Below, piece by piece: positions 1-64,000 of a stretch of DNA of 64,000 nucleotides. The stretch lies in contig OY855910.1 in assembly GCA_963693305.1 (NCBI GenBank), positions 17,320,862 through 17,384,861 on the forward strand. Reading direction: 5' to 3'. Under the pieces are notes generated by a model. That model was not told where the DNA came from. It searched no databases and saw nothing but the letters and a program-made list of their open reading frames with translations. A program made the translations under genes and the position numbers. Numbering within the stretch: position 1 is the stretch's first letter; the number at the start of each line of letters is the position of its first letter. Source of the stretch: Meandrina meandrites. Taxonomy: Eukaryota; Cnidaria; Anthozoa; Scleractinia; Meandrinidae.

Positions 1-1
1 C

Positions 2-298
2 TCGGTAAGAACCGCTGAGTCCGCAAACAAGAAGTCCAGCGTGATTGAAGCAGAGGACAAACCGTGCCTCACGTGGGATTGCAGGCGGAAACGACGTGCA
101 GTGGTTGCTATGCCAACAGATGTTACACCAGAAGCACCCGCCGATGACATGCCTTGTCTCAGAGAAGACTGTCGAGCCGGAAAAAGAAGCAATGAAGATT
201 CCTCTTTGATGAAAAAACTCCGCTTCGCCCGCGCCAACCCTGACTCAGAAAATGACCCAGGCTGCCTATCTTGGATGTGTACGAAAGGTGGGAAATAG
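2..298 (+). CDS. Partial precursor of cyclic C-x4-C neuropeptide-like peptides (3' end)
   Basis: The frame is open from the left edge of the window to a TAG at 296-298, so the signal peptide and start must lie upstream. Three repeated units are visible: PCLTWDC followed by RRKRR, PCLREDC followed by RAGKR, and GCLSWMC followed by TKGGK at the C-terminus. Each has Cys-Leu-x-x-x-Cys, an acidic stretch in front (EAED, ADD, SEND) and basic residues behind. RAGKR has the Gly-Lys-Arg form of an amidation and cleavage site. This layout fits a secreted precursor cut by prohormone convertases into small disulfide-ring peptides; cnidarian precursors are also known to be cut at acidic residues. A splice donor (GTAAGA) follows the stop directly, so an intron in the 3' UTR is likely. 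A paralogue lies at 14304-14573. The repeat units are seen directly; the neuropeptide role is inference. Confidence 0.6.
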   Translation, partial: SVRTAESANKKSSVIEAEDKPCLTWDCRRKRRAVVAMPTDVTPEAPADDMPCLREDCRAGKRSNEDSSLMKKLRFARANPDSENDPGCLSWMCTKGGK

Positions 299-358
299 GT
301 AAGATCTCAAAGCACACCGTTTTATATGTCGTTGGCATGACACGCATTTCAGCAGTTA

Positions 359-618
359 GGTGAAGTCTGCATACGAGCCTAGTGGCCCATCAGGCCGGAG
401 CTTATCCCGGTTTCCGTAGCATGAAGCGACAAGGAGAATTTCTACCCCCCCCCCCCCCCACGCTATTCTAGTCTATCGCAGGGCTCCCCCATCAGTATAT
501 TCGCCGGTACCTATTTATACCGGCCTGGGTGGAGAGAGGGAGTGCTCCGGCCAGGGCTCGAACCCGGACCGCCCGATCTGGAGTCCAGCGCACTAAACAT
601 TAGGCACCACGCCTCCCA
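359..618 (-). mobile_element. tRNA-derived SINE, copy 1
   Basis: Read on the minus strand, this begins with a tRNA-like head that includes the box-B-like GGTTCGAGCCC (plus strand 554-564) and runs into a tail that ends near 359. The same sequence recurs at 12236-12495 in the other orientation, including the CCGGGATAAGCTCCGGCCTG block. A poly-C tract at 446-460 interrupts the body. Two copies with a pol III type B box support a SINE. Confidence 0.75.
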
Positions 619-2429
619 CATTTCAGTAGTTTAAAAGGGTTTAGTTTTTACCAGTTTCGGTAGTTATCCACTAAATTTGTCTGGAGCCTTATGCACAGAT
701 GGTACGAAGGGCTTTAAATTGAGTGTAAGAGTGTCTAAATGCTCTGCTAATTTCTCAGTTTTCGGTTAAAATTTCGAGAAAAGTACCCAAGTATTTACTG
801 ATGTTTGCGCACGTGAGCAAACATAATAGGTCTTGCCGAGTTTCCAGGTCATTTTTTACGGCTGAAAGATATTAGGAAACGAGCTGATACTATCTCCATT
901 GTTTGGCTTATAGTGTTAGTGTCATGTTAATTGTTTGATACTAACGACCTAAAGGTTGTCATAGTAATAGCTATTGCATACTTTCGTCAGTATTGTATTT
1001 ACATGTCCGTAATAATTCGATTTATCGCACTCTTTCCAATAAACACCCCCTCTCGCCTTTGAATGGGTTTTTGTTAAGAAACTCCTCTATTCTAATAAGC
1101 GTCCCCAACACAGTGGATCGGGTAGGAACTCTCGCAAGCTCTAACATGAATGGCTCGCTTACCTTCGAGAGAACAAAAGAACAAACAACAGGAACAATGC
1201 CCCTATCCCCCAAAGGGGCCTTATTTTCATGGAAGTGTGCTCAAAGCGATCTCTGAAGACAGTGAGTTAAGGACAGTGAGAGACCATGCCTCACCACGGA
1301 TTGCATACGAGATATATTACTTCACAACAAGTTTCTGAACGCCCATATTCTCAGAAATGGTTCACGTTCCCGCCTGAATGGCTAGCTTACATCACTCCTG
1401 CTTACGAAGGAACTGACCTTCTCATCTCGACTATTGTATTCATGTGAGAGGCACAACTCCTTCAACCGCAAGATGTCTCTTTTGTTTCATACATTCAGAT
1501 GATTATGCTAAAAAATAAATAAGCACTCCATACCCAACAAGCACCTTCCCTGGAATTCCCAAAACGGGGTTCTATCCAGTGACAGACATTTCAGGAACCC
1601 ATGTTTAGTTGGCGTCTGTACATATCCGTTAAGTGTACTATTTTTATGATCCACAGATGTAAAGACAACTGACCTGGCTGACCGCACCATTCTCCAAATA
1701 ATTCTGTAAAAGCTTTGCTCGCGAACTAGTCACCTCCACAAAATGAAATTTGAGGACCTTAATTACCACATAAGCAAGAGAAGAAGTTAACTCCAGAAAC
1801 CATAATGTAAATTGCTCGATGTAAATTTAATCTTAATTTAGTTTTTAGGTTGAAATTGTTAAAAAAACACTTTTATTTGCACTTATATAAAAATAAATTT
1901 TGAGTATAATGAAAGCCTTCTGGTTTGTGCATTTGTTTTCACCAGGGGTTAATCATGAACGGGCGTTGAACTGGTAACTAGGGGCAACGAGGCAACACAT
2001 AGGGAGGCATCGCGGGAGACTGGGGAAGATCGCGGTTTCAACAAAGACATATTTTCGTTAGTTCTCTGCGTTCGCCGAGAGTAATAAAAAAGATATGATA
2101 AGTTCAGAAACTAGCTGGGGGTATCTATTCTGTATTTCTTGGTGTTGTCGTCATCAATAGAGTAAAACAAAATAAGCAACAAATATTACTCACAGCAAAC
2201 ACAGTTGTTCACCCAATTAACAATAGTTTGTGTAACACCAAGTACTTTCCTAGGCATTCGAATTCAACGTAGTAAGCAAGAATAATACAAACCATACTTA
2301 CTCAGACTAATTTTGACAGTAAGAGTTTGCTTACAACGGTCAAATGCGACATATTTACAACACGACTTGGATCCTGTACATGACATGTGCACAGCTTTCT
2401 CGCGACAATCGTAAGCCAGTTCTAGGTAT
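619..2429. other. Intergenic, no gene recognised
   Basis: Only short, unsupported open frames occur here. The stretch near 750-775 resembles the degenerate CAGTTAAAATTT repeat seen again near 7605 and 12700. No coding similarity or RNA gene was recognised. Confidence 0.5.
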
Positions 2430-2571
2430 TGGATTAGACCAAGATAGTATGATTAGACAAAGTAATTTGATTAGCTATTAATCATCGCCAATAATCAATG
2501 ACTAATCAGATGATTACTCAATGATTACCCAACGATTTTTCATTGATGTGTTTGATCATCGATTAGTTACG
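2430..2571. promoter_or_regulatory. Cluster of TAATCA/GATTA motifs
   Basis: About ten copies of GATTA or TAATC in either orientation occur in roughly 140 bases, in an otherwise ordinary AT-rich context. This core is the one bound by bicoid/Otx-class homeodomains. It could be an enhancer-like homotypic cluster or a decayed short repeat. The density is seen directly; function is inference. Confidence 0.3.
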
Positions 2572-3680
2572 TCTGGTTAGATATGTGCCTGCAGTCAGTG
2601 TCTGATTGTTGCGTGATCCCACGGACCGTCGTAGGATAACAAGGCAATATACACTATTCAGATAGTAAGCCCCAACCGGTGGGTATGGGTGGATCCTTGG
2701 CTGGTCCTGGGGTACATTAATATCTTGTTTTGGAAAGGGAGGAACTCATTTTCCAAAGGGCTTATTATGGGGGGCGGGGGAAGGGGGCGGTGGGGGTATT
2801 TCAAACTGTAGATAGGTCTATGCAAGGAACGGATGTAACATTTGATAAAGTCTCCCTCGACATGAAACATAAAACATGTTCTACAGTTGTAAACGAAACA
2901 TCGTAAGTATCTGGGCATACTGTTACGATATAAAATACAAAACAAACTACACAATGGCGAGGTTATATTCTAAACAAGTTATATCTTTCTATGCTAATCG
3001 TAATATAACCTAATTGGAAATCCGCGAATTTCATTGGTTCATTAGCTGATGGCAGACCACGGTCACGCCTGTGTTCCTTGAAAGGGAATTTCCTTTCCTT
3101 TGATTTTTGGTTTAATTATATAATATCAGCTGGATATGTGCTTGTTCTTCAAAACTTTCACTGAGCGGTTATCAGTGATCAGGATTCCGGACAGGAATGA
3201 TAAAAATAATAACGGGCTTATTCTTTCCAGACTAATAACATGAGATCACATAATTTGTTTTGCTACGGACATCCCGAAAAGAAACTGAGCAAAAATGAAA
3301 CTAAACCCACGCGAACTTATAGATTATAGCAGCGCTGTTACTATTTTGTTTTAATTGAAAGATCCTCACTTGGCTTAGTGACATAGGAACCACATCAAGA
3401 CGATAATGAGCCTGTGTTTGAACGTTTTTATTACTCGTCACTTACTATTTTGCACTCTTATCTACTATTAGCTTTTGAAAACAAGGCCAATTTTGTGGCC
3501 GCTTAATATAAGGGGTAAAAACGATGATCAAATCCTTGTCGACCGCTTGACAGAGGCGGTCGCTAAAGAGCTTGATTTAAGCACCTGCTCTGAGTTGACG
3601 ACGTACAAGCCAGTTAATAATTTTCATTGCTCCTACCCTAGAAAAACTTTACTTTTAATAAACAACTGTATATTGGATGA
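2572..3680. other. Intergenic, no gene recognised
   Basis: This stretch includes a G-rich run at 2769-2795 and an 80-codon open frame at 3475-3717 that runs into the inverted repeat at 3681. No family similarity, signal peptide or splice pattern was recognised. Confidence 0.45.
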
Positions 3681-3793
3681 GGTTTTTGTGATATCAAGAA
3701 TAATCAGGTCGAGATAAGTGTTACCACCCGAAGCTGAAGGCCGAGGCTAATAACACTTACCGAGACCGTGATTGTTCCGGATATCACAAAACC
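3681..3793. repeat. Short palindromic (foldback) repeat
   Basis: The ends GGTTTTTGTGATATC and GATATCACAAAACC are inverted copies. Inside them, ATAAGTGTTA and TAACACTTA are inverted around a centre near 3740. This is typical of small non-autonomous elements. Confidence 0.65.
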
Positions 3794-3839
3794 GAATGTA
3801 ATATTTGTTTTATTTTACATTGTTTTAACGAAAACAACA

Positions 3840-4030
3840 ACAAACGCACTGTTGAAAAAACGAATCGCTGCGTGCGAGATGCCACTCACCAGCACTCTTG
3901 GGAATCATGCATTGCGCGCGCAGCCTACAGATTATTCACTAATCTGCCAGCAGATTGGAGAATAATCTGTAGGTTGCGCTGATTCCCAGAATTAACTGTT
4001 GGCTCTTAGCCAAAAAGAAGACAGATAGTG
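3840..4030. repeat. Dispersed hairpin repeat, copy 1
   Basis: The core CTACAGATTATTC ... GAATAATCTGTAG (3925-3973) is a near-perfect palindrome. The unit, including flanking ATGCCACTCACCA and TGATTCCCAGAATTAACTGT, recurs at about 63300-63510 near the 5' end of NNT. Two similar copies 59 kb apart support a dispersed element. Confidence 0.65.
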
Positions 4031-5639
4031 ACTACAATGTATAATAACACGAGTTATTGGGCACGACCTACGCATAATTCTCACAGTGCCAGACAAAATG
4101 CCGGCTTGTAACCTGAGACAGTCTAGCCTCAATCATTGACAGTGGCAATAGGCCCTGGCTGTTTCATGCTACGGAAAATGGCGTCGAGTGTCAGCCTATT
4201 GAGCCTTAAGGCTGCGAATGTTTCTACTTACACATTTGACATCAATTCAGCTGGATCCCGGAGTTCAGTTTTACAAAACCCTGCCCAGGCTGTATAACAT
4301 TTCTTGCGAGTGATACATAAAAGTCGTCTTTTGAAGAATATTTTACATTTCTGAAATTCGGTTCAGTTTACATTATTGATAGTTACGTCAAAAGATTTTA
4401 TAAAAAGATAGAAAATGACCTCAGTAGCCCATGAATAGAACAAAGCTGATGTAGAAAGTTCTTGATCCCCACATGTATATTATCATGCTTGGCTATTTTT
4501 CTGTTGAACCTTCAAAATGAACAACGAAATCAAAATTTACAATTTTTTTAAGATCAATAGGAAAGGAAAAAACTCAATAAGATATGTTAATTGAAGGAAA
4601 TTATGACTTGAATAGAAAATGGATAAACAGGTTAAACACAACATTATCTCGCACTGAAAATAAAGCTCTATGACTTGTTTGCGGATATCAGGCTCTATGG
4701 GCCATGAAATTGCCTCATAAATGTTTTCTTAATTAGGCAGATATAACCTTGATAGCATTGTTTCACTTCTTTTGCCATCTTATATATCTTCGTATTTTTC
4801 CCAGCATTAAAATTACTGTTACCCTTCATAAATATTTTAGATATTCACCTGCTTAAGGAAGATTTTAATTTTGTATCTTAATTTGCGAAATTGATTTTAT
4901 CAAAATTTCGTGCTGAGATTTTTCACGGCGATGACGACGTCAAATCTCCATTTGGTTTTATTTCCCATGTGTTGTAATTGCTAAAGATGAGTGAATTTAG
5001 ATTTCTTAATGAATAACAAAAATACAGAAGAAAGTTTGATATACTGCAATGTCAAAGTTTTCGACAAAAACATGTTGAACGAGGGAGCATTAAAAAAAAT
5101 TACCTGTGTAGATCACCAGGACGGTAACTACCGGAAAATGCGAGGATTAAAAATTGTACGTATTTTAAACAATTGTTTATATAAAACTTTAACCATTTAA
5201 ATATATTTTTTTTAGAGTGATTACACATTTCCGTGGAGGTTGGTTTCAATGCGAGCAAATTTGCAAAATTTCGTTCTTTTTTTACCTTTAAAACAATACG
5301 TGAGTTTTCGGTTCCCAATATTTACCGTACAAATGACCCTATTACAACTTCACGTTCTCAAAGAGATTTTTAAAAAACAATTCGAATGCATCAGTTCTTG
5401 TAGTTAAACTGACACAGATACTAGAATTACGATGTTGAACACTTCCCAAACCTATTAGGAAATCTTATATCTCCAACTGTTTTGTATAAAAGTTTCTCTT
5501 TGTATTTCGGTAGCGTGGATCACAGCATGAAAATCTACTTCCTTGTTTATATCTGCCCTAAATGAAATGTGCAGCCACTTAAATTATTAGAGCAAGCGGT
5601 GATTGGCGAATTTCCGTTAGATTAATTATATCTGTTTTA
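4031..5639. other. Intergenic, AT-rich, no gene recognised
   Basis: Low-complexity AT-rich sequence. The small open frames at 4991-5200 (plus) and 5100-5318 (minus) overlap each other and have no supporting signals. Confidence 0.45.
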
Positions 5640-5640
5640 A

Positions 5641-5746
5641 CATAATAAAAGTAACTCACACAAGAAAGAGCTTGTTCAAAAGCCAGTGTCCTGCGTGAAA
5701 GGAAGTAGCTTGACGTAAGAAGAAGAGAAGATTTTTAGCAACAAAG
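5641..5746 (+). promoter_or_regulatory. Candidate core promoter and non-coding first exon for the 6150 gene
   Basis: A TATA-like TAATAAAAG lies at 5644-5652, and a good donor (ACAAAG|GTAAGG) cuts at 5746/5747. The next acceptor (TATTTGTAG) sits exactly in front of the ATG at 6150. A short untranslated first exon spliced to one coding exon is the simplest reading. Confidence 0.35.
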
Positions 5747-6149
5747 GTAAGGCGCGTTGAGTTTGTTTAAGGCTATTCATTCGGTTCTTCCTGAAGTTCT
5801 TTTCAGAACTTTTCTTTATTCATCTAACATTCTAAGAATTCTTTAATTGGATTTCTTCATCTTTTAAAGTTCTTTTTGCACATTTTGGGAGCGGATGTTC
5901 TTTTTAAAGTTGAATAGAGAGAAAAAATACGCCACAAACAGCTTGATCTTGATTTTAGTGCCTCCTCCATTTGTCAATCTAAAGACAACTTAACCAGTTT
6001 TGATCTAGTAGTAAATTTTTATAGTTATTTATGTTGGGCTTGGCTTTGTATACAACACTTATATGCTATTCGGCCATCTTTTCGTCGAGTGCAAGTGTAC
6101 ACGTTGCTGTGCTAAAAACAAATAATTATATAAAACTTGCTATTTGTAG

Positions 6150-6419
6150 ATGTCGCATCGCAGGCTTCAAGCCATATTTGTTGCTTTCCTTCTTCTGGTG
6201 ATGATTACTGCATCCATGTCACTTCCAGCTGATTATCAGCCTGGCTACGACAGTTATCATCCGAAATATTACTTTGGCGACAAAAGAAACCCACCACAGA
6301 ACTCGAGGGCGCGCCATGGAAAGCGAGGCTACCAAGCTGACTCTGCTTACGTGTACGGCGCGGACAGAGAACAAAGGCGAAAAGTACCAGATAGCTATTA
6401 TGAACCAATCAGCGTGTAG
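6150..6419 (+). CDS. Secreted neuropeptide-like precursor (89 aa)
   Basis: Residues 1-25 form a clear signal peptide: a basic start, a hydrophobic core (IFVAFLLLVMITA), then a small-residue cut site before LPADYQ. The mature part is Tyr-rich and cut by dibasic sites. It splits into a first peptide ending YYFGD, KR, then NPPQNSRARHG followed by KR (Gly-Lys-Arg, an amidation signal), then a Tyr-rich segment ending ADREQ, RR, and a C-terminal peptide ending YYEPISV. There are no cysteines. A splice acceptor abuts the ATG, so a non-coding first exon is expected; AATAAA lies at 6479-6484, about 60 bases after the stop. The compact design matches neuropeptide or other regulated-secretion precursors. 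No known peptide family was recognised; a tyrosine-rich secreted matrix or mucus peptide is the alternative. Confidence 0.65.
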   Translation: MSHRRLQAIFVAFLLLVMITASMSLPADYQPGYDSYHPKYYFGDKRNPPQNSRARHGKRGYQADSAYVYGADREQRRKVPDSYYEPISV

Positions 6420-6478
6420 CATTGACTCTGAGAGGAAATTGTATAGCACGAGTAGGATGTAGATTACTTTAACTTAGA

Positions 6479-6484
6479 AATAAA
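6479..6484 (+). terminator. Poly(A) signal of the 6150 gene
   Basis: AATAAA about 60 bases after the stop codon, at the usual distance for a short 3' UTR. Confidence 0.65.
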
Positions 6485-6499
6485 GCCATCAGAGTAAAT

Positions 6500-8769
6500 G
6501 CTCTGTTGTCGAGTGATCGTTTTTAAAGGTTCGTTTGTGTGCTCAGTGAGGGTGACGTGAAAGGTGCGCGGGAGGGCAGGGGCGGGGGGTGGGGGGAAGG
6601 GGTGCTGATTTACAAGCAATAACTGAGGCTTGCTTGATTTATCCCGTCAATAACTATACTGCAAACCAAACACGTCTGAAACTGTTCATATGGAACTCAT
6701 TTTTTGTCAGCTCCGGTATTGAGTAAATAACGATAATACTTTGTATGTTTTTGTAATGTGATCTTTCAGTGATTGTTATGGAAATAAACGGCCACGCCTG
6801 TGGCGGAAAGATCCCAAAATGGGAAGTTGTTGTCTTGTCCCAGCAAACAGAGCTCAGCCAAAGCTACACACTCTCGTATTTAGAATAAGTAGTGATTAAT
6901 TAAAAAGGAGCAAGATACATAAATAACGGCTTTGTCAACAATTAAAAGCACAGCAAAACACCATCTCGTCAATTCAAGCAGTAAAAGGCGACGTTTTTCT
7001 AATCTATATTCACGAATCGCGGAAATAAATGATCTTCAAAGAACTTGCGACACTTGCTGTAGTCTGTGTGTGGCTGCGCGTTAGTCTCTCAGTCTTCTCG
7101 TAATTTTTTTTCCATGGCGTGAAAAGGGAGTGAAACGAAGCGTAAAATCGATAGGTGTCCTATAGTTGATTTGCATGACTGATAAATTTCCGCTCATACG
7201 TTCGATCGGAGGTAACGTGGGCGACTTATGTGGGAAGATTGCTATGAAGTGGTCGACAAGAACGTATCATTGATTGTTTCTTCACACAGTTAGCAGCTAG
7301 CTTGTCAGTCGGATCAGTTTGTACCGGATCATAAATTGTTGTAAGCATGTATTTTTTGGTTTATTGGTTACCTAAATACCACTCTGCCATCGCCACAGTC
7401 ATTTCTCACGGCATAGGCTTACTGCCAAGATCTCCATGGGGTTAACCGTTAGCCGCAGAACCGGCCAAAAAATTAAAAATTGAAAAATTTTAACCGTTAG
7501 CCGTAAAAATTCGGTTACCCGTAAACAATGTCTGGCTACGAAATACCTACCCAGGCGCCCTTTCCTCGACCGAAATAGCGGGTGTGCATGGGGGTGCTGG
7601 ATTCTCAATTATCAGTTAAAATTTAGGCCATTTCTCAGCTATCAGTTAATTTCTAAAGATCTCAGTTAACTTTCAATCCCCATTAGCTTTTGCTGTATTG
7701 TATCCTAGCAACGTTGTTCATCTCATTAGCCGAACAGTGCCGAGTAGCATCCGATGATTTCCGTTCACTTTCCAGCGACTCCGAACTGTTTTGGAGATTT
7801 AACCACAAGCAGACAATCCTCTGTGTTTGAAACCGCGTAACATACGCATCATGATACGTTCAAATCACAGGTAAACCAAGCTCCTTTCGGAACCGTCAAC
7901 ATGACATAGCGTAACAGCGTTATTATAAGAGCTTTTATGGGAATATAACGATCGTACAAAACAGCTTAAAATAAGGGGAAAATATTAGTAAAATCGACTT
8001 ACTTGCCCTGTTATGTGTAACTTGTGTTTTTATGGCGTTTGGAGACGTTTCAGAGCGATTCCAGTGGGTTTTATCTTCTCTGTTTTCCTTTCCATATGAT
8101 ACGTCTTTCAACTGTTCCTTCTTCACCACGGCGAAAGAATTTTAAAAATTACTTTGACAACACCACACAAAGCAGCCATATTTTTCAAGGTTCTTTAAGT
8201 CTAAAATCATCAAATAGCGCGAAATTTGGGGCCGTTTTAACTCGTCGTATTAAAAGCGACCATAAGGTAGCCTCTCTATGGGTACCTCAGAACTTCGTTT
8301 TCGACGCACTTCTTTTGCAAATCTTCGTTGTTTTAAGCAGATATTCGTTTTATGGATTAAAATCACTGCGCGACAGTGTAGTCAGAGTAAGTCACAGCCG
8401 AATAAATATCTCTCTTCAGCAACAAATTGATCTAAATTGCGTACGTAACTGTTTAAATTCACGAAAAGCAATTTAAACAGCATCCTCGGAGACCCAGGGG
8501 CAGTTACTCGGGGAGAAACGAGGTAAATCGGGCAGAAATCGTAGCGGCGAAAGTTTTCTATAAAAGTATAAGAGCCCCTGGGAAACGAGTCTCTCCAGAC
8601 CATTTCCAAGCGGCTCTGCGAATGCTGGCTCCTGATTGAGCAAAAATACTCCTTTGTATTATTTTGCCCAATCGGCGAACAGCAACTTCAGAGTCACTTT
8701 CATGTGTTCTTATACGGCAGTTTATTTCAATATTTCTTTGGATCACTATCTGCATCTAGGCGAGGTCTA
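6500..8769. other. Intergenic; degenerate repeats at 7430-7675
   Basis: Repeats of the form TTAACCGTTAGCCGTAAAA (7440-7530) and TCAGTTAAAATTT / CTATCAGTTAA (7605-7672) recur near 12670-12760 and 13270-13345. A 150-codon open frame at 8024-8476 is the longest here, but it has no recognised domain, signal peptide or splice support and overlaps an antisense frame. Confidence 0.45.
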
Positions 8770-8979
8770 CGTAAAAATCACTATTAAATAGTTACCAAAA
8801 GTACCCTATATAATGCAGAGTAACAAAAGTCGAAAATTTTGCACTCCTAAGGGTCTTTTAAAGTGCCTTTTTAAACTGTTTTTAAAATTGCCAATAAAAT
8901 AAAACAGTTCTTAAAATTGGCACTTTTAAGAGTCCTTAAAAGTGCACTTTAAACAGTTCTTAAGAGGCTGTCTCTGTAA

Positions 8980-9877
8980 GAACCACCCACTCGCAAATTC
9001 GCATAAAAAATAATTTTGCTTGAAACTCTGGCAACTGAAAGACTTTACCAAGACTAGAACTAAGACACGTTTGGTTTGATTCGAAATGATTTTTTGGTCG
9101 CGTTAGGAGCAATAAAATATTTTGCCTCTTCCAGGCACGCCACAACGTCTGAAAAATTAAAAAATAGGCATTTTATATCAGTACATGTACGAGTATTTAC
9201 GACATTTCCGCCTATATCGAAATCAACCATTTGAGCAGATTTTGTCACAAAAACAGCTTACCTGCTTCGCAGATCGGAATTATTACACCTTAAGCCATCT
9301 TCAAGATAGCTGAGTTCCATTACAACTCGAGCAAATGCTGAAATGGGTATATTTCGATATATATAGGGAAAAAAATCGTAAATACTCGTACATGTGCTGA
9401 TGCAAACGGTCATAATTTTTGAAATACTGATAACGTACATGGGATTTTTCAAGTGTTGGCCGATAAAGGACTACTCTTTACGGCTGTGTAGGATAGAGTT
9501 AGCAACTACGTCCCAATTTTCAAAAATAAGCTTCTAAATCATGGCCATTTTCAGCCTTTGATCGACAACGATTTGTAGTGGTCATAATATACTTAATTTC
9601 GCACTTCCAGATAAATCAAGGGAAAACTTGTTATTTTCGTGGTAAACTCGAAATGTTGATCAGCAAATTGATATAAAATTTGTCGGTATTCGACGCGAGT
9701 AAAATATTTTGCGGGGGCTCGAAAATGCCTATTTTTTAATTTTGCAGACGTTGCGGCGGGCCTGGAAGGGGCAAAATCTTTTATGGCTCCTAACGTGGCC
9801 AGAAAATCATTTGGAATCAAACCAAATCTGTTTTAGTTCTAGCCTTGGTCAAGTCTTTTAGTTGACAGAGTTTCATG
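8980..9877. mobile_element. Foldback element with about 150 bp imperfect arms
   Basis: Sequence at about 9018-9170 is repeated in inverted form at about 9722-9877 (shared CTTTACCAAGACTAGAACTA-like and AATTAAAAAATAGGCATTTT blocks, with point differences). A second inverted pair lies inside (about 9172-9235 against 9338-9405, sharing TACATGTACGAGTATTTACG). No transposase was seen, so it is non-autonomous. Confidence 0.65.
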
Positions 9878-9959
9878 CATTCTTAAAAGTACAACTTTTA
9901 GGAGCTCTTACTGAGAGTGCCACTTTTTCGATTTACGACTTTCGGTCTACCTGTTTAGT

Positions 9960-10965
9960 GAGTTTTACATAGAGGACGGGACCTAGATGCTGATAATGAT
10001 CGTCTTTAAGGTAATCACTAAGGTAATCGATTAGCAACAGTTTGCGCGTTCGGCTTATACACTTGTCTTTCACTATTGATTTCTAGTACAAAACATGTTA
10101 CAAAAGAGATCTATTGTACATGAAAAAAGTTATCTTGTAAAGTAGTTTGTTTGAATTGATTTCGTAACAATCTTTAGTTTAACTTTTTTGTATAATCTTT
10201 TTACTAAAGTTTAATTTTATTCTGTAAAAATGCTCTCTGAAATTTTTATATTGCTCGTGTTGTTTTGTTTTGACCAGGCATTTTCGGGATTGTAGTAAAA
10301 CTTTGGAAAGAAAAAGATTTTGACAATGTTTACTCACGGGAAGGAACGTACATGAAAGTAGTCTTCTACGCAGCTGCACCTGTTCGTAGAATGGGCTACA
10401 CAGGAAGCATAAATCAAGAATTTTGACGTTTTGACAGATGATTGACAGTTTATGCGTGGTCCCAATAAAAGAGCTCAAGCGAGATTTTTGAGTCAGAAGT
10501 CACTAGACGTTGTAAACAGCTCGTACAGTAAAAAAGTGTTAGATTCGAAGAATAAGGGATTGTTGCCAACAAGAAGTTTTGTTCTTAATTATAGAAGACA
10601 GAGGGCCGAGCTAATTTCTCCGAATACAGTGAAGTCTCCTTCCACAGATCATTGTAAGGCAATCATCAAGGCAATCTTTAAGGTAATAACTAAGGGGCAG
10701 TGCGTTTGGTGATCCCACCGCCACCTGAAATTCTCATTTTTTTTTCTGGTTCCCTCTCAATGCCTGTCAGTTACGGCTGATCCCCCCTCCATTCTTAAGA
10801 AAACCATGTGATCCCCCCCCCCCCCCCCCCCTAAATCCTGCGCTTCCCAAGGCCATAAATAATGACCGGTCCCTGCTGATATACAGCTGACCTAAGTAAA
10901 TACAGTTGTAGTTTGCTATTGATTTCCAGTACGAAAGAGTTCTATTGTACATTGGTTGATTTAGT
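9960..10965. repeat. Partial direct repeats around an uncharacterised segment
   Basis: The blocks CTTTAAGGTAATCACTAAGG and the GTAC..TCTATTGTACAT stretch near 10006-10125 recur in the same order, with changes, at about 10675-10950. A poly-C run lies at about 10817-10832. The 86-codon frame at 10452-10712 overlaps this and is not supported. Confidence 0.4.
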
Positions 10966-11690
10966 TTTTAGAATACAATATTTTCATTGATTATAATTAC
11001 AAATCCAGATTAACTTTTGAACGTTAACCATAGGAATATAACGCAAGAATAAAAGATTACTTTGAAATGCAGAAATCTATTATGCTTATGAATAGATCGA
11101 GCTATTATACTGGTCTATTTGCTAAGTAGGGCCCAAATGTAAACCTATGTAACAATATCTAATGTAACTATTGTAGAAGTTTTGTTATAATCAGTATCTT
11201 TATTCTTCTGGCACTGAGTTCGGTTCCTTATACTTAGGTAGGGGTCTTAATCCTGTCGTGACAATAACAAGGAATCATTGTTGATACGCCGTAAAACGTC
11301 AAACTTTGAGAGATGAGCAGACATGACATATAATTTGTTTAGTTTATAGGCGTTTTATATCTTCATATTCTATCTGATTACGCGAATTTTTAAATCCTCG
11401 CTTGAATCTTGAGATTTCGTTTTTCAGCGGTAATCGTCGCGTCTTCGATTTCTTCGGGAACACCCATAAGGCCTCTCGGGAGCGTAGTCTGCGTGGTCAC
11501 GCAACTTGAGTAACGCTAGCGTTAGCTACAGCGGGTAACGGATAGCCATGGGATTTTAACTCTATCTATCCTATAAATCCAGAAAAAGCTAGGTAAAAAT
11601 GTTCTTATTTTTTTTAAAACTACGCTGTTTTCACCTCTATCCAGGCCAGAAAGGTCAACCATCTCATCTGACAGTTATCTCAACGTTTCT
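10966..11690. other. Intergenic; end of the degenerate CAGTTA-type repeat
   Basis: AT-rich sequence with no recognised gene. 11644-11690 resembles the TCTCATCTGACAGTTA repeat that continues on the other side of the inserted element at 12675-12748. Confidence 0.4.
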
Positions 11691-12116
11691 CACAGGTAGC
11701 CAAAGCTTAAGATACGACTGAAAATAAATAAAATGATCTAAAATTGTCAAATGTTTATTGTTTTATCAATCTTATATTACATATTCATGTGAGCTTTGAA
11801 AATTAGCATAATATGCTAATTCTAAAATTGCTCCCTACTAGTCTAAGCGAAGCGAAAGGTAGCACACTCGAACCGCCAGAATGCCGACCCGTGTTCATGA
11901 AATGAGCTGTAATTCTCAAAGTTTGCTATCTTCCCCTCAAAACGCCTCAAATTCAAAGGCTTCGATAGTCGTTCTATAAATACATACCGAAAAAGTGCCC
12001 AATGTTGCATCCTTTCCCCGGCAAAACGGCAATATTTCAGTGGTAAACCTCCACGAACCATCCGCGGCCCGAGCGCCTCTGCAATTTTTCTCATTTAATC
12101 ATATGCAATTTGGAAC

Positions 12117-12234
12117 CACAAAAGCCACTTTCTAGGGGAGGTGTATGCAATGTCGCGTGCGACACATGATTTGATTACACTTCATGTGTTGCACGCGACA
12201 TTACATACACCTCCCCTAGAAAGTGGCTTTTGTG
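12117..12234. repeat. Near-perfect hairpin inside the 11691-12668 element
   Basis: CACAAAAGCCACTTTCTAGG at the left is matched by its inverted copy at the right end. The arms run about 55 bases to a centre near 12175 with only a few mismatches. It directly abuts the truncated SINE head. Confidence 0.75.
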
Positions 12235-12235
12235 T

Positions 12236-12495
12236 TGGACTCCGGATCGGGCGGTCCGGGTTCGAGCCCTGGCCGGGGCACTGCGTTGTGTTCTTGGGCA
12301 AGATACTTTACTCTCATAGTGCCTCTCTCCACCCAGGTGTATAAATGGGTACCGGCGAATTTACTGCTGGGGGTAACCCTGCGATGGACTAGCATCCCGT
12401 CCAGGGGGGAGTAGCAATACTCCTAGTCGCTTCATGCTACGGAAACCGGGATAAGCTCCGGCCTGATGGGCCCCTAGGCTCGTATACAGACTTTA
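12236..12495 (+). mobile_element. tRNA-derived SINE, copy 2 (head truncated)
   Basis: Shares TCGGGCGGTCCGGGTTCGAG and the downstream GGAAACCGGGATAAGCTCCG block with the copy at 359-618, in the opposite orientation. The first part of the tRNA-like head is missing, replaced by the hairpin at 12117-12234. The tail reaches the right inverted arm of the host element. Confidence 0.75.
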
Positions 12496-12674
12496 CCTAC
12501 CTTTCGCTTCGCTTAGACTAGTAGGGAGCAATTTTAGAATTAGCATATTATGCTAATTTTCAAAGCTCACATGAATATGTAATATAAGATTGATAAAACA
12601 ATAAACATTTGACAATTTTAGATCATTTTATTTATTTTCAGTCGTATCCTAAGCTTTGGCTACCTGTGGTTTCT

Positions 12675-13408
12675 CAGCTATAATTTAAAAAAACTGCCAT
12701 TTCTCATCTGACAGTTAAAATTTTGGCTTATTCTCAGCTATCAGTTAACCCCATGCACACCCTCGAAATACCACGATGGTGAAAGTTTTAAGATCTCTTG
12801 TGAAGATTTGTGTGTCTTTAATACAATTTGTATCTCGGTACCAAGAAAGGCCGCTACTGTTAGGGGGAGGGGGAGGGGGAACTGTTGGAAGGGTCTGAAG
12901 AATGTGTCTCTAGCACGACTTAAATGACGTTTTGATAGCTCCTACTATTTTCAGTTTAATGTATGAGTTGACTTAGTTAAGATGGTTTTGCTAAAAGCTA
13001 TAATAAGTATAATAAGTATATACTGTATACGCTACAACACACACAAGTAAGTATACTCATGGCATGGTACTTGTATATATAAATCGTTGCTCCTTGCTTT
13101 AATAGTAATTTAAAAGTCTGTTATTTTGTAGATGTAAATTTCTCTACCGCAGTATAGAAATGGAGGATGAAGTTTATTATAGCAGTTTACGTTTTGTACA
13201 AATAATTATAAAATCTACTTTTTATCCCAGATTGATCGTAAGACCTTAAATATGTTAAATTTTTAACACTCTGTTAACCGTAACAGATAAAGATTAACCG
13301 TTAGCCGTAAAAAAGCCAAAATATTAAGCATTAACCGTAAAAGCTACCACCTCATTGAGACCCTCTGCTAAGGGCTACAATCCGAAAAGTGGTCGTTCCC
13401 AGGTTTCC
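12675..13408. other. Intergenic with degenerate short repeats
   Basis: Holds TTCTCAGCTATCAGTTAACC-type repeats (12675-12748) and TTAACCGTTAGCCGTAAAA-type repeats (13270-13345). No gene recognised. Confidence 0.45.
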
Positions 13409-14049
13409 TTAAAGGAGAAGTTCACTCCAGAATGGCCATTTATTTTCTTTACGCCAATAAAAAGTTTCTACAAAAATATGTTATTCACCAAAATTTCAGC
13501 TCCCAACGAGCGCTAAATCCCTACGAAATCTTTCTCTAAAGTAGCCCAAAATTCGACAACTGAACGCCGCCATCTTGGAGCTAGTAATGTATGCATGACG
13601 TCAAAGAGTTCAGCCTGAAGTTTAGCGGGAAAATTTAAATACTCGAAACTCCTTGTTTCTTTGTAGTGGCTTTTGTTTGTCAAAATGCCTGTTTGTGCAG
13701 CTCTATGTTTCTCAAACAGAGCTTCAAGAGATACAAAAAAACCTTTCACCTTTCTTTCCTTTCAGACAGGCATTTTGACAAACAAAAGCCACTTCAAAGA
13801 AACAAGGAGTTTGAAGTATTTAAATTTTCCCGCTAAACTTCAGGCTGAACTCTTTGACGTCACGCATACATTACTAGCTCCAAGATGGCGGCGTTCAGTT
13901 GTCGAATTTTGGGCTACTTTAGAGAAAGATTTCGTAGGGATTTAGCGCTCGTTGGAAGCTGAAATTTTGGTGAATAACATATTTTTGTATAACCTTTTTA
14001 TTGGCGTAAAGAAAATAAATGGCCATTCTGGAGTGAACTTCTCCTTTAA
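13409..14049. mobile_element. TTAA-flanked foldback element with 284 bp arms
   Basis: The arms 13409-13692 and 13766-14049 are inverted copies with only a few differences, around a 73 base spacer. The ends read TTAAAGGAG and CTCCTTTAA. TTAA at both ends suits a piggyBac-like target site, but no transposase is present. The two open frames in this element (13513-13749 minus, 13673-13945 plus) encode the same peptide because they are mirror copies of one arm, so they are not independent genes. Confidence 0.8.
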
Positions 14050-14303
14050 TTAATAGCTAGTACGATATTTCATCTGGTCGATATAGTGCAACAATATCGA
14101 CAAACCTAGAGTACATTGAATTTAAATGAGCAAACTGAAACAGTGAAAAGGACATAGCTGAGAAAAATACCGTAAATTGAAACTTGATATTTGCTCCATT
14201 TTACAGTTAAATAAAGGCGCACACAAATTATGCTAAAAAGGGTGAAACTGAACCCCCAATCTGATTCCCAATTTAAATTTTATTATTTTTTTGTCAGATA
14301 AGG

Positions 14304-14573
14304 ATGGATGCCTGGCCGTTCGTTCTCCTAAGCCTTCTTCTAAAAGTGATGACCATGACAGACGTGGTAGCCGCTCAAAATCGACCTCTTGAAGTCTCCA
14401 GTGCCATTCAAGACCAATTTGACGTGGGCTGCCTCTCCTGGGAATGTAAAGGAGGAGTGATAGAACGCAATAAAAGGGCGGAGAAAAGGGCAGAAACGAG
14501 CAAGCTGAAGATGCTGCAGTATTTGAAAAGGTATGACGTAAAGGTGACGTCAACGTTTCAGCCAAGGGGCTAA
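14304..14573 (+). CDS. Secreted precursor with one C-x4-C neuropeptide-like unit (89 aa)
   Basis: Residues 1-25 form a signal peptide (hydrophobic core WPFVLLSLLLKV, Ala-Ala cut site before QNRPLE). The mature part carries VGCLSWECKGG near residues 41-51, nearly the same as GCLSWMCTKGG at the end of the precursor at 2-298. Downstream are dibasic sites in NKRAEKR and LKR, and the protein ends STFQPRG. The acceptor TTTTTTTGTCAG at 14286-14297 lies six bases before the ATG, so a non-coding first exon is expected. AATAAA lies at 14606-14611, only about 35 bases after the stop. This is a single-peptide paralogue of the first precursor; the shared motif plus a signal peptide make a peptide hormone or neuropeptide likely. 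The receptor and true cleavage ends are unknown. Confidence 0.65.
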   Translation: MDAWPFVLLSLLLKVMTMTDVVAAQNRPLEVSSAIQDQFDVGCLSWECKGGVIERNKRAEKRAETSKLKMLQYLKRYDVKVTSTFQPRG

Positions 14574-14605
14574 TGCTATTAAAGTTAAATAATCTCTTTT
14601 GCGCA

Positions 14606-14611
14606 AATAAA
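14606..14611 (+). terminator. Poly(A) signal of the 14304 gene
   Basis: AATAAA about 35 bases after the stop codon. Confidence 0.65.
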
Positions 14612-15019
14612 TTAAAAGATCGAGGTTAATGAAACATGTTGTCCGCGTTTGTTGTTAAACTGACAACCACTGGCTTTATAAAATGCATGGGATCTGGAAC
14701 TCGACAGGGCACACTCTTTGGTCTTAAAACAGGCTCTGAGAGTCCTTAATGCCTCATGATTGTGGTCGTTTCCGAGGCAACCACGCCTTCACACTCTCTG
14801 CTGCTGACAGAAGTATGGCACAAACTTCGCCTTGGTGGTGGAGAGAAAGCCGCGCACTGGTACATACAGTACAAAGAAATGTCAACCTTGAGTGGTTGAA
14901 GCCGCTTTATATTGGAAGCTCCGCCGCGTGGTCAATTCGTTTCGGATCGGTCACGTGTTGCGAGCGAAAAAGTGAGGCTTTTCGTCTCGGTTACCTCATC
15001 GAATTGAATTGACCGTGCA

Positions 15020-15140
15020 GGCCTGGGTTTAGGCTCGATTTCCGCCGTCCTCTCGTGTTCGGTCTTTCCTCCCCGAGAAGAGAGGAGGAGCGCGGGCTCA
15101 TTCCCCAAACAGCGGCTGGTAATCGAGCCTAGCCTGGGTT
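15020..15140. repeat. Short inverted repeat, GC-rich
   Basis: GCCTGGGTTTAGGCTCGATT at the left and AATCGAGCCTAGCCTGGG at the right are related, with AGGCTCGATT / AATCGAGCCT as inverted copies. GAGAAGAGAGGAGG occupies the middle. Confidence 0.45.
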
Positions 15141-15145
15141 AAGCC

Positions 15146-15600
15146 ATGCAGGAACTACAAGACTGCCTACAAGGCAAGGTAGACTGCCTACAAGGCAACG
15201 TTTGCACCCCTTTTAAAAACTATTTTAATTTTTTAACGCATAATCGTGATACGAGGAACTGTAGAGCCACTGTTGTTCTACCTAAAGTGAAACTTGAATT
15301 TGCACGAAAAAGTTTTTATTTCTCTGGTGCAAATATTTTTAATTTTTTACCTTTAAAAACTAGACAAACTAGCAGTAGGGTTTTATTTAGGCAGTCTTTA
15401 AACGAATTATTTTTATAGGTTAAGTAAGCATAATTTAATAGATTTTTAACTTTTTACCTTTTATCCTTTTATATGATGTATTTTTATTTTTATATTGTTA
15501 TATATATTTTTCTTTTACAGGACCCCTTTGATAACAGTACTCATGTACTGAAGGGCCATCCTGTTTAAAAATTCGTTATTATTATTATTATTATTAACTA
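15146..15600 (+). mobile_element. 3' end of a non-LTR retrotransposon (LINE)
   Basis: The frame 15146-15418 ends in a pattern typical of the extreme C-terminus of CR1/L2/Rex-like reverse transcriptases: HNRDTRN, then VLPKVKLEFARKSFYFSGAN, an N-LP motif and a final FRQSLNELFL. A short UTR with TACTGAAGGGCCATCCTGTT and a (TTA)n tail (about 15576-15597) follow. Only the last hundred or so residues remain, so this is a 5'-truncated dead copy. Confidence 0.7.
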
Positions 15601-16380
15601 GACGACTAGTACCATGTAATCGTGCAAAGGGTCCATTAATATCCAGGGCCGACAGAGGAGGCACTGTGTGATATTGAGGTCTGATTTCATAGAGTGGTTT
15701 TACTTAACCTGTGAAACACTTACTAAACTTTCACATAGTATTACACACTAATTCCATTGTGTTCTTTTGTTTAGATTTGATTATTACGCACTAATTGCTA
15801 GATGTTGTTTCACGGGTTAAATCAAATCACTCTAATTGCTGACGACTAGTGTTCAAATCATGACGTTTATTTTTCCCGCGAACCGCGAAAGTTCACTTCT
15901 GCCGTCTGGCGTTTGTACGCAAAAATGAGTGGTTGGTGTTTGTCGCGAAAGTGATTTTCGATAAAAAGGGAACAAAATGAACGGCAAGCTCGCGTTTGCC
16001 GTACAAGGTTATGCTTAATCTCTCTAATATCCTTAGCAACGATTCTGTTGTTAAGGCCCCCCCACAACAGTTAACCTTCATTTTACCTTTCAGGTTTGTC
16101 ACTCATAACAGCCCAAAAAATTCCCTGACTTTTCACTGACTTCAAAACAATTTTCACTGACCTCACATTAGGCGAATTATAAAATTTCGATGAAAACAGT
16201 GTTTGACCGACAACACCAGCCTCTGGCTCAGACATTTAGGGTAACCTTGTCCCACGTATGGACATTAAAATTGTATTTACATTTACATTTACCACGCTCC
16301 AAAACGCTTCGATAAAAATGGCCGAAGGAAAACACTGGTTCCTAAACTTCTTCCGATTTCTCTTCCCTTTTTTTAAGCGA
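15601..16380. other. Intergenic, no gene recognised
   Basis: Contains imperfect repeats of CTGTGAAACA / TTTCACGGGTTAA around 15710-15815 and no supported coding region. Confidence 0.4.
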
Positions 16381-16402
16381 TGACGTCATTCCTATGACGT
16401 CA
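16381..16402. promoter_or_regulatory. Two perfect CRE palindromes 14 bp apart
   Basis: TGACGTCA occurs at 16381-16388 and 16395-16402, forming a larger near-palindrome (GATGACGTCAT ... ATGACGTCATC). This is the CREB/ATF site. No gene start could be placed nearby, so the target is unknown. Confidence 0.4.
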
Positions 16403-17014
16403 TCGGTTAATGTTGGAAAGCGGAAAAGCGATGGAATTTTTGGAATTTTTGGTGTTACGAGTGTTACGATGTGATGATTACTCTCTGAATTGAACCGAAG
16501 AGCAATGAGAACTAGGTGCATTGTTTGCATTCCTTTTGAGATCCGCCATCTGAAATGAGAAAATGGATTTTTACGGCCGAATCTCAAATTTGACAACTTT
16601 CATGCGAGTGGACGGGAGCTGTTGTCTGTTGCGATCGACCGATCTGTAGAACCGAATAGGACTGGGAAAAGAAATCAAGTCAACTCAACAAGAAATCATC
16701 GCGTAGAACTCAAAGCAAAATACTCCTGGGCAGTTGGAAAGGACTAATTTAAAGTATAAACGAAAGAGACAAATTATATTTGATGCGTTCTATAAGATTT
16801 AGTAAACAGAAATCTTTCCATTCTCTTAAAACAAAAGGTGTAAGCAATTTCAAGACAGCTTTGACCTTGCATCGTATACCTTATATCGGATGTCACGCCA
16901 AGATAACGCAACTTTTGTTGAACAATCACTCAGCACAGAAGTTGTCAGCTACTTTTATTTACCTTAATTTTTTGACAAATGTCCTGAAAATTATTTAAGA
17001 CCCCTTGTGAAACG

Positions 17015-17317
17015 TCATCGCTTCTGCATGCGTTGCGTGCCGTTTATTTGGAAGAAGGCATTCACAACAAAAACCACTGACCAAAAACGCTGCATTTGAA
17101 TGCATAACTCGATCGACTGCAGCATACTTTTTCGAATGATGATGTCTTTATAATCTTCACAAAACCTTGTGGAAACTTGAAAACAATCTTCCCGGACCTT
17201 GAAACATTTTTGTTTTTCCCAGACCGTGGCGAGCCTGCCTTTTGTTGGAGTTTGCTTAGGTTTGTTGCCAAGCATACCATCATTACAACAAACCAACAAA
17301 TAAATAATAAGCCACAA
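17015..17317 (-). CDS. Possible small secreted cysteine-containing protein (100 aa), weak
   Basis: The frame starts with a hydrophobic stretch (MWLIIYLLVCC) that could be a signal peptide, followed by spaced cysteines (KCFKVREDC, RFCEDY, IELC). AATAAA in the same orientation lies inside its last part, and the frame begins just past the putative 3' end of the MARCH-like transcript. No family was recognised, and a second frame covers the same bases. It may be chance. Confidence 0.25.
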   Translation of the reverse strand: MWLIIYLLVCCNDGMLGNKPKQTPTKGRLATVWEKQKCFKVREDCFQVSTRFCEDYKDIIIRKSMLQSIELCIQMQRFWSVVFVVNAFFQINGTQRMQKR

Positions 17318-17319
17318 AC

Positions 17320-20300
17320 AAATTAGAACCGACAGTCACTTTATTTTGACTTGTTTATATATACATTTTACTTGGGGAAGTTGGATCAGCTACAAGATAC
17401 AAAAATAACTTGAAGAAATGTAATATTTACAACCTTGTCATTTACGTTCAATTATAACACGTTGCAAGTCCAATACAGCTTACATGCACGACATACACTG
17501 CCATAGAAACCAAACATCTCTTGGAATCCCTTGGGGGTAGATGCCCGAAATTCCATTCTGGTTATGGCTCTACACAGCCCGCATGCACGAAGAGGGTCTG
17601 CACAGGAGGCTAGGCTCTACAGAGGACTGTGCAACCTCTGATTGGTTATAATCTGCATGTGTGCAATTTCAACCAGCCAATCAGAGACTACAGCAGTGTG
17701 TGTAGGGGTGGGGGGAGAGGAGGAGGTTGCCTCTCATGTGACTTAAATTTTAATCTTATCTTTGTTTTTTATCTTTGTTTATTTTATGTTAAAAAAGTTA
17801 CTTCAGTATGAAATTTTCCAAAGCAAATTCAGTCACCTCACTCGCAAGGTATGGCTAACAAGAGATGTTTGCTTTAGGGTAGTTCAGTCTTTTCAAGTCC
17901 AGTATTGTCTATAAATTAATAATAAAACACATATCCTTTTAGCCCTGGGGGTAAATAGCAGCTAACTCCTCTGTAGGAAATCTGGACAAACAATTCACGA
18001 GTAGAGGAATTCATTAGGATCAGATACCAAATTCCCTAAAACAATAATACAAGAAATACGACTCTACAGTTCCACAAAGGCCAGAGAATTCTGTAGTCGC
18101 ACCCAGAGCTGAAAGATGTATTAAGACTGACCAAGATTATTTCTATTGAATTCAACTGTGGCTAGATACTTAGCTAATTAATTGATTTAATTGATTTATT
18201 TTAATTGAATAGTTGAAATTGAGTTAGAACAGCATTTTTGAACAAGACATTGATCACTACATATACAACAATGCAGCTGATAAAAGCAAAGATATCAAAC
18301 ACCAAATTTAAATTGTCTGCTATTAAAAAAAGTCTTCAAACTAGAACAATGAAAATAGATGACCAGTAAGTATTGTAAAGGCTACAGCAAACAGGTGAGA
18401 TGAGGTGAAGTTCTATTACTAAAATTCTATGTACACTGTCAGGCCTATCCAGCAGGCTGGCTCATTAAAATCTACAGCACAATAGTTCTTGATTTTACAC
18501 AAATGTCCACAACTTTGACTTTTTCACTCAATTTGACACAACTGCTCATTCAGCCATGCACCCATCAGGTCACAGCATCAAAACAAACCCGTCACAAAAC
18601 TCGATAGCCAATTAGTTCTCATTATTGGGTAAATACTGTTTAACACTCATTTTTTACATGTCAAAATCAAATCAATGTATTCATGGCTCCCAGATTCACA
18701 CAACAAATGAAAACCAGCCTTGTCAATGGAAAACTGAACGTTAAGCAGGCCTTGCTTAAGGCATTTGAGTGAAAAGCCTTTATTTGTGCTTAACAAATTT
18801 CCATCAAGTCTGTGATGCGCATTGGTAACCTGTAAACACAAAGCTTTTCCTTTTGAGTAAAGCGAATGTACATGCACCATACTAATCAAGCAAATCAAAT
18901 GATTTAAGACTAAGATTTTTCAAAATTTTTGTACTAGCTGTCATGCATGTCACGTACATTCCAGGGCTTACATGAAGTTGTTGAACCCTTAGACATTACT
19001 AACAAAAGATAAACTAACCATTTCCATGTATAAAGATGAGTAGACGTGAGAAGCTAGAACATTTTCTTTGCCAACCGGACTTTTGCTTACTATCTAAAAG
19101 TCAAGTTAACTACAACGTTAAATTACATGTACTGGTCTCACTTTGGAAAAATGAATAAAATCTAAATTTCTCTTCACGACATCAAACATGGCTGTACAGG
19201 TCATATGTAGTATGGAGATGATAACACAGGTAGGATTTCCTGATATTGAAACAAATTTTTCCAACTACAGTAATTAGTTACAAACTAAAAGTATTTCAAC
19301 AAATGCATGTATGGAGACCAAAAAGAAAAATGTGACAATAATTTTATGATAACGAGGTTAAAAATTTAAGCCAGGTTTGGCTTACGGGCAATTGGTTTAG
19401 TTCTGCTCTAAAAAGAACATTGTCTTACAGTGCAACTACTCAAACCGGTGCACCCTGAACAAAATTAACCAAACAAAGGAAAGGGACATTTTTAGCAATT
19501 TTTTTTGTTTGCATCCTAGAACGTCATTGGTCCGTTGCTAAAAAATGCCCCTATCCTTTGTTTTCAATTAACACTGTGATTGGTTAATTTTGTTTAGGGT
19601 GCCCTGGTTCAAGTAGTCGCACTGTAACAAGGATGAATACTAGACCTGTACATATCATGCCAAGTTAATTTTTCTTCCATGCATTTCTCTTCAGAAATAA
19701 GCTCCTTCTAAAGCCTACACTGTACATCTTGGAGTCTTATTGCAGAATGGTTTGTTATGTTTCTTACTCCTCAAAATTACATGAAATTAAAGGTATCTTG
19801 GATATCCACTTGTTAAATTCTACTGCCTTTTTTTTGGCAAAGTTTACATTGTAGTACATTTTCTGCAGGATACCCAGCCCAAATTGTATGAAATTATTAA
19901 GCAAATCCTTTACAACTTGCTGGGAAAGCTCACACTTGCAACTAATAATTTAACTAAAACTTTACGCTCACCTTGACTTAAAATGGCCACGCTACTTTTA
20001 TGCATGGTTGATCTGCTATGTAATTAAAACTACTGTATGCAAACTTTCATGCAGTGCTTCACTCTTTAGACAAGGACCATAACAACCCTTGTTAAGGTAA
20101 GCCTTTTGAGACCCTACCAATTTAACGAGACTGCAGCTCCTGTGTAGTTTAGGATGTTATCATAATTTATGGGAAACGACCACCATTATTCAGAGCTCTA
20201 CTAGCTACATGTTTGGCAGGAAACTGCTGTTTAAAGACAGAAGTGAAATCACAGCATGGGAATAATGAAATGGCCCCTCGTCCACTGAGCTGCCCTGAGA

Positions 20301-20382
20301 AACAGCAAGAATCTGCTTCAAGCAAAAATGCCATCACAAGCTCAGCGCAAAAATATCCATTTACAGTGAAGAGGGACCATAA
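17320..20382 (-). other. Probable long 3' UTR of the MARCH-like gene
   Basis: No supported coding frames lie between the MARCH stop codon and an AATAAA on the minus strand (plus-strand TTTATT at 17340-17345). Other possible signals lie near 18196 and 18779, so the true end could be nearer. A foldback element (19425-19628) lies within it. Confidence 0.4.
19425..19628. mobile_element. Foldback (MITE-like) element of about 200 bp
   Basis: TTACAGTGCAACTACTCAAA and the following GGTGCACCCTGAACAAAATT are matched by inverted copies at 19580-19628 (AATTTTGTTTAGGGTGCC, AAGTAGTCGCACTGTAA). Confidence 0.7.
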
Positions 20383-23300
20383 TTAAATGTTTTCTGGGCC
20401 TTCTTGTGGAACATCTTTCACTAAGATAATACGGTTAAATGCTCGGAGACGTTTCCAGAGCTGTACATACACTTTACACTGTACATACATGAAGACCAAG
20501 CCGCCTGTGAAGCCAATAGCTACCACCACCAGCTTGGTCCAGAAAGGCCAATCTAACTGCCCCTCCCTGATTTCCTCTGCAGTTCGCTCTATCAGAACCC
20601 ACAGTGACCACACTACGCATGTGATAGCAATCACATGAAATGACACAGAGCACAGGATCTTACGACGCTCACTTCTTGTCATGTCCAGAGCTTTCCACTA
20701 AAAGAAACAATAATCAATTACTATTTTTGTTACAATTTTCCAGATTATGTACCAATCTTTTACTAAACATCTAAATTTAACTGTAATCTTGCTAAAGATG
20801 TATGTTATAGACACAAAATGTCAAGTTTTAAAATCAAAGTTTTTTCCGATATGTGTTGTCTTAATTGTCATGTTTGTTGCCGCAGTGGGTTTTTTAATTT
20901 CTACTGAAGATAAAATGGTAATAAGAGTGTTTACAATATGAGCATTTAACACAATGCAAATGGTAAAATTTATACCTTAATTAATAACTTTGTGGGGCTT
21001 TTTGCAGCCCCATCACTGTTTTTTCTTGTTTATTTCAGTGATAAATACCGTATTAATTTTCCTCTATGTCTTCTGAAAACAACTCATGTATTGTAAACAG
21101 GATTTACATGTATACTAAAGAGCCCCTCCTTGGAAATAAGCTTTTCATACTAAGTTTCTGTATTGATTTTTCTTTGTTTGTCCAAATATTATCTTCCATA
21201 AAGACAATTTTGGTTAGCATCCCAAAAGTAAATGAAGATTTTTTTTTATTAACACTTTTTTTTTCATGGGCTCATTTTGAATTTGTAGTTTTTCCTGACT
21301 TTTGCTTCCCAATGCTCCTTACCAGTAAACAATTTTTACATATTAGCTCCATGAAGCTCAGTGAAATTCCTGTCAGTTCTTACAAGTATTTGAAAATTCT
21401 ACAATACCAGTGGGAAAGAACCCCTGAACCTCCAAGATTCTTCACGAGACAGAGTTGTTTCATCTTCCTAAGCCCTAGATAATAAATTCTTTACTACCCT
21501 AATCAGGCTTGGCCCTGTTTATTCTGTGTTCATGGGCCTAATAGCTTAGTCTCACTCCATTAAAGGGGCTTTGTCACGGATTTTAACAGATTTTTGAACA
21601 GCCAAAGTTTATATTTGTGTCGAAGGTAACCAAAAAATAATAGTCCATTTTCATTAATAATTGCTATATTAGAGCACCGAAACTGTTAATGAGCATCTTT
21701 AGGTGCAGATGGCTATGATGGAAATGGATTACAACTTGAAAACTTTAGCTAAACTTTTCACGTTGTTTCTGCATGTCTACAAAAAAAACGATATTTATAG
21801 CTGTAGTTAGATTTCTATCCACATATTAAGGTTATATCTTCCTTTAGATGTTCAAAGGTTACAATTTTCATGGGTAAAGTTGCCTGCCACTAATTTCAGA
21901 ACAGTTTAGACCAAAAATCTGCGAAATCCCCGTGACAGAGCTCCTTTAACAAGCCGCAAAAATTCTTTGCCAACATCCTGCCACCTTGACCTTGTGCTTG
22001 GACAATAACTCATATGTTGATATTAGCACTAAAACAAAAACTGTATTCCACAAACCCTGCAAGATTTTGCTATCATAATGACAGCAATGGAACACAGGCC
22101 TGTACAGTAGAATCTGCTCCATTATTCCTCCACCATGAACAGCTTTAATTGCAAATGGGCTCTTGAATGCTTATGCAGTTTGTATACTGTTGACATGTAC
22201 CCTTAGGTTGTTCAACAGTGCATACACACGACTAACCTTTGTGATAGGCTTCATCTTGGATTCCATGCGAAACTCATATTTACACAGTTCACATTTCTTA
22301 GTGTCTGAACTCTTGATCCATCTCTGCAGACAGCTCTGGTGTACATATTGCAAAGAGCCAGCACACAGGCAAGGAGAGATCAGAGGCTGGTCCGGTTCTG
22401 CCTCACAGTGGCAAATTCTACAGATTTCCACTGAAGATGTCATTGAACTCAGTGATATACTCTTCTTGGCTGGTGTTTTAGGCTTGTCGTTCGTGTTTTC
22501 CGTGGTTGGTGTTGTTACTTGCCCGTCTGAAGTTTTTGGTTTGGAATTCTGTGAATTATAAAATATACAAGTTTATAAAATATCATTTCAACAAATGTGT
22601 ACATGTATTGTTCTTATCCTTTAAAATGATTTACCCAATTACCAAATGATCTTTTTAAAGAGATTTAATTCCTTTCAATTAAAAGCACACTGGCCTTGAA
22701 ACATACCTACCCAACCAAAACAAAAGCAGAAAATGCACAAAAACTACCAGTTAAAGGCACATAAATTTTACTGGGAACGACTTCACTAACAAAGCTTCTG
22801 TGTGTTACAAGGCTTACAGAACACTTTAGGACTGCTCAGTAACTGTTTTTTTTTGTGGCATGTTTTGATTGCACATGTAAAATACAAGCACTGCTCTTGT
22901 TCTCTTCATGTATAAAATCTCAATATCCCTGTTTGTTATAAATTACTTTTTTAGTCCAAACTATGGGGCACACAATATATATTTTACATTTAACTAATCA
23001 TCACAACTACATGTACTTTTAACTTTTGAACATTAAATTTCCATTGATACACAAGAGCTTCATGTATGTTGCCTTTCATTCAGCACTATAGACAGAAAAG
23101 ATGACGGCACAGAAGATGACTGCATCAATCAGCACCGACAAAATGCCAGAACAAGCCAGTGATGGCATGCCATGGACAATGAGTTCAAGACTGACAGCAA
23201 AGGACACAAGAAATAAAAACTTCATAATGAAGTTTACACAAACCAAACTGCTCCTTTGGAGCCACCACTTAAAAGTTAATGACCAACAATGACTTATCTA

Positions 23301-26040
23301 CTTGCAGTAATTTGTGTTTGTTGATAATCGCTCAGCTAATAGACAAATACACATTCAATTTCAACTCTTGAAGCATCACTGATCAGCAACAATTTTTTGG
23401 GCAGAAATACTTGGCTGTAATCCAAACCCTTCAATCTTGTTGAGATTTGACCAGTTCTCAGTTTAATTTGATGCAAAAATCACCCAGCTTATAGTAAAAA
23501 AAATAAGGTATGTAAAATGTTAGGTAAAATAATATTGTAGAAACATTAATCCCCAAATTCCCATTAGCTCCAGGATTATAACACCTTCAACTACTTATTC
23601 ACTTCTCCTTAAACCAATATTTTTCTTAAGTTGATGCAATCTTTAGGCTACTTTAAGCAAATTCTTTCCTAGCTAGAAAATTCAGTCCCTCAGTGTAATA
23701 AATAAACAAAAAATAAAGAAAAATGCTATTCAGTGAACTGTTCTGCTGAATTTTAATAGGTGCACTTGAAATGGGCCAGGTGCTGGTTGTTCATAGGTGG
23801 ATAATGATAACAGCAGATAAATGTTAACTGAACTTAAGTTATCCAGTGAATAGCATTATCCACCTTTGAACAACTGAGCTCAGATTGAAAAGGTTAAATG
23901 GATTTTAATACCCTGTCATGAATTGAAGGTGCAATTAGAAAGAATTTTTTTTTGCTGGCTTTGAACTAACTCTCTGCAGTATAAGAATATAAGGAACTTA
24001 CCATTGATGAATGCTTGAAATTATTTATGTTGCTCTCTTACAAAATTGAATATATATAGGACCTTGGCTGGGAATACAGTATAATCTCAAAACACTGCTG
24101 CAGTGGTAGTGGTGGCATTTCTCAGCAACCTTAGTTGTGTGATAGTTTCCACTTGTAAAATATTTTATTTGAAATATATTTATAAAAATACAATTATTTG
24201 CAGTTCAGAGAATACTGAGCACAGCTGAAGTTTTAAACATGCAAATATGAGATTATGGCTGTTAAAAGTTACAATAATAAGTATTTAGGATGGTTGAACT
24301 GCTGTTGTAGAACTCAAAGGAATTTACTATTCCATTCCAAAAAATTGTATCATTAATATACAGTTTTGAGATGTGCATGTACAAGGAGAACGCCACAAAA
24401 CCATGTATGGAACACCGTACTAATAAGGGATTTGCTGGTAAAAACTTACGACTCTGGAAAATTGTCCGCCCCAAATCAATTGAATTTGATTGACATCCAT
24501 TATTTAGTTTTTGCTATGTCTGCATTTGAGTAAATTACCAAAATCAAAATTTGGTTGACACACGATTAAATTCTGTTTTCAGTGACTTTTGGTGAATGTT
24601 AACTTGTAAGTGTTATCAGCCGTGTGTGACTGGGCTGAACAAGTGCCAAGTGTGCTTGATAACATAAAGAGCATGTGAAATACCTGGGAAATTAAAGGTG
24701 TGAAATAATTATGTAAAACTCTAGATAAAAGTATATATTTTCATAGTTAAGAGAAAACAAATCAGCCCAATTGTCACCTATATAAAGAAACAAAGTTTCT
24801 TGTTTTATTTGACACGACACATGACCAGCTCTACAACGGGGTACAATTTATTGATTAAAACTGCAATGCACATGTTCGTAGCTTTGCAGCGAGGTATAAT
24901 TCTACCGTATCTCTATTTACCAAGGTGCAAACAAAATGATATGATCTCTGGATGAATTTGGGGATACATCAACACTCCGTGATTCAACTTCGGGCTTTGT
25001 TCAAAATAATTATTTTACAAACCCCAAACACTGACCCATATACGCGTTCTAAGCTAGTCTAGCTAGTCAACAAGAACTCGATACAGAAAATAGCATTAGG
25101 CCATGAAGAATTTCAGTCGTATAAATGGGACTGTGAATTGAGCACTGTGATTATTGATAATGAAAGACGCCCTAAAGATATTAATCCCACGAAAGACAGT
25201 CGTGTCGAAACAAATCGCTACAATCAAAAAGTTCTCAGACTATTCTTAAGATTATAATTGTGACCACCTTTTGCCAAAACATTTACGGCTGAAATAACGC
25301 CACTTTTTGGGATGCAATTAGAAGCTTTGGAAGACAGCGTTTGAAGCTAATCAACCCCATTCTGAGATTTTCTGAAGCTACGAAATCACTTATTTCTTCC
25401 AGAAAATCGCCCGGAAACTGGTTGGTGTGTTGGTGGGTAATTCTACACGACCTTTCTATAAATTCGGTCGTCTGCCAAAGATGTTTTTCAAAAGATATAG
25501 CAACGACGAGGGAAAGAATATTTCTTTTACTTTGAAACGAACACAATCAAGCACGAGCAAAAATCGCAGAGCTTTAACAACAGACGAATGTCGAAGAAAC
25601 TAATTTTAATAACGCTCGTAGCTTGCTGTGAAAATTAAATTGTGTCGTGTATATGTAGTTTAACTTAAGCTTAAAAGAAACAGCGAGGCTACTTCAGCTG
25701 AAAAGTGAAATTCGCACTGTCTTCTAACATATATTTTGATCTGCTGTGTTTCTCACCACAATCAATTTTAGTAATGGCGTAGAAAACGCTATTTCCAGCA
25801 TGGATAGTGCTATCTTGTGTTCTCCTAGATAAACAAACGCCAAACGCGTAAAGAAAGTGGACGCAAATTTGGCCCGCTGAAAAAGGCCATAAGCCTCCTT
25901 TTGTCGACTCAATTTAAGATTCAAAGCTGCGTTTAAGGTGAACTTACTTTTCTATCCTTGTTGTTCGTCTGTTGTAGAGTCACTGGATTCACGACTATCT
26001 GCTGTACGGGCATCGTTTTCGCCTCTCGGAACACCAACAT
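20383..26040 (-). CDS. MARCHF8-like: MARCH1/8-type RING-CH E3 ubiquitin-protein ligase, three exons
   Basis: Exons on the minus strand are 26040-25948, 22548-22237 and 20697-20383, all joined in phase 0 with GTAAGT/CAG and GTTAGT/TAG junctions, giving 239 aa. A second in-frame ATG at 26013 gives an MPVQQI start like the MPLHQI of vertebrate MARCH8 and may be the true start. The RING-CH domain is at about residues 72-120 with the C4HC3 ligands CRIC, CLC, H-x2-C and CELC. Two membrane segments follow (core [18 protein letters not shown] and [17 protein letters not shown]), then a short tail with YVQLWKRL. The middle exon end to the end of exon 3 is very close to human MARCH1/8. Family members ubiquitinate membrane proteins and send them from the surface and endosomes to lysosomes. 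The C-terminus ends soon after the last helix, shorter than in vertebrates. An extra small exon in the 3.4 kb first intron cannot be excluded. Confidence 0.88.
21560..21949. mobile_element. TTAA-flanked MITE, family A copy 1
   Basis: Ends read TTAAAGGGGCTTTGTCACGG and CCGTGACAGAGCTCCTTTAA. The body shares long stretches with 41567-41869 (for example AACAGTTTCGGTGCTCTAAT in opposite orientation). It lies in the last intron of the MARCH-like gene. Confidence 0.8.
22549..25947. other. First intron of the MARCH-like gene
   Basis: No exon with convincing splice sites or similarity was found. The minus-strand frame 25283-25546 (87 codons) is the best-looking open stretch but has no recognised family. 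Confidence 0.5.
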
Positions 26041-26279
26041 TGAATGGTCAATTCAACCTTCCCTTCACCCAAGACACCATAAATTCCTTCGCCTGCACTC
26101 CATTGAACTTCTACTTCTTTTTTGTCGTGGATAAAGCGTAGAACCTAGAAGGAGAAGCGTATACGGAACAGTAGCCTCTGCGACGATTTAACTCCAAAAA
26201 GATGGCGGATATGTGGAACCCCAAAGCTGTCAGGAGCGACTGAAATAACATTGTGACGTTGAGTAATATCTGCAATGTG

Positions 26280-26289
26280 ATTGGCCAAT
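26280..26289. promoter_or_regulatory. Palindromic CCAAT box upstream of the MARCH-like gene
   Basis: ATTGGCCAAT reads as a CCAAT box on both strands, about 240 bases upstream of the first MARCH ATG. NF-Y would be the expected factor. The 26045-26290 stretch is a plausible promoter and 5' UTR. Confidence 0.35.
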
Positions 26290-26299
26290 TTGCTGATGT

Positions 26300-28900
26300 G
26301 TTTAGAAATGAGATTCGGCTCAGCATTTTGAGCCAACGCAAACAGGGAAAATTTTTGACGAACATCCTGTCTGCGAAGCCAGATCAGAGACAAGTTTTTA
26401 ATATTCAAAGGCTACCTACCTTGACAAATCTTTCTCCGTGGGATGTTCTTGTCTCTCAGAACGCTCAAATTTTCACAACAGTCGAGATTTTGTTGACGGG
26501 AAGTTCAATTCGTTAATCGTGAACGAATGGAATACACCTCGATATTGCACCTGTTCAGACCTTTTCCGTAATATTTCAAAAGTCCTGTCAAATTCAAAGC
26601 CTTTGACCGACGGTTTTCAATAAATTTAATTTCGCCGTCTCATTCATAGTCTTTTACCCATAAATCTGTAGGAAAAATGAAAAACAGAACAAAAACTCTG
26701 CAATTCAATTCATGACCCCTGAAATCGGCTCGAAATCGTCAAAAGTAATAATGGCAAAACCGTATTCACATCTGAAATTATTTTAGAATACGGGCTCAAT
26801 TTCACAACCCGCCAAGCTTGCCAGTTTGAAATACATTTTGAACACGGAAATTGTATTTGGTTTCTAAGCATGATGCAGTACAAGATAATTAGTTGCAAAT
26901 ATTGCACATGCAATATGTCTAAACTTTTCTCTCCCGACCCCTGACAGAGTCGAAAAACAGAAGAATTTTTAATACCACGGAAAACTAAATGTAAACCATC
27001 AAAAAAATTTTCTGAACCATTGCTGGGCTATAAAAATTATATTATACACGTAGATAAACAAAAAGGTTTTTGGGCGTACGAAAGCGAAAATGCAATTGTA
27101 GACGAACAGAAACAATATAAGACAAAGCCGCTTTACTTTCCAAGAAAAGAATTGTGCATCGATATAACATATATGTTGTGGTTTAGTGGTCTGGTGTATT
27201 CGGACTAAAAAGGCTGACCGTGAATTAGTTTGGTTTTTCGTCGGCCTTTATTTGAAAAATACTGAACTCTACAAACTCCAAAGCCTAAAGCCTGAAAAAA
27301 CGTTCCACTTAGCATTTGATTATGAAAATTGTGAAGTTAATAAACCTCGGTAGGCGTTTCATAAAACAATTTCAAACCACGTTTGAAACAAATTTGAAAC
27401 AATTTAAGCTTGGCATGGTACTTTTTATATGGGTTTTGGCAAAACAAACGAGAATAAGGAAAAGAGAGGTTCGTCTTTAATTTTTTCTTTGAAAGTTAGA
27501 TACTTGGAGACACTGACGTGTTTTTTTATTTCTATTTTATACTGAACTCTCTTTCGTCGTTTTACAATTTAATAAATTGAACAGGCGCCGACGAAATCTG
27601 ATTTTCACCAGGGGTTAGCACACTAAAGTTCTCCGCATTGACTCATACACTCATACTGATTCAAGACAACATAATGAAGAGATTCCTTTGGATGCTAATA
27701 TAATTTGAAACCGAAAGGTATTTTCTCCCATAGTGTCATGCCCACAAAAGACGACTTTTAAAAACGCGGTGCAGTCACAACAGACCGATCGAAGACACGA
27801 CTTTGCTTCCTAGCGGCACATTCATCTATCAAGCCCCGCATGTTTCAAAACCACGTGAGGACGAGAAACTGATAAATTAATAATGCTAATGACATCAGCA
27901 AAGCAGACATCTGATAAAGAACAAGAAAGCTAATTAACCGTAGAATGTGACATTCAAATAAATTTATAGCAATCATTACGGAGACTTCATGAATGAGAAC
28001 CAATCAGAATGCAGCATTCGTAGCAAATATTGTCCTGTCGGTTCGTTCACGCCCTGAGGACAGGAATAACTTATTGGTAGATGCAACTGAAATTGAACAA
28101 ACCCTGTATGCGGGGAATATTGGAATATTTGCACGGTCGATAAACTTGCACTGAAGGAAAGAACTCTCCAAATTTTTCTCTGATATGCGCCAAACAAGGT
28201 TATTAATAGAATTCACCCCAAAATACGCGAAGGTTGTTGGAAGCCACAATGGAGAGCTCACACCAAATTCCTGAATATTTTTCCACCTTTAGCCGAAGAC
28301 TTAAGAGTATTATTGAAAAATGTCCGAAGATTTTCCCGAAAGCGCTGTTTGAACGTTTTCGACCATTTTCCGAACATTTCCGAAGATTGTCCAAGACCTC
28401 CGAAGATATAATAAAACATTTTTTCACATGTAATTTCTTTAAACCTTATTATTAAAGAAAACTAATGTGAGAACGCTAGAAAAAATTATCGGCGAAAGTT
28501 TTTCTTTGTTTTTATCCCAGCGTTTGTATCAAGGAGGACGAGCAATGGAAAGTAGTTTTATTGTTTGTATAAAATAATAAACAAATAAACATTGATTTGC
28601 CATTTTCTGTTATAAGCAGTTTTCATCCAATCGTAGCGCGCGTTTAATGTTAAATTTTTCATTAAAATAAGTTACAAGTTACTTTATGACGTGAATAAGA
28701 AAGCTGTTTATTCTGTTAGTAGTATCATTGGTTCAAACGAATACTCCGCCCATGTTGTGATCATTCATAGCTTAAAAATCTCTCTCAAACAGCTGCTGTA
28801 CAGTAATGTTCTTGGCGTTTTACGTTCGTTTGTTGGATCACATAATAAAATCTATCCTCACATTAACTTAATGTGACACATCCCCTCGAAACTTGGAGAA
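26300..28900. other. Intergenic, no gene recognised
   Basis: Only short frames. A purine-rich stretch at 28270-28410 repeats CGAAGA and TTTCCGAA units and yields low-complexity Phe/Arg/Ser frames, which looks like a degenerate short repeat rather than a gene. Confidence 0.4.
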
Positions 28901-28939
28901 AGAAAAAAAATGAAATTTGGACGCATGCAGTTTAACTGT

Positions 28940-28975
28940 TATTAGCTCAGCTGTAAAAACGATTTCCTGAAATCA
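28940..28975 (+). promoter_or_regulatory. Conserved upstream block shared with the 33.2 kb gene
   Basis: TTAGCTCAGCTGTAAAAACG is also present as TTAGCTCAGCTGTGAAAAGC near 33030, followed by GATTTC in both. It lies about 200 bases upstream of the first ATG in one case and 155 in the other. It contains the E-box CAGCTG. Confidence 0.4.
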
Positions 28976-29140
28976 TCAAAAAATCATTTTAAAAAAGCTA
29001 ATAATTTACACACAGCCACTCAAAGCTTTTAAAAACGCTTAGAACATCGCCTGGCTAAGGTTACTATTTTAAAGCCTGTTTTTGGCTTTTCAAAAGTGTC
29101 CTCTATCTTGAATGGTTCGTCGGTTAATCCGCTGGCCATA

Positions 29141-31258
29141 ATGAAGTGTCATGGACAAATGGAGACCATTTATATGGGGATATTTATCGTCCTGGTGTTT
29201 AAATTTGTCAACCCGATTCCATTTACCTCAAGGACGGAGCGGATGGAAAGAGGTAGCACTGACTGTGAGAATACTGATTATTAACTTAGATCTGGGATAG
29301 GCTTAGTGGCAGCGGAAAGGAAAGGTGAGCGTGGGGGGGGGGGGGGGGGGAGGGGACAAAAAGATCCTCCTTTTTTGCCCCACCCCCCACCATATATTAA
29401 CGCCAGACTACTTTTGACCTACTAGGCTCGAGAAAAATGTACGAAGATGTTTAGAAGTACAGTTTAGTTATTAGCAGCCATGGGCAGAATTTCTCCTTAA
29501 CTCCATGCACCATCAAAAGTGTATATAGTTACTTTAAACGTACATTTGTTCCCAACAAGCTGACAGAAATTTTGATTCATTGCTATGTTCAACTTGGAGA
29601 TTGGAATAAAGAAAACGTATGTATCTTGATAAATTCGGCACGTCAAGTTTCAAAACGTTTTATAATTATTCTATAGTTATATGCACCCCATTACTAGAGT
29701 TATAAGCCATCCAATGAAACGTCTGTCGACGCTACGGGTTATAACAGGGACTGGCGTCTTCATCAAAGCGTCGCTAACAACTGTCGCAGTATTCTGTTTG
29801 GCGAAATAAACCTCCCGAAATACATGTAGCCCACAAACGGCGACAGCTTCCCTCAAATTCGCATTACTAGAAGGGGAGGGGTGTTGGAAAACCAGGTTGC
29901 TGGGGGGGGGGGGGGGTTGGAGGGTGGGGGTGAGGGAGATGCGGGGGCGGGGGCGGGGGCGGGGTGGAGGAGGTTATGAAGTAAACTCAAGGCCAGGATG
30001 GGGTGCATGCCAAGGTAAAATAAAATTAGTCACTCAATGAGGGGTTAGAATTTAATTTCAAATATAATGTGTACATATTAGTTTGGGGCATTGACATTAA
30101 ATTCTACTAAATGCACCATATCTACTGCAAGAAAGCACGTGATAGGGGCTTCGTTTTAATTAAATCTTTTGTTAAACATTGAACAGTATGGAAGCTTTAA
30201 AGAGTATGACAGAGAAAAGTACAGTCCCTTCAGGTTTAACTATAAGCTAAACGAACGCTTCGTGTGTTTGCTTCCAGTGAAAGGGTTGACGTTCTCAAGT
30301 GCTATCTCATCTTTAACTGATTTCAATACGTTCCAATATGATTATCATCGGTTATTTTGTATAGCCGGACTTCTTAATTGCAAACTTAAGTCCTTGCCAA
30401 GCTCTGCAGCTTCTCCAGAAAGCAGTTTGAATGCAGCAGGTCACACAAACAAGCTTTGTCCTTTTTGAGGTATAAAAAATGAACAAACTTGCTGACTCCG
30501 TTCAGGTATCCCATTTATTCTCTGGTTCCTGGTCGTTTTCAAGGATTGCTTCTGTAACTGCTATCTAAGGAACACTTACGAAGGGAGTATAGAGCGTTTT
30601 CATATGACGTCACGGCAGCCATATTGGTGTTCCAAAACAAAGAAACGGCGGCCATATTGGTGTACCAAGCCATTCCTCTGGGAATTAAACTCAATTTTTA
30701 TGCAAAAATCGTCTTTTGTTTTTGCGAAACAATATGGCCGCTGGTCACGTGAGTGAAAACGCTCTATCACCTCACTTTTTGCTCCACAAAGTTCACTTTG
30801 TAGCCCGCTACGTACCTCTTGGTAATTTTTGCACAGTCCCTTAATTAAGCTACTTAGTTTGTTTTAAACATTATACCGTCTTGCTGTCAAATCTTTCTGC
30901 CGCACACTGGGGTAGCGCTTGTCACACCGTTCTCTCAGACAGTTCCCACCAGTTTATACGTGCTACTTCTCTATGCACACTGTAAGCATTTGCTCAAAGT
31001 TGATAAAGCAAAGTTTCTAAGATCACGAAGAATCTGGGGTGGAAGCGGAATCATGACACGAAGAAGGTGACTCGGAGGACATTTTTGCTAACAGGACATT
31101 GCTCCCGCGCTCTTTCACAAACTTTTGAGGAAATAGATCAAGGGACCGACGAGGAGTACCGGGAGCCAGCGTTAAGGGCCAGCGTGCGCATCCTTGCTGC
31201 TCAGGACTTTTCGCGTCATTTAGCGCGCGCATACAAAACATTACAAGATTTCCTTTAG
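29141..31258 (+). CDS. Candidate two-exon gene for a small secreted helical protein (91 aa), paralogue 1
   Basis: Proposed exons are 29141-29252 and 31095-31258, joined in phase 1 (GAAAGAG|GTAGCA donor, TTTTTGCTAACAG|GA acceptor). Exon 1 gives a short secretory leader (METIYMGIFIVLVFKF) and a basic linker. Exon 2 gives one Cys (GHCSRALSQTF) and an amphipathic-looking helix region ending RILAAQDFSRHLARAYKTLQ and DFL. AATAAA follows the stop by 17 bases (31276-31281), strong support for exon 2 as a terminal exon. The leader resembles that of the 33185 gene, and exon 2 resembles the 33663-33895 segment. The weak points are the GTAGCA donor and the 1.8 kb intron, which contains a MITE. No family was recognised. 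Confidence 0.4.
29334..29351. repeat. Poly-G tract
   Basis: An uninterrupted G run of about 18 bases followed by AGGGG; a second run lies at about 29906-29918. Confidence 0.8.
29941..29966 (+). repeat. GGGGGC tandem repeat, G-quadruplex candidate
   Basis: Four G-runs of four or five separated by single C bases fit a parallel G-quadruplex. It lies in the proposed intron of the 29141 gene. Confidence 0.6.
30589..30767. mobile_element. MITE family B, copy 1
   Basis: Ends read ATAGAGCGTTTTC and GAAAACGCTCTAT. The body, including CGTCACGGCAGCCATATTGG, is almost identical to 35052-35229. Confidence 0.85.
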
Positions 31259-31275
31259 GCTAAGCTCGGCAAGAA

Positions 31276-31281
31276 AATAAA
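31276..31281 (+). terminator. Poly(A) signal after the 31095-31258 exon
   Basis: AATAAA 17 bases downstream of the stop codon. Confidence 0.55.
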
Positions 31282-31299
31282 TGGTCGTTTTCTTCTAAA

Positions 31300-33020
31300 C
31301 GAGAAAGTAACCCTCATTTTTTAATGCACTTATTTAAAGGACATACGGTTGACTACAATATATCGCTAAAATTCTACTTTGAGATCTTTTTATTTGAATG
31401 CTGTAAATAAACATATGTTTAGGTTATGCTGCTTATGTGCGCACGCAGCAAAATCTTTAATTTCTGTCATGATCTTAAGTTCAATTGAAATAGTTTGTAA
31501 TGTAAGATCAAAGTCTATTCTGTTGAACTGCTTCAATATTTTAATGCAAGAAATGATTTTCTTCTAGAAATAATAGTTCCCCATTCGGATCACTAGGGTT
31601 CCTAACATAAACCTCATGGGTCATATGTTTACTATAATAGCCATCCAGCTAGGTTGCACAAAAACGAGCACGGTGACTTCCATTTTTTATTACATTTTTG
31701 TAATGCTCATAACATAATTATAAACTGGACCAGGTTTTAGAGAATTTTAAATGCTCTTTCTTTTTCAAAGGAATCACCTTAACAACTGTGGAAAATAATT
31801 CTGGTTTTCGAGCATTGACATCACTCTGAGCAACGCGTGCGCGTGCCCAATTTCCCCGCGATTTTAAGACGCACGACTAATCGTCGACTAATCTCGTACC
31901 GAGACCTCACTCTGTCTCCCGCTTGGCCGTGGGAGATCTGGGTACGAGATTAACGCACGACCTTATCACGTGTGAAAGTCCAGTGTACAGGTTGTTGTTT
32001 CCCAATTGAGTTGTTTTGTTTTGTTTCTCTTGGGATTCATGATTTCGTCGTGGAAAGAGGAAAAAACATTTTATTTGCGGTGAAAAACTGGCTAGTAAAA
32101 CAAAACGGCGGCTTTGTAGGCGGTAGTTTTGATTTTAGAATTTTGATGACGTTGCATGCATATGCAGGCTGTGAATAATGTGCACAGGTGCGCTTTCGCC
32201 ATTCCAATCATGTGACAAGCTGTCGAGGTGTGTCATCTTGGTCAGTGGAGTTGCTACGCAACGAGGGCCTTCGCAACGTTAATCGACAATCAAATTTCGG
32301 CAACCGCTAACCCAGAATTCTAAATTTTTCCTGTGGATGATGCAAATGCTCTCGGAAAAGTTTTCATAAAGTATTGTATAGTTTTTGGTATTTGTATTTT
32401 ATGTTGGTTGGTCAACTGACACGCAAAAATCAGCCAGAGGTTGATGGACACATGGCAAGTGAATTCTCTTTTTTATTGAAGAACACAGGCGTAGACAAAA
32501 CATGGATGCATTTTTATTTTTATCTTTTATACAATTTTATTTCAGTGACTTATCTGTAAACGAACCAAATGCATCGATCAGTAAGATCAGGTAGCTAAAT
32601 TAATTGATCGATCGGCCATCCTTTTGTTAAGAAACAATTTTCAGGCAATCACAGAGCACGCATGTCGTATCTTGGCGATTTGTGTAACAATGGGTTGGTC
32701 TTTTATAGTGGTCTTGCAATAAAAATAAAAACGCTTTCTTGTTTATGATCAGCTGTAAGATTCTATTGGTTAAGTTTAGCACTCTTTTCCTAGAAGCAAA
32801 AAGAGTTCCAATTTTTTGATCGGGTGGGAGTTAACTTGTTAGATGTTTTATTCGTTCGTGGGTGATGGATGCAAGGAAGGTAATTATATATTTTCTTATA
32901 CTGTTGCTTTAACAATATTCTCACCGTACACATTATACACTTGTTGCATAAATCAATATGACGCAACTCGCTTGACAGTTGGACAAGAAAAGTAAACACG
33001 ACATTTTGAACCATCAAGAA
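31300..33020. other. Intergenic, no gene recognised
   Basis: Contains a short GC-rich stretch at 31830-31960 with two inverted TCTCGTACC/GGTACGAGAT blocks (31889-31898 and 31940-31950) and no supported coding region. Confidence 0.4.
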
Positions 33021-33184
33021 AAAGTATGTTAGCTCAGCTGTGAAAAGCGATTTCTAAAACTATCGCAAGATCTTTCAAATCACAACAGACAGTGTGGAAG
33101 CTTGGGCCACCCTGCTGTTATATTGGCTCGGGTTACCATCAACAGTGCAGTTTTGAATGATTTGTTGGGAAATCACTGATTACC

Positions 33185-33895
33185 ATGAAGTTTAACAGAA
33201 TGAAGTTTATTTATATTGGAATATTTATCATCCCCTTGCTAAAATTCATCACACCGAGTCCAGTTTATCCATGGCCGAAGCAGCTGGATGGCGATAAAGA
33301 GGCTCCGATCAACGGGCAAAAACCGAAACCTTCAATTCCTCCATGGGCGAAGGAAAACGGACGTGGTAAATGTAACAGTTGCTTTTTCACGATTATGTTC
33401 GATTTACAGTGAAAACACATTAATTCTGCATTGTAATGACCACTGAGGTAAATAACCACAAAGTATTCATTTATGGGCATTGGTGCACTTGAAATATATT
33501 CAAACTTAAGAAGCTTACAGACTGTGCCTACACGTTGGAATACAACCCAACATTGAGGAGGCAACTTTTTAATTTCAGTGCATCAAAAGCAATTTTTTTT
33601 GTAGGAAGCTCTCTTCCGTTTTCTTGTTTTGTTTTTGAATTGTGCATTCATTGGTAAGCCAGCGACCAAAATATATTTTGTTATGTTTGTGATTGGGGTA
33701 CTGACTAAAAATTGTTGGAACAGCTTGATAAAATTCTGCGAGGTCAATCTGAAATGGACAAGTTTTCGCTTGAAGAGTAGAAGAAATACTTTTGCTAAAG
33801 AAGCCGTGTCCTATTTGACCGCCAATGATCGCTTGATTGCGAGAAACTTTAAAAAGTGGGGCAAAATTTATAAATGCTGGTGTCTGTGTAAGTAG
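33185..33895 (+). CDS. Candidate small secreted protein gene, paralogue 2 (second exon uncertain)
   Basis: Exon 1 (33185-33365) encodes MKFNRMKFIYIGIFIIPLLK, a leader close to that of the 29141 gene, then a Pro/Trp-rich linker (SPVYPWPK, SIPPWAKENGR). The donor GGACGTG|GTAAAT is phase 1, at the same position relative to the leader family as in paralogue 1. The second exon could start at 33663 (CCAG|CG), which keeps the frame open to 33895 and gives KNCWNSLIKFC and LTANDRLIARNFKKWGKIYK, similar to paralogue 1's exon 2, with a Cys-rich end (CWCLCK). A stronger acceptor at 33604 (TTTTTTTTGTAG) would instead give a short tail ending SCFVFELCIHW. If no splicing occurs, the frame stops at 33412. 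No family was recognised. Confidence 0.4.
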
Positions 33896-33899
33896 GGAA

Positions 33900-34360
33900 A
33901 AAACCTCTCGACACAAGGCCGGTAAGAATGGTCAACAGACGGATCGTGGGTTTGTGTCCTTCCGCAGATACTCGGTATTCCTTGAGGTTGATAAAATTGA
34001 AATGTAGAGGCGTTGGTAGGAACACTGCAGAATAAGATGAAAAACCGTGCATATATGAGATAAGGCTGAAAACCAACAAGAAATACAAGTGCCATACGAC
34101 GACGAAAGAACCACGCAACCAAGTATAACAACAAACTGAAAGCTGGTCAAAGCTAAAGACCAGGACTAAACTTGAACCAACGGTAACTACGGAAAGAGGC
34201 GCACCCCTCTCTACACGGCGGTGGCAGCCCACTGAAATGGGACTGGGGTATTGCCTTCCTGCTAAAACTGAGCAACGCGGAGAAAAAGACCAAGTGAAAT
34301 TTTTTCGGGGTTTCAAAGGCCTCATGAGAAGAAACTCGTCAAACGTTTTTGACTTGATCA
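33900..34360. other. Uncharacterised segment with a long antisense open frame
   Basis: A 170-codon minus-strand frame (33849-34361) covers this stretch. It is hydrophobic with mixed composition, and three frames are open together, which suggests a dispersed repeat rather than a gene. Confidence 0.35.
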
Positions 34361-34780
34361 TTATTATTCAAAGTCTTGTCGTTAGCCTCCCACGCAAACG
34401 TTTTTTTTTTAATGGGACAATCGCCTTAATGGGACAATCGCCCCAGCAAATGACTGTGTGTGGCACTTGTCGTTGCGAGAATCGAAAAGACATGATTTCA
34501 AATAAAATATGCGACACAATCATTCTTACGGGCGAGATGAAATGACTTCTGACCGCCCTTTTGACGATCAGCATGATGTTCAATTTAATTTCTTTTTTTT
34601 GGCAAGTGCAAACCTCAGTCATAAACTTGCTAACGCAGATTAGTTCCACGATTCGTAACCTAAGTGGAGCCTTTGTGAAAAACACATGCCAAATACAGAC
34701 ATGCACGGAGACTGAAATTGTCATGAAATTTGAACAGCTTCAGTAAAGTCAACTTAACCTGTTTTAAAAGACGTCAGAAA

Positions 34781-37234
34781 ATGAAGTCGATTTTCGTTTC
34801 CGTAGTTTATGAGGCAGTTGTCATCTCGGCCACAGTAGTCACCGGTAGCGAACGCCTAATATGGTCTTATCTCAAAGTACCGTAAACAAGAAAAAATTAA
34901 GCCCTGGGCTTATATTTTCTCAACCACTCTTATCAGGTGGCTTATTTTCGGGGAGGAGGTGTACACAGAGCGCGCGCGGGGGAAGGGGGGGGGGGGGTGG
35001 AATTATTTTCATAGTTTTACGTTGTATGCTACAGACTAAAGACGCACCCAATAGAGCGTTTTCTTATGACGTCACGGCAGCCATATTGGTGTTCCAAAAC
35101 AAAGAGACGGCGGCCATATTGGTGTACCAAGTCATTCCTCTGGGAATTAAACTCTATTTTTATGCAAAAATAGTAATTTGTTTTAGTAAACCAATATGGC
35201 TGCTGGTCACGTGAGTGAAAACGCTCTATAAGCCAATTTGTAAGAGTTCACCCAAGACCATAACCGTTTTAAGTCCGTAGTTAACCCCTGTGTGTGGCCA
35301 TTCCGCAAATAAAGCCTCGCTGTTGAGCAGTTCTTTCATGTGGTACTGTTAATTATGCTGTACAAGGTGGTACTAAGGTTTAAGCTTGTGGACGGTTGAT
35401 GGCGTTAACCATACCATAGCGTGTGCTATTAACCTTTACTGAGTAGTTTTAGTGTGTAGCGCCCTTGTGAAATCTCGCGATCGGTGTGCGGACTTATTCG
35501 ATTCAGTGAGTTTGGGCGTTTCCATTTTGGAAGTGAAACGGTTAACAGTTTTATAATAATATAGTAGTCAAAACAATTTCCAAGCCTTGCCCAAAAGTGA
35601 TAGCTTTTCAAACTAACAGTGGATCCTTTTACCCCGAAGAGGTTAACTCAATGAACTGTTGTTTCATAGATAAACTGGAAGGAGACATCAAGTTGACACC
35701 AAATGTAGAAGCAATTGTCGCAGAGGGCGTAAAAACGAAAGGGAACAACAAACCAGCAGCGAGAGGAGCAGTGAGCGACAAGATTTATCTGTGGACAAAT
35801 GGTGTTGTACCCTATGTCATTGATTCGGCCTTCGGTAAGTGTTCAGAATCAGAACGTTTTGAGATTCGTGTAATGAGTCATATGACTGTAAACTCTAAAT
35901 AAAACAAAACTTCAGATTTGATCCAAATTTTAATGTTTCATATATGTCTTTCACATATTCATTACGTTATCCACTCCATTTGCGGGACATTAGAACGTAC
36001 AGTTGACCTGCTTCCAACGTATCAGGGCGTCATAGCTCAGTTGGTAGAGCATCGTACCGGTATCGCGGAGGTCACGGGTCCAAATCCCGTTGTAGCCATA
36101 TATGTATTTTCAGGCATAAAATAGCCTGCATAGCAAGCGTTCCCGTGCGAGCGAAGCACAATGTTCGCGTGCGAGCGAGCACTTCGCTACGCATGCTATG
36201 CTAACAAAAATACAATTTGTTTAAATTGCTTACGCACTGCGAGGATCATTTCGTTCATTTCACTTTTTCATAATGTTGTTTCGCATAGGATGGTACAAAA
36301 TTTATGCATAGTGCACGTGTAAGGCGTGTAATTGTTCTGACGTTCTTGTTGCCAGCGCTGTTTGATACGTCTTTTTTAACACTTTGCGAGACACTAGGTT
36401 CCTAAAATGATGCTCAACTTGCACACTATATCCAGTAATGGAGATAGTGATTTTAGCGCATAGGGTACAACACTGAGATAGTGCAAGAAAACCTTAAAAC
36501 TATTCTTACAATTAAGCTGATAGACTTTATACTGAGGCTCGGCTGGGCGGTACATTTTGGAAACGCAGCTTTATCACATGTCATTCCAATTTCCATGTGC
36601 TATATCCTTCGATAGTATATTGAAAATAAGGACAGATATACCAGGAGAAAAAACTTAATAAACACTGAAAACATTAACAGTATAGTACTGTTAAACTTAA
36701 CTGTCCTTGTTGTTATTCAGATAGCTATCCAAGTGACAAGCAAGCCATACAGAATGCTATCAGTGAAGTGCACCGGATATCATGTGTCAGATTTACACCA
36801 AGGGCAAGTGAAATGTATTATGTACGCATCATTAGGGGCAACGGGTAAGTGAAAAACAACATCAAAAACAATACGAAAGTAAGTTAGTACTAGTAGCAGC
36901 AATGCTAAATACCCCAGACACGTCTAATAAACGTTTATGTTGTTGTTGTTGTTGTTGTTGTTGTAAGTAAGCGGCCAGTCAGTCAGTCAGTCAGTCAGTC
37001 AGTCAGTCAGTCAGTCAGTCAGTCAGTCAGTCAGTCAGTCAGTCAGCCAGTCAGTCAATCAGTCAGTCAGTCAGTCAATCAGTCAGTCAGTCAGTCAGTC
37101 AGTCAGTCAGTTAGTCAGTCAGTCAGTCAGTCAGTCAGTCAGTCAGTCAGTCAGTCAGTCAGTCATTCATTCATTCATTCATTCATTCATTCATTCATTC
37201 ATTCAGTCATTCATTCAGTCATTCAGTCATTCAT

Positions 37235-37272
<38 letters not shown>

Positions 37273-40200
37273 AGTCAGTCAGTCAGTCAGTCAGTCAGTC
37301 AGTCAGTCAGTCAGTCAGTCAGTCAGTAAGTAGTAAGCAAGCAAGCAGGTACGTACGCACTAACTCTATATAAGATATTGCTATATTCCCAACTCCCCTG
37401 ATAAACTTTCTAGAAAGATCCCTAAAAGTGCATCGAAGTCGGCCGGGACAAACGCAGCATTCTTCACTTCACCAGTATAATCCTAAGTATTATAGTCATT
37501 GAAATCTAACTTAAACTGTAAAAAAAACGTTCTGTAAACTATCTTGTTTACTTCTTAACAAGTTCTTTGCATTTTACACGTTAAACAGATGCTGGTCTTA
37601 CATCGGAGAAGTAGAAATGTCTGGTGGTCAGCCAATCAGCATTGGAAGTGGGTGTGGTTTCATTGGAACTGTCTTACATGAGATCTTGCATGCTGTGGGT
37701 TTCTTCCACACTAGTTCTCGTTACGACCGTGACTCGTATGTTGTCGTATTACCGCAAAATATCATAGGAGGTAAATACGTAGAATTGTTTGGCGAAAAAT
37801 GCAAACTCTTTTCGAATTAACAATGACTTCGGCGTCCCCCACCCGTGGTGATTGTTTTCTTTTTAAAAGTTCCCTGATAACTCCCGTAATATCAGGGGCG
37901 TCCCTTAGGGAGGGTTCTAGGGGGTTCCGAACCTCCTTTCGAGTTTCAAATATTACAAATCATGACATTTGAGAAGCAAATCATTGAATGAGAACCGCGA
38001 GGATCTTCAAAATATTTTTCCTTCTTTAACGTGACATACATATAAATTACTTCATAGAAAGTAAATAAACAATAAACATGCGTTTTCAAAGGCTGCATAA
38101 CGTCCATATTTCTTGAGTGACTTATTTCAGACGGATAATTACCCCCCCCCCCCCCCCCCCACTCCGCTTTCGTATTGGCTGGGATGCCCCTTGGATATAC
38201 CCTTTGACTTATGCCTTGTGTTGCTCTGCAGGACTTGAGCACAACTTTCAAAAATATACTCACGATGAGATAGACAGACTGGAAGCCCCCTATGATATGA
38301 CGTCATTGATGCATCTGCCTGGGAAAGCCTTCAGCGAAAATGGTCATAACACGATAGAGGCACGTGCCGGAACTCACGTGCCCTTAGGACGGACAGACGG
38401 CCTCTCGGAGATTGACAAAGCTCAGCTCAATTTACTATACAGCTGCACAGGCTACCCAAGTAAGTAAGGTCTGATCAAATATTCAATTTCAATATTTTAA
38501 GCACAGACAATTTTACTGTGATAAAAATGCTAAGCATACACCCAGGCCAACATTTTGAGAGAAAGGCAATAAAAGATCTGCGGTGAAGAACGTTAATCTT
38601 TAGTATTCGTTCTATAGTTTACTGATGCAATACAATGAAGCACATTCAGAACAAAGTAACACTGCGAAGCTCTACCGAAGCCTTCCATTGTTAGTTGCAA
38701 AAATGTGATAGTTTCATTTTGTTTGAAGAAATGTAAGCTATTTGTACCTTAAAAATCTTTGACAATTGAGTTGCACAGTAAAAAAATATATTCCACGAAA
38801 AATGACTGTAATTTAATTGGGCTTTTAAAACACAATAATCATTAGCTGTTAACCAATCAGTGTATACCGTATCAGTTATTTTGTAAAAAGGCATGCAGAA
38901 GTCCACTTTTTAGACTTCTGAAGAAACGTGTTACAGGTATGTGCTCGCTGATGTTTACTCCATACTTTCAATGCCTGTACAGGTTGTTATAAAGCGTTTG
39001 GTATGGAATCAGGTAAAATAACGAACTCACAAATAACAGCCAGTTCCTACAAAATGTATTTTGAACCACACCAGGCCAGGTTACACATGAAAGCCAGTGC
39101 CTCGGGAAATGGCGCGTGGTGCGCAGGTCAGAGTCATCAACGGGGAGAGTGGCTTCAGGTGACTCATGCATAATCGTTGTTTATTGGATACGTTGCGGTT
39201 CAATTTTATACCCTTGGTTTACAATTTGGTATTTCCCTTTGTTCTGATGTATGGTAATAGATAATAATGAATATAAGACAAAGAGAAAATAATATCAGTT
39301 GGGTTCGGTTCAATAATTATAATACTCTATTAACTAAAAAACACATCTTTAATTTTTTCATCACCTGCACCGAAATTGCCATGTTACGTGCATTTTGAAT
39401 GCTCGTCAAACTTGTTTGCAACACAATAATCCGGCGTTGATATATGTTAGTATACTTTCCATGCTTCCCAGTTTTTAAAAACCGGGAAAATGCACCCACT
39501 TGTCTGGATGTGTTGATATTAAAGGGGCACTGTCACGGACATTTTTTGACTTTTTCAGTAAAACGGCACCAAAATTACTACTAAGTACTTTCAACCATAC
39601 AGGAAACGCTCCTAGAACATAAAGGGAAGGATATCTCGTAAATTGTTTAAGGAAGAGGGTGACCGTAAATATTTTTCATCAATTTTTCCAAACCACAAGG
39701 ACAGAACTTGAAAAAGTCAGGCTGACTTTTTCAAGTTGAGATCTAAAGCTCCCGATGGTATCGCAGTGATATCACTTTATATTTAGCTTCAGTACTCTGG
39801 TATAGTAATTTTAATTTTTGAAGGTATGCTCGTGACAGTGCCCCTTTAAAGGGGCAGTAGTATCACGAGAGGTCTTCTAAGTTTTTGGTGTAGAGTATGC
39901 TAGATTTGTAAAGGTGCACTCACTGATCAACAAAATAACCTTTAAACACAAAATGACATAAATTGACGTTCTAAGATGTAAACAAACTATTATCAATGGT
40001 TTATTACTGGTTTTCCTCCAAGTAAACTTTCAAACTTGAAACCTTCGGGCCGACGTTTTCAAGTTTTTCGTGACCAGCACACTGTGTTTCAGCAAGGTTA
40101 GTTGACTGTTAGTGGATTTTCAATTAATGCCAACACCTTCGTTGGATTTTCAAGTGGCATTAAATCTTGGCGAGACTGCCTCTTTAAGAGGTGCGGGAGT

Positions 40201-41924
40201 TTGACAAGAGTTGAACAGTTCTGGTGAAATTTAAGTAAGTTAAAATCTTAGCACAATATGCGTTTTACTGACTGCTGTCTTGTTAAGGTTGATCTTGGAG
40301 GAACGAAAAGGGTTACAGGTATTGCAACGCAGGGGAAAGTGGATTTTTTTGTCAACGCCTGGACAACAAAACTTGAAGTGTGGTACAGCATGGATCAATC
40401 TAATTGGTATCAAGCATTCAATGGTCAGGTAGGAGTATGTTTACTGAAGACATCGACGCATCTCTATGACTTATTAGGGTCTGGATGGCAAAATTTCAGC
40501 CATTTTTCTCTGTTTTCGTATCTTTTATAAGCATAAGGTTGACAGTTGACGCAACATTCGAAACTGTGTATGCACAGAAACATGATGTTACTGTTAACTG
40601 AATGGGAAAAGAGAAAAAACATTTAGGGTTATTTTTTTATGTACATCTTAGAGAAGCAGATGCTTGCGTCTTGGAAATGTTGTAATAGATCACTTTCATT
40701 TAATAATTTTAGACGGTTGATGCAAACTTTGACATGAATTCAGCCCAATATAACCAAGCACCAGTGTCTTTTATCGCTCGGTACGTCCGATTTGAACCGA
40801 CATACTGGTACAACGAGATTTGTCTCAGGGTGGAGATATATGGCTGTGACGGTGAGTTGAACGGCTATAGCTAATTACAATAGTTTCAGCTTATTCTGTT
40901 CCTATAAACAGATAATGATTTAAAATAACACATAAAAATAAACGGAAATTATAAGAAACCCTACGAAAAACACATTGATAGTCTTAACTCTGTGGACAAA
41001 ATTCAATCAACATTTATTTGGGAATGTATGGATCACGCAGTGGTGACAGCGCCCCCCTCCCACCAATGTGGCTCGGGTTTGAATCGCGGGCCACCTGGGG
41101 CCCGTTTCTCATTCAAAGTTTCAGGCCTATACACTTCCCTGTTTTTAAGATACAGATAACTACAAAAGGCTTTGCGGGCCCGAAAAGTTTCCGGAGCTTT
41201 TGAGAAGCGGGCCCCTGGCTTCATATCTCTGAGTTGATTCTCGCCCTTACTTCGAGGGTTTTTCTCCTGGCTCTCAAGTTTTCCTTCTTCCGCAAAAACC
41301 AACACTTCTAAATTCCAATTGCTGGCTTACAACTGACGTCACGGCAGCCTTGCTGGTGGACACGAACAAAGCGTTTTGCTCCGCTGGGAACTAAACTTTT
41401 TTATCATGCAAATTCTGCGAGAAAGTTTTTTATTGTTTTGACCACCAACATGGCGTCCTTGTCATGTGGCTGTAAGCGATCAATTCCATAAGGAAACCTA
41501 AGGATCACAAGTTTGTCTTTCGTAAGACTGTTTTGTGCTACCCTCCTGAAACAAAGCTAATTTTGTTTAAAGGAACTCTGTCACGTGGATTTCGAAGATT
41601 TTGGTCTAAACTGTTCTGAAATTAGTGGTAGACCGGGAACTTTAACCCATGAAAAACATTATCTTCGAACATCTAAAGGAAGATATAACCTTAATCCTTA
41701 ATCCATTTCCATCGCAGCCATCTGCAGCTAAAGACGCTTGTTAACAGTTTCGGTGCTCTAATATAGCAATTGTTAATAAAAATGGACTATTATTTTTTGG
41801 TTTCCTTCGACACAAATATAAATTTTGACTGTTCAAAATCTGTTAAAATCCGTGACAAAGCCCCTTTAATTTAATCAGGACCTCCCTGAAAACCACATTA
41901 GTGAGTGGAGCCTCCTGCATAAAG

Positions 41925-41996
<72 letters not shown>

Positions 41997-42262
41997 CGGA
42001 TTAGAGGAACAGTTGATTTCTGTCCGAGTTTAGTTTAGTTTGTGTTAAACCATGGACTGTAGATGCTCAATAATCATTGACAGAGCTAGCAATGCCGTAA
42101 AGTGTAATAAGCCAACTCGTGCACGCACGTGATCTGACGCAATCCCATGCATGTTTTTGGTTCAGCATCTCCGTTCTGATTGGTGAAAACAGGTTACACG
42201 AAGTTTTAGAAACGAACTGCAAAATCACGTGCTAATATCTTTTGTTTTACTTTTCAGCTTGA
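34781..42262 (+). CDS. Secreted astacin (M12A) metalloprotease with C-terminal F5/8 type C domain, nine exons
   Basis: Exons: 34781-34881 (candidate signal peptide MKSIFVSVVYEAVVISATVV, less certain), 35620-35834, 36721-36844, 37589-37770, 38232-38459, 38983-39158, 40288-40428, 40713-40851 and 42258-42262. All junctions keep phase, giving about 436 aa. Exon 2 holds the propeptide (LEGDIKL, an FxGD-like aspartate switch) and the start of the mature enzyme (YLWTNGVVPYVID). Exon 4 has the zinc site HEILHAVGFFH followed by TSSRYDRD. Exon 5 has the Met-turn region YDMTSLMHLPGKAFS. Exons 6-8 form a discoidin fold: SCYKAFGMESGKITNSQI, WCAGQ, VDLGGTKRVTGIATQG, YVRFEP and the closing EIYGCD. Astacins act outside the cell on matrix, growth-factor or hatching substrates, and discoidin domains bind sugars or lipids. 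Odd features: the Met-turn Tyr (SxMHY) is Leu, and the Glu after the third zinc His is Thr. No EGF or CUB domain is present. Confidence 0.88.
35052..35229. mobile_element. MITE family B, copy 2
   Basis: Same ends and body as 30589-30767, with a few substitutions. It lies in the proposed first intron of the astacin gene. Confidence 0.85.
36026..36097 (+). tRNA. tRNA-like sequence (tRNA-Thr-like, probably pseudogene or SINE head)
   Basis: Box A (TAGCTCAGTTGGTAGAGC) and box B (GGGTCCAAATCCC) are at the right spacing, and the length is 72. The T stem ACGGG/CCCGT and D stem GCTC/GAGC pair. The acceptor stem has two mismatches (GGCGTCA against TGTAGCC). The anticodon loop CCGGTAT would place GGT (Thr) but lacks the invariant U33. 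A degenerate tRNA gene or tRNA-derived repeat in the astacin intron is more likely than a working tRNA. Confidence 0.55.
36938..36964 (+). repeat. (GTT)n microsatellite
   Basis: Nine or so GTT units at the edge of the long AGTC array. Confidence 0.8.
36975..37328 (+). repeat. Long compound (AGTC)n / (ATTC)n microsatellite
   Basis: About 350 bases of AGTC units with an ATTC block at 37164-37204 and a few single-base variants. It lies in the astacin intron between exons 3 and 4. Confidence 0.95.
38143..38160 (+). repeat. Poly-C tract
   Basis: A C run of about 18 bases some 70 bases upstream of astacin exon 5; it may be length-variable or contain sequencing error. Confidence 0.8.
39519..39849. 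mobile_element. TTAA-flanked MITE, family C
   Basis: Ends read TTAAAGGGGCACTGTCACGG and CGTGACAGTGCCCCTTTAA. Located in an astacin intron. Confidence 0.75.
39846..40187. mobile_element. Second TTAA-flanked MITE abutting the first
   Basis: Starts TTAAAGGGGCAGTAGTATCA, sharing its TTAA with the end of the element at 39519-39849, and ends GAGACTGCCTCTTTAA. The inverted ends match for about 20 bases with mismatches. Confidence 0.6.
41331..41485. mobile_element. Diverged MITE family B copy
   Basis: Shares GACGTCACGGCAGCC, CTGGGAA..TAAACT and GTCATGTGGC spacing with the copies at 30589 and 35052, but the GAGCGTTTTC ends are mostly lost. Confidence 0.5.
41567..41869. mobile_element. TTAA-flanked MITE, family A copy 2
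   Basis: TTAAAGGAACTCTGTCACG at the left and CCGTGACAAAGCCCCTTTAA at the right; the body is the inverted counterpart of 21560-21949 with a deletion of about 90 bases. Confidence 0.8.
41876..41995 (+). mobile_element. LINE 3' tail with (ATT)n microsatellite
   Basis: A short unit ending GTGAGTGGAGCCTCCTGCATAAAG is followed by about 20 ATT repeats (41932-41994), as left by a non-LTR retrotransposon. It resembles the tail at 15530-15597 in design, not in sequence. Confidence 0.5.
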
Positions 42263-42651
42263 TGGTTACATGCCTTTGCTCACCACTTCATACAGCCATC
42301 GATACACTGTAACATTACAAATGACTTTAAATTTCCTTTTTCCGCCAATTAGTATCATCATTAGTTGCAGTAAACATAGGACAAAGAGCTCTTTTAAAAG
42401 AAGAAAACCCTACTAAAATCGTCATTGCCGATGCACGGATCGCGATAATTACGTCTTCGTTTATCGCGGTTGTACCATGTGCACAAGCTCTTGAGTACCA
42501 GGAATCTTCACGAGTTCTTCGAGTTTTAAATATCCACACGTAGTAAAATGGTGTTAGAAGTAAAATATTATATTGGTTGTATACCTTGATGCGTGTGTAC
42601 CAATCGACATTTTGCCTTTGAGGGCGTGTCCTTTATTATGGGGTGTAACTC

Positions 42652-42657
42652 AATAAA
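42652..42657 (+). terminator. Poly(A) signal of the astacin gene
   Basis: AATAAA about 390 bases after the TGA at 42260-42262; no further exon sites were seen between. Confidence 0.6.
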
Positions 42658-42695
42658 GATTATTTTTCTTTATTACCTTGTTCTGTGGACTCATG

Positions 42696-42892
42696 GTTCT
42701 AGCTGAAAACCTGGACACAAAATCAAATTAGCTGCAGTTTAGGTTTGAGAGCTTGAAACACCGTAACCGGCGAACTGCCAGTAAATTAAAACTACAACCA
42801 CGATGTCCACAGTTCGCCGGTTACGGTGTTTCAAGCTCTCAAAGCTAAACTGTAGCTAATGCGATTTTGTGTCCAGGTTTTCAGCTAGAACT
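42696..42892. mobile_element. Foldback element, about 197 bp
   Basis: AGCTGAAAACCTGGACACAA at the left and its inverted copy at the right; the arms run about 85 bases, including CACCGTAACCGGCGAACTG. Confidence 0.8.
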
Positions 42893-43224
42893 ATCGCACC
42901 GAAATAAATGACTATGTAACCTAGCGATAAATCATAACCTCCTATGTACCTTGACAGAAGGAAAATTCTCGAATTCGAATGTTGCTAGAAGTTATTGGTT
43001 TCTATGAGTGTAAAAATGCGAAACCTAAACTTTGGAACGTGATATCTTCTTTTGAAATGGGGATTTTTAAATTCGCTTCTGTCAGGACATAATCCCAGGG
43101 GGGGGGAGGTCCGACGGAGCTTCATATTGCAAACCCAAAAAAATACACAAGCCTGAAATTTTAGACCCCAAAAAATACCTGGCATCAAAATTTCCAACCC
43201 AAAAAAGTACAAGACTTAAATACC

Positions 43225-43246
43225 TTAGGCCATATTCGTATTCTCG

Positions 43247-43279
<33 letters not shown>

Positions 43280-43398
43280 TATGCGGTTAATCTTTTCACA
43301 TGCAAATCACACGAAGCTCTTTTCAATGATATTCCCCCGCATAAGCCTTCATTGCAAGCTGGATCCAGTCCAATACCGAGAATACGAATATGGCCTAA
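43225..43398. mobile_element. Foldback element, about 174 bp
   Basis: TTAGGCCATATTCGTATTCT and its inverted copy form the ends; the arms continue to GCTTATGCGG/CCGCATAAGC. It sits in sequence with repeated CCAAAAAAATAC units (43130-43216 and 43520-43615). Confidence 0.8.
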
Positions 43399-43399
43399 T

Positions 43400-44085
43400 T
43401 AAGCAGAACTTTCTAATGCATGATTTTGTATTACTAAGCTTATGAAATTGGCATGTCTGTTTATGTCTCTTTATCCTCCCTTCTGCTCCACATTTACAGA
43501 CAACGAAAACCCGAAACGAAAAGGTCGCTCAGAGATAAGACCCAAAACAATACGCGTATTTTTTAAGACCTAAAAAAATACATGACAGATCTCGACCCAA
43601 AAAAATACCGAGCGTGTAAATTTACAACAACGTGCGCTTTAATTTAGAGCTGCGAATCTAATTACGATAATTCGCTACGTTCCAACGCACGGAACACAAA
43701 GCGGAGAACAGTAACGTGTAGTTACTTATACAAAGAACTTTAAGAAATATATTCTCATGAAAATTTCGTTTGTTGTCGGTTTCAGTCGTCGCAGTTCGTG
43801 CATACTAATTTAAATAAATACATAATGATAGCAAGGGGTCTGCGCGACCTTAACTTAGCTCTAGTAAGTAGTTTACATTTCTAAGCGGTTAGGCGTGAAA
43901 CCAAGGCGAAGGTTCATTCTGCATCGTGTTGACCCTATCGCCTCGTTCGCATACGGTTCAACTGAGCTGGGTTAACCAACAAGTAATTAGCCAGTAAGTG
44001 CTCTTACAAAGCACAAGCAACAAACTTTGGGCAAGAACTTCGTAATTAGAGAGGTAAAATAAACGCTATGAAAGCAAGCCAAAGT
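43400..44085. other. Intergenic between the astacin and NNT 3' ends
   Basis: CCCAAAAAAATAC repeats at 43520-43615 and otherwise unremarkable sequence. The two genes converge here. Confidence 0.45.
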
Positions 44086-44103
44086 ATCCTTCAAAAGGCA
44101 CTC

Positions 44104-44109
44104 TTTATT
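44104..44109 (-). terminator. Probable poly(A) signal of NNT
   Basis: AATAAA on the minus strand (plus-strand TTTATT), about 985 bases after the NNT stop. No nearer canonical signal was seen. Confidence 0.4.
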
Positions 44110-45092
44110 TCGCACAATCGTTACATTAGCACTCTAGGAGGAAGACACTTGAAAAATACCTGTACAATTGTTTTGAAAACCCGTTCCTAAAACAACTTGT
44201 ACCAAGAGAATTTCATCATACTACACTGCTATCACTCATTCGACTAATGAGCGGGTTCAGGAATAAAACAGACTCGACGTGAAGCTGCTTCACGTCCTCA
44301 CTTTTTTACGAGCCACTCAGAAAACCGGCAAAACACTAACTTGTCTAGCAGTGAAGTATAAACAATCATAACTTGCTGGAAATGAAGAGTTTCTAAGTGG
44401 GATACAGTGCGTAACGAGCAGTTCAGAGAACCTCAAAGGAACAAGTACCGTAGATAGTGTAGAACTCGACAAGTTACCAGTCTTTGTCCAGTGAGCGCGC
44501 GCATTCACGACATGACGCCATAAGTGTACGTCACTGAAGTTGCTTAGCAACACCTCTGACGTAAACCGCGGGCTCAGTCAACTCTTACAACGAACGGGTT
44601 TTTGGTCGTAAAGGAACTTGTTCCTCAGCGGTGGGCCCTGTTGCTATGACGACAATGTTAGACAAGATGTCTCACTGATTGACAAGTGTAGCTTAGCCGT
44701 AAATGAAACTGATCTGCTGATATTGTCACACCTTATCATAACCATATGTTTCATTCTACTCTCAAGTTAGAAGGTTGCCGGCTTTTCAGAGTTCTCTTTT
44801 CGTTGGAAAATTCGAAATTTTTTTGGAAGAAAAAGAGAGAATGACAATGGAAAAACCCTAAGGCCACCCAATAAATACTGAGCGATGGCGATTCCGGTCA
44901 AAGGACGCATTTGAACATTTCTACCTAACCAAAATTACATGACATTCCTTTATGTATATTGCAGTATAACAGAACTACAGAGCAGACAGTGATGACTCAG
45001 GGATGAAAACACCGCGGCTGAATTTGCTTCCAAATACAAAATTATCCTGATTCAACAAAAGTTAATTGATTTGGACGAGGATTTGACATTTG

Positions 45093-48000
45093 TTAACTGC
45101 CATAGTGGTCCTTGACTTTGTTAAGTAGAGCATCGCACATGGTTTTAGCGTCGCCCAGAAGCATACAAGTGTTGGGTTTGTAGAATACTGGGTTATCCAC
45201 GTCTGCGTAACCAGTGCCGAGCGTACGCTTCATCACAATCACCTGTCAATCAAAAAGGCATTCCATTAGCCAAAAGTTGGCAAAAACATGACATGTGGGA
45301 CTGCCTTCACGGAACAGTTTAGAGGGCGGAAAAGAACAAGGCAAAGCAAACAATCGGCGATGTTAAGTGCCGACAGAGAAAAACTCAAACAAAACGAGAA
45401 AATCATGTCGGAATATGGGAACGAAGAAAATGATGGCTATCTCAGATGATAATACCACACCAAGCGCTCAAGCTGCCCGAGGAAATAGTCATATTACACA
45501 AGTTTCCCCCGGCATTTCAAAGGCATGAAAACATGGCGGACTTTGTATCTGAATAATGATACATCAATAAAACGCAATATGATATCAGTCTGTAACCTTA
45601 AACCTACATACCTGAACTTTCTGAGAAGCGCACGCATTCAAATTTTAGTTTTCCCCTTTTTTTTCAAATTCGACAGTTTTCGACCATGATTATAGAACAG
45701 AAATGAAATTCTCCTCATCACGCTATATTATAAGGAGTCCCTCCCCACCCCCGTCCCCCTCCTTCACGAAAAAGAAGACAACAGTAACTAGTCTATAAAG
45801 CACAAAGTCAGTAACTTGCCTGTTTCGCTTTCCAAACTTCCAGAACGGGCATGCCCGCGATCACAGAATTTGGATCGTCTTGGGCAGCGGAGTTGACTGT
45901 GTCGTTAGCGCCAATCACCAGGGCGAGGTCAGTGTCAGAGAAGTCTTCATTGATTTCATCCATTTCATATACCACGTCATAAGGTACTCCGGCCTCGGCT
46001 GAATACGGTAAGAAGGCGTGATTAGAAGGCGTTTCCATTCAGACTCGATGTAATGAGTAAATCACACCCTTATAACAAAAAATCTGGCCACCTAACCGAC
46101 TCACTCGACAACTATAAACTTGTTACAATTTGAAACAGACGTGTCCCTGGCCGGCGGAAAAAGACGCGAGTGTTCACAGAGACGCGTCTGTTTAACTCCA
46201 AGAAGTGTAAAAATGCAAAGTCGAACAATATCGAGTATTATTTAGAAATAGCCATACATACCCAACAAGACATTGAGTTGTCCCGGCATACGCCCCGCTA
46301 CGGGATGGATCCCGAAGCGTACGTTGAGTCCCCTTTCTGTTAGTTCCTTGACCATGTCAGCGATAGCGTACTGCGCCTTAGCTACAGCCAGTCCATAACC
46401 CGGTGTGATGATCACGTTCTTGGAACCCGTCAGCATTTCTACAGCACTGTCTGCATTGATCTCTGTGTGAGTTCCTTCTATCTTCTCCTTAGTACCTGTG
46501 CCTGTCAGAACAGAGAGTTCAAGCAAGTATTCAATCTCGTCCTTACATTGCTACCTTCAGTGAAGAGGAGGAATAAGTACCAGTTGAGGGTGAGATCCTG
46601 TTTCAGAGAACTGATCGAGCCCGCGATTTTGGTTACTGACGTTGCTAAGCAACATGGCGTACTCTTATTTTGCTTGAGGCACTGTCACGTGACAATTTTC
46701 ACAGTCGCCTCAAGAGAGATTTTATTCATCAAAATATTAGAAAAATTTTCGAGTGCTGGTACAAAGGTTTGCCAATAACCGCAGCACTTGGTCCCTTTAA
46801 TAGACTAATTTGCATTCGTTGCGTTCGACGAAGGAGAACGCATACTATTCACGACCTTTTGCCCGCGGGATTTATGATGTCCCGCAGGTACTGTTTGGCT
46901 ACGCCATTCGATTTCAGGGTTTGAAACCATCTTGGACTGGCACATGTGGCCTCGATCTCATGTGATAATTGTTGTCCGCCCGGGATTGGTATTTACGCGC
47001 GCAGTTAAACTAGGAGTAATCATGGATTATGCAGTGCGTTCGCCATGCTTGCCATTGAAGAACACGCCACCACAAGATTAGGATGGGTATTGCTACCGTT
47101 GAGCGCAAGAATTGTTTACAGCCTATCGTTATCCGCTTAATAGAATTCTTTTTGCGCGCGCTGTCTTTGCGGCTGATGTCATTGTTGACGTTGATGTAAC
47201 GCAATTAATTGCCTTCTAATGTCTTCTCGCATGAGACATACCGACATACATACCGACATAGAACGACTTTCGCTTGCGCGTTCACAGGACAACCCCGGGA
47301 CCACAGGTCACCACAAGATTAGGATGCGTTCTCCTATCGTCGAACGCAATTACATTTGTTGACGTGAACATATTGCAGGCTCATAGCTCGTAGCCCATGT
47401 ACTTTTTTCTTTCGATGCTTTTTCGTTCGATCGTGCGCCGGCAAGTTACAAGTAGCACGTTGTTCTACAATGGCGAGCATGTCGAACGCAACTACATCAA
47501 CACAAATCTACGATTACTCCTAGTTTACTTAATTAATTACAGTATTGAGCACGCCGTTCAAAATTCAGCAATCCTGTTCTTAATGACGAATTGACTCGCA
47601 ACATTGTTAAAGAAACCACAAATGAACAAAGTGCGGATCGATACTAAGCTAAAATCGTGCTGCGCGCGAGTCTTTCCTGTCATTGATTACAGCCGGATAG
47701 TCATACAATAAGCGCGCGACAAATTTAACCTTTTCTACATAACGAACCCGACCACTGTCTGAAACCCTTGTGTCGAGTTTTCAACTGCTTGGTCAATCGA
47801 AAGCCTAGTTCGAGCATAGTTGCTGGATGTCTGAGTGGCGGGAAAGCAAGTTTATAAATTGCACATGCGTTCACTACATTTCTGACTGTAGAACTGACAA
47901 AAACCCCAGAAAACTAAAACGTTCCCCCGAGGCCCAATTTTTGTCCAACCGCACGTCCCCCTGGACGATTTATTCCCGCAAATGACACTTAACCGAGTCG

Positions 48001-51000
48001 AATCCGGATATTTTCTTACGCCGTTCATGCGATATGACAACAAATTGTTTTCAATTAAGGCTCGTTAGAAACGTTGCGTCATAAAAGCAAATGTCAATTG
48101 ACGTCATTGGTCATATGCACGGCTCGCTCTCGTGTGTAACAACAAATGAATTGACTTTAGAGAATGTTTTCTTCGTTTTCCAGCTATGTGTGGGGTTCGC
48201 CCGAGGGAGTCCAAGAAACTAGCAACGAGACAGTGTTGTTCGACGACTCCAAGGTTACAGAGGACGACTGGGTGTTGGTTGAAGAAATTAGAAACGACAG
48301 CGGCTCACAAGAGCACGGACGCGTTTCTTCACTACAAACATTGATTGAGGAAAACGAACCGCAATTCAACGAGTCTGAAAAAGACGAAGTTCCCGAGCCT
48401 GAAGGTTCGTCGGAGAATGACACTACGGATTTGAGCGACAAGTCCTCGCTCGGGATTTTGTTGGTGGATAAACAATCAGACGCGAGCGACAAGTCATCGC
48501 TTGAAATTCTTTTTGCTGAAGTTCAACCCAGTGAAGGTGAAACCCAAGACAACTCAGACATCTCCATGAAAACGGACGAAACTGATTTTGGCGAAAAAAC
48601 TTCACTGCAGTTTCTCTTTGACGAGTCTCTCCACAATCATAGTACTATCGCTGGAAAAAACTCCGCATCGCAATTTACTCTCAAACCGCTCCCCGATCCA
48701 CCGATTGTTTTAGCGCCAAACACTGGCCAATCACGTCCTTTCTACAACAGATCGTATAGCGCCGACTACTACCGAGGAGTTTCGGAAGTGGCTATCAAGC
48801 CGACAGTGTTAAGGCGGCGTCACGTGTCGAGAAATCAAAAGCGTACTGGCGATTCAGCGACTGCTTTGGTTGGTCAAGTTGCACTTCAGAAGAAAGCCAA
48901 ACAACCGGGTCCAGAGGGAACGTCAGGGGTGGGCAGGGGAGAGGAGACGAGAAGGCGAACAAGGAGAGCAAACAGTGTGGCGTGCGCACAATGTGACAAC
49001 ACTCACGGCAGAAGAAGGAAGCGGACTGCTGACAAATACAGCGGAAAAGGCGGCCGAAGAAACTGCTGAGAAAATACTGTAATGCAAAGTAGGTCGATAT
49101 TATTGGACGTGTTACAGTACAATAACTGAGATGCCATCATATTTTTGCTGGCCTTTTCATAGTGACTCTCGGGCTTTACGTCGCCCATTTGATCTCGTGA
49201 GCTCTTCTTTTCCTCGCACACTTTAATGTACAGCTTTCTTATTAAATAAACCAAAAACTAAATCCTGGACGTCTCCAAGTTGTTAGTCAATAAGAATCAT
49301 TGCAATGAATCACTTTGCGAATCGGAGAAGCACGCGAACGCTTCCAATTGACTTTGACAGATCATTCGTGCCGTGTCCAGTCAGATGGTTAATCAAACCA
49401 CAACTTATACTGTATTTCTGACCACAAATGGTTCTAATGTTCATGCTTTTCTGATTCGCACTGTTAACGTAAAGAAAAAAGTCATAGTATCAACTTAAGT
49501 TTGTACAAGGCTTGCGTTTAAACTCTGCAGTCTGCGAGCCATATATATAAAACAAACTTTTCAAATTAGCTCAAAATAGTGGATAAGAATATTAAATCCG
49601 ATGACTTGAACTCGAGACTACCGAGCTTGTGGCAGGGAGGGCCTGAACCCGAGACCTCTCCATTACAAGACAAGGCCCTAAACGGAACCACTCGGCCACA
49701 ATACCTCTTCAGCTGCTTAGCACTGTAATTAATTATTCACTTACCAGTAGACAATGTGCCGTATCCACCAAACAGCACATTAGCTAAAGACCGATTCATA
49801 GCCTTGCACATGATGTAGGACAGGATACCTCCAGAGAAGCCCACAAGAGCTCCCACGATGGTCAGCAAATCGTTGTTCAACATGAACCCCTCTGCACAGA
49901 GAGCCCAGCCACTGTAGCTGTTGAGAACAGTGATGACCACAGGCATGTCAGCTCCACCGATTGACGCTGTCATGTGAACACCCATGATGGATGACAACGT
50001 GGCGGCGGTACCTGTAGTCCACAACATGGTGAAGAAGTGGATATTTTTAGTTTTACCAGAGAATGCAAAACATAACACTACAATCTCATATTCTTCTAAG
50101 TACCCAGCTTTGTCCTTTCCCCCTCCCTGATGTTGTTTCGGTATCAAATCTTGAAAACTAACACTGACAGGACCAAGGGAGATCGTGTCTGTCCCAAAAA
50201 CGGGTCTTCTATTGTAGAATGGAGACATAACTTATCACCATGTTCAGTATTTCGCACTATCGGTGCATTTACTTTGACGTGTGTTTTTCTGTTAAAGTAC
50301 AAAATACAAGGTTCGTTCTCTTTTAAGCTTTTGAAATTTCATGACGTTCCATGACCTTTTCCATGACTTCTCCAATCTATCTATGACCTATATTTGACCA
50401 TTTTCCAGGAAATCATCTTTCATTTTGGGTACATTTTTATCATTTTTGTCGCGAGAAAAAACTAAAGTTTACTATGTTCTTTTTAATAAACATCGTTTGC
50501 CGCGACTTTCCATGACCTACACTTAAATCCCATGACTTTCCCGGTTTTCCATGACCCGTACGAACACTGAAAATATCAAGAATTTAATTCATGATAGGCC
50601 TTACTGCCGACTATGTTTCTTCAACCGTGAAGACACACAGTCAAAGAAAATGTACCCACTGGGTGACAAAAACTATTCTGATTGGTCAAATAATGTTGCA
50701 TATAATGTGTGATGGAGCAGTAGAGCAACAATAAAAAGAAATAAATCATTATTTTGAAAACGAATTCTGCAAAATTGCTGTTTATTATCATTATTAGACT
50801 AGGATCTTACCCAGCATAGGTAATCCAACTGCAGCACTATCAGTAGCCATAAACCAACCCATGGCTCCAACATTAGCCAGTGCCATACCGATGTTCAGTT
50901 GGTTCTTGAGTGGTAGATTCAGTGCTTTGGAATCAAGCAGAGCGTGAAGTTTTCCAAAGGCCACCAAGGAACCTGTAAAGGTCACCCCACCAATGTAGGT

Positions 51001-54000
51001 GCCCAGAAAGATAGCTGCTTTATGGACGTTCCCTGCGGGGTCATCAGGAAAGAGATCCACATCTGCCATGTACTTGGCAATGGCTGTAAGGACAGCAGCT
51101 AAGCCAACAAAGCTGTGAAATGCTGCAACCAGCTGAGGGAGATCACTGACAGCAATGCGGCTGGATATGATGGCTCCAATGGTACCACCCACACCCATCA
51201 TAGCACCCATCTGTGTCAGGACGTCAGTGGAAGGCGCCAGGGCACCAATAGTCGCAGTCATACCGGTACCTATGCCAATAATTCCTAAACATAATACAAA
51301 CCATAACTGAGTTAGAGTAGACACTGGCAGTATCACAGCAAGCCTGTCCACACTTGAAAAAAGCTGCTGTTGACAACTTAGCCAAGCATTCTTTGCGTTT
51401 CTCAAACGTTTTCTCTTGAAAGATCCTGGACAGGCAAATTTTCCCAATTAGCGGGCACATTTATTTGAGACATGGAAGTTTAGAACTTCTTTTTTGTGTC
51501 TCTGAATACATCTTTTTCAGTTTATGTTCAATCAATGAGATCTTCCTCAGAGTGAGATAAACAAAATTTAGATGAATGCCCACATTGCAGGAATATACAG
51601 GTGCATTACATGAACTCTTATTTGAAGGTTATAATCATGCTAAGCTTTGGTAGAACTGTCTCAACAAAAATTTTACAACATTTTGGTCAAAATTAATGAG
51701 AAGCAAAACAGCCTGTCTCCCTCCCACTCTGTTTTGTTATATTCGGCAGTGTAACACACTCTCCTAATCCATATAATTATGTGTAATTATGCATGGATCT
51801 CCCATTTATTGCAAGAGAGCAAAAAGCAAAGACTTCCCTGAGGAGCAGTAAAAGTTGCTCTGCTCGTGAAGTTCACTTACCAAGAGCATTTCCTTGTCTT
51901 GATGATGTCTGAGTTGAGAGGCCGGCCAGAGCACCAACACAGCACAGTGATGATGCTAGGTATGCCATCTGATCAATATCAGGATACCCAGCCATCTTAG
52001 CCGCAGCATACCCACCTAGAACAGCTGCTCCAGGAATGGCATACAGGTATGTATACTCAGGAGGGTCCCCTTTGGAAAAGAAAATTTATAAATATTTGAA
52101 TATTCCATTAAACATAAGGGAACAAAATAATAACAACCAAAATTAACCCTTGTCTGAAATATTCTGTAGTTGGACATCATGTCTGGCCATTTTTTAATCT
52201 TAATTGAAAATAAACACCTGAATATCATTTCCCAGATTAATTTACATGTAAACATACACATACCGTGAGCAACATTGTAATTTGATTACACACTACTTCT
52301 TTTGAATGTCCTTTATGAAAGTTCAAAGTAATGTCAGGTCTGACCACAAAACTTTTTGTTTCGTATGACCAAAATGGTGACTTATTCTGAGACATGTGTC
52401 CTTTCAGCAAAAAAATAATAATTATTTTGAAGCCTCGGGATAGGGCCCGGAAAAGTAAGATAGAGATTACAGATTCACAATCACAAAACTACTGTAGCCT
52501 GAGTTACCGCATAGACCTTGTTTCAAATCATGGCTATCCAGTAACCTCACCAATCTGCCGAGTCTCTTACTACCTAAGGAAATGGCAATAGACTGAACAA
52601 TGGCACTGAGCATTATCACCTGGTCTCCTGAACATATCCAGCATGCGCTTAGTGATAATGAATCCACCAGTGATGTTGATACTGGACACCAGTGTTGCAA
52701 TAGCAGCCAATGAGGTGGCAGTGTTATTGGGTAGTACTCCTCCTCCCATTAAAACCAATCCTCCCGCTGCCGTAATGCCTGATATGGCATTAGTGACGGA
52801 CATTAGGGGAGAGTGAAGGGCAGGCGTCACACCCCAAACAACTTTATATCCAATCACACCAGCTAGAGAAAAGGTAGTTACCATGGTTGCAAAGGCAGGG
52901 TTAGGTGAAACGATTCCCAGGCCGAGAAGGGAGCCTAAGCCAGCTGTAAAGTAAACAAGTCAAATAATTAATTTTATTAGTTACTGGCAAATTAAGTAAT
53001 AAGCATTTTTAATATAATATTGTATTATGATCTTGCCCTTAAAATACACTGACGAAGGAATCACAAACTGAAAAATAAATAAAATATAAATAAATACATC
53101 AAATAAATAGGAGTCTGCAGTGTTTCCAGATCAAATGATGAACAATGTACAATATTAGTTTCACATTTTTTTACTCTTCTTTTGCTTATTAAATGCAAAT
53201 TGCTAAGTACATGTACAAAGTGTATACTAGGCAGCAATTTCCAAGCCAACCAACGATTGTGGCAGTCTCTGCTATCCATGATTAACAACTTTGCTTTCTT
53301 TGCAATACCATTAAAAGTTCTTACATGTACTAGCCTGTGTAGCAAGCGTTCCGGTGCGAGAAAACTGCTATGTTAGGGTGCAAGTGAAGATTCCCATTGC
53401 GCAAAAATTGGAATCTTTGCTCGCACATGACACATGGCACTATACATGTACGAAAGTCATGTATTTTGTGTAAAAGAGGTGGCGTCAAAGCAAGTGAAAT
53501 GGCAAATTGCAATATAATATTTCTTCATACTTGCTGTAAGACCAGTCTCCCATGCTGCAGCATTCAGCGGCGATTGCTCTGGTGGCTTGACAATTGCTTT
53601 TGGCTTGGGTGGGGAAGGTGCAGGAACATCCACTGCAGGAGGTGGCCACATCATCTTTCCATCTTGAAGTACAATAGAACCACGGACCACTTCATCCTTG
53701 AGATCTATGACAAATTCTCCTTTGCCTTTCTCACCCATTGAGAAGAGGTAATTTTTCAAGTTGTTGGCATACAGAGTACTTGACTGAGTGGGTAGTCGAC
53801 TTGGAAGGTCAGTATATCCAACAATCTTTTGAATAGAAAAAATCAGGTTGGTACTTAGTGTAAATCACACAGATACAATCAGGTGCTTGCTCAGTCCAAT
53901 TATGAGCAAGCGACATGCAGTTACCAAATTATTTTGATTTTTTTTACCTATATAAGATGAGCCCCATTCGCAGATATGCCACACTCTGAATTTAAGCAAC

Positions 54001-57000
54001 TCAACTTTGGAAAAAAGTTTATTTTTAAAAGAAATCAAAGGAAATCCAGAGTCAAGTCTTTAGAAGTCTACTTCATCGAATAGAAAATACTTCAAAGTCT
54101 TACCCACAATTTTAGCTCTTAACAGAAAACATACACATCATGTCCACGAACTTTGACATATGCTTTATCTTTTTCTGGTATTTGTTGACAGGTATTTCCT
54201 CATTCAACAGTCGAGAGTTTTTCCATTTTGTGTGGCAACAAGAACATGATCCTTGTTGCATTTGTCGACTGGACAACGGAAAACTGGACACGGGAAATTT
54301 ATGGCACCTTTTCCAAATGTTCTCACAGATAAGCCACACCCCCAATTTCAAACAAATGATTTTTGGCAAAAAGGAACAGCTTATCTGCAAATGTTTTCAG
54401 TAAAATACACGTGTGCATGTCCACTTACATTAACACCATTGTGATTGTAGAGTTCCCCAGGTTTGGTTAGTTCACAGTTCCCACCAGTCTCAGCAGCCAA
54501 GTCCACTATGACTGAACCTGGCTTCATTGACTCCACCATCTCTTTTGTAATCAGTTTTGGAGCAGGTTTTCCAGGGATCAGTGCTGTTGTTATGACAATG
54601 TCTACTTCCTTGCACTGTTTGGCGAACAAAGCCATTTCAGCTGCTATGAACTCTGGAGACATCTCCTTTGCATAACCACCAGTACCTATCAGAGAATAAA
54701 AAGAGAACTATGGACTGCCATCCAGGGTTCAAAATAGCAGCCGGCTGTTGGCGGTAGCCTGCACTTTGACGACACTTGCCGGCTACTTTTCACCGAAGAA
54801 ATATAAAATATCATGCCTTGATCGGCCAACTGAAATCAAAGTTGCTGTAAGTAAAGGGAACATTTTATATCAGACAATAAAGCAGCTACAGGGCTAGAAA
54901 ATGCGACTCACTGGTGGCTAATGCGAACAAAATTTCATCTTTGGCGGCTAAAACTTCTGGTTTTGCGGGTAGTCGCCAAATACTGTGTGGCGACTAACGG
55001 GCCCCCCACCTTCTCAGGTATTGTGTCCCTCCAGAAAATTATATTGGAAGATCTTATTTGCTTCTCAAACATTCAAAATAAGAAAAGAAGTCACATTGCT
55101 CCAATCCATTCTTTTGCTTTGCCGTAAAATGTTTTCACTTTGAAAAACTTGCAAATGGCCGACTGTATTTGAAATCGCCCCAGAATGCATTGCAAACCTA
55201 TGGGTACGTCATGTATGCATATGGATTGTGTCCCTTGAAACGCATGGCTCCAGCTAAACAGCCGGGGAAAAAATGAGCCTCGACAAAAAAAGCCGACAAA
55301 TTCAGGCTAAAAACGAAATTTTATTTTGAACCCTGCCATCCCATCCTGAGAAGTTTTGGGGGTCCTCTGTCCCCTCCTACCTACCCCCCCCCCCCCCCCC
55401 CTTAATTCAGTGTCCCAGTTAAGAAAGTCAGGTTAGTCAGGTACATGAACAACAACCTCAAGTGATTTGGTGGGAGTGGTGGTAATTTGACCTGTAACTT
55501 GGTATTCCCTGCTGCCACTTGTCTTAAAATTAACTGATCTGGAACCCAGCAATAATTATTGTAGGACAACCCTGGGAATCACTGCAATGGTTATTTACAT
55601 GCTAAATATTTTAGAATTTTACGTGCAAACTCCATGTTAATACTATCCCTACATTGATTCTTACACCACTTGCTTACATTAGGTTTAAGAGTATTGTAAC
55701 ATACCTTCACCAGACTCTTCAATTCCAGTGATCTCTAGAAACTCTGCTCCCAGTGATTGAACCTGTTCCTTTACAGCTGCTCGTGTATCAAAGCCGCGAA
55801 CAATGGCTCCCATGTTTCTAGCTGTAGCTATTGCCGATAAGCCAGCAACTCCACCACCTGAAACAAAAAGAACCAATTGAGACAAAGCCACTGACCTATA
55901 ATAAACATTATATTTTTCAGCCCTGGCAAAGTTACAGCAACATGTATAGAACAGCCGATGTAGTGAACCGCTTAACATGAAGTCCCTGACAAAAAAGAAA
56001 TAAAATGATCTTTGCAGTGTGCAAGTGATTTGCCAGTACCAACTTACATGTAGTATGAAGCCCTGATATGTTGTGGGTACATGTATGTCCATTCTAATAT
56101 CCTGGGTTATTAGAACCTATGACTGAGCTGCCCATAACAATTTACTAAGGCTTCATACAATGTGCATGTACCTATCACATTGTGTTGTTCCAGAAAATAT
56201 CCATACCCCTCCCACGCAAGGTTTTTTGGTTTAACCCCCACCCCTCCGGAATTTCCACTTAAGTCCCATACTTTCCTTTTAAGATTTTGGCCTTTGAGAC
56301 CCCCCACCACCTCGGAATTTCCACTGACCTTCCATGGGGTGGGTATAGATATTTTCTGGAACTGCACATTCCACTGCACAAGATATAGGATAAGATGAAC
56401 ATGGAAAAACAGTAATACATGCACATGTATAAACAACAAACTAAAATCAAAAGGCCCATTTGGACTGCCTTGTGTCACTTTTTTTCAAGCTGCCACCTTT
56501 TTAAAAGCTTTATTTGAAACTGATCGATTTTCACGTCTTTTATTGGGTTGTTCCAGAAAAAATCCACACACCCCCGACGGATGGGATTCTGGAAATTCTC
56601 GCGGGAGGGGGGTAAAAGGCTCTGGAATGGGGGGTTGAACTTCAAAAAGTCTTCTGCATGGGTCATTTCAACCGATAATTCAAGCGCTTCGAAGGTTTAG
56701 CTCGGTGACATAACATAACATAAAACATAACATAAAACTTTATTTATCCTCGAATTTAATATAGCTAAGACAAGCTAGTTTCTTCGAGAAACAAATGAAA
56801 TATATATTAAAAATAAAAATAAAATAAGTAACAATATTAAAAATATTATTACATCCGTAACATATCAGATAACAATATTATTATACTATACTACTATAGA
56901 CAACAATATTATTTCAGACCCTGAAAAAAGTAGAAATATTTTTGTTCATGTATTTCTCACCTGACATAAATGATAATCTAAGTTCCTTCACAGGTCCTTG

Positions 57001-60000
57001 TATAGCAGAAAACGCGAAAACAAGATACAAAATTAAAGAGGAACCCGTCACAACATTGTTGGAACGAAGATCGTGAAACACCTGACACATTTCTACTCGC
57101 CTGACTGGAGAGACTGGGCCCAACTTTCAACATGGCCGCCGCTTTTTTGCTCACGTGTTTACGTCTAAACGAGGAGCTGAACAACGCAAAACCATGAACA
57201 TTTTGCCTCCTTTTATCGTGGCGGGAAGTATGTGAATTTGTCATTCGATCCTGAAAGACTCATTTGCTTTATTTATCGTTGGTGGAGGAAGGTCATGGAA
57301 TTTTCAGTCGGATTGACAGCTTCCGGCCAATGTTTTAAGTTAAACTTAAGCCTAATAATTTTTTTCCGGAAATCCAGGCGGGAGGGGGGGTCTTTTGTCC
57401 TGGAAATCCAGACAGGAGGGGGGTCTTGTGCTTCAGGAAATCCAGGTGAGAGGGGGTTAAAAAACGACCCCATCCGTTGGGGGGATGTGGATTTTTTCTG
57501 GAATAACCCATTGTTTCCAGCAAACCTTGCTCATGGCTTGTTACAGTGTCCAAGATATTGAAAATTGTTAAAAATAGCGAAAAACAATTAAGGTTACACA
57601 ATACCTTCGAGGGTGTTCTCCGGAAAAAAATTTGTACGCGCGTTGTTTTAAAGTAAACTGCCACAAACTATATATCAATAGAAAGGTAAAGAACTGCAGA
57701 ATTCGAAAAAAAATGTCCGCTGTTTGGCAGAGCCATTCTTGAGAAGAAAAAAGCCGATAAACCGAAAACGACCGAGTGTCATTCCGCCGAATCAATCGGG
57801 TATCAAACACAAGCACTACCACAAAAGTACTGCACAATGTTATCAGCAAGTATCAATCTCTCAAAGGGTGTCAGGCTTTTTCGTATTTCTTATTGGTTAT
57901 CTTTTTATAGACCCGTAAAGTTTTAGTAGCGAATAATTTGCCAACCCCGTTGCGTTCGCGGCCGTAAAATGAGAAATATCCCAATTAAAGCTAATCCCCG
58001 ACACCCTTTTGTTCCTCGATGCTTAACGAATGTTCTGGCCAAATTTCGTTGGAATCCGTCAACTCTACATACCCTATTAATTCATTCAAAGAGACGGTAT
58101 TCTCCTGCGAAACGATTGCGAGTTTTTGCCATTTGAAGATTTGTAAACACGTTACGCCCTTCTGTCAACAGGATATGCCGCCGGCCAATGAGATATTGGC
58201 ACCCCTACCGTTCACAGTGAGCGAAACGATGTTCACGGGAATTCAAAGGCATTAATAGTGTGACAGCCACGTATGTTCTCTTTGTTGAACTTGAGCGTGC
58301 GAAAGAAATGGAGAAACTAAGAAAAATATGCGGGGGAAGAGTACAGAAAATGAAGTAGCAACGGGTAGTTTGATTTGTTCGAAGGATTCCTTGTCGCTGT
58401 CGGCCAAGTTTTTCTTCTCGCTTTCGGCAAATTCCGCTTTTGTCTTCTTCTTAGGTCCTTGTTTCGTTTTTTTTCGCTGTCCAAGGACTTTTTTCTATTT
58501 TTTAACTCGTTTCACGACCTTAATAAGTCAAAAACAGAAATGAAGAGTGATAAAACGAAGATTGAGAATAAAAGAGAAGCAAAATCACACGTAAACAAAA
58601 CAATGCTAATGATTTCCTTGTAATAAGAGCTCGCTGATAAGGCCGTTTCGCGCAAAAACATTGCCAGGGAATCAACGCACTATAACGATTATGACACCTA
58701 ACTGTTTTATTAACTTTTATTAAAAACCTTTTTTTCGAAATAACTTGCGCACGTTTTAAGATTTTACTTTTATTTTTGGGGAAATGTTAGATTTAAAGTA
58801 AACTTTTATTTTAGTCCAAAAAAATTTTTTTCGACAAAAGTAGACCTCTGAAGGTATTGTGTAACCTTAAATAAAATAATAATAAAAAAACTTATGTTGC
58901 TTTTTGGCCATCAATAAAAGTTGTGTTATATTGTAGCATGACATTTAACTACAACACGATGTATAATACACGTGCAAGCCAGGTCAACCGCCAGGGCAAT
59001 CTGTTGCTAAGAAGATATGTTTTTCATATGGAAGAGAACACATCGAGTATTATTTCTCTCTTTTGGTTTTAATTTGTATTAGTCCTTTCTAACTAACATG
59101 GTGTATTTTGTTCATGTTCTGTGCAGTTTCTTGTTGAGTTATACAAGCATGTAATTAATTTTCAGCACCCGTATGTGAGACATTTCAAAATTGAAAGACT
59201 TTCTAAAACTCACAGCTTTTCCCACTGGCTACAATCTTGCTATAGGGATTAGAATCTTTTGTAAGAACCCTAGAGCAAGCTCCATATTTTACTTATTAAA
59301 TCCTTTAAATACTGCCAACTTGGACTGTAGTTTGGATAAAACTGCCAGAATTAATTTAATCTTGCATTAGGAATATCAAGAATCTTACATGTTGGAATTT
59401 TAATGTAATCTTACAGTTTGGAATGGCAGGAATGCAGCCGGCCCACACACAACATATACCTTGTGTCATGCATGTAACATGTGTGACACGTGACAAAAAA
59501 TGGTGTTGAAAGTGTCATTTTGTGTAGTTTACAAACATAAAGGTTTTGGGCATAGCCCTTCTTCAGCGTGAAACTGGTTGTTTACAACATTGTGTGCATG
59601 ACTGTATGTTTAATTTAAAAGGCTCAAGCACCCATGGAAGCCAGAACCTGCATGCCCAGTTTACAGCATATGAAATGAAAAAGATTCTTTAAGCCCTGTG
59701 GTTGCATATTGTACCAAGCTTAAAAAGGCTTTCCATTTTAAATTGTTTCTGTCGTGCTCTGTACCCACAGGGCTCAAACAATGTTTTTCATTTCACAAGA
59801 TACAAACTACATAATATGCTCACCTATTACAAGAATTTTTGCTGGTGGAACTTTTCCTGCAGCAGTGATCTGTCCAGTAAAGAATCTGCCGAACAAGTTT
59901 GCTGCTTCGATAACTGCCTTGTAGCCTGCGATGTTGGCCATGGAACTCAGAGCATCAAATGACTGAGCACGGCTTATCCTTGGAATACAATCAACTCCAA

Positions 60001-62869
60001 ATGCTGTTATTTTCCTTTTTGCTAACACATCTAACAAGTCTTTGTTTTGGGCTGGGAACAGAAAACTGATCAGTTTGCCACCTTCCTTCATAAGATCAGC
60101 TTCATGCACACCTGAAAGATTCTTCTGAGGTGCACGCACCTGCAAGATACATCAGTAAAAAAATTATGTCACATGTGCAACTGCACATAGAACTGGAAAG
60201 GGTCACTGTTACGTGCGGCCCTCGGCAGATTTAATGCTGGCACAATTGGCTATTGACCTGCTATACTACCATCACATCCAGGGGGAAAAAACGGAAAAGT
60301 TCTAGTGGTACGGAACAATGTACAAAACTTGGCCCAGTGTGAAATTGGCCAAATGGTTTGCTAGCTTGAACAGTCAGCTCCTTTTGGGTGTACAAACTAG
60401 ATTGATAGGTCACTGTGGTTGCAAATAGAAGTTCACTAAAAAAATTGAATATAACGCCCTACAGGCTAAACTTTGGGTTATTTGCGATTTTCATATTACT
60501 TTATATTTGAAAGAACTATATGGGCGTTTTGGTGAACTTTTATCAATGAGGACACTTTGTGATGCTTAAATAATAAAGAGCTTGCATCTCATTAGTGGTC
60601 AATCTTGGACATATCTGAAACTTTCTCACCTTAAGAACAATATCTGAGCTAAATGCTTCCTTAGCTGACTTCACTTCTGCTCCAGCAGCAATGTATTCAG
60701 AATCAAGAAACTTTGCTCCAGCACCAGCTCCTGCCTCCACCACTACTTTGAAGCCTTGTTTTGTAAACTGCTTGGCAGCTTCAGGAGACAGGGCAACTCT
60801 CCTTTCCCCTTCATGGATTTCCTTTGGAACACCAATGGTCAGCTGATCATATGGGACACCAGTAACTGACTCTGGGACAGATTTTTCTATTAAACAAAAT
60901 CATAAGCAAAGAAAAAATGTCAAACATCTACAAATAAATTTTTATATTCACCATTTCAAAACATGTCTACGATTGTACGGGTTGTACGATTTTTGGCTGA
61001 AATTGAACATTGCCAAAGCAACTCCAAATTTTGCACGCAGGTTTGTTCCTTTGATTTTGAGATATTAGATAATGTATGCAAAAAACTTGGTTTTTTTGGC
61101 AGCGTCTGTAGGAGTTTTTTGATGAACAAAAAAAGAATTAGAAACCTTTTGTTTGTCACAACAATGGAACCAGCAAAGCTCAACTCATTTCAACTTGCGT
61201 TTTTGCAAATCGGAGTTGTTTATGGACATTAAATTTCCGCCAAAAATCACTTCAATCTGCTTTTTTTCCACTGAATCTTTCAGTTAAAGCTTCTTATAAC
61301 TAGATTTCGCAAAATTGGAACTAATAAACTAATTCTATAATGTTTTCTTTTCTCTGTTTTAATTGTCCACCACCAATGGAAGCATCCTGTCCCTCAGTTA
61401 CAATCCCAATATTTGAAATATATATTTTTTTATTTTTCTCATGATCCCTTCACTCGAAAAGCCATTGAAACTGAATATACATGTATGAAACACAACATAT
61501 CCACTAGCACACATTGATCAAAAAATATTTGTTTGCACTTTATTAGGTCAATCTAAGTCCTAAACATTGATAAGCCAAATTTCTACTTCACTGGCCTATT
61601 AGGCCATATTACCTGTCAGCCTCGCAAGTGGACATAACATCAAACCCTGGTCTTTACGACTGTCCCCATTTTAATTGGCCAATTGCCCAAGCAAACTTCC
61701 CATACAATATAGAGCAGCCAGCCCATCACTGATTGGAAGACAGCCCAGTCTAATGTTTTGGATTAGTACCCAAGATGGCAGGAGGTTTAGACATCAGACA
61801 GAGGTTGGGAGCTTGTTTGGAGCCCATCTTGACAATAACCCAAGAGGCTCATTTTTCCACAAAATGTTCAAGAGGTTCCTTCACTGTAGGTCCCAATAAC
61901 CCTAACACTCAGACATGTAACTGGTTTACAAGTTCATACATACGGCTTGATTCACAAGAAACAGTATTTAGGTTTTGGTTACAATTTGAGCTAGAAGAGC
62001 CCTCATAATTATTTGTTATTAATATTATTAATGAAGTTTAGTGTAAAGTAGGTGGCAGACATTTTATTGTTGGCAGCAAACTCCCTGGCTGCAAGCATAT
62101 TTGACTAGGCTGAACAGAAGTACATGTAGTTTGAAATTGAATCTGGACTTTAGTGCAGCTTCATAGGCTACCTTATATATTACCTTTTGCCTCGTTGGCG
62201 CAGAATCGTACAGTTCCTGCCAGAAGCTTGGGATAGAAATGGCAATCCTAAAAAGATATCAAGTTCTGTGGTCAGCGTCAAGACTTTCATTCTTTTTTAG
62301 TGTATATTATAAATCTATACCTCTGCTGGAGAGAATTCAGTCTTAAGTGTCAGAAAATTTTAATTCTGAGATCTCCATTATATTTTTCTTTCTAGTAGCA
62401 CATATATCTAACCTATATCAAAACCACTCAAATATTTGTTAAAGGGTTTCAAAGTTACACTCCTCCTCATTGTATGGTTCCAGAAAATATCCATACCCTC
62501 CCCATAAAAGGTCATTGGAAATTCTGAGGGAGGGGAGGGGAGAGGCTTTCAAAAAACACCAAACATTGTAATAGAAATTAAGTACAGGAATTCATGAACC
62601 TAAACTGGAATTTCCAGGCATTCAAACCAATACCCCTCTGCTGGTTTCAACCTTTTCTGCTTTTCCTTCAGTTTGACCATCAACAATGATTCCCAGTGAG
62701 CTGGGTGATTAAAAATTGTCTTAAAAACATTCATTTTATCCACAGATGTCTAAAACTTTCAGTAGGTATGAACGATATTATTGGCAAGTGAAATTCATTC
62801 TTACCTTAAATGTGGAACATCTTGGTGAACAAGTTGTCCTTCCATAGCTACCTAATACACTCTTGGTTC
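45093..62869 (-). CDS. NNT: NAD(P) transhydrogenase, mitochondrial (14 coding exons; start exon not placed)
   Basis: Exons on the minus strand: 62869-62805, 62247-62184, 60886-60630, 60139-59824, 55857-55705, 54685-54429, 53825-53531, 52943-52620, 52069-51881, 51284-50811, 50011-49745, 46501-46262, 45998-45820 and 45242-45093. All phases agree and give about 1075 residues, close to the usual 1086. The protein moves hydride from NADH to NADP in the mitochondrial inner membrane, driven by the proton gradient. The first two exons encode a basic, Ser/Cys-rich presequence. Domain I starts at [20 protein letters not shown] and holds [11 protein letters not shown] and [11 protein letters not shown]. 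Domain II has many membrane helices ([30 protein letters not shown]). Domain III binds NADP ([59 protein letters not shown]) and ends KDHYGS. The intron after exon 13 has a GC donor. Confidence 0.95.
46502..48100. other. NNT intron, region without a gene
   Basis: Short related units CACCACAAGATTAGGATG occur near 47070 and 47310, each followed by a CGTTGAGCGCAA / CGTCGAACGCAA block. No gene recognised. Confidence 0.4.
48080..48110 (+). promoter_or_regulatory. Candidate core promoter of the TP53INP-like gene
   Basis: CATAAAAG at 48080-48087 is followed by a perfect CRE (TGACGTCA, 48099-48106) overlapping an ATTGG (reverse CCAAT) box. The ATG is at 48164. The arrangement suggests CREB/ATF and NF-Y control; this is inference. 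Confidence 0.4.
48164..49069 (+). CDS. TP53INP-like: TP53INP/DOR-like autophagy and nuclear coregulator protein (301 aa), nested in an NNT intron
   Basis: A single intronless frame on the strand opposite NNT. Residues 33-42 ([10 protein letters not shown]) match the conserved LC3-interacting motif of TP53INP1/2 (acidic residues, then W36-V-L-V39) at the same distance from the N-terminus. A C-terminal block around residues 192-230 ([14 protein letters not shown], then [13 protein letters not shown]) resembles the conserved family end with its LRR-x-N-x-x-R pattern. Between them lie four LxxL[L/F/I] motifs in similar contexts (SSLQTLI, SSLGILL, SSLEILF, TSLQFLF). The tail is very basic, consistent with nuclear or nucleolar retention. 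Vertebrate members, of about 220-240 aa, shuttle between nucleus and autophagosomes and coactivate transcription; this one is longer. AATAAA lies at 49245-49250. Family assignment rests on motifs and is fairly, not fully, certain. Confidence 0.72.
   Translation: MFSSFSSYVWGSPEGVQETSNETVLFDDSKVTEDDWVLVEEIRNDSGSQEHGRVSSLQTLIEENEPQFNESEKDEVPEPEGSSENDTTDLSDKSSLGILLVDKQSDASDKSSLEILFAEVQPSEGETQDNSDISMKTDETDFGEKTSLQFLFDESLHNHSTIAGKNSASQFTLKPLPDPPIVLAPNTGQSRPFYNRSYSADYYRGVSEVAIKPTVLRRRHVSRNQKRTGDSATALVGQVALQKKAKQPGPEGTSGVGRGEETRRRTRRANSVACAQCDNTHGRRRKRTADKYSGKGGRRNC
49245..49250 (+). terminator. Poly(A) signal of the TP53INP-like gene
   Basis: AATAAA about 175 bases after the stop codon. Confidence 0.65.
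49625..49707 (-). tRNA. tRNA-Leu/Ser-like sequence, probably a pseudogene or SINE head
   Basis: On the minus strand, GTGGCCGAGTGGTT is a Leu/Ser-type box A and CGGGTTCAGGCCC a box-B-like T arm. The length of about 83 suits a long-variable-arm tRNA. The stems pair poorly, so a working gene is unlikely. Confidence 0.4.
50330..50560. repeat. Dispersed CCATGAC-rich repeat in an NNT intron
   Basis: Several CCATGAC units (TTCCATGACC, TCCATGACTT, CCATGACCTA, CCATGACTTT) occur in about 230 bases. Confidence 0.45.
54723..55335. mobile_element. Terminal-inverted-repeat element, about 613 bp
   Basis: Begins CAGGGTTCAAAATA and ends TTATTTTGAACCCTG. A related start, CAGGGCTCAAAATAA, occurs at 63881 near the window edge. 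A poly-C tract lies just outside at 55386-55402. Located in an NNT intron. Confidence 0.55.
56187..56362. mobile_element. Foldback element TTCCAGAAAATATCC family, copy 1
   Basis: GTTCCAGAAAATATCCATAC at the left and GTATAGATATTTTCTGGAAC at the right are inverted copies; GGAATTTCCACT repeats inside. Confidence 0.7.
57356..57510. repeat. Relative of the TTCCAGAAAATATCC family
   Basis: Three tandem-like GGAAATCCAG-AGGGGG units, ending GGGATGTGGATTTTTTCTGG. Another partial copy is at 56549-56650. Confidence 0.5.
62466..62560. repeat. Partial TTCCAGAAAATATCC family copy
   Basis: GGTTCCAGAAAATATCCATA followed by CCCTCCCC and GGAAATTCTGAGGGAGGGG; only the left part is present. It lies in an NNT intron. 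Confidence 0.55.
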
Positions 62870-62879
62870 CTGAAAAATG

Positions 62880-63299
62880 TAACAAGTAGGTAACATGTAA
62901 GTGCAGTTTGCAAGGCTGTGCTCTAAGAAAAACTACAAGGAGCCCAAAGGTTCCAAACTAAGAGATCCAGGGCGCCCAGCATAAAGCTTATATGAAAGAA
63001 ATAAGATTATCTGGTCACCCAAAGGCAAAAGTTAGTGGTCCGAGGCACCTGGGCACCCTTAGAGCACAGCCCTGGACTTCAAATGGCATATTATTGTTCA
63101 AGATGTACAGGCTCTAGAACAAATTAGAACTTCAAATGCCCAGTCCAGAAAGACCTGTCAGTTAGAATTTCCTCTTAGCAGATCAATAAGTTAATTAGAT
63201 TAGATATTATAAATTATCATACAATAATAACATTATTTTAGTTTTTTTGTGTTTGACTATTTAATATTATGATTTTCTACCAATGGCAGGTCTGTTGAA
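62880..63299. other. Region upstream of the first placed NNT exon
   Basis: No start exon with convincing signals was found here. Sequence around 62920-63070 carries imperfect repeats (GGCGCCCAGC, GGCACCTGGGCACCCTTAGAGC). The best start-exon candidate lies in the hairpin repeat at 63300-63510. Confidence 0.35.
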
Positions 63300-63510
63300 G
63301 AAACAAATCCACAAGACCTGTTTATACTTCGCTGCCACTCACCACACATGAACTTGATATTGGCTTTGGAAATCACGCATTACATGGCAAACCTACAGAA
63401 TATTCACTAATCTGCTTGCAGATTAGAGAATAATCTGTAGCTTGAACTGATTCCCAGAATTAACTGTTAACTCTAAGCCAATGAGAAGATAGATAGTAGA
63501 ATAAATTCAG
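63300..63510. repeat. Dispersed hairpin repeat, copy 2
   Basis: Same unit as 3840-4030: GCCACTCACCA, then AATATTCACTAATCTGC, its inverted partner, and CTGATTCCCAGAATTAACTG. On the minus strand it contains ATGTGTG|GTGAGT near 63350, which would join in phase to the first placed NNT exon. Confidence 0.6.
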
Positions 63511-63880
63511 TAATTAGCCTTGTAATTCTCATTAGCCTCAGTAATTTCTAAATTGGTACAATGTATATTGAAAACCCAACCTGCTAGGATTTAGAAAATT
63601 TAGAAAACACCCTGTACAAGAAAGTGTGTGCAAAAAGCTGTACTTCTTTAACTCGATAGAAACACGGAACTAGCACGAGCTGCTGACGTAATAATGGTAG
63701 GAGCAAAAATAATTTTCAAGGGATTTAATTCCTTTTTTCTCGTTGTGTTTTCTGAGAGAAATTTAAAACATGTTTTCTGTGTTCCATCGAGTCATAGAAA
63801 CACTCGTGAAAGTTTGGAGAACTCAAGAAAGTGGTGGAAACACTCGCCTATCAGCTCGTGTTCCCACAGCATTTCTTGTT

Positions 63881-64000
63881 CAGGGCTCAAAATAATTTTT
63901 GAATACTGACCGGTCATGTTGACCGGCCAAATCAATTTTTGCTCGGTCATGTCTTGTTTTTGACCGGTCAAAATACTGAGTATTTACTTTGAAGCAATAG
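63881..64000. mobile_element. Truncated repeat with ACCGGTCA units at the window edge
   Basis: Starts CAGGGCTCAAAATAATTTTT, like the end of the 54723 element, and carries TGACCGGTCA at least twice plus TTGACCGGCCAA. It runs off the window. Confidence 0.45.

Follow-up and report, generated by a model that had tools for sequence, protein, structure and literature searches.

Known scleractinian neuropeptides include the GPRGamide, RFamide, GLWamide, RPamide, SITRFamide, FHIRamide and RWamide families, and their known precursors combine a signal peptide, peptide copies and basic processing sites, as does the stony-coral gene that we describe here. Urotensin II has a six-residue C-x4-C ring with FWK inside, and the precursors of urotensin II and of oxytocin/vasopressin hold one hormone copy, against five rings in the coral precursor. 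Sea anemones have multi-copy toxins, and these are not known to be single-disulfide rings with amidation signals. In the survey by Koch and Grimmelikhuijzen (2020), seven neuropeptide families were found in seven stony corals (PMC7523074); as presented there, none is described as cyclic, unlike the predicted coral rings, and in the main text the terms cyclic, cysteine and disulfide are absent and cystine appears once, for vasopressin.

The cyclic FRamides of Scyphozoa and Cubozoa (CKGQMCWFRamide and CTSPMCWFRPamide) are also cnidarian, were predicted from precursors and have the same six-residue C-x4-C ring (PMC6909153). Like the coral rings, they have acidic or G/S/N residues in front and basic sites behind. 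However, they share a WFR tail after the ring, whereas the coral rings have the Trp inside the ring and differing tails, and in the text of that report they were not found in Octocorallia (PMC6909153). A neuropeptide precursor of the hydrozoan Clytia gives GPPCRWGCamide, likewise with a single predicted cystine ring with Trp, but this ring is C-x3-C and is found among linear RWGamide-type copies, with no multi-ring layout described (PMC8638164). The cnidarian GLWC, GFWC and WGC peptides named in connection with Nematostella (Prabhu and Reddy 2025; PMC12440616), compared here by name only, also bear Cys and Trp, and a distant link to the coral rings is conceivable. Oxytocin and vasopressin contain a Cys1-Cys6 six-residue ring (PMC9545775), with the same C-x4-C spacing as the coral rings, whose disulfide is predicted. 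The Am-1, AV-1 and AV-2 precursors of anemones resemble the coral gene, by their description, in that one precursor gives rise to several cysteine peptides (PMC3040730).

The gene reaches into a 64,000-nucleotide stretch of Meandrina meandrites DNA (the window, C8:17320862-17384861 of an assembly of 551 Mb in 56 contigs), which begins mid-gene. A preliminary description of the window had proposed a three-ring precursor in a frame at 2-298 of the + strand. This frame is open and holds the three rings CLTWDC, CLREDC and CLSWMC. The rings are real, but the gene is larger: in the ~19 kb of upstream DNA examined, the frame continues for 68 further codons, with the start ATG, a hydrophobic leader and rings 1 and 2, so that the precursor has five rings and not three. 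The ATG lies at C8:17320659 (window coordinate -202), 203 bases 5' of the window, and the coding sequence (C8:17320659-17321159, 501 bases) is a single unbroken frame with a 166-residue product. A possible splice acceptor (TTTCTTTCAG) is found immediately 5' of the start. The leader begins MSAWLFVLCISITAVAITG and is hydrophobic and signal-like, as judged by hydropathy and not by SignalP; being in the same frame as the rings, it is a candidate for the signal peptide that had been expected upstream.

The rings and the residues behind them are, in order, CLTWNC-SRKR, CLTWEC-KR, CLTWDC-RRKRR, CLREDC-RAGKR and CLSWMC-TKGGK-stop, with ten cysteines within the 144 residues past the leader and no Gly in the SRKR of ring 1. 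The preliminary description had placed acidic residues in front of the three window rings and basic ones behind. The first part stands, as each of the three has an acidic residue no more than six residues before it, while the second fails for CLSWMC, where the TKGGK tail runs to the stop with no dibasic site. As had been noted, only one of the three, CLREDC, carries a Gly-Lys-Arg. The features that lie in the window are collected in Table 1.

Table 1. Features of the five-ring precursor gene and its partial or reduced copies in the window
Feature	Position	Strand	Basis
Precursor codons 69-166 plus stop (3' part; reading frame begins at base 2)	1..298	+	93% identity to P0002 over 166 residues
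Ring 3, CLTWDC, with EAEDKP in front	65..82	+	Frame translation
RRKRR basic cleavage site behind ring 3, which has no Gly and is expected to give a free acid	83..97	+	
Ring 4, CLREDC, Trp-less	155..172	+	Frame translation
RAGKR, amidation and cleavage site behind ring 4	173..187	+	
Ring 5, CLSWMC	263..280	+	Frame translation
TKGGK C-terminal tail, Gly a possible amide donor	281..295	+	
Decayed fragment, a partial copy of the stretch with rings 1 and 2 (SWKC ... PCLTTDC ... HNKFLN)	1228..1340	+	81% DNA identity to the coding sequence
One-ring paralog P0001, 89 residues, signal-like leader MDAWPFVLLSLLLKV, ring GCLSWEC	14304..14573	+	Frame and profile match

One could argue that such motifs arise by chance. 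When the 98 window residues were shuffled, three C-L-x3-C motifs appeared in none of 200,000 trials and two in 8, and when the 144 post-leader residues were shuffled, five C-x4-C motifs appeared in 0 of 200,000 trials and four in 16, which rules out a chance origin of the window three and of the five. Likewise, the frame is no fragment of a larger protein, an outcome that the preliminary description had named as one that would refute it: there is an in-frame stop 6 bases 5' of the ATG, and 166 codons follow, as read in the exon. In the 202,862 bases around the gene, on both strands, a strict ring pattern was found at eight places: each of the gene's five rings, one site each in the decayed copy and the paralog, and window position 2131 (CISWCC), the last of which we take as a chance match.

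A protein search with the window frame gave five homologous clusters, with E values from 1.1e-57 to 4.2e-35. A profile made of these clusters, the window frame and the one-ring paralog retrieved 34 proteins at E <= 10, all with E values of 2.1e-8 or better, namely 33 homologous clusters and P0001, the window's own paralog. Among the relatives are ACROYT_G019099 from Oculina patagonica, annotated as a hypothetical protein, and OS493_012415 from Desmophyllum pertusum, annotated as a hypothetical protein / secreted protein, both from the order Scleractinia; multi-ring homologs, for which a search among anthozoans had been suggested, are thus present in other corals. In a tree built from our 32-row alignment (which omits P0001, P0026 and the window gene) minus P0032 and P0034 and plus the window gene, this gene and P0002 (93% identical) are paired within a group of six rows that includes Oculina (support 97/93), so the window species is probably a stony coral close to Oculina. 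The 32-row alignment was also used for the ring-position counts, for Pfam, PDB and NCBIfam searches and for AlphaFold2, while general ring counts cover all 34 proteins plus the window gene.

These 35 proteins contain 148 C-x4-C rings, with five rings in 19 proteins, four in 10, three in 3, two in 1 and one in 2. The window gene has five, 32 of the other 34 have two to five, and P0001 and P0026 have one each. Trp occupies position 4 in 109 of the 148 rings, and position 2 is Leu in 120 rings and Ile in 23. In 134/148 cases an acidic residue stands within six residues before the ring, and in 129/148 a dibasic site lies within eight residues after it. Past the leader, a cysteine outside any ring was found once among the 35 proteins, in the short P0026; six proteins, including the window gene, have one leader cysteine each (residues 4-10). 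The maximum 10-residue mean hydropathy of the leader is 2.7 in the window gene, and 33 of the 35 proteins reach 2.1 or more. P0032 and P0034 have no hydrophobic start (10-residue mean below 0), and perhaps their listed start is internal.

The rings show different properties depending on their place in the 32-row alignment. The consensus is CLSWDC for ring 1 (n=21, x-Gly-K/R in 7), ring 2 (n=32, with Trp and a dibasic site in all 32 and Gly in none) and ring 3 (n=27, Trp in 25, a dibasic site in 27 and Gly in 0). Ring 4, with consensus CLTRDC (n=31), has Trp in 0/31 and x-Gly-K/R in 29/31, and ring 5, with consensus CLAWHC, has both Trp and a Gly donor in 28 of 28, the latter as x-Gly-K/R in 11 and as a Gly at the protein end or one Lys from it in 17. 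Ring 1 is absent from 11 of the 32 rows, and P0016 and P0017 have a second ring 4. Conservation is higher in ring columns 1, 2, 4 and 6 than in the spacers (Mann-Whitney p 9.5e-8, calculated on columns of related sequences). As the alignment shows, the family sequences differ by whole rings, and the rings hold place-specific ends; such variation in ring number fits independent peptides and not one folded domain. The precursor family is real and conserved, with members in other stony corals.

By comparing the 148 rings with the known systems, we found no WFR within two residues after the ring (0/148), no P-x-G after the ring (0/148), unlike the PxG-amide tail of oxytocin/vasopressin, and no FWK inside the ring (0/148), the consensus forms being CLSWDC, CLTRDC and CLAWHC. 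In addition, no Pfam match to neurophysin was detected at E <= 0.1 among the 32 members. Hence, with no neurophysin, P-x-G, FWK or WFR, we rejected membership in the oxytocin, urotensin or FRamide families, in agreement with the preliminary description, which saw no clear homology of the rings with oxytocin or urotensin II.

Domain searches with the 32 members gave weak Pfam matches only, the best being SVWC (E 0.0018, in 2/32); the first member gave one match, below its cut-off. SVWC and Ig_Rha78A_N (4 members) were set aside as weak. NCBIfam returned a weak HdeA match in 12/32 members (best E 0.00035), which was also set aside; in P0003 it covers residues 12-37 and spans the end of the leader. 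No PDB sequence matched at E <= 1. We predicted the structure of the Oculina homolog P0003 with AlphaFold2, using the 32-row alignment, and obtained a mean pLDDT of 46.5: the first two ten-residue blocks, which correspond to the leader, average 82 and 76 and form a confident helix, and none of the other blocks is above 51.

Directly supported are the gene, the hydrophobic leader, the ring, cleavage and amidation motifs, and their conservation. We consider, with a probability of around 70%, that the five-ring gene encodes a secreted multi-peptide preprohormone, whose products would be cyclic and probably neuropeptide-like signals. Processing, disulfides, neuronal or neurosecretory expression and a receptor are features that we infer for the precursor. 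The leader would be removed as a signal sequence on secretion, furin/PC-like convertases would cleave at KR, RKR, RRKRR and GKR, and N-termini would be set by trimming at acidic or X-Pro sites, whose positions are guessed. Each C-x4-C pair would then give a six-residue ring with one disulfide. The predicted products of rings 1-3 are the free acids (x)PCLTWNCS, (x)PCLTWEC and (x)PCLTWDC, while ring 4 would give (x)PCLREDCRA-amide and ring 5 (x)GCLSWMCTKG-amide or a close variant. In Nematostella, mass spectrometry has revealed dibasic C-terminal cuts, Gly-derived amidation, and acidic or proline-linked N-terminal cuts (PMC11087051). The ring peptides would most likely act as cell-to-cell signals at G-protein-coupled receptors, like other cnidarian peptides; since the ring letters and the ends are constant and the spacers drift, the most parsimonious role is that of a signal that binds a receptor. 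Amidation occurs in most cnidarian neuropeptides described to date, and one point against a preprohormone is that the most constant rings, 2 and 3, have no Gly, so that no amidation is predicted for them. From Hydra, a non-amidated neuropeptide has been reported (PMC12440616).

A different use of the same architecture would be a multi-copy toxin or venom precursor, whose ring peptides cnidocytes or gland cells would release to act on prey or competitors. Venom peptides usually show a diversified pattern, and Gly amide donors are commoner among hormones; the coral rings are conserved single-disulfide hexamers (positions 1, 2, 4 and 6 against the spacers, p about 1e-7) in which the Gly donors are retained, and both points argue against a toxin. 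So does the genome, where a single intact five-ring gene is accompanied by one decayed piece and a small paralog (lower bounds), with no large array. We therefore regard a toxin as unlikely, even though the leader-propeptide-KR layout is common to toxins and hormones and sea-anemone precursors give four to six toxin copies (AV-1, AV-2 and Am-1; PMC3040730). Some toxin or defence peptide role for the ring family is possible.

Slightly less probable still is an antimicrobial or an adhesive/matrix secreted protein, in which the rings would be cross-links or metal or thiol sites. Antimicrobial or adhesive roles have been suggested for taxon-restricted short Cys secreted proteins in neurosecretory cells of Clytia and coral larvae (PMC12225738), and the scleractinian-only 'neurosecretory 1' larval protein presented in that work could be a member of the ring family. 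However, the near-strict C-x4-C pairing, the basic cleavage sites between rings and the conserved Gly donors speak against an antimicrobial or matrix protein, and the predicted products would be mostly neutral or acidic, in contrast to typical cationic antimicrobial peptides. A single disulfide-rich folded protein yielding no separate peptides, which the ten cysteines in 144 post-leader residues might suggest, is very improbable and was rejected, given that ring number varies from one to five per protein, a single unpaired post-leader cysteine is found among all 35 proteins together, the P0003 model is confident in the leader only (mean pLDDT 46.5) and the Pfam matches are weak.

Regarding the preprohormone, its kind is known, namely a multi-peptide cnidarian precursor, and it would represent a cyclic family in stony corals for which we found no description, although an earlier listing is possible. 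By ring sequence and by topic, no account of the family was found in the main texts of the open-licence literature, a scope outside which most subscription papers, preprints and supplements lie; matches of the peptide strings in open-licence full texts were judged unrelated. A conserved cyclic hexapeptide family would offer a new way to study how corals settle, contract or spawn, and rings this small can feasibly be synthesized and assayed directly on orphan coral receptors. Having position-locked rings in one precursor, part acid and part amidated, prompts one to ask whether several receptors are served by a single gene. As a long shot, the oxytocin-type receptor lineage might, on its cnidarian side, be served by these rings of the same size; they would be unrelated or unrecognisably diverged, several to each precursor, and their acid and amide forms would act on different receptors.

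The window contains two further traces of the family. The decayed copy has two TGA stops inside. The paralog P0001, which has its ring at 14430-14447 and, upstream, a putative splice acceptor that ends at 14297, aligns with the ring 2 region of relatives. It gave an E of 5.9e-19 in the profile search, where the profile already contained it, and independent E values of 0.013 against the window gene (83 kb) and 1.4e-4 with P0011 (203 kb). As sole query of the protein collection it matched itself only, which would fit a young, rapidly evolving or decaying gene. Another reduced homolog, P0026 (82 aa), is degenerate, with a leader, an altered ring 4 (CHEIGC) and the lone cysteine; together, the two may point to repeated origins of shortened paralogs. 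With P0002 as query, a search of the whole genome recovered the intact gene and the fragment, missed the paralog and gave one further, weak match; with P0001, the paralog alone was recovered. These searches give lower bounds on the number of paralogs, and more diverged ones may exist. We attribute to chance the weak match, which lies in C14 (L018; E 6.0, 34% identity, one stop), reads CLSCRC and has neither the family Trp nor basic ends.

Two inverted repeats were also detected in the window. The one at 13409-14049 is near-perfect, with arms of 287 nt (97% complementary) 67 nt apart, and stops ~250 bases before the one-ring paralog; our guess is that it resembles a foldback transposable element. 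The second one, at 11691-12668, has arms of 172 nt (99% complementary), and inside it the segment 12236-12502 matches 354-587, immediately 3' of the precursor gene, in reverse and in two pieces (86 and 96% identity). Elsewhere, exons of a MARCH-like E3 ligase lie at 20386-22572 (-), with the RINGv domain at 22174-22572; we take 20386-20697 to be its membrane part, for which the only Pfam match is TMD0_ABC, below cut-off. A CAGT microsatellite of 89 copies (36976-37331) has open frames of repeated VSQS/SVSQ. It is followed at 37515-40527 (+) by frames that contain astacin protease and F5/8 type C domains and may belong to a single secreted metalloprotease, and at 50797-54707 (-) by NAD(P) transhydrogenase frames (PNTB and AlaDh_PNT_C domains).
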